IMG/VR virus record: IMGVR_UViG_3300039210_000045
Span: 1-41,133 of that record
DNA: 41,133 nucleotides
From: a virus
Direction: 5' to 3' (one strand)
The notes below the pieces were generated by a model, which did not search any database, had not been told where the DNA came from, and saw nothing but the letters and a program-made list of their open reading frames with translations. Position numbers and translations under genes: made by a program. Positions 1-41,133 of the stretch are shown here, in pieces. The first letter of the stretch is position 1. Each line of letters opens with the position of its first letter.

Positions 1-43
1 ATATTATCCTTAATAGTGTGATCTCTAAATGTGGCGTGTGATA

Positions 44-73
44 ATTGTACCAGTCTGTATCAGGTTGTGTCAA
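44..73 (-). promoter_or_regulatory. Leftward sigma-70-type promoter
   Basis: On the minus strand TTGACA (68-73) and TACAAT (44-49) are separated by 18 bases. The 15 bases CATAACGCCTTGACA ending in the -35 box are identical to those of the promoter at 35564-35592, and both have ATTAT around the -10. It points left, out of the window, so the genes it serves are not visible here. Confidence 0.75.
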
Positions 74-179
74 GGCGTTATGCTTGGTAGTGTCGTATCA
101 GTGTTGATTCATGCCAAGTAGTGTTACGTAGTTTATATCACTCGTGCTTGGTTGTATATGTATCACTGTCAAATAGGAG

Positions 180-218
180 AGGGGGATATATTTATGGCAG
201 AGCCTAAATATTCCCCCT
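180..218 (+). terminator. Hairpin, probable terminator
   Basis: GGGGGATATATTTA and TAAATATTCCCCC form a stem of about 13 pairs with one bulged base around a 10-base loop. On the plus strand it is followed by a short T run. No gene precedes it inside the window, so it may end a transcript that comes from the left. Confidence 0.55.
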
Positions 219-439
219 TTTGACGTACCTTGTTTTTAATTCTTTTTATAATGAATTTCTTGACTTTGTTATGACTATTGAGACATTTCGCGGCCAAGGG
301 TCTAAATCAAGAATGAAACCAAAAACCGGTCCTTATCTTCGGGTTAATTCTCACGACAAAGTAAACCACCTGTAGGGTTTTAATTAACCTGAGCCGGAAC
401 TATCATTATCAACAACAACTATTAACAATGATTACTACG

Positions 440-465
440 CGTCGTTCTACTCGTTGTTTCCAGGC
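440..465. repeat. 26-base motif, copy 1
   Basis: CGTCGTTC, then 7 variable bases, then TGTTTCCAGGC. The same two arms with the same 7-base gap recur at 1468-1493. The two copies flank the leftward gene 549-1331. The function is unknown; a binding site or a remnant of duplicated DNA is possible. Confidence 0.6.
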
Positions 466-488
466 GCACCCGCTCAAATTTCAATTAG

Positions 489-538
489 ACATAGAAATTC
501 CCCCTCCACTAATTATCTGGAGGGGGAACTTCCTATGT
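489..538 (-). terminator. Terminator of the 549-1331 gene
   Basis: TTCCCCCTCCA (498-508) and TGGAGGGGGAA (518-528) pair perfectly over 11 bases with a 9-base loop. Outer arms ACATAG and CTATGT extend the stem across small bulges. It lies about ten bases past the stop codon of the leftward gene, which fits an intrinsic terminator, although no long U run follows. Confidence 0.7.
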
Positions 539-548
539 AATTAGATTG

Positions 549-1331
549 TCACTTCTTGACTGATGCAACCTTCTCAGGAACCGGACCGTTCCCAGCAGGG
601 ATAACGACGATCTCGTATGAGTGAGTGACCTTGGCATCATCCGTCACAGTGAACACATACTCGATAGAAGTCTTGTCTGAGAGATTGTCCGTTCCGACAT
701 CCTCGAATGCTGGGCCGGAAAGATCAGCCGCAGTCACAGTAGCACCCTTGGCTTTCTTGGCTTTCAGATCAGCCGTGATATACAGCGCCGCAGAAGTGAA
801 AGAGAAAGACTGCTTCACAGACTTGTCAGCCGCAACCTTCTCCGTGAAAGCCGGTGTTCCGTTGACCGTGATCAATTCGAGTCGCGGTTTCTTGCCTCCC
901 TGTCCCTTACTGTCACTCATCTCCTTGCCAGAAGTGAGAGACAGAAGTGCAGGAACATCGGCGAGAACTTCTGGCTTGAAGTCCGGCCTCTTCAGAAGAA
1001 GATTGAGAGCATCCTTGATCGTCTCCTTGAGTGTTCCGTATTCAGTCTCCTTGACCTTGAAGACTTCATCCGACATTGCGGCTTCGGTGATCAATTCTGC
1101 CTTGACACGATCCTCTACAGCCTTACGATGATCGTTCCGAACCTTCTGTGCGTTGTCGTCCCACTTCTGAAATTCCTTGATCCAAGCGTGCGGAGTCTCA
1201 GTGTCGTTGACGAAATCGTGACACATCTTGCCAACGTTATTGCGTCCCTTCTGAACTTCCTCTACGATCGTGTTCGCCTGCTCGCGGGATTCCTTGACCA
1301 AGTCATGCATGATCTGGACAATTCCAGCCAT
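549..1331 (-). CDS. Hypothetical protein, helical N-terminus, G+C-richer gene
   Basis: I do not recognise this 260-residue protein. The first 120 residues are highly charged and look helical (many Glu, Lys, Asp), followed by a Lys/Gly-rich hinge near residue 145 and a Thr/Val-rich, probably beta-type C-terminal half. The upstream GTG (1340) is possible, but AAAGG lies only 2 bases before it and 11 bases before the ATG at 1331, so the ATG is preferred. The gene stands alone, with its own hairpin at the end and non-coding DNA on both sides. Its codons are visibly richer in G and C than those of the rest of the window, which suggests separate origin or selection for high expression. A virion, host-takeover or carried accessory role cannot be told apart. 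Confidence 0.8.
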   Translation of the reverse strand: MAGIVQIMHDLVKESREQANTIVEEVQKGRNNVGKMCHDFVNDTETPHAWIKEFQKWDDNAQKVRNDHRKAVEDRVKAELITEAAMSDEVFKVKETEYGTLKETIKDALNLLLKRPDFKPEVLADVPALLSLTSGKEMSDSKGQGGKKPRLELITVNGTPAFTEKVAADKSVKQSFSFTSAALYITADLKAKKAKGATVTAADLSGPAFEDVGTDNLSDKTSIEYVFTVTDDAKVTHSYEIVVIPAGNGPVPEKVASVKK

Positions 1332-1467
1332 TGTGTTCACTGCCTTTCATTGGGTCGGATCGTTCCGACAAGATCCATCATCCTCGCATGTCAAGGTGAA
1401 GTCAATACCTTTGAGCAAGTAAACCATGCCAATTTTGAGCCCATGAGCGGACCGTGAGCACACGAGA

Positions 1468-1493
1468 CGTCGTTCCGGTCACTGTTTCCAGGC
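1468..1493. repeat. 26-base motif, copy 2
   Basis: Second copy of the motif at 440-465: CGTCGTTC, 7 variable bases, TGTTTCCAGGC. It sits upstream of the 549-1331 gene and just before the hairpin at 1503-1534. 21 of 26 positions agree between the copies, with all variation inside the 7-base gap. Confidence 0.6.
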
Positions 1494-1502
1494 AGAAACC
1501 GA

Positions 1503-1534
1503 AATATGGCCGACCCTTTCGGATCGGCCATATT
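1503..1534 (-). terminator. Terminator of the 1537-1722 gene
   Basis: AATATGGCCGA (1503-1513) and TCGGCCATATT (1524-1534) form a perfect 11-pair stem with a 10-base loop. It begins two bases past the stop codon of the leftward 61-residue gene, as expected of an intrinsic terminator. No clear U run follows. Confidence 0.7.
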
Positions 1535-1536
1535 CC

Positions 1537-1722
1537 TCAGATGTGGAGAGGACATATATTGTTCCCCCAAAGATTGAGATCATTCTCGGTCACATCATGC
1601 ACGCTAGTAGTGGAGGGGTAGCACTTGAAACACTCGGGATCGCCACAACCAAATATTGCAATCATGGCAAGACGTGTTGCTTCACTTGCCTGTCGCTGGG
1701 CTGATGTTGCGGTGTGACTCAT
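1537..1722 (-). CDS. Small cysteine-rich hypothetical protein
   Basis: A 61-residue protein with a CGDPECFKC motif near the middle (Cys spacing 5 then 2) and one more Cys near the end, which suggests a metal-bound or disulfide-knotted fold. AGGAG lies 8 bases before the ATG, so the start is well supported. It is a single-gene unit closed by the hairpin at 1503-1534 and is transcribed away from the late operon that begins at 1940. A possible promoter upstream (TTGTGA, 17 bases, TAAAGT on the minus strand) is weak. I do not recognise a family. Confidence 0.7.
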   Translation of the reverse strand: MSHTATSAQRQASEATRLAMIAIFGCGDPECFKCYPSTTSVHDVTENDLNLWGNNICPLHI

Positions 1723-1903
1723 GGCCGTTTCTCCTGACTAGGTGAATGTGACTTCGTGCTTCACACTTTACTCTCAGTCAAAGCGAATCACAAGGACTAG
1801 GACTTTGACGGGGAAGCATGTTGTCATGGATTTTTCCAGTCGTTTCCATGCGAAGCCCTTTTCCCCTGCTATAAATTTTTCAAAAAGACAGTATACCAAC
1901 CCC

Positions 1904-1933
1904 TTGCCCATTAACTCCAAGCTATGCTACTCT
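1904..1933 (+). promoter_or_regulatory. Putative promoter of the late operon, leaderless type
   Basis: TTGCCC (1904-1909) and TACTCT (1928-1933) are 18 bases apart. The ATG of the next gene is only 6 bases past the -10 box and has no Shine-Dalgarno sequence, so the mRNA would start at or next to the start codon. Leaderless mRNAs are common in actinobacteria. The same 6-base geometry is seen at whiB (26008-26020). Confidence 0.5.
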
Positions 1934-1939
1934 TAGGTT

Positions 1940-2464
1940 ATGTCTCAGTTAGAGTTTGACCCCACTAGTGATCCTGTTGTTCCTTATGTTCGTAGGCTTA
2001 GGTTGGAGTTTAATCTTACCCAAGATGAGTTAGCAAGAGAGTCACGCACTTCCAGGTTAGCTGTTTTACGTAATGAGCATCTATGCTATCCTACTCCTTT
2101 GCCTAATATCGCAACTCATTTATCCATGTTCACTGAAGTACCACTAAATACATTGATCCATGAGTACCATAACGACGTTCTGAGGCGACGTAGGTACACG
2201 GCAGAAACCCTATTAGAACTTAACTCAGACGATCATAATGTTTTAAATGAGATTTCCTTTAAGCAATTTAGGATTGCTAAATGCTCGGCTGTAGGACTAC
2301 CTACCTCATTAATTAAATTTAGTTCTATGATATGCGTTCATCCCTCTACTATTAACAGTTATGAGACTGCTCAAATGGAGAATTTAACTGTTGCATTACC
2401 GCGTGCTCTTGCTGTAGCCTTGAGGGAAATGAAGTGGTTAGGAGTTCTTTATGGCGCCGTTTGA
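1940..2464 (+). CDS. HTH DNA-binding protein
   Basis: A 174-residue protein with an XRE-like helix-turn-helix at about residues 16-46 (LTQDELARESRTSR core). A second, weaker helix-turn-helix-like stretch lies at about 108-140, ending with an HPSTINSYE recognition-helix-like segment. It is the first gene of the rightward late operon and overlaps the terminase small-subunit gene by 14 bases. The role could be regulation of the late operon or help in DNA recognition during packaging. The ATG at 1940 has no Shine-Dalgarno sequence but sits directly behind a promoter-like -10 box, so leaderless translation is inferred. Confidence 0.75.
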   Translation: MSQLEFDPTSDPVVPYVRRLRLEFNLTQDELARESRTSRLAVLRNEHLCYPTPLPNIATHLSMFTEVPLNTLIHEYHNDVLRRRRYTAETLLELNSDDHNVLNEISFKQFRIAKCSAVGLPTSLIKFSSMICVHPSTINSYETAQMENLTVALPRALAVALREMKWLGVLYGAV

Positions 2465-3215
2465 GTTAGTTTCTAATTACACTGTCTCTAATAAAATCTC
2501 TGGAGTTAGTGACCTAATCTTTCGTCGTACTATTGCAGGAGCGTCCGCCGCGTTTTTAATCTTTAAGCGCATCCCAAGTGTCGCGGAAATTCATCAATAT
2601 AGTGGCGTGCAGGAACGTACGATTAGTAAAGTCATTGCTACACGCGCGTTTAAAGATACGATGGGAGCCCGCGGGTTCCAATGGCAACAGGCTAAACTTA
2701 GTCCTGAACAAGAGTTTGCTGTAGGAATCATAACAGATCCTACACGCAAAGGAGATATGAATAGTAAGCTTAGAGCCGCTGGAGTTAGCTATAGCCAGTA
2801 TCGAGCTTGGATGAAACAAGACCACTTTAAGGATTTTATTTCTAAAGTTGGTGAAGATATGCTGGGGGAGCATATACAGGACGTACATACTTCAGTTATG
2901 AATCGTGCAACGAATGGTGATATTAATGCCGCTAAGTTAGTCTATGAACTTACTGGACGTTATGATCCTGCACGTCAGCAGATGGTAGATTTGCAAAACG
3001 TAATTGGATTAATCCTAGAAGTAATTACTAGGTACGTTCGTGATGTTCCTACTCTCGACTTAATTGCAGCGGACGTTGCTACAATCATGGACGGCAAGAC
3101 TCCTAAGGCATTAGGTACTTTTGATATTTCTGAAGGAATCGAAGATGCTGATGTAATTGCGAACGAAGTTCCTGTAGGGTCTTTAGAACCAATCTTTAGT
3201 TTTGAGGGAGAGTAA
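2451..3215 (+). CDS. Terminase small subunit (probable)
   Basis: A 254-residue protein whose middle has the layout of HTH-type small terminases: a DNA-binding helix pair around residues 105-125 (RAAGVSYSQYRAWMKQDHF), then an oligomerisation-type helix and a GDINAAKLVYELTG segment at about 156-170. The small subunit binds the packaging start site and loads the large subunit. TTAGGAG lies 6 bases before the ATG, and the gene overlaps the HTH gene by 14 bases. The large terminase follows three genes later. The Glu/Asp-rich C-terminus may contact TerL. Known family features are inferred from pattern, not from an alignment. Confidence 0.7.
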   Translation: MAPFELVSNYTVSNKISGVSDLIFRRTIAGASAAFLIFKRIPSVAEIHQYSGVQERTISKVIATRAFKDTMGARGFQWQQAKLSPEQEFAVGIITDPTRKGDMNSKLRAAGVSYSQYRAWMKQDHFKDFISKVGEDMLGEHIQDVHTSVMNRATNGDINAAKLVYELTGRYDPARQQMVDLQNVIGLILEVITRYVRDVPTLDLIAADVATIMDGKTPKALGTFDISEGIEDADVIANEVPVGSLEPIFSFEGE

Positions 3216-3712
3216 TGAGTACACTTACACCTAATCTTAGTTTAGTTAAACCTGATCCAGTTACTGATCTTGTTCTTGTTAGTCAGATTAATGACAACAT
3301 GGATAAAATTGATGCTAATGGTAATGGTCCTTGGGTAGCATACGCTCCTACTTGGACTGCTGCTAATACTAATCCTGTTATTGGTAATGGTACTATAACC
3401 GGTTTTTATCGTATGGTAGGAAATACTTTTCAGTATCGTATTGTTATAACTATGGGTTCAACAACAACTTACGGTAGTGGTATGTACTTATTATCTACTC
3501 CAAGTAATACTAAAAATCCAACTCATATTGCAGGATATGGTATTGGATACAATTTAGTGAATAGAAAAACTTTAATGGCTTATTGGGCATCTACTGCACT
3601 GATTCGTCTCATTAGATGTTCTACTGATGTTGAAGTAGATCAAACAGGACTAGGTATTGCATGGGCTGCTGGACACGTTCTTAGTGTTGAAGGTTTCTAT
3701 GAAAAGCCTTAA
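3215..3712 (+). CDS. Tail fibre / receptor-binding-like structural protein
   Basis: A 165-residue protein. The N-terminus has the NLSLVKPDP...LVSQINDNMDKID pattern seen at the start of many phage tail-fibre and base-attachment proteins. The central part (WTAANTNPVIGNGTITGFYR, from about residue 47) is typical of beta-rich fibre-tip domains. It overlaps the TerS stop codon as TAATG, so translation is coupled. Placement among packaging genes is unusual but occurs in small actinophages. Function is inferred from motif style only. Confidence 0.65.
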   Translation: MSTLTPNLSLVKPDPVTDLVLVSQINDNMDKIDANGNGPWVAYAPTWTAANTNPVIGNGTITGFYRMVGNTFQYRIVITMGSTTTYGSGMYLLSTPSNTKNPTHIAGYGIGYNLVNRKTLMAYWASTALIRLIRCSTDVEVDQTGLGIAWAAGHVLSVEGFYEKP

Positions 3713-3721
3713 GGATTCGTA

Positions 3722-3988
3722 ATGACTGACACTACAGCTCCTTCTGCTAAAGAAGTAGAGAAGATACATAAGTATGCTGATACGGATGGTAAGGCTACTG
3801 CTGTTCATCATACTTTAGGTTCTGGGCCTATGCAGTCTGCTCCTGGTAATCATACTCATAATGGTGGAACTAGTCTTAGTTTATTAGCAGGAGTTACTAT
3901 TTCTGGTGCTAAAGGAAGTAATACAGCACTTGCTAGTGTTATTGCTGCACTTGTTTCATTAGGTGCTACCGATACAACTACGGTTTAG
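3722..3988 (+). CDS. Small structural protein, tail/fibre-associated
   Basis: An 88-residue protein with an SAPGNHTHNGGTS segment at about residues 39-51. That kind of His/Gly-rich turn is common in phage fibre and minor tail proteins. It is followed by a hydrophobic, Ala/Ser/Leu-rich C-terminus without charge. It lies 9 bases after the fibre-like gene and 8 bases before the nuclease-like gene, in the same operon. It probably works with the preceding protein, for example as a connector or trimerisation piece. Confidence 0.55.
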   Translation: MTDTTAPSAKEVEKIHKYADTDGKATAVHHTLGSGPMQSAPGNHTHNGGTSLSLLAGVTISGAKGSNTALASVIAALVSLGATDTTTV

Positions 3989-3996
3989 GATTTAAA

Positions 3997-4368
3997 ATGT
4001 GGGATAGACGAGCTTCTATTACTAGTATACATGACGGAGATACTGTAGCAGTTCTTTTAGATCAAGGTTTCGGTGATTTAAAAGAAGCTATGAAGATTAG
4101 ATTATTTGGAGTCTTTGCTCCAGAACTTAAAGAAGTAGGCGGACCAGAATGTAAAGATTTTGTAGATACTTGGGTTAATAAATATACAGGTTCAGTAAGA
4201 TTTCCTTTTATTGTTACAACTTTACGTGGACCAAAATCAGGTAAAGAAATTAGTTCTCTTGAACGTTATGTGGCAGTAATTGAAACTATGGATCATAGCC
4301 ATAACCTTAATACAGAAGTACAAGCATTTATCACCGCTTCTGGATTCGGTGGCGGTGTAGGAGCTTAA
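3997..4368 (+). CDS. Staphylococcal-nuclease-like (thermonuclease fold) protein
   Basis: A 123-residue protein with the order of motifs of the SNase family: DGDT (13-16), RLFGVFAPE (35-43) and an SLERYVAV strand with Arg90. Arg35, Glu43 and Arg90 match the three catalytic residues of that family. The residue that normally is Asp40 (a calcium ligand) is Phe here. The fold is therefore well supported, but full nuclease activity is uncertain. It lies one base before the TerL gene, within the packaging block, so a role in DNA processing at packaging or in degrading host DNA is possible. Confidence 0.65.
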   Translation: MWDRRASITSIHDGDTVAVLLDQGFGDLKEAMKIRLFGVFAPELKEVGGPECKDFVDTWVNKYTGSVRFPFIVTTLRGPKSGKEISSLERYVAVIETMDHSHNLNTEVQAFITASGFGGGVGA

Positions 4369-4369
4369 A

Positions 4370-5962
4370 ATGGCTAGACCAAAGGCAGAAGTTAATGGAC
4401 CTATAACACAAGAGGATATGTTACGGTCCATGCTCGGTGGACTAAAACAACAGGTTCGTAATCATAATCTCTATGCTTATAAACCACATAAGAAACAAAG
4501 TACCTTTCATAAGTCACTAGCACACACTAAATTATATATTGGGGGTAACCGATCAGGTAAAACTACAGGTGGTGTAGTAGAAGATATTTTTTGGATGATT
4601 GGTAAGCATCCTTTTCGTGAAGTTCCAGAAGCTCCAACTAAAGGTCGAGTAGTTGCTGTAGACTATAATCATGGTATTGAAGAAGTTATTATTCCAGAAT
4701 TCAAACGATGGATTCCAAAATCTTTCCTTAAGCATGGATCATGGGATGATTCCTATAATAAGGAACTTAGAACTTTAACTCTTACTAATGGTTCTTCTGT
4801 AGAATTTATGTCCTATGAACAGGACTTAGAAAAGTTCTCAGGAACTAGTAGGCACTGGACTCATTATGACGAGGAAGTTCCTCAACATATCTATAATGAG
4901 TGTCAAGCTCGATTAGTTGATACTGATGGTAGCAGTTGGATAACAATGACTCCAGTCGAGGGTTTAACTTGGGTTTACGATGCTATCTTTATTCCTGGTA
5001 GTAAGATTTCTAATAAAGATGTTGAAGTTATTGAAGTAGATATGCTAGAGAATCCTTACGTGAGTGTGGCTGCTGCTCATCGTTATCTTGATTCTCTTGA
5101 ACCAGATGAACGTAATGCACGTGAACATGGTAGATTTGTACAATTAGGTGGACTAGTTTATAAAGCTTTTAGTGAGGATATTCATGTCAAGAAAACAGAG
5201 AATGGTATTTGGCTACCTCCTGCAAATTGGGAACTGTATGCTTCTGTTGACCACGGATACAATAACCCTACTGCCTGGCTTTTTCACGGTGTATCTCCCG
5301 AGGGTTACGCGGTTACGTTTATGGAACACTACCAGTCTGGAATGGTCGTCAAGGAACACGCTGAAAAATTCCATGCAATATGTAAAGAAATTGGACGGAC
5401 GCCTGATTTCATTGTGGGCGATCCAGCTTTAGCACAGCATCAAGGTGTAACTGGAACTAGCATCTTTGAAGAGTACGCTGAGAACGGCATCTATATTATG
5501 CCTGGACAGAACAAGGTAGAAACAGGTGTTAATAAAGTTGCAACCTATATGCGATTGGATCATAAGGGAGAACCTTTCTGGGCAGTTACAGAAAACTGTA
5601 CAAATACTATTAGTGAACTATTGCGACTTAGATGGAAAACTTGGTCCTCTCGCAAAGCACAATTTGAGAATAACCCACATGAATCAATTCATAAAAAGAA
5701 CGACCACGCCGCTGACTCCTTACGATACTTTTTCACTTTAATGCCTGATCTTCGGCCTGAACAGTTAGATATTGTTTCTAAGCAACGTGATGACTCTATA
5801 TTAGGTACCGTTACACATGGAGCACCCGCAGCAGGTAACTGGGATTATGTATTAGCCAATGGAAAAACTCCTGGATTTGCACAAGATGTTTATCCAACTT
5901 CTACTCCTAATACTAAATGGACAATTACAGAAGGTTCTGATATGCAGGGATATGAAAGCTAG
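4370..5962 (+). CDS. terL: Terminase large subunit
   Basis: A 530-residue packaging motor. The N-terminal ATPase has a Walker A motif GGNRSGKT (58-65) and a Walker B strand ending in Asp167-Glu168. The C-terminal RNase-H-like nuclease has acidic residues at Asp294 (SVDHGYNNP), Asp351 (VGDPAL) and the late pair Asp445/Asp449 (KNDHAADSLRYFF). It cuts concatemeric DNA and pumps it into the prohead through the portal. Length and motif order are normal. An HNH gene separates it from the portal gene. Confidence 0.95.
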   Translation: MARPKAEVNGPITQEDMLRSMLGGLKQQVRNHNLYAYKPHKKQSTFHKSLAHTKLYIGGNRSGKTTGGVVEDIFWMIGKHPFREVPEAPTKGRVVAVDYNHGIEEVIIPEFKRWIPKSFLKHGSWDDSYNKELRTLTLTNGSSVEFMSYEQDLEKFSGTSRHWTHYDEEVPQHIYNECQARLVDTDGSSWITMTPVEGLTWVYDAIFIPGSKISNKDVEVIEVDMLENPYVSVAAAHRYLDSLEPDERNAREHGRFVQLGGLVYKAFSEDIHVKKTENGIWLPPANWELYASVDHGYNNPTAWLFHGVSPEGYAVTFMEHYQSGMVVKEHAEKFHAICKEIGRTPDFIVGDPALAQHQGVTGTSIFEEYAENGIYIMPGQNKVETGVNKVATYMRLDHKGEPFWAVTENCTNTISELLRLRWKTWSSRKAQFENNPHESIHKKNDHAADSLRYFFTLMPDLRPEQLDIVSKQRDDSILGTVTHGAPAAGNWDYVLANGKTPGFAQDVYPTSTPNTKWTITEGSDMQGYES

Positions 5963-5970
5963 GAGAAACT

Positions 5971-6426
5971 ATGTATATAGAATTAGATATTGATAGAGAC
6001 CTAAAATGTTATCGTTGTAAAGAATATAAAGATAGTAATTTATTTCATAAATCTAAGAAGTCTAATAGAGGTCGAGTTAGTTATTGTAAAGATTGTACGA
6101 GAGAATATCATAGAGAATATAGGTTTAAAAATCCAGAAAAAGCTAGAGAAATCGAACGTAATACAGAACGATGGGAAGATTATAAAATTACTCGTAAAGA
6201 ATATGAAATTTTAAGGATGAATCAAGATTTTTGTTGTGCTATTTGTGGAATAGATGAAGATGATCTTAGTTCAGTAGGTAGAAATAAAGTTCTATCTATA
6301 GACCATAACCATAATACAGGGGTTGTTAGAGGACTACTTTGTACTAGATGTAACCGATGTATTGGAATGTTTGAAGACAATGTTGAATATCTTAGAAATG
6401 CTATTAAATATTTAGAGAATACATAA
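5971..6426 (+). CDS. Endonuclease VII-like HNH endonuclease
   Basis: A 151-residue protein of the recombination endonuclease VII type. An N-terminal zinc ribbon uses C13/C16 and C39/C42. The nuclease core has a second zinc site (C89, C92, C124, C127) around the DHNH catalytic turn at 111-114 and an RGLLCTRCNR segment. In phage T4 this family resolves branched DNA before packaging, but free-standing copies in actinophages often behave like homing endonucleases. It sits between TerL and a promoter, in a place where most phages have no gene. All expected catalytic residues are present. Confidence 0.85.
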   Translation: MYIELDIDRDLKCYRCKEYKDSNLFHKSKKSNRGRVSYCKDCTREYHREYRFKNPEKAREIERNTERWEDYKITRKEYEILRMNQDFCCAICGIDEDDLSSVGRNKVLSIDHNHNTGVVRGLLCTRCNRCIGMFEDNVEYLRNAIKYLENT

Positions 6427-6444
6427 TAATTACTAGTTAATCTC

Positions 6445-6473
6445 TTGCTTCGCCCTGTAGGAAAAGCTATACT
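6445..6473 (+). promoter_or_regulatory. Late-operon internal promoter
   Basis: TTGCTT (6445-6450) and TATACT (6468-6473) are 17 bases apart, in the 87-base gap between the HNH gene and the 6514 gene. A very similar element with TATACTAAG lies before the scaffold gene (10567-10594). It would restore transcription for portal and head genes downstream of the HNH insertion. Confidence 0.65.
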
Positions 6474-6513
6474 AAGTACATCGGTTAGCTCTATGCTTTG
6501 AAAGGATAGTATA

Positions 6514-7029
6514 ATGCCAAAGCTCTATAATGCAAATGATGGACTTACAGGACGTGATGGTGGTCCTTATTTAGATCAGGTAGAAGCAAGGCACGCAGAA
6601 GATCAGCGTGCTCTTGTAGAAGGACGTGATCCTGACTATGAGAATATGGGGGGATATGCCGGTACTCAGTATGTTACGGCTGCTCAGTTATTAGCTAGTG
6701 AATCAGTTAATAACCTTCCATCACAGTTTGACAAGGCTGGCGCAGCTAAAGAAGCGGCTATTACTGCACTTGTTGAAGATTCTGATGTGAAACTCGAAGT
6801 TGCTTTTGATGCTCCTGATGTTCCTGACGATGCTGGTCTTACTACTGTTGAGGAACGTCAAGCTATGCTTGATAAAGCAGTTGATTCTAAGAAAGAAACT
6901 AAGGTCACTACTAGTAAACCTACTGTAGCTAAGAAAACTGCTGTAGCTAAGAAAACTTCTGTTAAGCGTCCAGTTAAGGCTACTGTTGCTAAGCCTACTG
7001 TTACTGCTAGTACATCTACTGCAAAGTAA
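6514..7029 (+). CDS. Hypothetical protein with histone-like Lys/Ala tail
   Basis: A 171-residue protein. The first 110 residues are acidic and mixed. The last 50 (from about residue 120) are made of Lys, Ala, Thr, Val and Pro in short imperfect repeats such as TVAKKTAVAKKTSVKR, much like histone-H1-type tails. Such a tail can bind DNA or other acidic surfaces without sequence preference. It is the first gene after the internal promoter and lies upstream of the portal, so a DNA-condensing or head-assembly role is possible. GAAAGGAT lies about 7 bases before the ATG. Confidence 0.75.
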   Translation: MPKLYNANDGLTGRDGGPYLDQVEARHAEDQRALVEGRDPDYENMGGYAGTQYVTAAQLLASESVNNLPSQFDKAGAAKEAAITALVEDSDVKLEVAFDAPDVPDDAGLTTVEERQAMLDKAVDSKKETKVTTSKPTVAKKTAVAKKTSVKRPVKATVAKPTVTASTSTAK

Positions 7030-7040
7030 GGTAGAATAAT

Positions 7041-7568
7041 ATGTCCGAGTCGAGTTCGTCTAGTATCCAGACCCTTAACTCACGTTTCAAATTGCTAGAT
7101 CGGCCTCAAGCAATTCCTGGAAAGTGTGTCGTATGTGGTGCTGTTGATCGCCCTGTAGTGGATACCACTTGGAGTATTGATTATTATGGTGTAGTTTATT
7201 TCTGTGTTTTCTGCCTCACAGAAGTAGCCAGTATAATTGGTATGGTAGATGGTAAATTGCTAGAGGCCGCTGAGGCGAACTCGGCTCGGCAGATTGAAGA
7301 TTATATTCAGAAAAATGATCTGAAGGTGATTACAAATGAACAATACTTTTCTTGGGTTGATCTTATCAGTAGGCTTCATGCTGATATTACTATTAATAGC
7401 AGTATTAGCGATGTGGTATCTGTTAACAAATCAACACAAACAGAACCAACAGCAGACGAAGATGTTAGCAGAACTATTGAACAAGAGTTTGACTTTACTT
7501 TCGACGAAAGACCCACTAGCATACCAGCAAGTAGCAGCGATGGAGATGTCCTCTTTAACCTTGGATGA
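7041..7568 (+). CDS. Zinc-finger hypothetical protein, overlaps the next gene
   Basis: A 175-residue protein. Two CxxC pairs (CVVC near residue 29 and CVFC near 56) suggest a zinc ribbon. The C-terminal third is rich in Ser, Thr, Asp and Glu. Its last 233 bases are shared, in another frame, with the membrane-protein gene at 7336-7716. The zinc ribbon part before 7336 argues that this frame is real. The acidic tail could be the product of overprinting. Confidence 0.65.
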   Translation: MSESSSSSIQTLNSRFKLLDRPQAIPGKCVVCGAVDRPVVDTTWSIDYYGVVYFCVFCLTEVASIIGMVDGKLLEAAEANSARQIEDYIQKNDLKVITNEQYFSWVDLISRLHADITINSSISDVVSVNKSTQTEPTADEDVSRTIEQEFDFTFDERPTSIPASSSDGDVLFNLG

Positions 7569-7716
7569 TCCTTATATCTCTATGACTGATGAGGCAGAAG
7601 CAGAAAGATATGAGAAATTAACAGGAGTAGACTATGACGATGCAAATGGGCCAGATGAATTCTCTGGATTCAACACAGATGAATTCAGCCCCCCAAGTAG
7701 GGGAGCTCTCTCCTGA
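7336..7716 (+). CDS. Small single-span membrane protein, overlaps both neighbours
   Basis: A 126-residue protein with a strong transmembrane segment at about residues 5-31, then a Gln/Asn/Lys-rich stretch and an acidic C-terminus. GAAGG lies 9 bases before the ATG. It starts inside the zinc-finger gene and ends 83 bases inside the portal gene, so three frames are used in turn. An N-terminal anchor with an acidic cytoplasmic tail next to a portal gene might help particle assembly at the membrane, but no family is recognised. Confidence 0.6.
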   Translation: MNNTFLGLILSVGFMLILLLIAVLAMWYLLTNQHKQNQQQTKMLAELLNKSLTLLSTKDPLAYQQVAAMEMSSLTLDDPYISMTDEAEAERYEKLTGVDYDDANGPDEFSGFNTDEFSPPSRGALS

Positions 7717-9931
7717 TCTTATCAATAAACTTAATGACTCTGAAGATGCTAAGAAACTAGCAGCGTGGGTAAAGAGTGAGTATCAGAAATGTAAGTCTGC
7801 TAGAATTAAGCAAGAACGTCAATGGTATCTTAACATGGCATTCTATCGTGGATACCAGTGGGTTGCATATCTTAAAGGCCCTGGACAATCTATTTTAGGT
7901 GGGAAGTTATCACTTCCTAAAGCTCCCCCGTACCGTATTCGTTTAACTGTTAATCGTGTGCGTTCTATTGTACGTACTGAATTATCTCGTATGACTAGTA
8001 ATAAGCCTAATGCTAGTGTGGCTCCTGCAAGTTCAGAAGATGAAGATTTGTTTGCTGCTAGTGCTGCGGAACAAGTCTGGGAGTCAATGTATACTGAAAA
8101 CCATATAGCTAGAATTTATACTCGGGCTGCCTTTTGGCAGTCCGTTTGTGGTGTGGGTTTCATTAAAGATTGGTGGAACCCAAACGAAGTAGATAAATCA
8201 ACTGGTGAAATGGGAACTATCTGTTTTGCTCCTGTTACTCCTTTTCATTTGTTCGTACCTGACTTAGAACAAGAAGAAATAGAAGAACAAATATATATTA
8301 TTAATGCTTACACTAAATCAATTCTTTGGGTTAAACAGGCATATGGTCAAGATATGAAGCCTACCGTAGTTTCTGCTAGTGAACTTATGGATGAGGCTTT
8401 CCTCGACCTGTCGGGTTCTTCACAAGCTAAGCCTGATTCTTGTTTAGTATTAGAAATGTGGATGAAGCCTGGGGCACATAAAGATTTTCCTGAAGGTGGA
8501 TATATTACATTAGTAGATGATACTATTGTAGCTATCCATCCTGGACTTATGTACTCTCATGGAGAATATCCTTTCACAAAATTTGAGCATATTCCTACAG
8601 GAAAGTTCTATACTGAGTCAACTATTACAGACATTATCCCTGTTCAACGAGAGTATAACCGTACTCGTAGCCAGATTATTGAAGCTAAGAATCGTATGGC
8701 TAAACCTCAATTAATGGCTCCTAAAGGTTCTGTTAATGCTGCTAAGATTACATCAGAACCAGGAATTCTTATTGAATATCGGCCAGGTTTAGCACCACCA
8801 CAGCCATTACCTTTACAACCATTACCTAACTATGTGCTTCAAGAACTTGATCGTTCTATCTCTGATATGGAAGATATTAGTTCTCAGCATCAAGTTTCTA
8901 AAGGTCAAGCACCCGCAGGAGTTACGGCTGCTACAGCTATTTCGTTCCTACAGGAACGAGATGATAGTGTTATGGCTACAACTTATTCTAGTATTGAAGA
9001 AGGTTGGGAAAAGATTGCTAGACATACAATTTCCCACGTTGTTCAATTCTGGGATATTCCACGAATTGTTAAAGTTACTGGTGTAGATGGATCGTTTGAT
9101 GCTATCTCTCTTAAAGGTAGCGATATTAAGAGTGGAACGGATATTAGAATTGAAGCAGGTTCCGCATTACCTACTTCAAAGGCAGCTAGACAAGCATTAC
9201 TTTTAGATATGATGAAAATGAACTTCATTCCACCCGAAAAAGGTTTGGAAATGATGGAGATTGGTGGAGTTCAACGTGTCTATGAAGAACTTGCTATTGA
9301 TAAACGACAGGCTCAACGTGAAAATCTTCGTATGCGTAGACTTGATCTTATGCAGATTGAAGATCATCTTAAAGAAGTAGAAAGTGGAAAACAGTTTGCT
9401 AGTATGGCTGCTAGTTTACAAAGTCAGCAACCACCTAAAATGGATGATTTAGGTTTTCCTATTCAGCAAACTCCACCTACGCAACTTCCTTCTAAAGATC
9501 CTAATATGATTCCAGTACAACAGGATCAAGCACAAGCCAATCCAAATGCAGCACCAATACCGCCTGGGCTTATGCCACCACCGGCTAATCTTATTCCTGT
9601 TAATACTTGGGATAATCACGCTACACATATTGAAGTCCATAATAGATTCCGTAAGTCACAGCAATTTGAACAGTTACCAGAAGAAATTAAAGCTCAATTT
9701 GAATTTCACGTAGAAGCACATGCTCAAACATTAATGCAGAGTGCTACTAATGCTCAAGCTGCTATGGGCGGTCCTACTGATCCTAATGCTGGACTTCCTT
9801 CTAGTGGTAGTTCTGGCCCTGATGGTTCTAATCAGTTTGGTCCTCCTGGAACTGATAATGGTGCACCGCCTCCTAATGCACCTTCTCAAACTCCTGATCC
9901 AAATGCACAACAACTCCCACAGGTAGGTTAA
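7634..9931 (+). CDS. Portal (head-tail connector) protein
   Basis: A 765-residue podovirus-type portal. The N-terminal third has the typical pattern: RQWYLNMAFYRGYQW near residue 60, then an Arg-rich PPYRIRLTVNRVRS segment and a TSNKP turn near 125. The centre has the long stem and wing helices, including an ISSQHQVSKGQAPAGVTAAT region. The C-terminal 150 residues are Pro/Gln-rich and probably disordered. Twelve copies would form the ring through which TerL threads DNA. The start at 7634 is chosen because AGGAG lies 6 bases before it; inner ATGs at 7655 and 7676 lack such a site. Confidence 0.9.
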   Translation: MTMQMGQMNSLDSTQMNSAPQVGELSPDLINKLNDSEDAKKLAAWVKSEYQKCKSARIKQERQWYLNMAFYRGYQWVAYLKGPGQSILGGKLSLPKAPPYRIRLTVNRVRSIVRTELSRMTSNKPNASVAPASSEDEDLFAASAAEQVWESMYTENHIARIYTRAAFWQSVCGVGFIKDWWNPNEVDKSTGEMGTICFAPVTPFHLFVPDLEQEEIEEQIYIINAYTKSILWVKQAYGQDMKPTVVSASELMDEAFLDLSGSSQAKPDSCLVLEMWMKPGAHKDFPEGGYITLVDDTIVAIHPGLMYSHGEYPFTKFEHIPTGKFYTESTITDIIPVQREYNRTRSQIIEAKNRMAKPQLMAPKGSVNAAKITSEPGILIEYRPGLAPPQPLPLQPLPNYVLQELDRSISDMEDISSQHQVSKGQAPAGVTAATAISFLQERDDSVMATTYSSIEEGWEKIARHTISHVVQFWDIPRIVKVTGVDGSFDAISLKGSDIKSGTDIRIEAGSALPTSKAARQALLLDMMKMNFIPPEKGLEMMEIGGVQRVYEELAIDKRQAQRENLRMRRLDLMQIEDHLKEVESGKQFASMAASLQSQQPPKMDDLGFPIQQTPPTQLPSKDPNMIPVQQDQAQANPNAAPIPPGLMPPPANLIPVNTWDNHATHIEVHNRFRKSQQFEQLPEEIKAQFEFHVEAHAQTLMQSATNAQAAMGGPTDPNAGLPSSGSSGPDGSNQFGPPGTDNGAPPPNAPSQTPDPNAQQLPQVG

Positions 9932-9933
9932 TT

Positions 9934-10170
9934 ATGGCTGATTTCGATGTTCGTGGAAATGTATTTGGTTTTAATGATAAGCGTAATGGACGTGGTGCTG
10001 CTGCAACTGTATTAGCAGAGACAGCTAATCTTACAGATGTTGCAGTTATGCGAGCTAGGCTTGCAGTTTTAGATGCTGCATACTACACAGAGACTCGTCT
10101 TAATCAGATGACGATTAATGATATGGTCTATGCTATCCGTGTTAAAAGTGCTGATGTGGCAGGTATCTAA
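9934..10170 (+). CDS. Small hypothetical head-module protein
   Basis: A 78-residue protein, mostly Ala-rich helix in its second half (from about residue 22). It starts two bases past the portal stop codon and its own stop overlaps the next ATG as TAATG, so it is translated with the portal and the basic protein that follows. No domain is recognised. Its place between portal and scaffold suggests a role in head assembly. Confidence 0.65.
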   Translation: MADFDVRGNVFGFNDKRNGRGAAATVLAETANLTDVAVMRARLAVLDAAYYTETRLNQMTINDMVYAIRVKSADVAGI

Positions 10171-10562
10171 TGGGTACTCCATTTGCTAATTATAGAGCAC
10201 AACAGGCTGCCTTTGGTAAAGATCCTATTGCTGCTAAAAAATTAGCTGATGCAGCTAAAGGTAAACATCGACCAGTATATACTGGAGAATCTAAAGCAAG
10301 TATTATGGCTAATACTCCTGGGCATCCACATCAAACTAAAAAAGGTAAGGTTATGTCTTCTGTTAGACAAGACGCTATCCAACGTAGACTTGAAAAGAAA
10401 CGTGGTAAAGTTGTTACTGACACCAATCCTGCTGATGATAAAGTAGGAATGAAAGATAATCCTGCGGATGATGTAAGTAAATCTCCTGTAGGAAAATCAA
10501 AAGGTGGCGGTGCTATGAACGCAGGATTCAAAGCATATCTTGCAGCACATAAAAAGAATTAA
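10170..10562 (+). CDS. Basic hypothetical head-module protein
   Basis: A 130-residue, strongly basic protein (many Lys and Arg, with Gly, Ala and Pro), largely without predicted order. The C-terminus is Gly/Lys-rich and ends AHKKN. Its charge suggests that it contacts DNA or the inner surface of the capsid. It is coupled to the preceding gene through TAATG and is followed by the promoter before the scaffold gene. No family is recognised. Confidence 0.65.
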   Translation: MGTPFANYRAQQAAFGKDPIAAKKLADAAKGKHRPVYTGESKASIMANTPGHPHQTKKGKVMSSVRQDAIQRRLEKKRGKVVTDTNPADDKVGMKDNPADDVSKSPVGKSKGGGAMNAGFKAYLAAHKKN

Positions 10563-10566
10563 TCAC

Positions 10567-10594
10567 TTGCATACTGATAGTTTACGTGTATACT
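10567..10594 (+). promoter_or_regulatory. Promoter before scaffold and capsid genes
   Basis: TTGCAT (10567-10572) and TATACT (10589-10594) are 16 bases apart, in the only gap of this part of the operon. The -10 box and the next bases (TATACTAAG) match the promoter at 6445-6473. An extra promoter here fits the high demand for scaffold and capsid protein. Confidence 0.6.
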
Positions 10595-10646
10595 AAGAAT
10601 ATCGCTAGGGCCTCGCAAGGGTACGGCATACTAATTAGGAGTAATA

Positions 10647-11450
10647 ATGGCTGATGAAATTGAAGGTTTATCTAATACTGGAGAACCTTCTGGAGATACT
10701 GGTGTAGACACTGATACTGGTGGAAATCCTGCATGGAAAGAGTTATTAGATAGTGTTCCAGATAGTCTTCATCATGTTATTACTCCACATCTTCAAAAAT
10801 GGGACCAAGGTGTCCAAGGTAGATTCCAAAAGTTACAGCAGGATAATTCTGTATATGAGCCTTATAAAGAATTTGTAGATCAGGGTGTTGATCCTCAGTC
10901 TATTCAGCAAGCAATGGCTGTTATGGCGATGATTAATGATAATCCTGACCAGTTCTATAAAGAAATGCAGTCATTCTATAAGGATGATCCGCGTTTTGCT
11001 CAGCAACAGGATAGCCAGGGACAACAGGAATCTATAGATTTAGGTGAACAGCAACCGCAGTTTGATCTTGAAAATGATCCTCGCTTTCAAACTCTTGCTC
11101 AACAGCAAGAAATTATTGCTGGATTTCTAGCTAATCAAGTAGCAGATCAAGAAGCAACACAAGCTGATGCTGCATTAGATCAAGAGATTAAAACTTTAGA
11201 AACTAAGTATGGTTCTTTTGATGAAGAATATGTTTTTGGTCTTGCTAATGCTGGAGTTGATTTAGAAGTGGCAGTTCAACGCTATCAAAACTTAGTTACT
11301 AGAGCACGTAATCCTGTTCCTGGTTCTAATCTTCCTAATGTAGTTGCCCCTGGTGGTGGAGTTCCTTCTACTGCTGTTGATGTGGGTAAAATGGATAGGA
11401 AAAGCACAAGAGCTCTTATTCAAGACTTCCTAAGTACCCAAGAAAGGTAA
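10647..11450 (+). CDS. Scaffolding protein (probable)
   Basis: A 267-residue, very acidic and Gln-rich protein, predicted mostly helical, with a short basic helix at the C-terminus (MDRKSTRALIQDFLS). This layout and the place directly before the capsid gene are typical of phage scaffolds, which organise coat protein into the prohead and then leave. AGGAG lies 5 bases before the ATG. It follows its own promoter. There is no protease gene nearby, so it probably exits without being cut. Confidence 0.8.
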   Translation: MADEIEGLSNTGEPSGDTGVDTDTGGNPAWKELLDSVPDSLHHVITPHLQKWDQGVQGRFQKLQQDNSVYEPYKEFVDQGVDPQSIQQAMAVMAMINDNPDQFYKEMQSFYKDDPRFAQQQDSQGQQESIDLGEQQPQFDLENDPRFQTLAQQQEIIAGFLANQVADQEATQADAALDQEIKTLETKYGSFDEEYVFGLANAGVDLEVAVQRYQNLVTRARNPVPGSNLPNVVAPGGGVPSTAVDVGKMDRKSTRALIQDFLSTQER

Positions 11451-11454
11451 GATA

Positions 11455-12660
11455 ATGCCAGCTACCCTTGCGACCGTTGCCTCAATTCTTAAAGAAGTAT
11501 ATGAGCCGCAGATTCAAGACCAACTTAATGATGAAGCTGTTACGTTAAAACGTATCGAAAAATCCTCAGAAGGCATTACACATGAGGTTAATGGACGATA
11601 CGTTACGTTTGGAATTAAGACGAGACGTAACTCCGGTATTGGTGCTCGTAATGAAAACGAAGCACTTCCAAGAGCAGGTCAGCAGGGTTATGCTGCTGCG
11701 CGTGTTGGATTAAAGTATCTCTATGGTGCTATTTCCATCACAGGTCAGACTATTGATCTTGCTAATGATAACTACCAGGCTTTTACTTCTGCACTCGATG
11801 GAGAAGTTGAAGGTATTAAGACTGACCTTACTAAAGACCTTAACCGTGGTGTTTATGGTGATGGTCTCGGTACTGTGGCTACTATTTCTGTTACTGATGG
11901 TGTAGCATCAAATGTTTTTACTGTTGCAGATCCTATGTATCTTCAGCTTGGTGAAATGATTGATGTTTTTAATGCTGCTGGTGCTGTAGTTGTAATGTCT
12001 AATCGTCAGATTACAGCCATTAATACTATCACTGGTGTTGTTACCTTTGATGGTGCTGCTAGTGCTAAGACTGCTACTGATATTGTCGTCCGTACTGGTA
12101 ACGTCAATCGTGAATGGACTGGCCTTAAGAAGATCGTTAGCAACACAGGTGTTCTTTATAATATTGATCCTGCTGTAGAACCAGTTTGGAAATCATCTGT
12201 AGATACTGCTGGTGCTAATCGTGCGCTTTCTGAAGGTCTTATGATTAATATGGCTGACAGTATTCGTGCTCAGGGTGGTAAGACTACTGTTATCTTCCAG
12301 AACCTTGGTGTTCGTCGTGCTTACTTCAATCTTTTGGTTGCTCAGCGAGCATTTACTAACACTAAAGAGTTTGCTGGTGGCTTCACTGGACTCTCCTTTG
12401 TTACTGACTCTGGTGAAATTCCAGTAGTTATTGACATTGATGCTCCAAAGAATAAGCAGTTCTTCCTCAACGAGAAAGCGTTTACTCTTTATCGTCAGAA
12501 GGATTGGTCTTGGTTAGACCGAGACGGTTCAATGTGGCAGCGTAAGATTGACACTACTGGTACTTATGATGCTTGGGAAGCATATCTGCATCAGTATTCT
12601 GAGTTGGGTTGTCATCGTCGTAACTCTCAGGGTTACATTGATATGATTACGGAAGCCTAA
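11455..12660 (+). CDS. Major capsid protein
   Basis: A 401-residue coat protein. Its place after the scaffold, its length, and the pattern of an N-terminal helical region, a basic E-loop-like stretch (FGIKTRRNSGIGARNENEA near 72-90) and a long mixed alpha/beta body fit the HK97-type fold. Several hundred copies would build the icosahedral head. The codon choice is uniform and the gene is followed by a strong hairpin (12668-12708), as for highly expressed genes. The start ATG is 4 bases past the scaffold stop. Confidence 0.9.
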   Translation: MPATLATVASILKEVYEPQIQDQLNDEAVTLKRIEKSSEGITHEVNGRYVTFGIKTRRNSGIGARNENEALPRAGQQGYAAARVGLKYLYGAISITGQTIDLANDNYQAFTSALDGEVEGIKTDLTKDLNRGVYGDGLGTVATISVTDGVASNVFTVADPMYLQLGEMIDVFNAAGAVVVMSNRQITAINTITGVVTFDGAASAKTATDIVVRTGNVNREWTGLKKIVSNTGVLYNIDPAVEPVWKSSVDTAGANRALSEGLMINMADSIRAQGGKTTVIFQNLGVRRAYFNLLVAQRAFTNTKEFAGGFTGLSFVTDSGEIPVVIDIDAPKNKQFFLNEKAFTLYRQKDWSWLDRDGSMWQRKIDTTGTYDAWEAYLHQYSELGCHRRNSQGYIDMITEA

Positions 12661-12667
12661 TCTTAAC

Positions 12668-12708
12668 GTAGTGGGTCATGTTTAGTATGGAGAAGCATGA
12701 CCCACTAC
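12668..12708 (+). terminator. Hairpin after the capsid gene
   Basis: GTAGTGGGTCATG (12668-12680) and CATGACCCACTAC (12696-12708) pair perfectly over 13 bases with a 15-base loop, followed by TTTACG. It lies 8 bases past the capsid stop codon. It may be a partial terminator that lowers expression of the genes downstream, or a stem that protects the capsid mRNA. Confidence 0.8.
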
Positions 12709-12727
12709 TTTACGTAAGGAGAATAGC

Positions 12728-12886
12728 ATGAGTCTTTTAGGTGTACTTGGAGTTATTCTTGTTGTACTTGCTTGTATTCAATTAATTTGGGCTCCTGTAG
12801 CAGTTTCAGTAGGTGTTGCAGTAGTAGCTGCTTTAGTTGGACTTGCTCTCATCTTCTTTAATTACAGAGGTACAGGACGAATCTAA
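12728..12886 (+). CDS. 52-residue membrane protein
   Basis: A short protein that is hydrophobic almost throughout, with two membrane-span-like segments (about residues 3-20 and 24-44) and a basic end (NYRGTGRI). AAGGAG lies 7 bases before the ATG, and its stop codon overlaps the next ATG as TAATG, both supporting a real gene. It lies between the capsid gene and the head-fibre-like gene. It could be a minor virion membrane-active protein or an early holin-like protein; no family is recognised. Confidence 0.75.
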   Translation: MSLLGVLGVILVVLACIQLIWAPVAVSVGVAVVAALVGLALIFFNYRGTGRI

Positions 12887-13200
12887 TGGCTACTAATAAT
12901 GATGGTTGGAGAGCATTTCTTCAAGCAACTCTAGGTTCTACATTTGGTTCTGTTCAAGATTTAACAGCAGCTTTCCTTGCTAAATATCCTACTGGATTAG
13001 ATACTGCATATGTATCTAAAACTACTCCTAGTGCTGCTATTACTACTCCTGCCGTTGCTCCTGCTGGTGGTGTAGGTGCCGCTGCTGGCGCGTATGATAC
13101 GGCAGCGAACCGTGATGCTGCAATTGCTACTATCAACGGTCTAAAAACGTCTGTTGATGCTATTAGAGCTTCTTTACTTGCTCATGGCATTACTTTATAG
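12886..13200 (+). CDS. Head-fibre / decoration-like protein
   Basis: A 104-residue protein. The C-terminal half (AYDTAANRDAAIATINGLK, about 68-86) has a pattern found at the end of many phage head-fibre and decoration proteins. The middle is an Ala/Pro/Gly-rich linker (about 48-66). It follows the capsid gene by one small gene, as expected of a protein that coats the capsid. The assignment rests on motif style and position. Confidence 0.6.
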   Translation: MATNNDGWRAFLQATLGSTFGSVQDLTAAFLAKYPTGLDTAYVSKTTPSAAITTPAVAPAGGVGAAAGAYDTAANRDAAIATINGLKTSVDAIRASLLAHGITL

Positions 13201-13208
13201 GAGAGATG

Positions 13209-13658
13209 ATGGGCAGACTTGATTTTCAATCTATGGAAGCAGCAATGATCTATGATACTGTTTCTGGTGAGATGATTTCTCAAAAAATGAATCGTATTCA
13301 AGAAATTATTCAAGACTACGATCCTGATTTGAGACTAGCTTGGATTCCTCCAAAAGAGCGGACTGCTTTTGATAAGTTTCCTTTTGTGCTTATTCACTCC
13401 CCTGTAGGAAAACCAGAATATATCGCTATGACTCTTAAAGAAAGTGAAGTTAATGAGTCACTTATAGCTCGTTTGTTCTTACATGATAATAGGAATGTTA
13501 GTGTCCTAGAAAGACTTGAAGCAGAAGAAGCTGCACGTAAAATTCTTAAATATAAAGAACAGATGGATGCGGAAGAAATACGTAAAGAGCTTGTTAGTAC
13601 AATTATTAAATCTCCTTTAAATACTTATAGAGGTCCGAATGGGGTGGTATATAAATGA
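13209..13658 (+). CDS. Hypothetical virion-assembly protein
   Basis: A 149-residue protein with a helical N-terminus, a LAWIPPKERTAFDKFPFVLI segment at about 43-62 and a long charged helix from about 95 to 130. Two ATGs stand side by side at 13206 and 13209; AGGAG is only 2 bases before the first and 5 before the second, so the second is preferred. It precedes the tail adaptor and overlaps it by 4 bases. Similar proteins occur at this place in other actinophages without known function. Confidence 0.7.
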   Translation: MGRLDFQSMEAAMIYDTVSGEMISQKMNRIQEIIQDYDPDLRLAWIPPKERTAFDKFPFVLIHSPVGKPEYIAMTLKESEVNESLIARLFLHDNRNVSVLERLEAEEAARKILKYKEQMDAEEIRKELVSTIIKSPLNTYRGPNGVVYK

Positions 13659-14311
13659 CATTATCACCTATTACTAAAAAAGTATCTGATGTAGCTATAT
13701 TTGTTAAACGGGCTTTTGGTGATGAATCAGCAGTACAGGTTACTGATGATGATATTTATCGTTGGATTAATGCTGCTCAACAGGAAATTCTTACAAAGAA
13801 TAAACTTCTTAAAGCAGTAGCAACTACTGATCTTACTTCTGGTATATCTGAATATCTTTTTCCTTCTCAAAATATTCAAGAAGTACAGTCTATTCATATT
13901 AGTGGTAAAAAGATTAATTATTACTCATTTCAAGAAGCAGAAGATTATATCATAAACACTGATCCTGATAAACTTGCTACTGGTACTCCTGTATCATGGT
14001 ATGAATGGGGTGGAACATTTTATCTCTATCCTACTCCTGATACTACTGTAGTAGGTGGTATCAAGATTTATTATGTAAAAGCTCCTGATATTGTAGCAGC
14101 ACAAGCAGACTTACTTTCTGTTCCTGATGAGTACTTTAACCGTATTATAGAATATTGCTTAGGTCAAGCATATGAAATGGATGAGGATACTCAAAATTCA
14201 CAGTATAAGCTTAGTCAGTTTTCTCAAGGTTTAGATATCATGGCTGATGCAGCTACGAATATTAATGCATCATATTATCCTCGTATTACCATCCTCGAAG
14301 ACGACCTATGA
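13655..14311 (+). CDS. Head-tail adaptor (tail tubular A-like)
   Basis: A 218-residue protein. The N-terminal helices carry the DDDIYRWINAAQQEIL motif (about 31-46) typical of adaptor proteins that sit under the portal. The middle is beta-rich (SWYEWGGTFYLYPTPDTT near 114-131) and the end is helical. This is the layout of T7 gp11-like and related adaptors, which join the portal to the tail nozzle. It overlaps the HNH gene by 4 bases (ATGA). The nozzle protein gene would have followed it directly without the HNH gene. Confidence 0.75.
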   Translation: MTLSPITKKVSDVAIFVKRAFGDESAVQVTDDDIYRWINAAQQEILTKNKLLKAVATTDLTSGISEYLFPSQNIQEVQSIHISGKKINYYSFQEAEDYIINTDPDKLATGTPVSWYEWGGTFYLYPTPDTTVVGGIKIYYVKAPDIVAAQADLLSVPDEYFNRIIEYCLGQAYEMDEDTQNSQYKLSQFSQGLDIMADAATNINASYYPRITILEDDL

Positions 14312-14733
14312 TAAAAACATGTATTGACTGTAAAGAAGAATTACCAGATACATTCTTTCATAAAAGAAGCGCATCTAAAGATGGACTACAAAATAAATGT
14401 AAAGTTTGTGCTATTAAATCAACAAGAAAATACGAAAAACTTAGAGGATATAAACTCAGTCCTGAAAACGCTAGACGAGCATTATTAAAGAATAGATACG
14501 GAATTTCTCCAGAAGATTATGATATTAAACTTAAAGAACAAGATGGATGTTGTGCTATTTGTCATAAACATCAAAGTGAATTTAATAAGAGACTAGCAGT
14601 AGATGAAAATCATGAATTTAAATTTAATCGTGGGTTACTTTGTGATAATTGTAACAAAGGTATTGGATGTTTTAAAGAAGACAAAGAATTTCTTCAAGCA
14701 GCCATTAATTATTTAATTGAGTGGGATATGTAG
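14308..14733 (+). CDS. Endonuclease VII-like HNH protein, altered active site
   Basis: A 141-residue relative of the protein at 5971-6426: N-terminal zinc ribbon (C5/C8, C31/C34), second zinc site (C82/C85, C112/C115) and RGLLCDNCNKGIG. The catalytic turn reads DENH (99-102) instead of DHNH, and the TG that normally follows is missing. This may weaken or abolish cutting. It lies between the adaptor and nozzle genes and overlaps both, so it looks like an inserted homing-type gene that has become part of the operon. Confidence 0.8.
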   Translation: MIKTCIDCKEELPDTFFHKRSASKDGLQNKCKVCAIKSTRKYEKLRGYKLSPENARRALLKNRYGISPEDYDIKLKEQDGCCAICHKHQSEFNKRLAVDENHEFKFNRGLLCDNCNKGIGCFKEDKEFLQAAINYLIEWDM

Positions 14734-14735
14734 TT

Positions 14736-16295
14736 ATGGCAAGTAGCGCACAACCTGTTAGGATTGGCCCCTTTACTGGTGGACTCAATCTTTACTCAGA
14801 CCCGTCTACAATCGGTGACACTGAATGTGCGGATATTAATAACTTTGATATTGATTTAGATGGAACATTAGTTAGTAGACCACCTTTAATGCCACTTTCA
14901 GGACCAGGTACTAATGGATTACGTATTATTGGATATTTTACTTGGACTGATGGAGTAGTATATATTCTTGCATCATCTAGCACTACTACTTATCAATATA
15001 ATACAAGTACATTAGTATGGACTACTATCACTTCTACATTTCCAGCAACTTCAATGGTACAGTACAATAACACAGCTTATCTTGTAAGTCCTTTTGCTAG
15101 TGCTAATCCTGGGGGTAGTTGGAATCCTACAGCGTTATTTGTAGCAGTTTCTACTATGCCTCATGGTGTGACTGCTGTAATGTATAAAGAACGTATGTGG
15201 ATTGGTTCCGGTACTGGACACACTAGTCCATCAAGATTATTCTTCTGTACTCCATTAGGAGGCGCAGGTACTGGTCCTGGAGGTACTTGGAATGTAGCAG
15301 ATTTTATTGACATTAATAATGGTGATGGACAAAACATTATTGAAATTATTAGTTTTAATGGTGCTATTATTGTCTTTAAACAAAATAGTACGTACATGTT
15401 TGCATACGATAGTCAACCTACAAAGGGTGCTGTTCAAACTCTATCAACTATTGGAATAGTTGATAGAGATTGTGTAGTAGTTTATGAAGGTGTTATGTAT
15501 GTCATGTACTCAGGATATATATACGCTGTAACTAACTGGAATTGGGAACAAGTTAATATTAAAGTTCCATTTCAGTATGTCAATACTAGGTCAGGTTTAA
15601 CTAGAAATGACTATTCACTTTCAATTGTAGGTAATAGACTTATTTGTAGATATTTTGATACTTATTATATTTATGGATTAAAAACTAAAGTTTGGAGTAA
15701 ATGGACATTTACTTCTGATTTAGATATGTTTCCTCATAAATTCTTTAAGTATCCTACAGCTGATCCAGTAACTGGTATTGCTAAATTTTACTCTAGCTCT
15801 GCTTTACTTATTGTTGTTACTGCTAAAGGCTTTCAAACATTTAGAGATACATATACTTCTACTGAAAGTGAAAGTATGAATGTATCTGTAAGGTCTAAAA
15901 CGTACAATTTTAATGTACCTTATTCATATAAGAGATTATTTTGGTGGGGAGTGGATTTACTTACAAATAGCCCTATTACTGCTAGAGTAATTCCAGTCAG
16001 TTACGGAACTCCTGTTACATGGGGACAACTTCCTACACTTACTTGGAATAGTATTTCTACTCATATGTGGTCCGCTCCTATTGATAATATATTAGATGTT
16101 AGTGATAGTGCTGATATTAGAAATACTTCAGGTATTCGTATGTTTGTAAAGTTTTTAAAAGCTCTTAGATTTCGTCAACTTGCTTTTGATCTCAGTAGTA
16201 CAGTAGATGGTACTACAAATACAGGACCACTTAGACTTTTTAGTATCACAGCATTTGTAGCTAATAAAGAACTTTCTAACAAGAAGATCAACTAG
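14736..16295 (+). CDS. Tail nozzle (tail tubular B-like) protein
   Basis: About 519 residues, beta-rich throughout, starting with the PVRIGPFTGGLNLYSDPSTI pattern common to podovirus nozzle proteins, followed by DINNFDIDLDGTLVSRPPL. It probably forms the distal tube, as T7 gp12 does, below the adaptor ring. A GTG at 14721 is also open, but no ribosome site precedes it; the ATG at 14736 has GGGA 9 bases upstream and gives the expected N-terminus. The HNH gene upstream overlaps the GTG but not the ATG. Confidence 0.8.
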   Translation: MASSAQPVRIGPFTGGLNLYSDPSTIGDTECADINNFDIDLDGTLVSRPPLMPLSGPGTNGLRIIGYFTWTDGVVYILASSSTTTYQYNTSTLVWTTITSTFPATSMVQYNNTAYLVSPFASANPGGSWNPTALFVAVSTMPHGVTAVMYKERMWIGSGTGHTSPSRLFFCTPLGGAGTGPGGTWNVADFIDINNGDGQNIIEIISFNGAIIVFKQNSTYMFAYDSQPTKGAVQTLSTIGIVDRDCVVVYEGVMYVMYSGYIYAVTNWNWEQVNIKVPFQYVNTRSGLTRNDYSLSIVGNRLICRYFDTYYIYGLKTKVWSKWTFTSDLDMFPHKFFKYPTADPVTGIAKFYSSSALLIVVTAKGFQTFRDTYTSTESESMNVSVRSKTYNFNVPYSYKRLFWWGVDLLTNSPITARVIPVSYGTPVTWGQLPTLTWNSISTHMWSAPIDNILDVSDSADIRNTSGIRMFVKFLKALRFRQLAFDLSSTVDGTTNTGPLRLFSITAFVANKELSNKKIN

Positions 16296-16303
16296 AGGTT
16301 ATC

Positions 16304-16570
16304 ATGGCTAACGGTGATTTTGCTTCTTATTTGGCTGGTGACAATCAGGGTGGTTTTAGCAATTATGCTGCGGGAAATAAAGTATATGGTGGTGGGCGCC
16401 CTAACCCTACCTCTGGTCCTGTTGATAAGTCTGGATATGCAGAACGTGACAGACGTGCTAAAGCAAAACGAAACGCTATGCTTCGTAGACTTAAAGCACG
16501 ACAAAGTGGACGATATATGTCCAGTGACAATTTATCCCCAGAAATACCAATGCAAGGAGCAGGTGTTTAA
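16304..16570 (+). CDS. Small basic hypothetical protein
   Basis: An 88-residue protein with a Gly/Asn/Tyr-rich first half and a strongly basic helix at about 47-68 (ERDRRAKAKRNAMLRRLKAR). It lies 8 bases after the nozzle gene and 1 base before the next gene. Its size and basic helix suggest a small internal virion or assembly protein. No family is recognised. A longer reading in another frame starting at 16314 is rejected in favour of this one. Confidence 0.65.
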   Translation: MANGDFASYLAGDNQGGFSNYAAGNKVYGGGRPNPTSGPVDKSGYAERDRRAKAKRNAMLRRLKARQSGRYMSSDNLSPEIPMQGAGV

Positions 16571-16571
16571 A

Positions 16572-17300
16572 ATGATAATTAATGATGGTGGTGGAGGTAC
16601 CACAGGTAGTACAGGTGGAACTCAAGCACAAAAACAAGCTATGGCTAATTATTTTGGTGTAGGTAAAAGAGCTACTTGGCCTGGAAAAGCTACACCTAAA
16701 CCTGCTGTAAGAGCACCTGCTAAAAGAGTTAATACACCTGCTAGATCAGGTGCTATTGCTCGTAGAGTTAGTGCTCCACGACAACAATATTCTGGAAATG
16801 GAAGAACTACTGCTGTTTCTAAACCTGCTGTTACTAAACCTGCTGCTGTTGCTGCACCTGCTCCTAGACCTCCTGCACCGCCAGCACCTCCTAGTATTGA
16901 ACAATTCTTACGTGGAGATACTGCATATATGGGTCAAGAGGCTGGACTTAAAGCAGGTATGGATCAGTACAATACTGACTATAATCAGCGTCAAGCACAG
17001 TATGGTACTGAATATAATATGAATAAGGATAATCTTGCTAAAGCTTTGACTGAAGCTAATACTGGTATGACAGATGACTATGCTTCTCGTGGAATGTTAA
17101 ATTCAGGTACATATGGTACTGCTTATGCAGATCAGCAAACTGAATATAATGGTCGTCAAACTGCTCTTGATAATGCTCGTAATCAGTGGTTATCAGAACA
17201 ACTTTCAGGTCAGACTGCTGCTACTAGTGAATCAGCATTGTCAGGACAGAAAGCTAGGCAAGATGCTATTAACCGCCGTGCCGCTCAATACGCCGTGTAG
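16572..17300 (+). CDS. Internal virion / tail-associated protein
   Basis: A 242-residue protein. The first 120 residues are Ala/Pro/Arg/Lys-rich and probably disordered (repeats of KPA and PAP type). The second half is helical with a DDYASRGMLNSGTYGTAYADQ-like segment near 170-190, seen in many actinophage tail or internal proteins. The frame is open up to 16314, but the start at 16572 lies just past the stop of the preceding gene and has AGGAG 12 bases upstream. It belongs to a run of internal virion proteins that ends with the 1684-residue protein. Confidence 0.65.
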   Translation: MIINDGGGGTTGSTGGTQAQKQAMANYFGVGKRATWPGKATPKPAVRAPAKRVNTPARSGAIARRVSAPRQQYSGNGRTTAVSKPAVTKPAAVAAPAPRPPAPPAPPSIEQFLRGDTAYMGQEAGLKAGMDQYNTDYNQRQAQYGTEYNMNKDNLAKALTEANTGMTDDYASRGMLNSGTYGTAYADQQTEYNGRQTALDNARNQWLSEQLSGQTAATSESALSGQKARQDAINRRAAQYAV

Positions 17301-17308
17301 GGATTATC

Positions 17309-18685
17309 ATGCGACAATCTGTAGATTATGGATCATATAATAAACCTACTGGTCTAGGTGGAAGTGCAACTTTTCAACAGCTTTTACATGGTACTTCTGC
17401 TCAACCACAGAATCCTTATGGTCTTCAAACTTTTAAGGATATGTTAGCTACTCAAGGACAGACTCCTTTTACTGGTGGAGCACCTTGGTTAGATCCTTCA
17501 CAGAGAAGTTATGTAGGAGGTTCTTCTGCACAAGGAACAGAAGGACAAGTAATTCCTCCTACTAATCAGCCTATTCCTCCGTGGCAACTTAAATTATTAC
17601 AAGATGCTAATAAACCTTCTGATACTTCTGTAGCACCTAGCGGTCCTTCTGCATACGATCAATACCAGCAAATGATTGCTCAATTTGATCCACATAAAAT
17701 GGCTTCGGATCAGTATGGCCCACAGTATGCTATGCTTGATAGACTTAATAAAGATGCACAGACACGTTATGGTGCTAATAATAAATCAATGGGGGATATG
17801 TACGCTGCGTTACAGGCATCTATTAAAGGTGATGCTACAGGAATTAGAGGTAATTACGATACTACAGGACGTGCATTAGATCAAAATTATACTGATACTC
17901 AAAAAGAAGTAACAGGATATCAAGACGCTTCTAGAAATAAAACAGCAGAATTAATGAAGAATCTTGGAATTCAAGCGGCTGCTCCTACAGGGATTGGTCG
18001 TATGAATGAGTCTGGTGATAGATGGAATAAGTTAATGGCTGCATCTAACTTATCTAACACTGATGCTAATGCTCAACGTGAAGCTTCTGCTCTTAATTAC
18101 AATAATACTATGGGACAACGTGCTGGTTTTGAGGGTGCTGCTCAACAGACTGGATTAATGAATGGTCTTAATGACTTCATTAATAGTAATGAAGCAAAAC
18201 GTCTTGGTATTCAGGGGGAACAAAGCGGTACTGAATCTGGATATAAGATGAAGCTTATGGATATGTATGGTCAAATGGCAAGTAAACAAGGCACTAGTGA
18301 AGCTGATGCTTATAAAGCTGCACAAGCACAATCTAATAGTGATCGTACATTCAAACTTGCTCAAGATAATGCTGCAACAGCTAAAGATAAATACTCTCAA
18401 ACTCAAATGACTCCTTACGATAAACTTATTCAATCTGCTGGTGGGATGGGTCTTGATTCTTCTGGTACTGCTCCAACAACTGTTGCTGATTTAATTAAAG
18501 CTCAGTATGTTGGTGCTGATAATAATAAATTCCTTGATCCTAATCAAAGTCAATCTTTAAATGGAAATGAATTTATTAAGCAACTTATGACAGAAAATCC
18601 AGCTATTCTTGCACGACCAGGATTCTCACAAGCGTCTTTTGAAGATTTAGCAAGGCAATATTTTGATAATATGTACAAGAAATAG
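17309..18685 (+). CDS. Internal virion protein (probable)
   Basis: A 458-residue protein, rich in Gln, Ala, Asn and Gly. The first 120 residues are Pro/Gly/Gln-rich; the rest is predicted helical. It lies between another internal-type protein and the giant protein, with 8-base gaps on both sides. The set of three resembles the two or three ejection proteins of T7-like phages in order and composition, so a role in forming the ejection channel is inferred. No enzymatic motif is visible. Confidence 0.6.
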   Translation: MRQSVDYGSYNKPTGLGGSATFQQLLHGTSAQPQNPYGLQTFKDMLATQGQTPFTGGAPWLDPSQRSYVGGSSAQGTEGQVIPPTNQPIPPWQLKLLQDANKPSDTSVAPSGPSAYDQYQQMIAQFDPHKMASDQYGPQYAMLDRLNKDAQTRYGANNKSMGDMYAALQASIKGDATGIRGNYDTTGRALDQNYTDTQKEVTGYQDASRNKTAELMKNLGIQAAAPTGIGRMNESGDRWNKLMAASNLSNTDANAQREASALNYNNTMGQRAGFEGAAQQTGLMNGLNDFINSNEAKRLGIQGEQSGTESGYKMKLMDMYGQMASKQGTSEADAYKAAQAQSNSDRTFKLAQDNAATAKDKYSQTQMTPYDKLIQSAGGMGLDSSGTAPTTVADLIKAQYVGADNNKFLDPNQSQSLNGNEFIKQLMTENPAILARPGFSQASFEDLARQYFDNMYKK

Positions 18686-18693
18686 GATGAACT

Positions 18694-21600
18694 ATGACTT
18701 GGACTTCGTTATATCTTAAGCATTTAGCAGAGCTTACTGCTAAGAACAATGCTGCTGCGACCATTTATCAATCTCCTTTAGAAATTGCACGAAATATAAT
18801 CTCTAAAAATACAGGACAGTATGACTATAATAAACTTTCTGGAAATAAAAGTAGTGGTGTTGATCTAAGTCCTGGCAATATTGGTAGTGGAGCATGGTCC
18901 GCTGCTAAAGCTTCTTTGAATTTTATTGAAAGACCATTTTACGCTGGTCCTTCTATTGCTGAACATATACTTAATTCTAAAGACACAAATCCTTTTACAA
19001 GAACTTTAGGTGGTATAGGTTCAGGATTAGCTGGTGGACTTAGTGGTGCTGATCGTGGTACTTGGCAAGATACATATGCTAAGCATATTCCAGGATGGGA
19101 AGGACTTAATCCTGCATTAAAGTTTGTTGCAGGTATGGGTTCTGATGTAATGGGAGACCCTCTTACTTATGTTGGTCCTGGGGCTGTTAAAGCTTTATGG
19201 AAAGGTGGATTTAAATTAGCAGGAAAAGCTGGTGTAGGATCAGGAGTTGCCCCTAAACTTGCTAGGGCTACAAACACTACAGTTGCAGCAATTCCAGAAC
19301 CTAAACCACAAGTTCTTACTCCTGCAAGTTTGATTAAAAAAGACCTTGCTACTACAGGAAAAGCCTATACTTCTGATGCTGCTGCCACAAAATTTACCGA
19401 CCATTTATCAACATTGGCGGCCCGCGAACAGAAGCAACCTCTCAAGGTTACTCCTTATAATATTACTCATAGTTACCCTGAAATTCCATTGTCTGCACCT
19501 ACTCTTTCAGCGAGTGAATTAGTTGATCATGCTGTACTTAATACCGTTAGTAAGGGTTTTAATGATCTTCCTACTAAAGTTCATCCTAAAGGTATTAACA
19601 TTGACCCTATCTATAAAGCAGTCGAGACTCCTAAAGTAAAAGCCCCTAAAATTGTAACACCTAAAGTAACTGCGCCTGTAGGAAAAACTACTAGTATTGA
19701 TGAAATTTTAGCACCAGTATTAGGTGGAAAAGATCATACTTTCCTTTTTGAAGCTACAGGTAAAAAGCCTGCCATTGGTGCTAAAGGTGGCAGAATTAGT
19801 ATATCTAAAGAACGTCTTACTGGACTTATAAAGGCTGGTAAACTTGCTGATGATTCTGGATATACTATCAGGCTAGGTGCCAACGATACAGGTAGGGCTA
19901 TTTCCCTTGATAAGTTTGTAAAGGATGCTCACAAAGCTACTTTAGCAAAGACTTCTTCAACGATAAGTTCTTTCGAGGCTGAAGTCGCTGCTAAGGCGGT
20001 TTCGCAGGGTACAAAGGGAGCCGCAAAAGGGGGTAAGGCTGCTGAGCAGGCTGCTGTACCCGCTACTGAGGCCGCTACACTGAGAAGATTAACCCCTGGG
20101 GAAGTAGCAATTTGGCGTTCTAAACATCTTCATCTTACTACAGATGAAGTACAAACAATCTTTAAAGCTAGAAGTCCAGAGTCCGCTGCACAGCGTATTG
20201 CAGACATTAAATTGGCTAGAGCGGCTGCTACTGAAACTGGTAAGATTAAAGGATTCTCTGATATTCAAGGTGCAATTGATAGTGGCGCTGTTAATCCTAA
20301 AGACCCAGCGTTTCAAGAAGCACTTCAAAAGATTATTACTGCCACTGGTGTTAAAGGTAGAGGTATTAAAGGACAAGAAGTTGCTGCACGTAGAATTACT
20401 AAGATTCTTGAAAAGCAAGCAAAGCCAGGCGATCCTAGATTTACACCAGAAAATCTCAAGACTACACAAGATGCTGTTAAGGAGCATTTCGCACAGCGTC
20501 TAAACAGTCTAGTAGACAACCCTGTAGCAGATATGGCAAAGCAACGTGTTATTTCAGCTAAGGATCTTGCTATAGGTGTACTTCGTCATGGAGATACTTC
20601 AGTATTTAGTAAGACTAAGATTGTACTTAGTTCTGCACAGCATGAAGCAGTACAACGTGTTATGCAACGTGGCACTGAAAGTCAGATTTCAAAGCCTAAA
20701 GGTTGGCCTTTCCGTACTGATAAAAACGTACCTCGTACTTCAGAAACTCTAGGTTTAGGTGATGCAAAACACCCTTCGATGAATATGGGATCACAGTACA
20801 CTATTGGTAAAGACCTTCTTAATGAGGCCATTAAGTTGATTCCTCCAAAGCTTGCTGGACCTGCTAGAGAAATTGCTCTTTACGATACATATATGCCAAT
20901 GCTTCATGCTTCAGAGCAGATGCTACGTCAAAGTGGACTTCCTATTATTCTAGGTTATGGTGAAAAAGGATTACCACTTAGTTTACATGATATCTTCTCA
21001 GCGTTGCCTAAGCAGTTTGTACAGCATTACTTCTTTAATAAAGCAAGTGCTATTGATGTTAGTCAGTTTGGAAGAATCACTCAACAGTTAGTCAGACTTA
21101 CTAAAGAGGAAATTCTTCCAACACAGTTTGATGCTGCTGTTTCTAAGATTCTTCATGCTCCACGTAATTTAAAGGTAGAAACTGCTAGAGGCGGCCCGCA
21201 GTTTAGTAACTATGCTTCTATGAAGAAGTTTAGTAATCCGAAGGTTAAAGCGTCAATAGATCAATTTGTAATAGACATGTTTAAAGCATCTTCTGTTAAT
21301 ATTATGCAGGCTCTTACTAGAAATTCGGCAGAAGCATTAGTAGAGGTAGGTGCTCACGCTCAGAAACTTACTGACGCTGCTATGCAACAATTTGCTAAAG
21401 TTATTCTTGATGACAAAGCAATGCCTAGTGACATTATTGGAGTATTCAATAATCCTGCAAAACTCATTGATGAAGCCGCTGTAGGAGCAGGAGAAGTAAT
21501 TTCTGCTGATGCTAAGGACTTAGCTAAGATTCAACTTGAAATTCGTATGGCAACAATTGCTGATGGTCCTGGGATTGCTGTAGCAGCAAAAGCTGCTGAT

Positions 21601-23748
21601 AAATATGCTGCACTAACTAATCCATTAAGTAAAGTAAGAGAACGTACTGGATGGAGAGAATCTTTAGCTTCAGATAAAGCTACTATTGCTACTGAAATGT
21701 TTAGAGCAGCAGATGAAGAAGCTGCTCAAGTAATGAAAGATGCAGGTTTTGCTACTACTGATTTAGGTATGAGAGCAGAATTTGCAAACTATGTAGCAGC
21801 ATCCAGAGCGTTTTTTCCTCATATGGGTAATGAACAATTACGTCCTTTGTTGTTAGGTTATCGTAACCTTGCTCAACGTGATGCTATGTTATATACTGCT
21901 CAATTAAGTAAATTTGCTAAACAGTCTACTATTGAACAACAAGTAGAAGCTTTTAGGTATCTTCAAAAAGGTGAGACTGTTACTGATCCTGCAATGTCTC
22001 AAATTACAGATGACCTTGCAAAACTCTGGAATCAGGTGTTAGGAGATACTCACGATAAGTTTGGTTTTGTAGGCCGTAATGGTATTAGTGGTAAAGACCT
22101 ACAGGCCAAGTTTGAGCATTATGGTGTTAATCCTAAACAATTTCCTTTAGATTATGCTGATGTTGCTAACTCATGGAAAAAGTGGGACGTTAAAGATCCA
22201 TTAGAATTAGCTTCTAAAGTACATGCTGCTGCTCAGGCTGTTATTGCAGATAAAATTCTTGGTGCTTCTTTTACCATGAACTTTGGTGAGAAAGTTTGGA
22301 AGCCAGGTTTAGTTAAAGTTCTCAATACTGGTGGTCGTTCACGTATTGCTCAACTAATTGATACTTCAATGTATTATCCTAAAGATGTTGCACAGCAGAT
22401 GCACCTTATTGATAAGACATTAGAAGAATTTGCTAAGCCTGCTACTAATAATAAGTTTCTTCGTACTCTTGACTCTGCACTTCACTCATATAAAGCTGGA
22501 CTAACTATCTATAACTTAGGTCACCACGTACGCAATATGACTGGTGATGTTTGGCTATCAGCTATGGATGGAATGTCTAATCCAAAATACTATACTAGAG
22601 GGCATGTTGTATTAGCAACTCGTAATGCAGCACATCAAGGATTTGATGCTATTGCAGCGGCTAAGGCTGCGGGTGTTACTGATATGAATAAGTCTGTTCT
22701 AACAGTAATACACAGAGGCAAAGAAATTAAATTGTCTCCTGCACAAGAATATGATCTAGGATATAATGTAGGACTATATCCTAGTTATAGTGTTCTTGAA
22801 GACCTTAATATTGATGCTAGAGCAGCAGGAGATGTTACTACAAAGTTACGAACTAGAAGTCCTTTAAAAGGAAATGTACAAAAAGTTGCTGCTGGGGTAT
22901 CAGAGTATAGAGATCACTGGGTTAGAGCATCTCACTTTAATTGGGCTATGACACAAGCACCACTTAATAGTTCTAAGACACTAGAAGAAGCACTTAGAAT
23001 GGCAGCAGAAAAAGCTGGTGCTAGGGTAAGAAAAGTACACCCTGACGGTTCTGACTTGTCACAAATGGAACGTCAGGTTATGCGTCGTAGCATTTTGTTC
23101 TATTCTTGGATTCGTAAGGCTATTCCACTTGTGGCTACTGGTATGGTACAACGGCCCGGTCGTTTTATGATGTATCCAAAAGCTACGTATAATCTTGCAG
23201 AATCTCAAGGTATCGACCTTAAAAGCTTTGGTGACCAATTTCCTACAGACCAACTATTTCCCTCTTGGATGGAAGATGGTACTCAGGGTGTAATGGCAGG
23301 AAGTCCTGGAAATTATTGGCAATCAAAACCTGGTATTCCTGCTTCTGATGTAATGGATCAATACGGTACTAATCCTCTTGGTACATTAAGAACTATCATG
23401 GGTTCAACTAACCCATTAGCTAGAGTACCTTATGAAATGGCTTCTGGAAACAGTATGGGTACTGGCTCTAAGATTAAGGATAAGAGCGAGTATGTAGACA
23501 GTCAACTACCATTTGCAGGTTTCATTGATAAGATCACAGGTAGATCATTAAGTAGTGGATTTACACAACCGCTTAGTGTTGCAAAATCCAATGAAAATTA
23601 TGTACCTACTGTACCTGTATGGTTGCAGCAACTTCTTAATAAGAATCTTGGTGCGGGTGTTACTGATATGAGTAAACCTTCATATATCAAACAGGGTCAG
23701 TTTGCTGCTAGAGATGCTGCTGCTCAAGCGTATAGGGCAGGTGGATAA
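18694..23748 (+). CDS. Giant internal virion / DNA-ejection protein
   Basis: A 1684-residue protein, the largest in the window, mostly helical and without transmembrane spans. A recognisable patch near residue 1280 (YNLGHHVRNMTGDVWLSAMD) is typical of large virion proteins that travel into the host with the DNA. Its size, place after the nozzle and internal proteins, and place before two peptidoglycan hydrolases match the role of T7 gp16, but the transglycosylase of gp16 is here a separate gene (24476). The start ATG has AGGATG shortly upstream. Its stop overlaps the next ATG as TAATG. Confidence 0.75.
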   Translation: MTWTSLYLKHLAELTAKNNAAATIYQSPLEIARNIISKNTGQYDYNKLSGNKSSGVDLSPGNIGSGAWSAAKASLNFIERPFYAGPSIAEHILNSKDTNPFTRTLGGIGSGLAGGLSGADRGTWQDTYAKHIPGWEGLNPALKFVAGMGSDVMGDPLTYVGPGAVKALWKGGFKLAGKAGVGSGVAPKLARATNTTVAAIPEPKPQVLTPASLIKKDLATTGKAYTSDAAATKFTDHLSTLAAREQKQPLKVTPYNITHSYPEIPLSAPTLSASELVDHAVLNTVSKGFNDLPTKVHPKGINIDPIYKAVETPKVKAPKIVTPKVTAPVGKTTSIDEILAPVLGGKDHTFLFEATGKKPAIGAKGGRISISKERLTGLIKAGKLADDSGYTIRLGANDTGRAISLDKFVKDAHKATLAKTSSTISSFEAEVAAKAVSQGTKGAAKGGKAAEQAAVPATEAATLRRLTPGEVAIWRSKHLHLTTDEVQTIFKARSPESAAQRIADIKLARAAATETGKIKGFSDIQGAIDSGAVNPKDPAFQEALQKIITATGVKGRGIKGQEVAARRITKILEKQAKPGDPRFTPENLKTTQDAVKEHFAQRLNSLVDNPVADMAKQRVISAKDLAIGVLRHGDTSVFSKTKIVLSSAQHEAVQRVMQRGTESQISKPKGWPFRTDKNVPRTSETLGLGDAKHPSMNMGSQYTIGKDLLNEAIKLIPPKLAGPAREIALYDTYMPMLHASEQMLRQSGLPIILGYGEKGLPLSLHDIFSALPKQFVQHYFFNKASAIDVSQFGRITQQLVRLTKEEILPTQFDAAVSKILHAPRNLKVETARGGPQFSNYASMKKFSNPKVKASIDQFVIDMFKASSVNIMQALTRNSAEALVEVGAHAQKLTDAAMQQFAKVILDDKAMPSDIIGVFNNPAKLIDEAAVGAGEVISADAKDLAKIQLEIRMATIADGPGIAVAAKAADKYAALTNPLSKVRERTGWRESLASDKATIATEMFRAADEEAAQVMKDAGFATTDLGMRAEFANYVAASRAFFPHMGNEQLRPLLLGYRNLAQRDAMLYTAQLSKFAKQSTIEQQVEAFRYLQKGETVTDPAMSQITDDLAKLWNQVLGDTHDKFGFVGRNGISGKDLQAKFEHYGVNPKQFPLDYADVANSWKKWDVKDPLELASKVHAAAQAVIADKILGASFTMNFGEKVWKPGLVKVLNTGGRSRIAQLIDTSMYYPKDVAQQMHLIDKTLEEFAKPATNNKFLRTLDSALHSYKAGLTIYNLGHHVRNMTGDVWLSAMDGMSNPKYYTRGHVVLATRNAAHQGFDAIAAAKAAGVTDMNKSVLTVIHRGKEIKLSPAQEYDLGYNVGLYPSYSVLEDLNIDARAAGDVTTKLRTRSPLKGNVQKVAAGVSEYRDHWVRASHFNWAMTQAPLNSSKTLEEALRMAAEKAGARVRKVHPDGSDLSQMERQVMRRSILFYSWIRKAIPLVATGMVQRPGRFMMYPKATYNLAESQGIDLKSFGDQFPTDQLFPSWMEDGTQGVMAGSPGNYWQSKPGIPASDVMDQYGTNPLGTLRTIMGSTNPLARVPYEMASGNSMGTGSKIKDKSEYVDSQLPFAGFIDKITGRSLSSGFTQPLSVAKSNENYVPTVPVWLQQLLNKNLGAGVTDMSKPSYIKQGQFAARDAAAQAYRAGG

Positions 23749-24467
23749 TGCCTGTTAATTCAGATACTTGGGGAATTAAACTTAAAAGTCAACAAGGAAT
23801 TGCACCTGCTCCTTGGAACATTCAAGATATTCTTGCACGTAAAAATGAAGGTACAGATTACGCACAACCTACTCCTACCTTTGATCCTAATGCTGCTATT
23901 GATCGACGTACTAATATTGTCGATCAGATGGGTAATCAACAAAATGCTGCAAATGCTCAGGCTGTAGGAATTGCTCAACAAAAAGCTCAAAATGTTCAAT
24001 TACTTAAAGCACAAAATGATTACAGACTAGCACAAGCAAATCAAGCAAATCAAGGAAATCAAAGTTTTTCTTCATCACTAGTAAATGGTGGTGGAGGTTC
24101 TGATGTTAGAAGTAGATTAGTCAACATGGCTAGTACGATGAAAGGCACTCCATATAAATGGGGTGGAGAATCCACTAAAGGTTTTGACTGTTCTGGATTA
24201 GTACAGTATGTATATGGTAAAATGGGTATTAATATGCAAAGAGTTTCCCAACAGCAAGCTACGCAAGGTGTGAGAACGTCTATCAATAATCTTAAGCCTG
24301 GAGACTTAGTAGCTTGGGGAAGTTCACCTGCTACTGCACACCATATTGCTATTTATGCTGGTAATGGACAAATTTGGGAAGCCGCACATGCAGGTACTAC
24401 AGTAAGAACAAGGGCTATTAATTCCAATGAATCTGGAATTATGGGTATCTCTTTGAAGATTGGTTAG
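23748..24467 (+). CDS. NlpC/P60 peptidase, virion-associated
   Basis: A 239-residue protein. Residues 118-239 form an NlpC/P60 cysteine peptidase: FDCSGLV with Cys148, AHHIAIYAGNG with His199, and a third polar residue at His214 (EAAHAG). The family cuts the stem peptides of peptidoglycan. The N-terminal 100 residues are Gln/Asn/Ala-rich and contain RRTNIVDQMGNQQN (53-66), closely echoed in the next protein. No signal peptide is present. The place behind the giant ejection protein suggests a virion enzyme that opens the wall during entry, though a lysis role is possible. Confidence 0.85.
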   Translation: MPVNSDTWGIKLKSQQGIAPAPWNIQDILARKNEGTDYAQPTPTFDPNAAIDRRTNIVDQMGNQQNAANAQAVGIAQQKAQNVQLLKAQNDYRLAQANQANQGNQSFSSSLVNGGGGSDVRSRLVNMASTMKGTPYKWGGESTKGFDCSGLVQYVYGKMGINMQRVSQQQATQGVRTSINNLKPGDLVAWGSSPATAHHIAIYAGNGQIWEAAHAGTTVRTRAINSNESGIMGISLKIG

Positions 24468-24475
24468 GAGACGTC

Positions 24476-25144
24476 ATGGCTGTAGATTTCTATGGTAGAA
24501 CAGTATATGAATCTGCCAATGATCCTGCCACACTTCAACGACGTCTAAGTATTATTGATGATATGGGTCAGCAACAAAATCAATTTGTAGATGATAAAGT
24601 ACAGAGACAGAAACAAGCACGACAGGCTGCTATCAACTTAAAGCTTCAAAACTTAGCAACCGAAGGTGTTAATCAAGGTACACAGAATATGCAAAGTATG
24701 CAAAATGCTGGAAATACTGCTACTCGATCTAGTAGTGGTGCTGGTAATTCTTTTGAAGCATTTAAAAATGCTATTGGTCAACAAGAGTCAAGTGGAAATT
24801 ACGGAGCTGTAAATAAAGGCTCTGGTGCTATGGGTAAATACCAGATTATGCCTGCTAATATTGCAGGCAACAAAACTGGTTGGGATTATCAAGCTTTAGG
24901 ATATGATGTTACTCCTGCACAGTTTATTGCTAGTCCACAATTACAAGAAAAGGTTGCTAGTAAGTTTCTACAGGGGTACTATACTAAGTATGGACCAGCG
25001 GGTGCTGCTGTAGCGTGGTATGCTGGACCTAGTGCGGCTCAGAAATATGCTAATAGTGGTGCAGCTGGTACTAATGGACAGGCTGGTGGAAACCCATCTG
25101 TCAGTAGTTACATTCAAGACATACTGAATAAGATGGGGCTATAA
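24476..25144 (+). CDS. Lytic transglycosylase / resuscitation-factor-like lysozyme
   Basis: A 222-residue protein. Residues 92-200 form a lysozyme-like transglycosylase domain: IGQQESSGNYG with catalytic Glu104, then GAMGKYQIMP (117-126) and a GPAGAAVAWYAGP segment. It would cut the glycan strands of the wall. The N-terminus (RRLSIIDDMGQQQN at 22-35) matches that of the preceding peptidase, so both probably dock on the same virion part. The gene pair gives one enzyme for glycan and one for peptide bonds. Confidence 0.85.
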   Translation: MAVDFYGRTVYESANDPATLQRRLSIIDDMGQQQNQFVDDKVQRQKQARQAAINLKLQNLATEGVNQGTQNMQSMQNAGNTATRSSSGAGNSFEAFKNAIGQQESSGNYGAVNKGSGAMGKYQIMPANIAGNKTGWDYQALGYDVTPAQFIASPQLQEKVASKFLQGYYTKYGPAGAAVAWYAGPSAAQKYANSGAAGTNGQAGGNPSVSSYIQDILNKMGL

Positions 25145-25145
25145 C

Positions 25146-25730
25146 ATGCCTAATAAAGAAGATTCTAATGATGTGAAAAACTTTAGACTCATTGATCCAA
25201 CTAGAAATGTCCGACATACAATTAAAGAATCAGAAAAACGCCAAGATGACTTAAGAGGTATGGCACATAAGGCACTCAGAAATGAGGTCAAACTCGAAGT
25301 TAAATCCCTCCGAAGTGAACTCAAAGATTTCAAGTCGTTTATTAAAAAAATCAATGGAGCAGAATCAAAACGTATTGATGCTATTCGCGCTGTAGATGCC
25401 GCCAATGTAGTTATTGCTAATGCAGCCGCTGAAACCCGAGCATCAACACTCGCTAGTCAAGTAACAGATACAGCCACAGCTGCTAACGTTGCACTTAAAG
25501 CTGAGACTGATCCTATTCGTAAAAGTATTGATGAACTAAGACAGTCACAGTGGACAATTGCAGGAGGTTCACGACAAGAAGCAGAAACTAAAACTGATAT
25601 TATGGCTAAATCTAGTAATGTAGGTTTATGGGTTGGTATTGCTGCTGCTGTAGTGTTTGGTGTTACATCAGTAGGTTTTAATATAGTTGTTATTGCTATC
25701 TCGCTTTACTTAGGTTTAAGGAGTCCATAA
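25146..25730 (+). CDS. Coiled-coil protein with C-terminal membrane span
   Basis: A 194-residue protein: charged N-terminus, a helix from about 25 to 70, an Ala/Thr-rich coiled coil with the RIDAIRAVDAANV start (76-88), and one long C-terminal transmembrane stretch at about 158-190. Proteins of this layout are widespread near the lysis genes of actinophages and other phages and are often listed as holins or structural proteins. It overlaps the next holin-like gene by one base (TAATG). Membrane anchoring is clear; the exact job is not. Confidence 0.7.
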   Translation: MPNKEDSNDVKNFRLIDPTRNVRHTIKESEKRQDDLRGMAHKALRNEVKLEVKSLRSELKDFKSFIKKINGAESKRIDAIRAVDAANVVIANAAAETRASTLASQVTDTATAANVALKAETDPIRKSIDELRQSQWTIAGGSRQEAETKTDIMAKSSNVGLWVGIAAAVVFGVTSVGFNIVVIAISLYLGLRSP

Positions 25731-25954
25731 TGAAAGCATATTTAGCATGGGCTAAGAAAACAGTAGGAGCAGGGATTGCCTTCACTGTTCTTTGGTTGAG
25801 TACACTTACTACAGCTACAATTCCAAGTTGGGTACCTGTTAAATATCTTCCAGTAGTTACTTTACTAGTTGGATTAGCTGGTACATACTCTGTCTGGAAG
25901 TTAGAGAATGGTCCCAAGCCTACTCCTACGTTTGATCCACCAGTAGGTTCATAA
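25730..25954 (+). CDS. Holin-like protein, two membrane spans
   Basis: A 74-residue protein with two hydrophobic segments (about 9-28 and 37-56), a short turn between them, a basic N-terminus and a Pro-rich hydrophilic C-terminus. Size, topology and place at the end of the late operon fit a holin that opens the membrane for the endolysin. The endolysin itself is far away, on the other strand (36639-37475). The terminator hairpin follows 8 bases past the stop. Confidence 0.75.
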   Translation: MKAYLAWAKKTVGAGIAFTVLWLSTLTTATIPSWVPVKYLPVVTLLVGLAGTYSVWKLENGPKPTPTFDPPVGS

Positions 25955-25961
25955 TATACAA

Positions 25962-26010
25962 ATAAGGCGTCTAGTTATAGTCCCTTGACAGGGTATACTA
26001 GACGCCTTAT
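25962..26010. terminator. Bidirectional hairpin between converging operons
   Basis: ATAAGGCGTCTAGT (25962-25975) and ACTAGACGCCTTAT (25997-26010) are perfect 14-base inverted repeats. Inner pairs extend the stem, leaving the hexamer TTGACA in the apical loop (CCC TTGACA GGG). It closes the rightward late operon and lies in the path of the leftward operon. The same bases carry the -35 box of the whiB promoter. Confidence 0.85.
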
Positions 26011-26013
26011 CCT
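25985..26013 (+). promoter_or_regulatory. whiB promoter inside the terminator hairpin
   Basis: TTGACA (25985-25990) and TATCCT (26008-26013) are 17 bases apart. The whiB ATG is 6 bases past the -10 box and has no Shine-Dalgarno sequence, so a leaderless mRNA is inferred. The -35 box is in the centre of the inverted repeat, so any dimeric protein that reads the repeat would also control this promoter. Confidence 0.7.
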
Positions 26014-26019
26014 TGCTAT

Positions 26020-26442
26020 ATGGCTTCACGGCAGCGGGATAAGTGGGCATTTTTTGCTGCGTGCAAAGATATGAGTCCCGAAGAAGCTGACAAAATATTT
26101 TTTGATGTGAAACCTGGCAGACCTGCTTTAATTCAACCGTATGAAAAGATATGTGGAAATTGTCCCGTATGTAAAGAATGTTTTGATTGGGCCTTAGTCC
26201 ATAATGTAGAAGGTGTATGGGGGAATTCTAGTAAGGGCCAAAGAAATCATCCGTTTCTGAAAGAGTATAAGCAGGTTTTAACTGAACAGGCTGAGGTTGA
26301 GGGATGGTTGGAGAGTTATCCAGTATTTTATGGAGTTCTGCTTCCGACAGAGGATCAGGTAGAATTGGTTGAGGTTGTGTCGGTTCAGTTTCTATTAGAT
26401 TTCGAGATTGAAGTACAGTTACATATTTCTGTAGGTTCTTAA
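26020..26442 (+). CDS. whiB: WhiB-family iron-sulfur transcription regulator
   Basis: A 140-residue protein. The four cluster ligands are Cys15, Cys45, Cys48 and Cys54 (CGNCPVCKEC, with an extra Cys51), followed by the turn GVWGN (65-69; most relatives have GVWGG) and a short basic patch with Lys72 and Arg75. WhiB-like proteins bind a 4Fe-4S cluster and act with the main sigma factor. Phage copies are known to change host gene expression or exclude other phages. About 60 C-terminal residues beyond the usual domain are encoded opposite the 26228-26806 gene. The ATG directly follows a promoter without a ribosome site. Confidence 0.85.
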   Translation: MASRQRDKWAFFAACKDMSPEEADKIFFDVKPGRPALIQPYEKICGNCPVCKECFDWALVHNVEGVWGNSSKGQRNHPFLKEYKQVLTEQAEVEGWLESYPVFYGVLLPTEDQVELVEVVSVQFLLDFEIEVQLHISVGS

Positions 26443-26806
26443 AAGCTTGTGGGGGAATAACTAGCGGGGGTTCTTTAAAGCCCCATCGCTCATTTTCTGA
26501 CTTCATCCAATCCCAACTAACTCCTGTTTGACTACTGATTTCTTTTGCTCTACAGATATCAGTACAGTAAGCAACGTAACGATAATTAGTGCTAAAAGGC
26601 TCACCACATCGTTTACAGAGTTTAGCAGTAAATTTAGCAGGTTCTTCTAAGAACAATAGGACTGCCTCTCCCTGTCGGGAGATTGCATCTTGAAATGTGG
26701 GAGCCTCTGATATAGCTTCCTCAATAATTTCATGTTCAATACCATGCTTAAGCAGGAGTGCCTTGATCTTCTCAAGGTTACGTTCTTGCTTTAATTTTTC
26801 TCTCAT
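26228..26806 (-). CDS. Zinc-finger hypothetical protein
   Basis: A 192-residue protein. A charged helical N-terminus is followed by a treble-clef-type zinc finger with C64/C67 and C81/C85 (CKRCGEPF and YCTDICRAKE). The last 70 residues are Pro/Gln-rich. The 3' 215 bases lie opposite the whiB gene. It overlaps the preceding gene by 4 bases and is the last gene of the leftward replication operon. A DNA- or RNA-binding accessory role is plausible; no family is assigned. Confidence 0.7.
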   Translation of the reverse strand: MREKLKQERNLEKIKALLLKHGIEHEIIEEAISEAPTFQDAISRQGEAVLLFLEEPAKFTAKLCKRCGEPFSTNYRYVAYCTDICRAKEISSQTGVSWDWMKSENERWGFKEPPLVIPPQAFKNLQKYVTVLQSRNLIETEPTQPQPILPDPLSEAELHKILDNSPTIPQPQPVQLKPAYTLSETDDFFGPY

Positions 26807-27018
26807 TGAAAATCACTTCCATAAGATCGTGAACCATCTTTAGAAGTATCTTGAATACCAAGTTGTTCTTTAGAAATTGTTACAGGATTTAACCATGCAT
26901 ACATTCTATTTGCTATATTAAACATTACTTCTTGTGTAGTTGCTCGATTACCGCAATAAGTTGCTGCTGCTTGTAAGGCTGCTCTTTTGTCTTTATTTAA
27001 TTCTTCTTGACATTTCAT
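26803..27018 (-). CDS. Small hypothetical protein
   Basis: A 71-residue protein, helical in the first 45 residues (Lys, Ala, Arg, Met) with a polar, Gly/Ser-rich end. It starts on the stop codon of the RuvC-like gene (TAATG), with AAGGAAG about 11 bases upstream, and overlaps the next gene by 4 bases. The tight packing supports a real gene. No domain is recognised. Confidence 0.65.
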   Translation of the reverse strand: MKCQEELNKDKRAALQAAATYCGNRATTQEVMFNIANRMYAWLNPVTISKEQLGIQDTSKDGSRSYGSDFQ

Positions 27019-27431
27019 TAGAATTGCACTTCCTTAAAGTTGTTCTTGATAAGATAATATTCACCGTGAAGATAAGCACAGATTTTGTGACCTACCTCAT
27101 GCTTTGATGGACGTTTCTGCCCTGTCCACTTTTCGGCGATAGGCAGAATATTAGATGATTGTAGGACTACATTCACCTTATTACGTGTAGCATAAGATTC
27201 AATGATACCGATGCACTTCACAGTCTCTAGACGTGATCCTGATTGTTGGAGAGCTTTATGTTTGAATAATCTAAAGTCCTCAACTATTATTAAATCCATT
27301 CGAGGTTGATCTTCAAGCCATTGCGTAAAATCTTTGAAATGTATCTGACCAAGATTAGTAACCTCTCCTTCATTGAACATAGCCCATCCTAGCATCATTC
27401 CTGGATCAATGGCTAATAAGGATGGTATCAT
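27018..27431 (-). CDS. RuvC-like Holliday-junction resolvase
   Basis: A 137-residue RNase-H-fold protein. It opens with LAIDPGMMLGWAMF (Asp8 is the first catalytic residue), has IIVEDFR near residue 50 (Glu51) and ends with a SKHEVGHKICAYLHG helix near 107-121. The final Asp usual in RuvC is not obvious in that helix; His and Glu stand there. It would cut branched DNA made during replication and recombination before packaging. AAGGA lies about 8 bases before the ATG, and the gene overlaps its neighbours by 4 bases or less. Confidence 0.75.
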   Translation of the reverse strand: MIPSLLAIDPGMMLGWAMFNEGEVTNLGQIHFKDFTQWLEDQPRMDLIIVEDFRLFKHKALQQSGSRLETVKCIGIIESYATRNKVNVVLQSSNILPIAEKWTGQKRPSKHEVGHKICAYLHGEYYLIKNNFKEVQF

Positions 27432-27565
27432 TTCTTTACTTCCTTATCTAATATACCCTTAAAGATAAGAGGTTTTTCTGGCTCATCTTGCTTAAGACAA
27501 ATAGCACACCATTGTGAGTTAAGTCCATGTATACACTTGTCGTCTTCTACTTTTTCTGTACCCAT
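27428..27565 (-). CDS. 45-residue zinc-ribbon-like protein
   Basis: A short protein with CIH near residue 11 and CAIC at 20-23, a likely single metal site, followed by a charged tail. AAAGG lies 6 bases before the ATG, and the stop overlaps the next ATG as ATGA, which supports translation. It is one of several tiny Cys-rich proteins in the leftward operon. The function is unknown. Confidence 0.6.
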   Translation of the reverse strand: MGTEKVEDDKCIHGLNSQWCAICLKQDEPEKPLIFKGILDKEVKK

Positions 27566-27699
27566 ATCAAACCTTTCTTAATCCATACTATCTCTTCATT
27601 TAATTTAGTATTTTGACGTATATACCCATCACAATAAGGGCATTTAATGTTACTAGTTTTTCTTACTCTCTTTACACAAGTATCACAGTACAGTTTCAT
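27547..27699 (-). CDS. 50-residue zinc-finger protein
   Basis: A short basic protein with two CxxC pairs (CDTC near residue 5 and CPYC near residue 20), a complete four-Cys zinc site. The start overlaps the stop codon of the HNH gene as TAATG with GGTGAG in front, and the end overlaps the next small gene by 19 bases. The basic Lys/Arg stretch between the Cys pairs would suit nucleic-acid binding. Confidence 0.65.
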   Translation of the reverse strand: MKLYCDTCVKRVRKTSNIKCPYCDGYIRQNTKLNEEIVWIKKGLIWVQKK

Positions 27700-28073
27700 T
27701 ACTCACCCCATAAAACTGCTACACGATATTTATCAAATCTATGGTGGCAAGAAGGACACATATTAATGTAGTCATTAGCATCTTCATAGTGTTCTGACAA
27801 ATTTGCCCAATGATATCTACTTGACTTACATCTATTCACACAACTAACTGCTTTTCCTCTAGTTTTTTTAACTAAATAATGAAATGCTTTATATTCTTCT
27901 ATAGTTCCTTTAAAAGTAAGACCACCTTTATACATATTATTTTCTACAAATCTAGCACAAGAAATAGAACAATATATTTGTTCTTTAGGCATAAATACTT
28001 CATCATTACAGTAAGCACATAATTTAAGTTCATATGCACGTTTACTATTTCCAAAGTATCTATACTTGCCCAT
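27699..28073 (-). CDS. HNH endonuclease
   Basis: About 124 residues. A Cys4 finger (C19/C22, C35/C39) is followed by an HNH core: C78/C82, YHWANLSEHY with His88 and Asn91, and CPSCHHRFD with C106/C109 and His110. This is the group of small free-standing HNH enzymes that often act as homing endonucleases. The TTG at 28088 extends the frame, but the ATG at 28073 overlaps the polymerase stop codon as TAATG and is preferred. It directly follows the DNA polymerase gene, a favourite place for such elements. Confidence 0.75.
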   Translation of the reverse strand: MGKYRYFGNSKRAYELKLCAYCNDEVFMPKEQIYCSISCARFVENNMYKGGLTFKGTIEEYKAFHYLVKKTRGKAVSCVNRCKSSRYHWANLSEHYEDANDYINMCPSCHHRFDKYRVAVLWGE

Positions 28074-29854
28074 TAGTCTTCGCCCCAAATATGTATTGAA
28101 ATAGGGAACCTTACACCAAAATCAGGGTTGTCATTCTCCATAGCTTCTTTAATCATTGGAAGATATTTGTCTTCAAGTCCTTCTTTAATCTCGAATACAA
28201 CCGAGTCGTGAACTTGAAGTAGCATCCTACATTCTTCTTCATTATCTACAGTCTTGAATAAACGTACCATTGCATAATTGACAAGATCAGCCGCACCGCC
28301 TTGACAGACACTATTGAATGCCTTAAACGATTCATCCTCAGGATACATGAAATGACGATAACGTTGTGACCAAAGCTGTACTTTACCTTTACGTCGCACT
28401 ACGCTTGCCGCCCTGTCGGAGACTTTCTTAATCCCTGGATAGTTAGCATACCACTTATCTTTAAGTCTCGTTCCTTCTTCTGCTGTACGTCCTAGTCTCC
28501 AACCAATCTTAGGTCCACCAGCACCGAATTGAATAGTGTATGTAATCTGCTTTGTATCATACCTATTTTCGCCCATATCTTTAGACATTTCTTCAAAGAT
28601 ATCACGATTAGGTACCTCATTAAAGATATCAAGAAGATTCTTCTGTTGACCATATGCAGCACCAATACGGAATTCAAGTTGCATATAATCAGCTTCCCAC
28701 AACTTGAAACCTTCCTTAGCAGTAAAGGCAGCTTTCATCTTACCATTCCAAGGTTTATCACTTATCTTAGGAATGTTTTGAAGGTTAGGCTTTTCACACG
28801 ATAGCCTACCAGTTTTAGTCCCATGTAACTTATAATTTGGACGTAACCTTCCATCAGGAGATAAGAGTGATACGTAAGGTTCATAATTCGTTGAAGCTGC
28901 TTTTGCCCATCCTCTGTATGTAAGGACAGTATTCGCCGTTTCGTCGCCGTCTCTATTTTCCAAGATTTGTTCATACTCTGCCATTATCTCCTTGTCAAAA
29001 GAAGGACGACCTGACTTACCTCTACGGACTACTGGCAAATGTAGATCATTTATAAGTAATTTTTCAAGATCCTTGGATGAAGCAAGATTATATCCAAGTT
29101 CTTGTTCAGTTTCCTCCATCTGTAATCTACCTATTGCACTCATACGTTTACATAAGGTCTGGTCAACTTCTACACCGCGACCTTCCATAGCAATAATGCA
29201 ACGTATAAAGTCTTGTTTATGTTCCCAATACTCAGCAGGTACTTCTTTATCAAAGAGAGGTTTAATTCTTTCAAGTAAACGTAAAGTAAGGTCAGGATCA
29301 TATGCAGCATAATCTACCATTTCATCTGCTGGTACACCATCCCAACCAAGCAACTTAACAAGCATCTTAAATTCATCTGTATCCTTTTTACTATCAAGTT
29401 TATCAACATATGCTTTTACACATGAAGTAAGGTCTTTAGCATAAGGAAAGTTTTCATTTAAAATATGAGCCATAACAAGAGTACAATAAAACTTGCCAGT
29501 ATAATTAATACCCATAGTACGAAGACTGACAAGATCAAATTTGGCGTTATGAAATATGATCCATCCCTGAAAAGTTTCAATGGCTTCCTTTAACTTAAGG
29601 CGAAGGGAAATATCCAGATTAGTTCCTCGTTGGTGTCTGAAAGGAGCGTAACCTGACACCACCATAGAATCGGTAATCCGTCCCGCAATAGAAATACCAA
29701 TTCCCCATCCGGTTCCATCTCGAATATCTCGTCTTTCATTTTCTTTATAGCTATAGTTAGACTCAGTATCTAAAGCTATCCAACCATCAGGAGTATTGTG
29801 CATTTCAATGAGTTCAAGCATTTCGTTCAAATCCAAATGGGCCGCCAAGGTCAT
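28073..29854 (-). CDS. Family A DNA polymerase with proofreading domain
   Basis: About 593 residues, T7-like. The 3'-5' exonuclease has LDTE (Asp29, Glu31), FHNAKFDL (Asp107) and YAAYD (Asp186). The polymerase has motif A ADYMQLEFR (Asp389), motif B with Arg431, Lys435 and Tyr439, and motif C VHDSV (His549-Asp550). Motif B ends in FG rather than the usual YG. No 5'-3' exonuclease domain is present. The frame opens at 29863, but AAGGAG touches that ATG directly; the ATG at 29854 has the right 9-base spacing. It overlaps the primase-helicase gene. It copies the phage genome. Confidence 0.93.
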   Translation of the reverse strand: MTLAAHLDLNEMLELIEMHNTPDGWIALDTESNYSYKENERRDIRDGTGWGIGISIAGRITDSMVVSGYAPFRHQRGTNLDISLRLKLKEAIETFQGWIIFHNAKFDLVSLRTMGINYTGKFYCTLVMAHILNENFPYAKDLTSCVKAYVDKLDSKKDTDEFKMLVKLLGWDGVPADEMVDYAAYDPDLTLRLLERIKPLFDKEVPAEYWEHKQDFIRCIIAMEGRGVEVDQTLCKRMSAIGRLQMEETEQELGYNLASSKDLEKLLINDLHLPVVRRGKSGRPSFDKEIMAEYEQILENRDGDETANTVLTYRGWAKAASTNYEPYVSLLSPDGRLRPNYKLHGTKTGRLSCEKPNLQNIPKISDKPWNGKMKAAFTAKEGFKLWEADYMQLEFRIGAAYGQQKNLLDIFNEVPNRDIFEEMSKDMGENRYDTKQITYTIQFGAGGPKIGWRLGRTAEEGTRLKDKWYANYPGIKKVSDRAASVVRRKGKVQLWSQRYRHFMYPEDESFKAFNSVCQGGAADLVNYAMVRLFKTVDNEEECRMLLQVHDSVVFEIKEGLEDKYLPMIKEAMENDNPDFGVRFPISIHIWGED

Positions 29855-31640
29855 CAGGATCATCTCCTTTCTTTCCTCTACTAGTTAAGTTCTCTACTAC
29901 ATCTTCGCCTGTATCATAGAATTTTAAGTGTTCATCTCGTCTTAGTTTTATAGGTTTATGTTTAGCTGTGAATCTTGCTTTAACTTGATTAAGTTCTAGC
30001 GTCCCATCTTTATTCTCCCATAAAGTTATTACTGTAGTCATATCTGCTGTTATGAATGTACTGCCAAATACATCTTCTAACTTATTGGGTTTCTTATTAT
30101 CAGCACTTGCTTTAATATTGTGGTGAATCATCCAAACAATACAACCAAACTTCGCTCTCAATAGCCCCATGTAATCATTAACCTTGCGGGCCGTCTCTTC
30201 CTTCAATTCTCCAGTTAAAAGTTTATTCAAAGCATCGAAGATAATACCATCAGGTTTCTGTTCATCTATCATCAATTCTATGAACATTCGGCTGTCGGGT
30301 CTGTCAATTGGAAGTGATTGACCTAATGGAATAATCTTAAAGTTTTGATTTAAAGTTGCTTTATCTTCAGCAGAAAAGTCTGCCGTAATTACTTCAAAAA
30401 GCATCTTTAATCCAACGTGTCCCATTTCTAAAGAAAACATAAGAATTTTCATAGGTTTAGGTACATTCCAACTAAGAAATGGTTTACCTAATGCACAAGC
30501 AATGCCTAATTGAATAGATGCTTGGGTTTTTCCTACACCTGGAGCAGATGAGACCATTCCCATACCACCTTTTTCAATGAACCCATCAATCACCCACTCT
30601 ACTTCAATTTCACTATCAAGAAATTCTTGCATACCAAAGACTATTTGCCCGCCGGTTACGCTATCTCCCAGAATACCTTTAAAAGTGAGTGTATCTAAAG
30701 CTACAGGATGTTTCTGTCTTGCACGATTAACAATATCAATGAGACGCTTGTGCCGATCCAGTCGGCCAGTAAACTTACCCCAACGACTAGCAGCATTACT
30801 AAGGATACTATAAGCTTCTGCATCATCCATGCCTTGTTCTGCACAATAATAACCTAAACGCATTAAAGCATGGGAACGCTTACCTTCTTCAATATTGCTA
30901 TCCATGAAAAGTTTAAAGTGTTCTTCATCCCACTTATACTTAGCAACTAACCATTGAACCTCGGGTAGATGTTCAGTATCAATAGCCTCAGTGACTAATT
31001 GGAGTGCTGGTTTGAGTTGTAGAAACGATGATCTGTTATAACAGTTGCTATCGTTTGAGATAAGAGTAACAGGAAGATCATGCTTATAGTTAGTAGTATA
31101 TGGAGGACGGAGTATTTGATTAATGTCCCAGCCAGAAGTATCTGCCCGCAACGTGTAAGCAATAGACCGATTGCTTCCTTCGATGAATTCAATATCATTG
31201 GAGAACTCCTCTAACTTCCAATAAACGTGCTCGTGTCCATCTACACTTGACTGTACTCTTACGCTAGGCATGGGTATAACGTCTACACCAGGCTGCTCAG
31301 GGGCTTGGTCGGTTCTGGGGGTCCACTTGTCAGGGGCATTTCCGTCAAATTCTGCCCATAGGACATTACTACCTTTTATATTGTCCTTTATAGGTCTAGT
31401 TGGTTCCTTGAACAGAGCGGGTGCAAAGTAACTATCAAGACCTTTAGCTGTAGAAATAAGAACATGATCAATAATATGTTCTTTTTGTTTGGGCCAAGAA
31501 AAAAACATCTTAACCCATGTATCGGATTTTTGATCCCTTGTAGGAAGATATGCCCATCCAGTAGTGTCTCCCCATATACTCATAAAAAAAGTATTTAAAC
31601 CCTCTTTTGGAGAGCTATCCCCGTTTGATTCGACGGTCAT
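29814..31640 (-). CDS. Primase-polymerase fused to RecA-fold helicase
   Basis: A 608-residue two-domain protein. The N-terminal 200 residues look like an archaeo-eukaryotic-type (RepB/Prim-Pol) primase: LWAEFDG (94-100), VDGHEHVYWKL (133-143) and DINQILRPPYTTNYK (172-186). The C-terminal half is a hexameric-helicase-type RecA domain with Walker A SAPGVGKT (365-372), Walker B IIFDA (466-470, Asp469) and an IHHN strand. It would open the fork and prime synthesis for the polymerase that follows. AGGAGAGGAT stands directly before the ATG. This replaces the separate TOPRIM primase found in T7. Confidence 0.85.
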   Translation of the reverse strand: MTVESNGDSSPKEGLNTFFMSIWGDTTGWAYLPTRDQKSDTWVKMFFSWPKQKEHIIDHVLISTAKGLDSYFAPALFKEPTRPIKDNIKGSNVLWAEFDGNAPDKWTPRTDQAPEQPGVDVIPMPSVRVQSSVDGHEHVYWKLEEFSNDIEFIEGSNRSIAYTLRADTSGWDINQILRPPYTTNYKHDLPVTLISNDSNCYNRSSFLQLKPALQLVTEAIDTEHLPEVQWLVAKYKWDEEHFKLFMDSNIEEGKRSHALMRLGYYCAEQGMDDAEAYSILSNAASRWGKFTGRLDRHKRLIDIVNRARQKHPVALDTLTFKGILGDSVTGGQIVFGMQEFLDSEIEVEWVIDGFIEKGGMGMVSSAPGVGKTQASIQLGIACALGKPFLSWNVPKPMKILMFSLEMGHVGLKMLFEVITADFSAEDKATLNQNFKIIPLGQSLPIDRPDSRMFIELMIDEQKPDGIIFDALNKLLTGELKEETARKVNDYMGLLRAKFGCIVWMIHHNIKASADNKKPNKLEDVFGSTFITADMTTVITLWENKDGTLELNQVKARFTAKHKPIKLRRDEHLKFYDTGEDVVENLTSRGKKGDDPDDLGGPFGFERNA

Positions 31641-31932
31641 ATCCTCTCCTTATGTTTATAGATTGTGTCACTATTTCAAGATTACATCTACGATTATCAA
31701 GTCCATTATTGTTTTTATGATCTACTATAATAAAATAACTGGCTGTATGGTTCATTATCTGATTATGCATTGCTATTGTTGTTCTTTTATGATCTAATTT
31801 TTGAGTTCTTGCTGCATATTGAACTTTATCTTTGACATTATATACACACCAATTAAAAGAAGCTATCCAATCCCAATCTTCATCATCTAGTAGTACGATG
31901 TGACCAGAAGGCAATTCAATTGTACTAGTCAT
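31615..31932 (-). CDS. HNH endonuclease (HNH_3 type)
   Basis: A 105-residue protein with DDEDWDWIASFNW near residues 16-28 and the catalytic region DHKNNNGLDNRRCNLEIVT (71-89), typical of small homing HNH enzymes of the DHxNxxxxDNRxxNL type. A GTG at 31935 is open, but AGGAG fits the ATG at 31932. It overlaps the start of the primase-helicase gene by 26 bases, so its translation is tied to it. It lies just before a core replication gene, as homing genes often do. Confidence 0.8.
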   Translation of the reverse strand: MTSTIELPSGHIVLLDDEDWDWIASFNWCVYNVKDKVQYAARTQKLDHKRTTIAMHNQIMNHTASYFIIVDHKNNNGLDNRRCNLEIVTQSINIRRGYDRRIKRG

Positions 31933-31940
31933 CACTACTC

Positions 31941-32381
31941 CTAGAAAGCAAAGTCAGCTTCAATTGCAGCACGTTCTTCATCAGTTATTTCTCTAGGGTT
32001 AAGTCCTAATGGTTCTCCTAGTGGCGCTCCATTCTCTATAGAATAAGTTTCTCTCCACAAAGGTAACATTCCGTGTTGTAAACATGGAGCTGCAATGTTT
32101 TTACTACAGTCATAGCATGTAGGACAAACACTACAGAACCAAGGAAAACTAAAATCTCTAATAAATATTGAACCACAGTCAACACAAATATGTAGAAGAT
32201 GTACTGGTGGTTTGCCACAATTCCAACAACGCCAACTATAGTCTTTTATTTTGTGTTTTTCACAAGTACATACCCTCTCTCTGAAATCAGAAGGAAGGTT
32301 GTACTTATAACGAAATTCATAACCTTTAGTCTCAATATCTAATTGAGGCTGACCACTTCCATATCCTCTATCATTTCCCAT
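31941..32381 (-). CDS. Multi-zinc-ribbon protein
   Basis: A 146-residue protein with at least ten Cys in CxxC-type pairs between about residues 38 and 100: CTCEKH, CWNC, CVDC and CSVCPTCYDC. This gives two or three zinc sites in a row, like small RNA- or DNA-binding adaptors. The C-terminal 40 residues are acidic. The frame is open into the tRNA gene upstream, but the ATG at 32381 has AAAGGAG 5 bases before it. The gene lies between the tRNA and an HNH gene. Confidence 0.7.
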   Translation of the reverse strand: MGNDRGYGSGQPQLDIETKGYEFRYKYNLPSDFRERVCTCEKHKIKDYSWRCWNCGKPPVHLLHICVDCGSIFIRDFSFPWFCSVCPTCYDCSKNIAAPCLQHGMLPLWRETYSIENGAPLGEPLGLNPREITDEERAAIEADFAF

Positions 32382-32403
32382 TATTCTCCTTTGTTTTAGT
32401 TTG

Positions 32404-32477
32404 TGCCCTAGGTGGGACTCGAACCCACACTGTAGCGATTTTAAGTCGCTTTCCTCTGCCAATTGGGATACTAGGAC
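32404..32477 (-). tRNA. tRNA with anticodon UAA (Leu, UUA codons)
   Basis: A full cloverleaf can be drawn. Acceptor arms GTCCTAG and CTAGGGC, a D-loop with GG, anticodon stem AGCGA/TCGCT around the loop CTTAAAA (anticodon TAA), a 5-base variable loop, and a T-arm GTGGG-TTCGAGT-CCCAC. The discriminator base is A; CCA is not encoded. UAA reads UUA leucine codons, which are common in this window. Leucine tRNAs normally have a long variable arm; this one does not. It lies in the leftward operon behind the DUF669-like gene. Confidence 0.9.
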
Positions 32478-32542
32478 TTAAAGGTGGGCTGACTTTAACG
32501 TTTTCGAACCAGCCTGTACGTCTTAAAACACGTAGCACCTTA

Positions 32543-32598
32543 TTCTGATTCTGCTTACCCGCAACGGATGGTATTAAATACCGTAAGCAGAAGCAGAA
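32543..32598 (-). terminator. Long hairpin after the DUF669-like gene
   Basis: TTCTGATTCTGCTTAC (32543-32558) and GTAAGCAGAAGCAGAA (32583-32598) form a 16-base stem with one mismatch and a 24-base loop. It begins three bases past the stop codon. It may be a partial terminator or a processing site that separates the mRNA from the tRNA downstream. Confidence 0.7.
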
Positions 32599-32600
32599 AT

Positions 32601-33032
32601 TTAGCGATTAAAAGCGTTAGCCTTGCGAACCTCAACGCTTCGGATATTGGTGTAACCATCCTTCGTGAGAACTTCGATCACAACTGGAATACCGATAAGA
32701 TCATCAGGATCAAGTTCATTCATTTTGGTATCAGGAACACCGAGAGAAGTAAGTCGCTGTTTCAAGAAACTCGCAGCTCGCGCACGATCAGCAGGTTCCA
32801 TATCATCAGACTTACGAGGAACATGCTTAAACTCAGAAACCTTCTTGCCGTTATGATCCCCACCATCAATAGTGTATTCAACAGTGAGACCGAGTTTGTC
32901 CTCTTTCTTTGTGAGTCCAACCTTGGTACCTGTAACATATGCTTCGTACTTGTTATCTGGGATTGCAAACGGGTTATCTTCAGCATTGGCGATATCCAGA
33001 TCACCGAAGATATTTCCTGTAGGACTTGTCAT
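32601..33032 (-). CDS. DUF669-like single-strand-annealing accessory protein
   Basis: A 143-residue protein. The pattern YEAYVTGTKVGLTKKEDKLGL, then a GDHNGKKVSEFKHVPR stretch, a helix with FLKQRLTSLGVP and the end DDLIGIPVVIEVLTKDGYTNI matches phage proteins of the DUF669 type. These have an OB-like fold and travel with Sak/RecT-type or Sak4-type recombination genes. A single-stranded-DNA-binding role is likely. It is 12 bases downstream of the Sak4-like ATPase gene. The assignment rests on motif style and neighbours. Confidence 0.7.
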   Translation of the reverse strand: MTSPTGNIFGDLDIANAEDNPFAIPDNKYEAYVTGTKVGLTKKEDKLGLTVEYTIDGGDHNGKKVSEFKHVPRKSDDMEPADRARAASFLKQRLTSLGVPDTKMNELDPDDLIGIPVVIEVLTKDGYTNIRSVEVRKANAFNR

Positions 33033-33044
33033 GACTTATTCTCC

Positions 33045-33944
33045 TTATTCAACGACGATCCCGATAGGTTCAAGATCGTTTTCTGTGACTTGATCTTCTG
33101 CATCTGGAACAAGTGTGTCCTTGTCCGCAAGTGGCTCGTTACTATCCAGAGTTTCACGTTTTCCTTGTATCCATTCTGAAATAGCAGTAACGAGTTGTTC
33201 TGATGTTGCATCTAATCCCATACCACCAACACGAGTTTTAGCTACGATATGGTCTGTAGGATATACTTGGATACTTCTATCGTATTTAACTTCTCCTTCT
33301 TCTGTTGCTGAGATGTTCCCTGTCATATGTCCGACAAGGTGAACCATCTCCCTAATAGACTTAGAAATCTGTGGCATAAAATCCGGTCGGGTGTAAGTTT
33401 TACCAGTACGTTTATCTTGATCTTCACGAATATGTGCTGTGAGAATTACATGGAAATCCTGCGCCAACAGATCAAGCATATTGAGACGCATACGGTGAGT
33501 GTTGATATTCATATCAGGCCAAGTAGGGGAGTCAACGTCTTTATCTTGGGTAGTTCTTGCTCTTGCTTTAAGAGCTACGTCAAGATCAAGACGTGATACT
33601 GTACTAGCCTCATCAACAATTAAACAACCTATGTTATTAAATGGTTCGACTCCTGTATCAATAGCCTCGACCAAAGCCGCGATCTGCGATAGCCCTTGAT
33701 ACTTGAATCTTTTGCATCTATTAAGTAGATGTTCGTCTTTGTGATTAAGTGCAGAAACCCATCCCTCGACTGTATCAATGTAAGCGATGGATTTGTCTTT
33801 TGGTGTAATGGCCTGAGCGATCTTGAAGGCCAGTATCGTTTTACCAACTCCACTTTCACCATAGATAAGTCCTTTAAAGTATGGAGAGCTTTCCTCTAGA
33901 TTCTGCATTGACTCTAGTAGACCATCGACTAGTGACTGTTGCAT
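33045..33944 (-). CDS. Sak4-like RecA-fold ATPase
   Basis: A 299-residue ATPase with Walker A GESGVGKT (29-36), Walker B CLIVDEAS (107-114) and a sensor-like VILTAHIRED strand. The N-terminal RecA core fills about 240 residues; the last 60 are acidic. This is the Sak4/AAA_24 group of minimal phage recombinases, which promote single-strand annealing. With the Fe-S nuclease upstream and the DUF669-like protein downstream it makes a complete recombination module. It starts 5 bases past the preceding stop. Confidence 0.8.
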   Translation of the reverse strand: MQQSLVDGLLESMQNLEESSPYFKGLIYGESGVGKTILAFKIAQAITPKDKSIAYIDTVEGWVSALNHKDEHLLNRCKRFKYQGLSQIAALVEAIDTGVEPFNNIGCLIVDEASTVSRLDLDVALKARARTTQDKDVDSPTWPDMNINTHRMRLNMLDLLAQDFHVILTAHIREDQDKRTGKTYTRPDFMPQISKSIREMVHLVGHMTGNISATEEGEVKYDRSIQVYPTDHIVAKTRVGGMGLDATSEQLVTAISEWIQGKRETLDSNEPLADKDTLVPDAEDQVTENDLEPIGIVVE

Positions 33945-33949
33945 TATGT

Positions 33950-34141
33950 CTATTCCTCTTTCTTCCAGTATTTTCCAGTATTGACAACGTATTCAGCAAT
34001 GTCGCTAACTTCTACTGAACCATCATTGAAGTCAATACCATCATCTATAAAAGCACCTACAGCACGACGAACATCTTTTTCTTCATCCATATCATAGTCG
34101 CTCATGATACTTCGGACTATATCTTCTTTGTTCATTGGCAT
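33950..34141 (-). CDS. Small acidic hypothetical protein
   Basis: A 63-residue acidic protein, helical at the start (MNKEDIVRSIMSDYDMDEEKD core) and rich in Asp, Glu and Val after that. The frame opens at 34165, but only the ATG at 34141 has GAGG at the right spacing (5 bases). It ends just before the Sak4-like gene. Its charge would suit a DNA-mimic or inhibitor, but that is only a guess. Confidence 0.6.
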   Translation of the reverse strand: MPMNKEDIVRSIMSDYDMDEEKDVRRAVGAFIDDGIDFNDGSVEVSDIAEYVVNTGKYWKKEE

Positions 34142-34148
34142 GGCTACC

Positions 34149-34262
34149 TCAGATTTCCAGTTCATCTATTGCAATTGCAATGTGATTCGTAATAACTTCT
34201 ACACGTCGTTGGTATTCTTTGATAGTAGAAACTACTTGTGAGTAGAGTATAGTTCCAACGCA
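34149..34262 (-). other. Coding-like frame without a start codon
   Basis: Directly after the stop codon of the 85-residue gene, and in the same frame, 37 sense codons continue up to a TGA at 34149-34151, 7 bases before the next ATG. The translation looks protein-like (ending NHIAIAIDELEI, amphipathic helix) but has no ATG, GTG or TTG. The ATG overlapping the stop (34263) gives another, less protein-like frame of 33 residues. It may be a readthrough tail, a gene broken by a point change, or chance. Confidence 0.35.
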
Positions 34263-34520
34263 TTACTCTACCTTCCTTAATTCACTAAGCCCAATAAACT
34301 CAACGTATTCATCACAAGATCGACCTGAATAGCCCCCATAGTCGCCAACAATATCTATGGTAGTATTGTCAGTAAATACAAGACGAAGAACATTCTCTCC
34401 ATCACATTCCTCATTGTGATAAGTAACTAAAGCAGACTGGATCTTTTTACCTACGAGAACATGTGCTTCTTCAGTTTTTTTAGAAAGACTTTTATCTCGT
34501 TCTTCTTTCCAAGTAGACAT
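34263..34520 (-). CDS. Small hypothetical protein (DUF7448-like pattern)
   Basis: An 85-residue protein: charged helix at 1-20, then a beta-rich part with VGKKIQSALVTYHNEECDGE (about 23-42), LRLVFTDNTTIDIVGDYGG and a CDEYVEFIGLSE end. Similar short proteins occur in many actinophages without known function. It overlaps the Fe-S nuclease gene by one base (TAATG). The stop codon may be read through; see 34149-34262. Confidence 0.7.
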   Translation of the reverse strand: MSTWKEERDKSLSKKTEEAHVLVGKKIQSALVTYHNEECDGENVLRLVFTDNTTIDIVGDYGGYSGRSCDEYVEFIGLSELRKVE

Positions 34521-35386
34521 TATTCACTCGCTTTCTCTAAGTAGCCGTACGTATTTTTTTCATAGGAGTATTTCTCTGCCATTGTAGTATCTTCACCAGT
34601 AAGATCAAGAGTACAGAGTTCATGAAAGGCACAGTTTTTACAATTGAAGGAACTAGCGGTCCGCAATACATGCTTTTCCCAAGTAGGACGATCCATCTTT
34701 TTAAGTTTACCAATTTGTTCCATAGCTGTAACTTGCTCTTGGAACGTAATAGCAATACGATTGTTATTGATTGGCACACCTTCACGACGAAAGTTATCAT
34801 GAACTTCTGTAGACTTCACTTTACGCCAACGAAGCATATTATAAAGTCCACCATGAACCTTTATTCCATTTGCCCGTAGAGCACCGATGTACTTAGGAAG
34901 TTGTGGACTGATCTTCATATCATCGACCGTGTAGAAGTTGTAAATAAACTTGTGGTCGAGAACAAAAATTCTACTAGTAAGTCTATCTTGTACGATGAGG
35001 TCTGGCTTATAAGGATACTGAATATCCTCAGAGATATCTAAACGGAATTCATCTTCAACGTGAAGAATCTCATACGTCTCATCCCAAGCAGGGGCAACTG
35101 CGAAATAACGCAATAACAAATTCTGCAAATCAGCAAGAAGCCCCAGATCATATTTACCTATGAATACTTGGAAGTGATCCAAAGCATTCATGGCAGAATC
35201 ATCTGGGGAAATACCTTGCTGTATACTCTTATAGTAAACTTCAAGAACTTCGTGTCCGAGTGTTCCTCTTGTCAAGGATTCAGACTGATGGTTTGATTGA
35301 AGTCCTTTACCAAAAGCATAATAATGCTTTCTTTCACAGCTAAGGTATTGGTCAACCTCAGAATGTGAGACTATAAGCTTACCCAT
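34520..35386 (-). CDS. Cas4/AddB-like PD-(D/E)XK nuclease with Fe-S cluster
   Basis: A 288-residue exonuclease. Nuclease motifs in order: RGTLGHEVLE (40-49, His45), PDL with Asp129, LDHK with Asp144 and Lys146, and QLPKY (Gln162, Tyr166). Four Cys clamp a 4Fe-4S cluster: Cys17 near the start and Cys249, Cys252, Cys258 near the end, as in AddB and Cas4. It would resect double-strand ends to single strands for the Sak4-like ATPase encoded nearby. GAAGGA lies 6 bases before the ATG. It is the first protein gene behind the promoter at 35564-35592. Confidence 0.85.
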   Translation of the reverse strand: MGKLIVSHSEVDQYLSCERKHYYAFGKGLQSNHQSESLTRGTLGHEVLEVYYKSIQQGISPDDSAMNALDHFQVFIGKYDLGLLADLQNLLLRYFAVAPAWDETYEILHVEDEFRLDISEDIQYPYKPDLIVQDRLTSRIFVLDHKFIYNFYTVDDMKISPQLPKYIGALRANGIKVHGGLYNMLRWRKVKSTEVHDNFRREGVPINNNRIAITFQEQVTAMEQIGKLKKMDRPTWEKHVLRTASSFNCKNCAFHELCTLDLTGEDTTMAEKYSYEKNTYGYLEKASE

Positions 35387-35421
35387 GACTTGTCCTTCTG
35401 TTGTAATGACTTTTAACTACG

Positions 35422-35512
35422 TATGTTAGAAGGGGATCGAACCCTTACTCTCTCAGGTTTAGGAACCCAACCACCGCGGTTAGAGAGAATGTGCTCCGTG
35501 TGAGACTAACAT
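35422..35512 (-). tRNA. tRNA-like gene, isotype unclear
   Basis: ATGTTAG and CTAACAT form a perfect 7-pair acceptor stem, and AAGGG-TTCGATC-CCCTT is a canonical T-arm with A as discriminator. The 91-base length suggests a tRNA with a long variable arm (Leu or Ser class), and GGGTTCCTAAACCT could be that arm. I could not place a convincing anticodon loop with U33: the best stem, CTAAC/GTTGG, encloses CGCGGTG. It is either an unusual or a decayed tRNA. It is the first element behind the leftward promoter. Confidence 0.5.
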
Positions 35513-35563
35513 TAACCGACAAGGCCAGAGGACTTTCGTCATGGTTTTCTTGCCTATGCTATA

Positions 35564-35592
35564 ATTGTAGCAGATTGAAACTAGGGTGTCAA
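35564..35592 (-). promoter_or_regulatory. Strong leftward promoter of the replication operon
   Basis: On the minus strand TTGACA (35587-35592) and TACAAT (35564-35569) are 17 bases apart, almost the sigma-70 consensus. The 15 bases CATAACGCCTTGACA, ending with the -35 box, are shared with the promoter at 44-73. It drives the tRNA-like gene, the recombination genes and the replication genes down to 26228. It overlaps the 3' end of the gene that precedes it by a few bases. Confidence 0.85.
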
Positions 35593-35596
35593 GGCG

Positions 35597-35902
35597 TTAT
35601 GGTTTACTTGCTCCATTCTTAACGTAATTCTCAATAGCACTTGCATTAGCTACCAATGAGGTAGCAGTACCATTTGAAGAACTAGTTAAAGTTGTAGCAA
35701 TCTGTAGTGCAGTCACACGTAATTGTGCAGCTTCAACACCATTAGTTAAATCATGTGCCATAGTATTAACGATAAGCTCTGCACCGTTAAGAGCACCTAC
35801 AATATCATTAACGTCCCAATGCTCATTAAAGATTTTATTAAGTTGGTCAACTATAGCAGCGGAAAAAACACTTTGTTCTGATCCTACAGGAAAATCTCCC
35901 AT
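35597..35902 (-). CDS. Small hypothetical protein
   Basis: A 101-residue protein, mainly helical, Ala/Asn/Thr-rich, with VNTMAHDLTNGVEAAQLRV near the centre. It lies 8 bases after the HNH gene and is the last gene of the endolysin-side leftward operon; its stop codon touches the next promoter. AAGG lies about 11 bases upstream of the ATG. The composition resembles small virion-associated or regulatory proteins, but no family is recognised. Confidence 0.65.
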   Translation of the reverse strand: MGDFPVGSEQSVFSAAIVDQLNKIFNEHWDVNDIVGALNGAELIVNTMAHDLTNGVEAAQLRVTALQIATTLTSSSNGTATSLVANASAIENYVKNGASKP

Positions 35903-35910
35903 TATATCTT

Positions 35911-36492
35911 CTACCTTCTGCTCTTGCGAACGGATCGTTTTAACATATTTTCAACTAGTTGTTCGTTAGTTGCTTTCGTTTCAGAGTCATGTAATTTCCA
36001 GTCGTGACCATCTAATGGAATGAATGGCTCTGTTCCTACAGGTCTACTTCCATAATATTGATCGTTCTGCGCGTGCCAGTAGTTGTGACAAAAAGCACAT
36101 ATTTTGTGGACATTCTCTCGTTTGTTATTAAGGGTATTTTTGTCAGGTCCGTGATGGATTGCGGTTGCCACATTATCGACGCATCCGATAATAGAAGTGA
36201 CTCCACCACCCGCGTTAAGTAATCCAGCCCATTCGCACATTTCCCCTTCTTCGATCGGGAATAAAAGAGCGGCTCTTTTACGTCCTGTAGACTGCACATC
36301 AGTGATAGCATCTGGAGTCTTAATTTGTCCACCACGATCACGTAACCCCGCTCTTTCATCATCGACAGTATAAGTAATTTTAACTACAGTACCACAAGGA
36401 ATATCTCCATCCATAGGAGTAAGACATTCCATATAGAAACCGTTAGCGCAAGCTAAACATGGTGATACTGGACGACCAATTAATGTAATCAT
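35911..36492 (-). CDS. HNH endonuclease with zinc finger
   Basis: A 193-residue protein. The N-terminal part has Cys pairs (C12/C15, C23/C33). The HNH core is AIHHGPDKNT (111-120, His113-His114), NNKRENVHKICAFCHNYWH (122-140) with C132/C135, His136 and His140. This type is common in actinophages, often near terminase or lysis genes, and nicks or cuts double-stranded DNA. It follows the structured spacer (36521-36624) behind the endolysin. AAGGAAAT precedes the ATG by about 9 bases. Confidence 0.75.
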   Translation of the reverse strand: MITLIGRPVSPCLACANGFYMECLTPMDGDIPCGTVVKITYTVDDERAGLRDRGGQIKTPDAITDVQSTGRKRAALLFPIEEGEMCEWAGLLNAGGGVTSIIGCVDNVATAIHHGPDKNTLNNKRENVHKICAFCHNYWHAQNDQYYGSRPVGTEPFIPLDGHDWKLHDSETKATNEQLVENMLKRSVRKSRR

Positions 36493-36520
36493 TTATCGAA
36501 TTTCCTTAGAAAGCCTGGGA

Positions 36521-36548
36521 GCCGGTGAGTTGTAATAACCTCACCGGC
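36521..36548 (-). terminator. Endolysin terminator hairpin
   Basis: GCCGGTGAG (36521-36529) and CTCACCGGC (36540-36548) pair perfectly over 9 bases with a 10-base loop. It lies between the endolysin stop and the next leftward gene, so it probably ends or trims the endolysin mRNA. It is the last of three stems in this spacer. Confidence 0.6.
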
Positions 36549-36564
36549 CCACCATCTGACCGCG

Positions 36565-36624
36565 AGGCTCTGAGCCTACTAGCGGTGCATGTCCGATACC
36601 TCTATGGTAGCACACCTGCACCGT
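36565..36624 (-). ncRNA. Two further stems in the endolysin spacer
   Basis: CGGTGCA (36583-36589) and TGCACCG (36617-36623) close a bulged stem that holds an inner hairpin TACC-TCTAT-GGTA (36597-36609). Next to it AGGCTC and GAGCCT (36565-36577) form a short palindrome. Together with the hairpin at 36521-36548 this makes a compact, G+C-rich, structured stretch without coding potential. A regulatory RNA, a processing signal or a protein-binding site is possible. Confidence 0.4.
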
Positions 36625-36638
36625 GTTTGACCCTTACA

Positions 36639-37475
36639 TTAGGGCCAGATTTTCGTCCGATCCCAAGTCCCTACGCCAATCAGTCCATCGACTGTCAAAC
36701 GTTTTTCACTCTGGAATTGCCTAGCAATATGTTCAGTCTGTGATCCGTAATATCCATCTACAGTAATGTTCCAACCTCTTACTTTCATGGCTCGTTGCCA
36801 AACAAACATACCAGCTTTATCTCCACCATTAGCATATCCTGAGTGTTGCCATACAGGACCGGATCGTGGACCAAAACAATGACCGCTAGGTAATGGGAAC
36901 TTTCCAAGTACAATCTTAGGAACTACTACTGGTTTAATAGGAACTACTACAGGAGGCTTAGGCTTAGTAATTATTGGTAAAGGCTTACTGGTATCTAATA
37001 GTGCAGCTCTATCAAGAATTGCTGTACGCTGATTGGCTCGTAATGTTCCTGGGCAAGCAGTAGCAACAACCATACTATGAATTCCAATACCTCTTTGACC
37101 ATTAGCATTAGCCAAAGCATCCACATCATGAAGAAAGTTATGCCAAAGAGCAGCAACTTGAATCTGTGCTTCAGTAAGAGGTTCGTTAGGAAAACCCTCA
37201 AACTCGAAAGATCGGTAAGTAGCATTACCAAACTTTGAGTTACCCCAGGACTTCATATTAACTTCGGTATACTGCTGGCTATATCCATCTTTACCGATCC
37301 AGCCGGAGGTAAACTTACGATCAGGAGATTTTAGTCCATTGAAGAAATTATACAAAGGACCATTACATACTGGTGTATGCATAAGCCAACCTAAAGGTAT
37401 ACTGTCAAACATACCAGCTTCATCCCTGTAGGAGATTAGTTTTAAGTCTGCCCCAGGTAATACTATAATACTCAT
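36639..37475 (-). CDS. Endolysin: amidase with peptidoglycan-binding domain
   Basis: A 278-residue lysin. Residues 1-160 form an N-acetylmuramoyl-L-alanine amidase with likely zinc ligands His33 (MHTPV), His133 (GIGIHS) and Cys141 (TACPG). Residues 162-190 are a Lys/Pro/Val linker. The end (about 215-278) is a peptidoglycan-binding domain with VWQRAMKVRGWNITVDGYYG and a VDGLIGVGTW motif. There is no signal peptide, so it needs a holin. It lies on the leftward strand, behind a tiny membrane protein, and not with the holin-like gene at 25730. AGGAG lies 5 bases before the ATG. Confidence 0.88.
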   Translation of the reverse strand: MSIIVLPGADLKLISYRDEAGMFDSIPLGWLMHTPVCNGPLYNFFNGLKSPDRKFTSGWIGKDGYSQQYTEVNMKSWGNSKFGNATYRSFEFEGFPNEPLTEAQIQVAALWHNFLHDVDALANANGQRGIGIHSMVVATACPGTLRANQRTAILDRAALLDTSKPLPIITKPKPPVVVPIKPVVVPKIVLGKFPLPSGHCFGPRSGPVWQHSGYANGGDKAGMFVWQRAMKVRGWNITVDGYYGSQTEHIARQFQSEKRLTVDGLIGVGTWDRTKIWP

Positions 37476-37654
37476 TTGAACTCCTCACTAGATTTAACTT
37501 CTCGATGCTTACTACAAACAAAGCATGGTTGCTTATCAACTATACGTACAAACATACGTGTCTCATTAATCCCGCAAACCCTACAGGGCGGGTGAGTATT
37601 TCTTTTCTCACTGTATTTACTTGGTGTTTGTTTGCTAGGTATTCGTCTACTCAT
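37472..37654 (-). CDS. 60-residue zinc-finger protein
   Basis: A small basic protein with CRVC near residue 24 and CFVC near residue 44, a four-Cys zinc site, and Lys/Arg/Ser-rich ends. It overlaps the endolysin start and the preceding membrane-protein stop by 4 bases each (ATGA), so translation is coupled. The function is unknown. Confidence 0.65.
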   Translation of the reverse strand: MSRRIPSKQTPSKYSEKRNTHPPCRVCGINETRMFVRIVDKQPCFVCSKHREVKSSEEFK

Positions 37655-37767
37655 CGTCTTGTGTACGCTCCATATCCAAAGAGATAGTAATAGATAAGAA
37701 CAGGTGCAATTAATGCTACACCTACTACAAAAGCAGCAACAACATTAGCTAAAAATTGTTTAATCAT
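37651..37767 (-). CDS. 38-residue single-span membrane protein
   Basis: A tiny protein with one transmembrane stretch (about residues 5-30), a short basic start and an aromatic/Arg-rich end (YYYLFGYGAYTRR). It overlaps its neighbours by a few bases on both sides. An in-frame ATG at 37776 is an alternative start. Being two genes before the endolysin, it may be a second holin or a holin regulator. Confidence 0.6.
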   Translation of the reverse strand: MIKQFLANVVAAFVVGVALIAPVLIYYYLFGYGAYTRR

Positions 37768-37861
37768 CTTCCTCATCTTCTTCATCTAGTGGCGACTTTT
37801 CACCATCAAATACTGATTCGTCGTAATCTTCAAAACCTGTACTATCTTCCTCATAAGCCAT
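37760..37861 (-). CDS. 33-residue acidic micro-protein
   Basis: A very acidic peptide (about half Asp or Glu) that starts on the stop codon of the preceding gene (TAATG) and overlaps the membrane-protein gene that follows. Codon packing of the operon supports it, yet such a short product could be only a translational bridge between its neighbours. Confidence 0.5.
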   Translation of the reverse strand: MAYEEDSTGFEDYDESVFDGEKSPLDEEDEEDD

Positions 37862-38061
37862 TATGACCCATCCCAAATGTGATTGACTTCTAGCATAGTA
37901 TTTAAACGTTCTTCTACAGATTCTGCATATTTAAAAACTGCATTGATTGCCACATCAATTGCTTGTTCATGTAAATGTCTAGCTTCTACTTCTGGTAAAA
38001 ATTCTAGGGCTTCTTTTGCTAAGGTCTTAGGACTTTTATAAGGTTCTGGTTTATAAGCCAT
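37861..38061 (-). CDS. Small hypothetical protein
   Basis: A 66-residue helical protein with a Pro/Lys-rich start and a long charged helix (about 13-58). It is joined to both neighbours by TAATG overlaps. No domain is recognised. Confidence 0.6.
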   Translation of the reverse strand: MAYKPEPYKSPKTLAKEALEFLPEVEARHLHEQAIDVAINAVFKYAESVEERLNTMLEVNHIWDGS

Positions 38062-38297
38062 TATAGACTCCCTGCTATTTCTCTACGGATATGTTCCAGT
38101 CCATAACCTAGTGTTGCACCAAAGAACCAAAATTTCCATACCTTACCACAGGTACAGTCACCCACCCACATACCAGAAAAAGGTATTCCTTCAATACGTT
38201 TTGCTATAGAGATATGTACAGCGTTCTCTCTTGCTACACGCGCGAGAGTATCATCATGCCAAACATGCCATTCTTTTTCAGTAATTATATGAATCAT
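38061..38297 (-). CDS. Small hypothetical protein, CTC motif
   Basis: A 78-residue protein with a His-rich N-terminal helix (WHVWHDD near 10-16), a GDCTCGKVWKFWFFG segment near 46-60 and an amphipathic end. The CxC pair and nearby His could bind a metal. It is coupled to both neighbours by TAATG overlaps. No family is recognised. Confidence 0.6.
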   Translation of the reverse strand: MIHIITEKEWHVWHDDTLARVARENAVHISIAKRIEGIPFSGMWVGDCTCGKVWKFWFFGATLGYGLEHIRREIAGSL

Positions 38298-38593
38298 TAG
38301 ATTGACTCCTTGACCTTATTAGCTTTATTATATGCTCTCTGTACTCTAGCCTTCTCATATATACTGTACTTTAAAACTTGAACAAGATGATAGGTACAGA
38401 AGTAGCCTGACTTGTGAACACCTTTACCTTTACTAGATCCTTTTCTAAAATTCCATGAAGCCATATTAGTACATTTCTTACGTTTATCATTTTCTTTAAC
38501 CCAACCATCACACCATGTTGGATGATCTAATGAGAAAACGTAAGGTAGCCTATCAATTATTTCACGTACTTCTCTACCTCGCTCAGTACCCAT
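38297..38593 (-). CDS. Small basic protein with possible zinc site
   Basis: A 98-residue basic protein. Cys28, Cys41 and Cys66 with His69 could form one zinc site (WCDGW, KCTN, FCTYH). The C-terminus is Lys/Arg-rich and helical. It starts on the stop codon of the SNF2-like helicase gene (TAATG), so it may assist that enzyme or bind nucleic acid. Confidence 0.6.
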   Translation of the reverse strand: MGTERGREVREIIDRLPYVFSLDHPTWCDGWVKENDKRKKCTNMASWNFRKGSSKGKGVHKSGYFCTYHLVQVLKYSIYEKARVQRAYNKANKVKESI

Positions 38594-40701
38594 TAGAGTA
38601 TCTCATCTCCATTAAGTGCTTCACGAAGAAGATCAGAGAGAACAGCAGTCTGCTCGAACCCAGCAACCATATCCCGTTTATGATTCATGAGAGCCTGCAT
38701 CCAAGTATCAATAGACTTATCAATATGTAGAACGTGAACGCAAGTTTCCTTAGTCTGACCTAATCTATCAATCCGGCCGAGAGCCTGATCGTTCTTTCCG
38801 GCATTCCATTCCAAATCAAGAAGAATCATCTGAGTACAACCAGTGAAGTTAAGTCCCATACCACCAGTTTTATAGTTAGCAAGAACAACTTGCCACTTAG
38901 GATTAGGTCCACAAGTAGTAATATCAAAGTCTTTCTTGACAGCATCCTTAAGACTATCACTAGTGTCACCATCAAAACGAACAACACTAATATTAGCTTC
39001 TCTAAGTCTACGCTCAAGTTCAATAAGTGGACCCTTGAATTGAGAGAATACTGCTACACGCTCACCTAGTTCCATATTACCATCAGCAGTAACCTCAGGA
39101 ATAAGACCTTCTGTACCATTAGGAGCAATACACTTATCAATCTTGATTGATTCGCGTACATCATCACCAACAGAAAAGACTACGTTTCCTTCGTCATCTT
39201 TAAGCGTAATACCAGCAGGCCAAACATTAGCCTGTCTCTTACGAGTAATGAGAGCGATGGTTGCAAGAATGTTCATCTTCTTACCATTATTAAGCATAAT
39301 GGCGGCTCGCTCACTCAATTGCTTAACAACTCTGTACTGTCCAGGGTAAACATCAGGATCAAGTACGAGTTCGTAGTTAATAATCTCCTGCTCAGGGAGA
39401 GTAATGCCAGCCATTTTCCGGTCGCGTGCGATATATTTACCAGAAAGTTTTGCAATAAGAGCGTCCAAGCCACCTTCTTTGAAGATTACTTTATTGCTGT
39501 AGTAATCTTGTCTACAGTAATCACGCTCGAATTGATTAACGTTGGTGAAGTTCTTAGGATCAACAAGGCTAAGCAAAGCATATAGGTCTGTAGGCTTGTT
39601 GAGAATAACAGTACCCGTCATGGGCAGAACATTCTTAATAGAGCATGTGGCATACTCAGGTCGTTCAACATCATTAACACGATCCATATTAGTAGACCAT
39701 GTGCATGTATCTGAGGTACATGAAGTGAAGTCGCGTCGCATACGATAATCTTCTGGAGTAAAAGGAAGATGTTGTTCTTCAATAGGTGAACCACATTCAG
39801 GACAGGAATTTTCTGCCATAATGATTTGCCTACAGCCCTTGTATGCTGCTGTCGAAGTTGTTTTAATCATATGTGCTTCATCAATGACACATGAATCAAA
39901 TCTCATTCCAGCCAAAGACTTCAAGAGATTCTTGTCTTTACGCCATGCTGAATAGTTCACGATGACGATATAAGAGTGTAGATAGGCAGCAACTTTAATG
40001 GTAAGGTCACGTTCACCTTTAGAAAGTTTACCTAGTTGAATTACCTCGCGGTGTGGTGCCCACTTAGCAATCTCATTAACCATATTGCTAACGGTATCAT
40101 CAGGTACAATATAAAGAGCACGCTGAGATTCCAACATATCAAGGTAGATCAGTGATGTAAGAGATTTCCCCAATCCCATCTTATCACCACAAATTGCACG
40201 CTTGGCAGTTGCCAATAATTTTGCACCTTCAACCTGATGCTTAAAAGCAAACTGACGCCAATGCAAGTCTTTGGTAATGTCATCGAATCGTAGAGAGTTA
40301 TCTTGATAGAGTTTCTTGGTTTGCTCATTCTCAAGAGCCTGCCTAAGCAATCGTTCTGCGCGATAAACTTCCTCGGCCAGAAGTCGCATCTTTATACGAT
40401 CGTCCCACAATTCTGATTCAATATCAGCACGCTTGATCGTAAGTGCATCAAGAGCCAATTTCATTGTAGCCTTTATGTCTTCAATCTCTTGGCTAATGGC
40501 TTTAATGGAATCTTCACGTTCTTGCATAGATGCCTTTTGAGCATCACGCGCGGCTCGCGCATTAACCAAGGCTAATCCAGCCGAATGTAATGCTTCAGAA
40601 GAACTTTCAATCTTGATGACTTCATCATTGAATTCTAATTCAAGAAGAGAATCTTCTGACTTAAACTCGAATTCTGACATATTGAATTCTGACTCAGGCA
40701 T
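38593..40701 (-). CDS. SNF2/DEAH-type helicase with zinc-ribbon insert
   Basis: A 702-residue superfamily 2 ATPase. Residues 1-130 are an acidic start and a long charged coiled-coil-like helix. Core motifs: Walker A GDKMGLGKS (172-180), DEAH (274-277), GGMGLNF near 610 and QALGRIDRLGQ (639-649), which is the SNF2 motif VI. A zinc ribbon (C300/C303, C328/C333) is inserted between DEAH and the next core motifs. Phage members of this group act in replication, repair or protein removal from DNA. AAGGA lies 7 bases before the ATG. It overlaps the gene upstream by 8 bases. Confidence 0.88.
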   Translation of the reverse strand: MPESEFNMSEFEFKSEDSLLELEFNDEVIKIESSSEALHSAGLALVNARAARDAQKASMQEREDSIKAISQEIEDIKATMKLALDALTIKRADIESELWDDRIKMRLLAEEVYRAERLLRQALENEQTKKLYQDNSLRFDDITKDLHWRQFAFKHQVEGAKLLATAKRAICGDKMGLGKSLTSLIYLDMLESQRALYIVPDDTVSNMVNEIAKWAPHREVIQLGKLSKGERDLTIKVAAYLHSYIVIVNYSAWRKDKNLLKSLAGMRFDSCVIDEAHMIKTTSTAAYKGCRQIIMAENSCPECGSPIEEQHLPFTPEDYRMRRDFTSCTSDTCTWSTNMDRVNDVERPEYATCSIKNVLPMTGTVILNKPTDLYALLSLVDPKNFTNVNQFERDYCRQDYYSNKVIFKEGGLDALIAKLSGKYIARDRKMAGITLPEQEIINYELVLDPDVYPGQYRVVKQLSERAAIMLNNGKKMNILATIALITRKRQANVWPAGITLKDDEGNVVFSVGDDVRESIKIDKCIAPNGTEGLIPEVTADGNMELGERVAVFSQFKGPLIELERRLREANISVVRFDGDTSDSLKDAVKKDFDITTCGPNPKWQVVLANYKTGGMGLNFTGCTQMILLDLEWNAGKNDQALGRIDRLGQTKETCVHVLHIDKSIDTWMQALMNHKRDMVAGFEQTAVLSDLLREALNGDEIL

Positions 40702-40921
40702 TGTTATTCCTTATAGGCCCATAATAGAACTCGACAAAGGCACGAGCACTATCCCACTTGTCCAATGAGATACCAGTCTCACAATGCAACTCATAAAGAT
40801 CCTGAGCCAACCTCACAAGCAAAGTATCGTCAACATACTTCTTGTATGATTCAGCAGTACGTGGAGGAAGATAGTTAAGAACTTCCCTATCTCTGGTACG
40901 ATGACTTCCTTGATATGACAT
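40694..40921 (-). CDS. Small hypothetical protein
   Basis: A 75-residue helical protein with a basic start and a tail ending in EFYYGPIRNNNA. It is joined to the truncated gene upstream by TAATG and overlaps the helicase gene by 8 bases. No domain is recognised. Confidence 0.6.
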   Translation of the reverse strand: MSYQGSHRTRDREVLNYLPPRTAESYKKYVDDTLLVRLAQDLYELHCETGISLDKWDSARAFVEFYYGPIRNNNA

Positions 40922-41133
40922 TAGACTGTACCTTTCCGAAGTTTGTCAAGAATAATAGCGGTACGTGCTAGTTGATTGATAATATCTCGAGCCTGACGAG
41001 ATACGTCATCATAGTCTTTATCTTCAGGAACACTATTTTCAATGTAGCGTTCGTAAGTATTCAATCTAGTCGTGAGTTGCTTGAATCTTTCATCAAGAGC
41101 AATAACAACAACGTGAGATTCATTATCCGTTAA
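40921..41133 (-). CDS. Hypothetical protein, cut by the window edge
   Basis: The last 70 residues of a leftward gene are present; the frame has no stop and no start codon up to the window end, so its N-terminus lies to the right. The visible part is a charged helix (LDERFKQLTTRLNTYERYIE and QARDIINQLARTAIILDKL), probably a coiled coil. It shares TAATG with the next gene. Confidence 0.65.
   Translation of the reverse strand, partial: LTDNESHVVVIALDERFKQLTTRLNTYERYIENSVPEDKDYDDVSRQARDIINQLARTAIILDKLRKGTV

Follow-up and report, generated by a model that had tools for sequence, protein, structure and literature searches.

In the window, the whole 41,133-bp stretch of a record from a virus of actinobacteria (39% G+C) that was analysed, a leaderless primary-sigma promoter for a whiB gene and the intrinsic terminator at the meeting point of two operons are proposed to share one 65-bp stretch of DNA, a reading to which we assign a probability of roughly 0.72. 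The late operon runs rightward to 25954, and the replication operon, which encodes a helicase, an exonuclease, a primase, PolA and a RuvC-like resolvase, runs leftward to 26228. The whiB gene lies between both operon ends and is collinear with the late operon; as had been described in the original prediction, its last 215 bases (26228–26442) are antisense to the end of the leftward operon. The 65-nt gap that separates whiB from the late operon contains both an inverted repeat and the promoter boxes. The features of this region are as follows.

25730–25954, + strand: last small ORF of the rightward late operon, 74 aa; its stop lies 65 nt 5' of the whiB ATG.
25950–25961, − strand: U-rich tail serving leftward transcription, with the sequence TTATTTGTATATTAT when followed leftward from the foot of the stem; T-score 3.32.
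25962–25975, + strand: 5' arm of the hairpin, ATAAGGCGTCTAGT, a perfect complement of 25997–26010.
25982–25993, + strand: inner helix CCCT/AGGG with the −35 box at its apex, from RNA folds of both strands.
25985–25990, + strand: −35 box TTGACA, in the hairpin loop; in the same place in the related locus L003 and similar in L014 and L020.
25994–25999, + strand: TATACT, part of TATACTAG, which is common to the window and L003; a candidate second −10 box or other site, with no good −35 box for it in the window.
25997–26010, + strand: 3' arm of the hairpin, ACTAGACGCCTTAT, occupying most of the promoter spacer; 100% complementary to the 5' arm.
26008–26013, + strand: −10 box TATCCT, which shares bases with the 3'-arm foot and with the U-rich tail; supported by the box geometry of relatives.
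26020–26442, + strand: whiB, 140 aa, with an ATG that is also the predicted (leaderless) transcript start; Pfam Whib, E = 2e-10; no Shine-Dalgarno sequence.
26228–26442: antisense coding overlap of 215 nt, within the C-terminal extension of WhiB, whose core spans residues 9–76.
26228–26806, − strand: last gene of the leftward replication operon, with a Cys-rich C..C motif; PHROG 32248, E = 6e-13; conserved beside whiB in relatives.

Judged by its translated sequence, the window whiB is a real gene of the WhiB-like (Wbl) family. The product matches the Pfam profile with 41.5 bits against a curated cut-off of 23.6 (E = 2e-10), and the four WhiB cysteines (C15, C45, C48 and C54, in a C, CxxC, C arrangement) are invariant in the alignment. 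The G[VI]WGG turn reads GVWGN in the window, with the last G changed, and GVWGG or GIWGG/GIWAG in relatives. The WhiB proteins of the window (26118–26130, residues 33–37), L003 (10943–11320) and L010 carry, between their first two cysteines, a KPGRP/RGRP/KQGRP stretch that resembles an AT-hook core. The AT-hook of WhiB7 is C-terminal. With the WhiB proteins of other actinophages, such as mycobacteriophage TM4, whose WhiB inhibits host whiB2 (PMC8612146), the window protein shares the Pfam WhiB domain and the four cysteines. It is distant from them, however (about 35–39% over the core), and differs in its location at an operon collision point and in having a predicted promoter of its own.

The arms of the inverted repeat at 25962–25975 and 25997–26010 form a perfect 14-base match, in agreement with the original prediction. 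The real window contains two perfect repeats of at least 14 bases with a loop of at most 30, and none arose in 30 dinucleotide-shuffled copies of its full sequence; the inverted repeat is not there by chance. Relative to shuffles, RNA folding of the window hairpin gives z values of −4.1 and −6.3 on the two strands, and the hairpins of all five loci in which terminator and promoter are fused (see below) are much stabler than shuffles on both strands. TTGACA, named earlier as the apical loop, does sit at the apex above CCCT/AGGG, and RNAfold pairs its first T with its last A to leave a 4-nt loop.

From its anatomy, this hairpin is most likely an intrinsic terminator between two converging operons. 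The repeat had been taken to close the rightward late operon, which is possible but would be only half of its function. Because the leftward U-tail is the better of the two (T-scores of 3.32 leftward and 2.49 rightward) and no second hairpin lies between the leftward operon end and the late operon end in the window, the hairpin can serve both directions, and we infer that it probably terminates the leftward operon as well as the late operon. Like the bidirectional intrinsic terminators of convergent operons, it is a single strong hairpin at the meeting point, with U-rich tails on both sides in the window and in L020 (T-scores of 4.45 and 4.35). Unlike these, its loop and tail double as the −35 and −10 boxes of the next gene, and its tails are weaker than those of textbook terminators. 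This weakness counts against the proposed reading: the window tails are only moderately U-rich on each side, that of L010 is poor, and a terminator scan with short loops called no terminator at the hairpin.

Elsewhere in the window, a 20-nt inverted repeat (12664–12712, 90%, 9-nt loop) follows closely on the stop at 12660, midway along the late operon, and looks like an internal terminator or attenuator. Two more strong inverted repeats (1503–1534 and 494–532) are present near the left end, around the region between the divergent operons. An Rfam search of the window returned a tRNA as its sole match.

The closest PolA matches to the window are the phages of L010 (54%) and L003 (51%), and the wider PolA group includes the Arthrobacter phages Jasmine, Casserole and Brad and the Cellulosimicrobium phage DS1. 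The gene order at the collision point is kept among them: PolA, resolvase, the last leftward gene, whiB on the opposite strand and then the end of the late operon. The Jasminevirus phages of Arthrobacter (Jasmine, Casserole, Brad) share this order and a leaderless whiB promoter, and whiB and the last leftward gene of Jasmine overlap by 335 nt; in contrast to the window, their terminator hairpin is separate and lies about 95 bp upstream of the promoter. In DS1, an unannotated WhiB ORF (L005 14659–15078, − strand) is found at this collision point too, preceded by a strong hairpin that resembles a terminator.

No match was returned when phages were searched at the nucleotide level with the region, and whiB alone, used as a query against viral contigs, found no relative. 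Across an alignment of 11 whiB members, conservation was nowhere high enough to support a scan. Narrower PolA and resolvase scans gained hardly any closer relatives and a whiB sub-alignment scan gained L173, leaving the fused sample at five. Of the four stretches of the viral contigs in which the pattern TTGACANGGTATACTAG occurs, L003 is a genuine case. The others, L009 and the nearly identical pair L007 and L008 from one phage, lack whiB at the matching site and were discarded as chance hits. The whiB locus of L024 was given little weight since its contig is possibly a joined record: this contig (G009, 62 kb) contains two different terminase genes (8089–9483 and 55641–56996), possibly from two phages. 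In L020, L027, L031, L033 and L035, the DNA polymerase match is in two pieces, split near residue 210 into exonuclease and polymerase parts that are separated by a short gap or several kb, whereas the window polymerase is one ORF.

In the window, the whiB promoter has the spacing TTGACA, 17 nt, TATCCT, 6 nt, ATG (26020). This is the only site in the window where TTGACA-N16–18-TAnnnT directly precedes the start of a recognisable gene. A match to the bare consensus is no commoner than expected, with 11 promoter-like sites in 3.6 kb against 11.2 expected, and relatives are therefore needed to support the promoter. In 15 of 15 whiB loci, a TAnnnT box precedes the whiB start, at a distance of 6 nt in 13 of them and 7 nt in two, with a −35-like hexamer 16–18 nt further upstream, and none of the 15 has a Shine-Dalgarno sequence before the start. 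The same contigs contain 347 other long ORFs, and TAnnnT precedes six of these at a gap of 6 and ten at a gap of 6 or 7 (about 2–3%). A naive binomial estimate for this enrichment is ~1e-21, a value to be read as qualitative support only, given that the loci are related and that the start codon was picked among alternatives at some of them. The promoter block does not vary among three Jasminevirus genomes, in contrast to the roughly 65 bp immediately upstream, which do.

Based on this geometry, whiB very probably has its own sigma-A-type leaderless promoter, and the earlier claim of a dedicated promoter is thereby upheld. The predicted transcript start is at or adjoining the ATG, a leaderless arrangement that the earlier description did not include. 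In mycobacteria, nearly a quarter of transcripts are leaderless (PMC4633059). The whiB promoter resembles the leaderless primary-sigma promoters of actinobacteria in having its −10 box 6–7 nt before the ATG and no Shine-Dalgarno sequence; it differs in that the boxes lie within a strong inverted repeat and that the start is predicted from sequence. The next best TTGACA-type matches of the window (11 of 12 bases), at 35592, 40949 and 73, are all on the − strand and are candidate promoters of the leftward operon.

It could be argued instead that the hairpin is a terminator, that the promoter boxes are fortuitous and that whiB is expressed by read-through from the late operon. The collinearity of whiB with this operon and the frequency of bare promoter matches, which is the same as in shuffles, are in keeping with such an arrangement. 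We consider it very improbable, as box and spacing are kept in 15 of 15 loci against about 2–3% of other ORFs, and a read-through RNA would offer no Shine-Dalgarno sequence at whiB.

A leaderless start peculiar to whiB was considered and rejected: the first late gene has the same type of start in 10 of the 14 regions examined, including those of the window and Jasmine. Leaderless starts are, as far as promoter geometry indicates, a habit of this phage group, in line with the mycobacterial pattern. The first late gene is preceded by TTGCCC-18-TACTCT-6-ATG in the window (about 1904–1940) and by TTGACA-17-TACGGT-6-ATG in Jasmine (L178 1356–1397). Both of these late promoters contain TATGCTAC, which also occurs 18 nt before the whiB ATG of Jasmine; TATACTAG lies at the same distance in the window and L003. 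Common control of whiB and the late operon is possible.

These blocks bear on a second assignment of the boxes, in which TATACT (25994–25999) is the true −10 box, TTGACA-N3-TATACTAG is another element (a second promoter or a regulator site) and the whiB leader is about 13 nt long. The recurrence of TATGCTAC agrees with this assignment, as does the fact that TTGACA.GGTATACTAG is the main block identical between the window and L003. We nevertheless regard it as quite unlikely: 16–18 nt upstream of TATACT there is no acceptable −35 box (the best is TAGTTA), the resulting leader would have no ribosome site, and L010, L014, L020 and L024 lack the block yet have the box at a gap of 6.

The predicted leaderless promoter and the terminator are fused in 5 of the 15 whiB loci (the window, L003, L010, L014 and L020). 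In these five, the loop or upper stem carries the −35 box, and the −10 box is located at or just beyond the 3' arm. The L003 region CCTTGACAAGGTATACTAGTGGTGGTACACTTACGTTATG has the spacing of the window (TTGACA, 17 nt, TACACT, 6 nt, ATG), on a 17-bp hairpin whose arms TAAGTGTACCACCACTA are unrelated to those of the window. L014 has a perfect 16-bp stem, ATAACCCCTCTTGACA/TGTCAAGAGGGGTTAT, with the −10 box TATCTT at the stem foot; in L020, which has the stem AAAAACCCTATG/CATAGGGTTTTT, TTGACA runs from the loop into the 3' arm; and in L010, where the 15-bp stem is rich in G+C, the −35 box at the loop (TTGTAT) is weak. The arm sequences are unrelated among all five, with pairing kept. The dyad centres of the window and L003 are offset from each other by about 3 bp, so that arm positions are not homologous and do not lend themselves to a column-wise covariation count.

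In a further five loci (Jasmine, L021, L025, DS1 and L173), a separate hairpin stands between the late operon and the whiB promoter, and the last five have no strong hairpin counterpart. Repeat and promoter spacing, whose joint conservation the original prediction proposed to check, are kept together in L003, on an unrelated stem. In 10 of 15 loci the whiB promoter is kept unembedded, an outcome that the original prediction had named as refuting. The absence of fusion from 10 loci and of a strong hairpin from five, together with the weak −35 box of L010, weighs against the proposed reading. Because whiB occurs in these 10 loci without a hairpin-embedded promoter, embedding is not required for its expression. 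Fusion goes with compaction, since the gap from the upstream stop to whiB is 53–75 nt in the fused set and 131–222 nt in four of the five separate loci; the gap of L024 is 53 nt, without a strong hairpin. In PolA and TerL trees, L020 groups firmly with L027 and L031, neither of which is fused (100/99 and 100/100). For the four fused phages with a TerL, monophyly is rejected by the TerL data (AU p about 1e-6). The trees therefore imply either more than one gain of the fused state or its repeated loss.

This distribution also bears on the proposal that the region is a dedicated switch, in which WhiB or another protein binds the palindrome, leftward transcription gates whiB and the early or late programme is thereby decided. 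Consistent with such a switch are the perfect palindrome around the −35 box, the KPGRP/RGRP-like stretch in the WhiB of the window and L003, and an antisense coding overlap of 140–335 nt in 9 of the 12 phages checked. In addition, WhiB7 activates its own sigma-A promoter (PMC3905903), and control of its own promoter by the phage WhiB is, by analogy, possible. Against it, the coding overlap is absent from L020, L027 and L031, and the whiB promoter is kept unembedded in 10 of 15 loci. The original prediction further held that a protein would bind the repeat. Among relatives, the arms differ completely while their pairing is kept, which leaves no conserved binding site and makes a protein site in the repeat unlikely; a protein operator within it was rejected, as the stem sequence is not kept among the five fused loci. 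We therefore consider a dedicated switch unlikely: of the compact switch originally envisaged, the promoter part stands and the decision between programmes is weakened. From the comparison of loci, the fusion looks more like a way of saving space, possibly with some regulatory benefit, than like an obligatory switch.

According to the shared terminator and promoter proposed here, whiB would be driven by a promoter of the host primary sigma type, with an mRNA that begins at or adjoining the ATG and needs no ribosome site. The same 65 bp would form the intrinsic-terminator hairpin where the late and leftward operons meet, with the 3' arm filling the promoter spacer, an arrangement that would place the −35 box in the loop or the upper part of the stem and let the −10 box coincide with the stem foot and U-rich tail. 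In read-through RNA from the late operon, the whiB ATG would be internal and without a ribosome site, and little WhiB would be made, leaving the dedicated promoter as the only source of WhiB. Leftward transcripts that continue beyond the last gene would traverse whiB and its promoter before reaching the hairpin, and strong leftward transcription would lower whiB expression by occlusion or collision. Judged from the anatomy of the locus, such transcriptional interference with whiB is plausible. The arrangement resembles an excludon, or convergent overlapping transcripts (PMC7154746), in that a gene with its own promoter is antisense to the end of a convergent operon; it differs in that the overlap is not kept in all relatives and is seen here as a coding overlap.

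Bacterial RNA polymerase is known to undergo recycling termination, with re-initiation at the nearest promoter (PMC11347151). By analogy, a polymerase that releases the late (or leftward) transcript at the hairpin might stay on the DNA and re-initiate at the embedded promoter, a coupling that we view as speculative and rather improbable. The likeness lies in the close proximity of terminator and promoter; here, in contrast, both are on the same bases and the coupling is hypothetical. If it did occur, whiB output would track the termination rate of the neighbouring operon, the recurrence of the fusion with unrelated stems could be explained, and a promoter inside a terminator would be an extreme form of recycling termination.

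The single ingredients of this locus are already known, namely leaderless actinobacterial promoters, terminators between converging operons, excludon-like overlap (PMC7154746) and phage WhiB proteins (PMC8612146). For a promoter with its −35 box in a terminator loop and its −10 box at the tail, rebuilt on unrelated stems, no description was found in the literature searched, which does not prove that none exists; the papers found on these phages (PMC5513430, PMC8612146) make no mention of promoters or terminators. The proposed arrangement indicates that about 60 bp suffice for a phage to accommodate both a terminator and a leaderless promoter. Terminator arms and promoter spacers are similar in length, which allows the loop to serve as the −35 box and the tail as the −10 box. 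Given the unrelated stems and the absence of a single clade of fused cases, evolution seems able to arrive at the fused state repeatedly, and annotation that seeks terminators and promoters separately can easily overlook such double elements. Finally, the fused, separate and hairpin-free whiB loci form a clean comparison set, with the separate version available in cultivable Arthrobacter phages, that is suited to studying a possible feed from termination into initiation at embedded promoters and a possible control of phage WhiB by convergent transcription.
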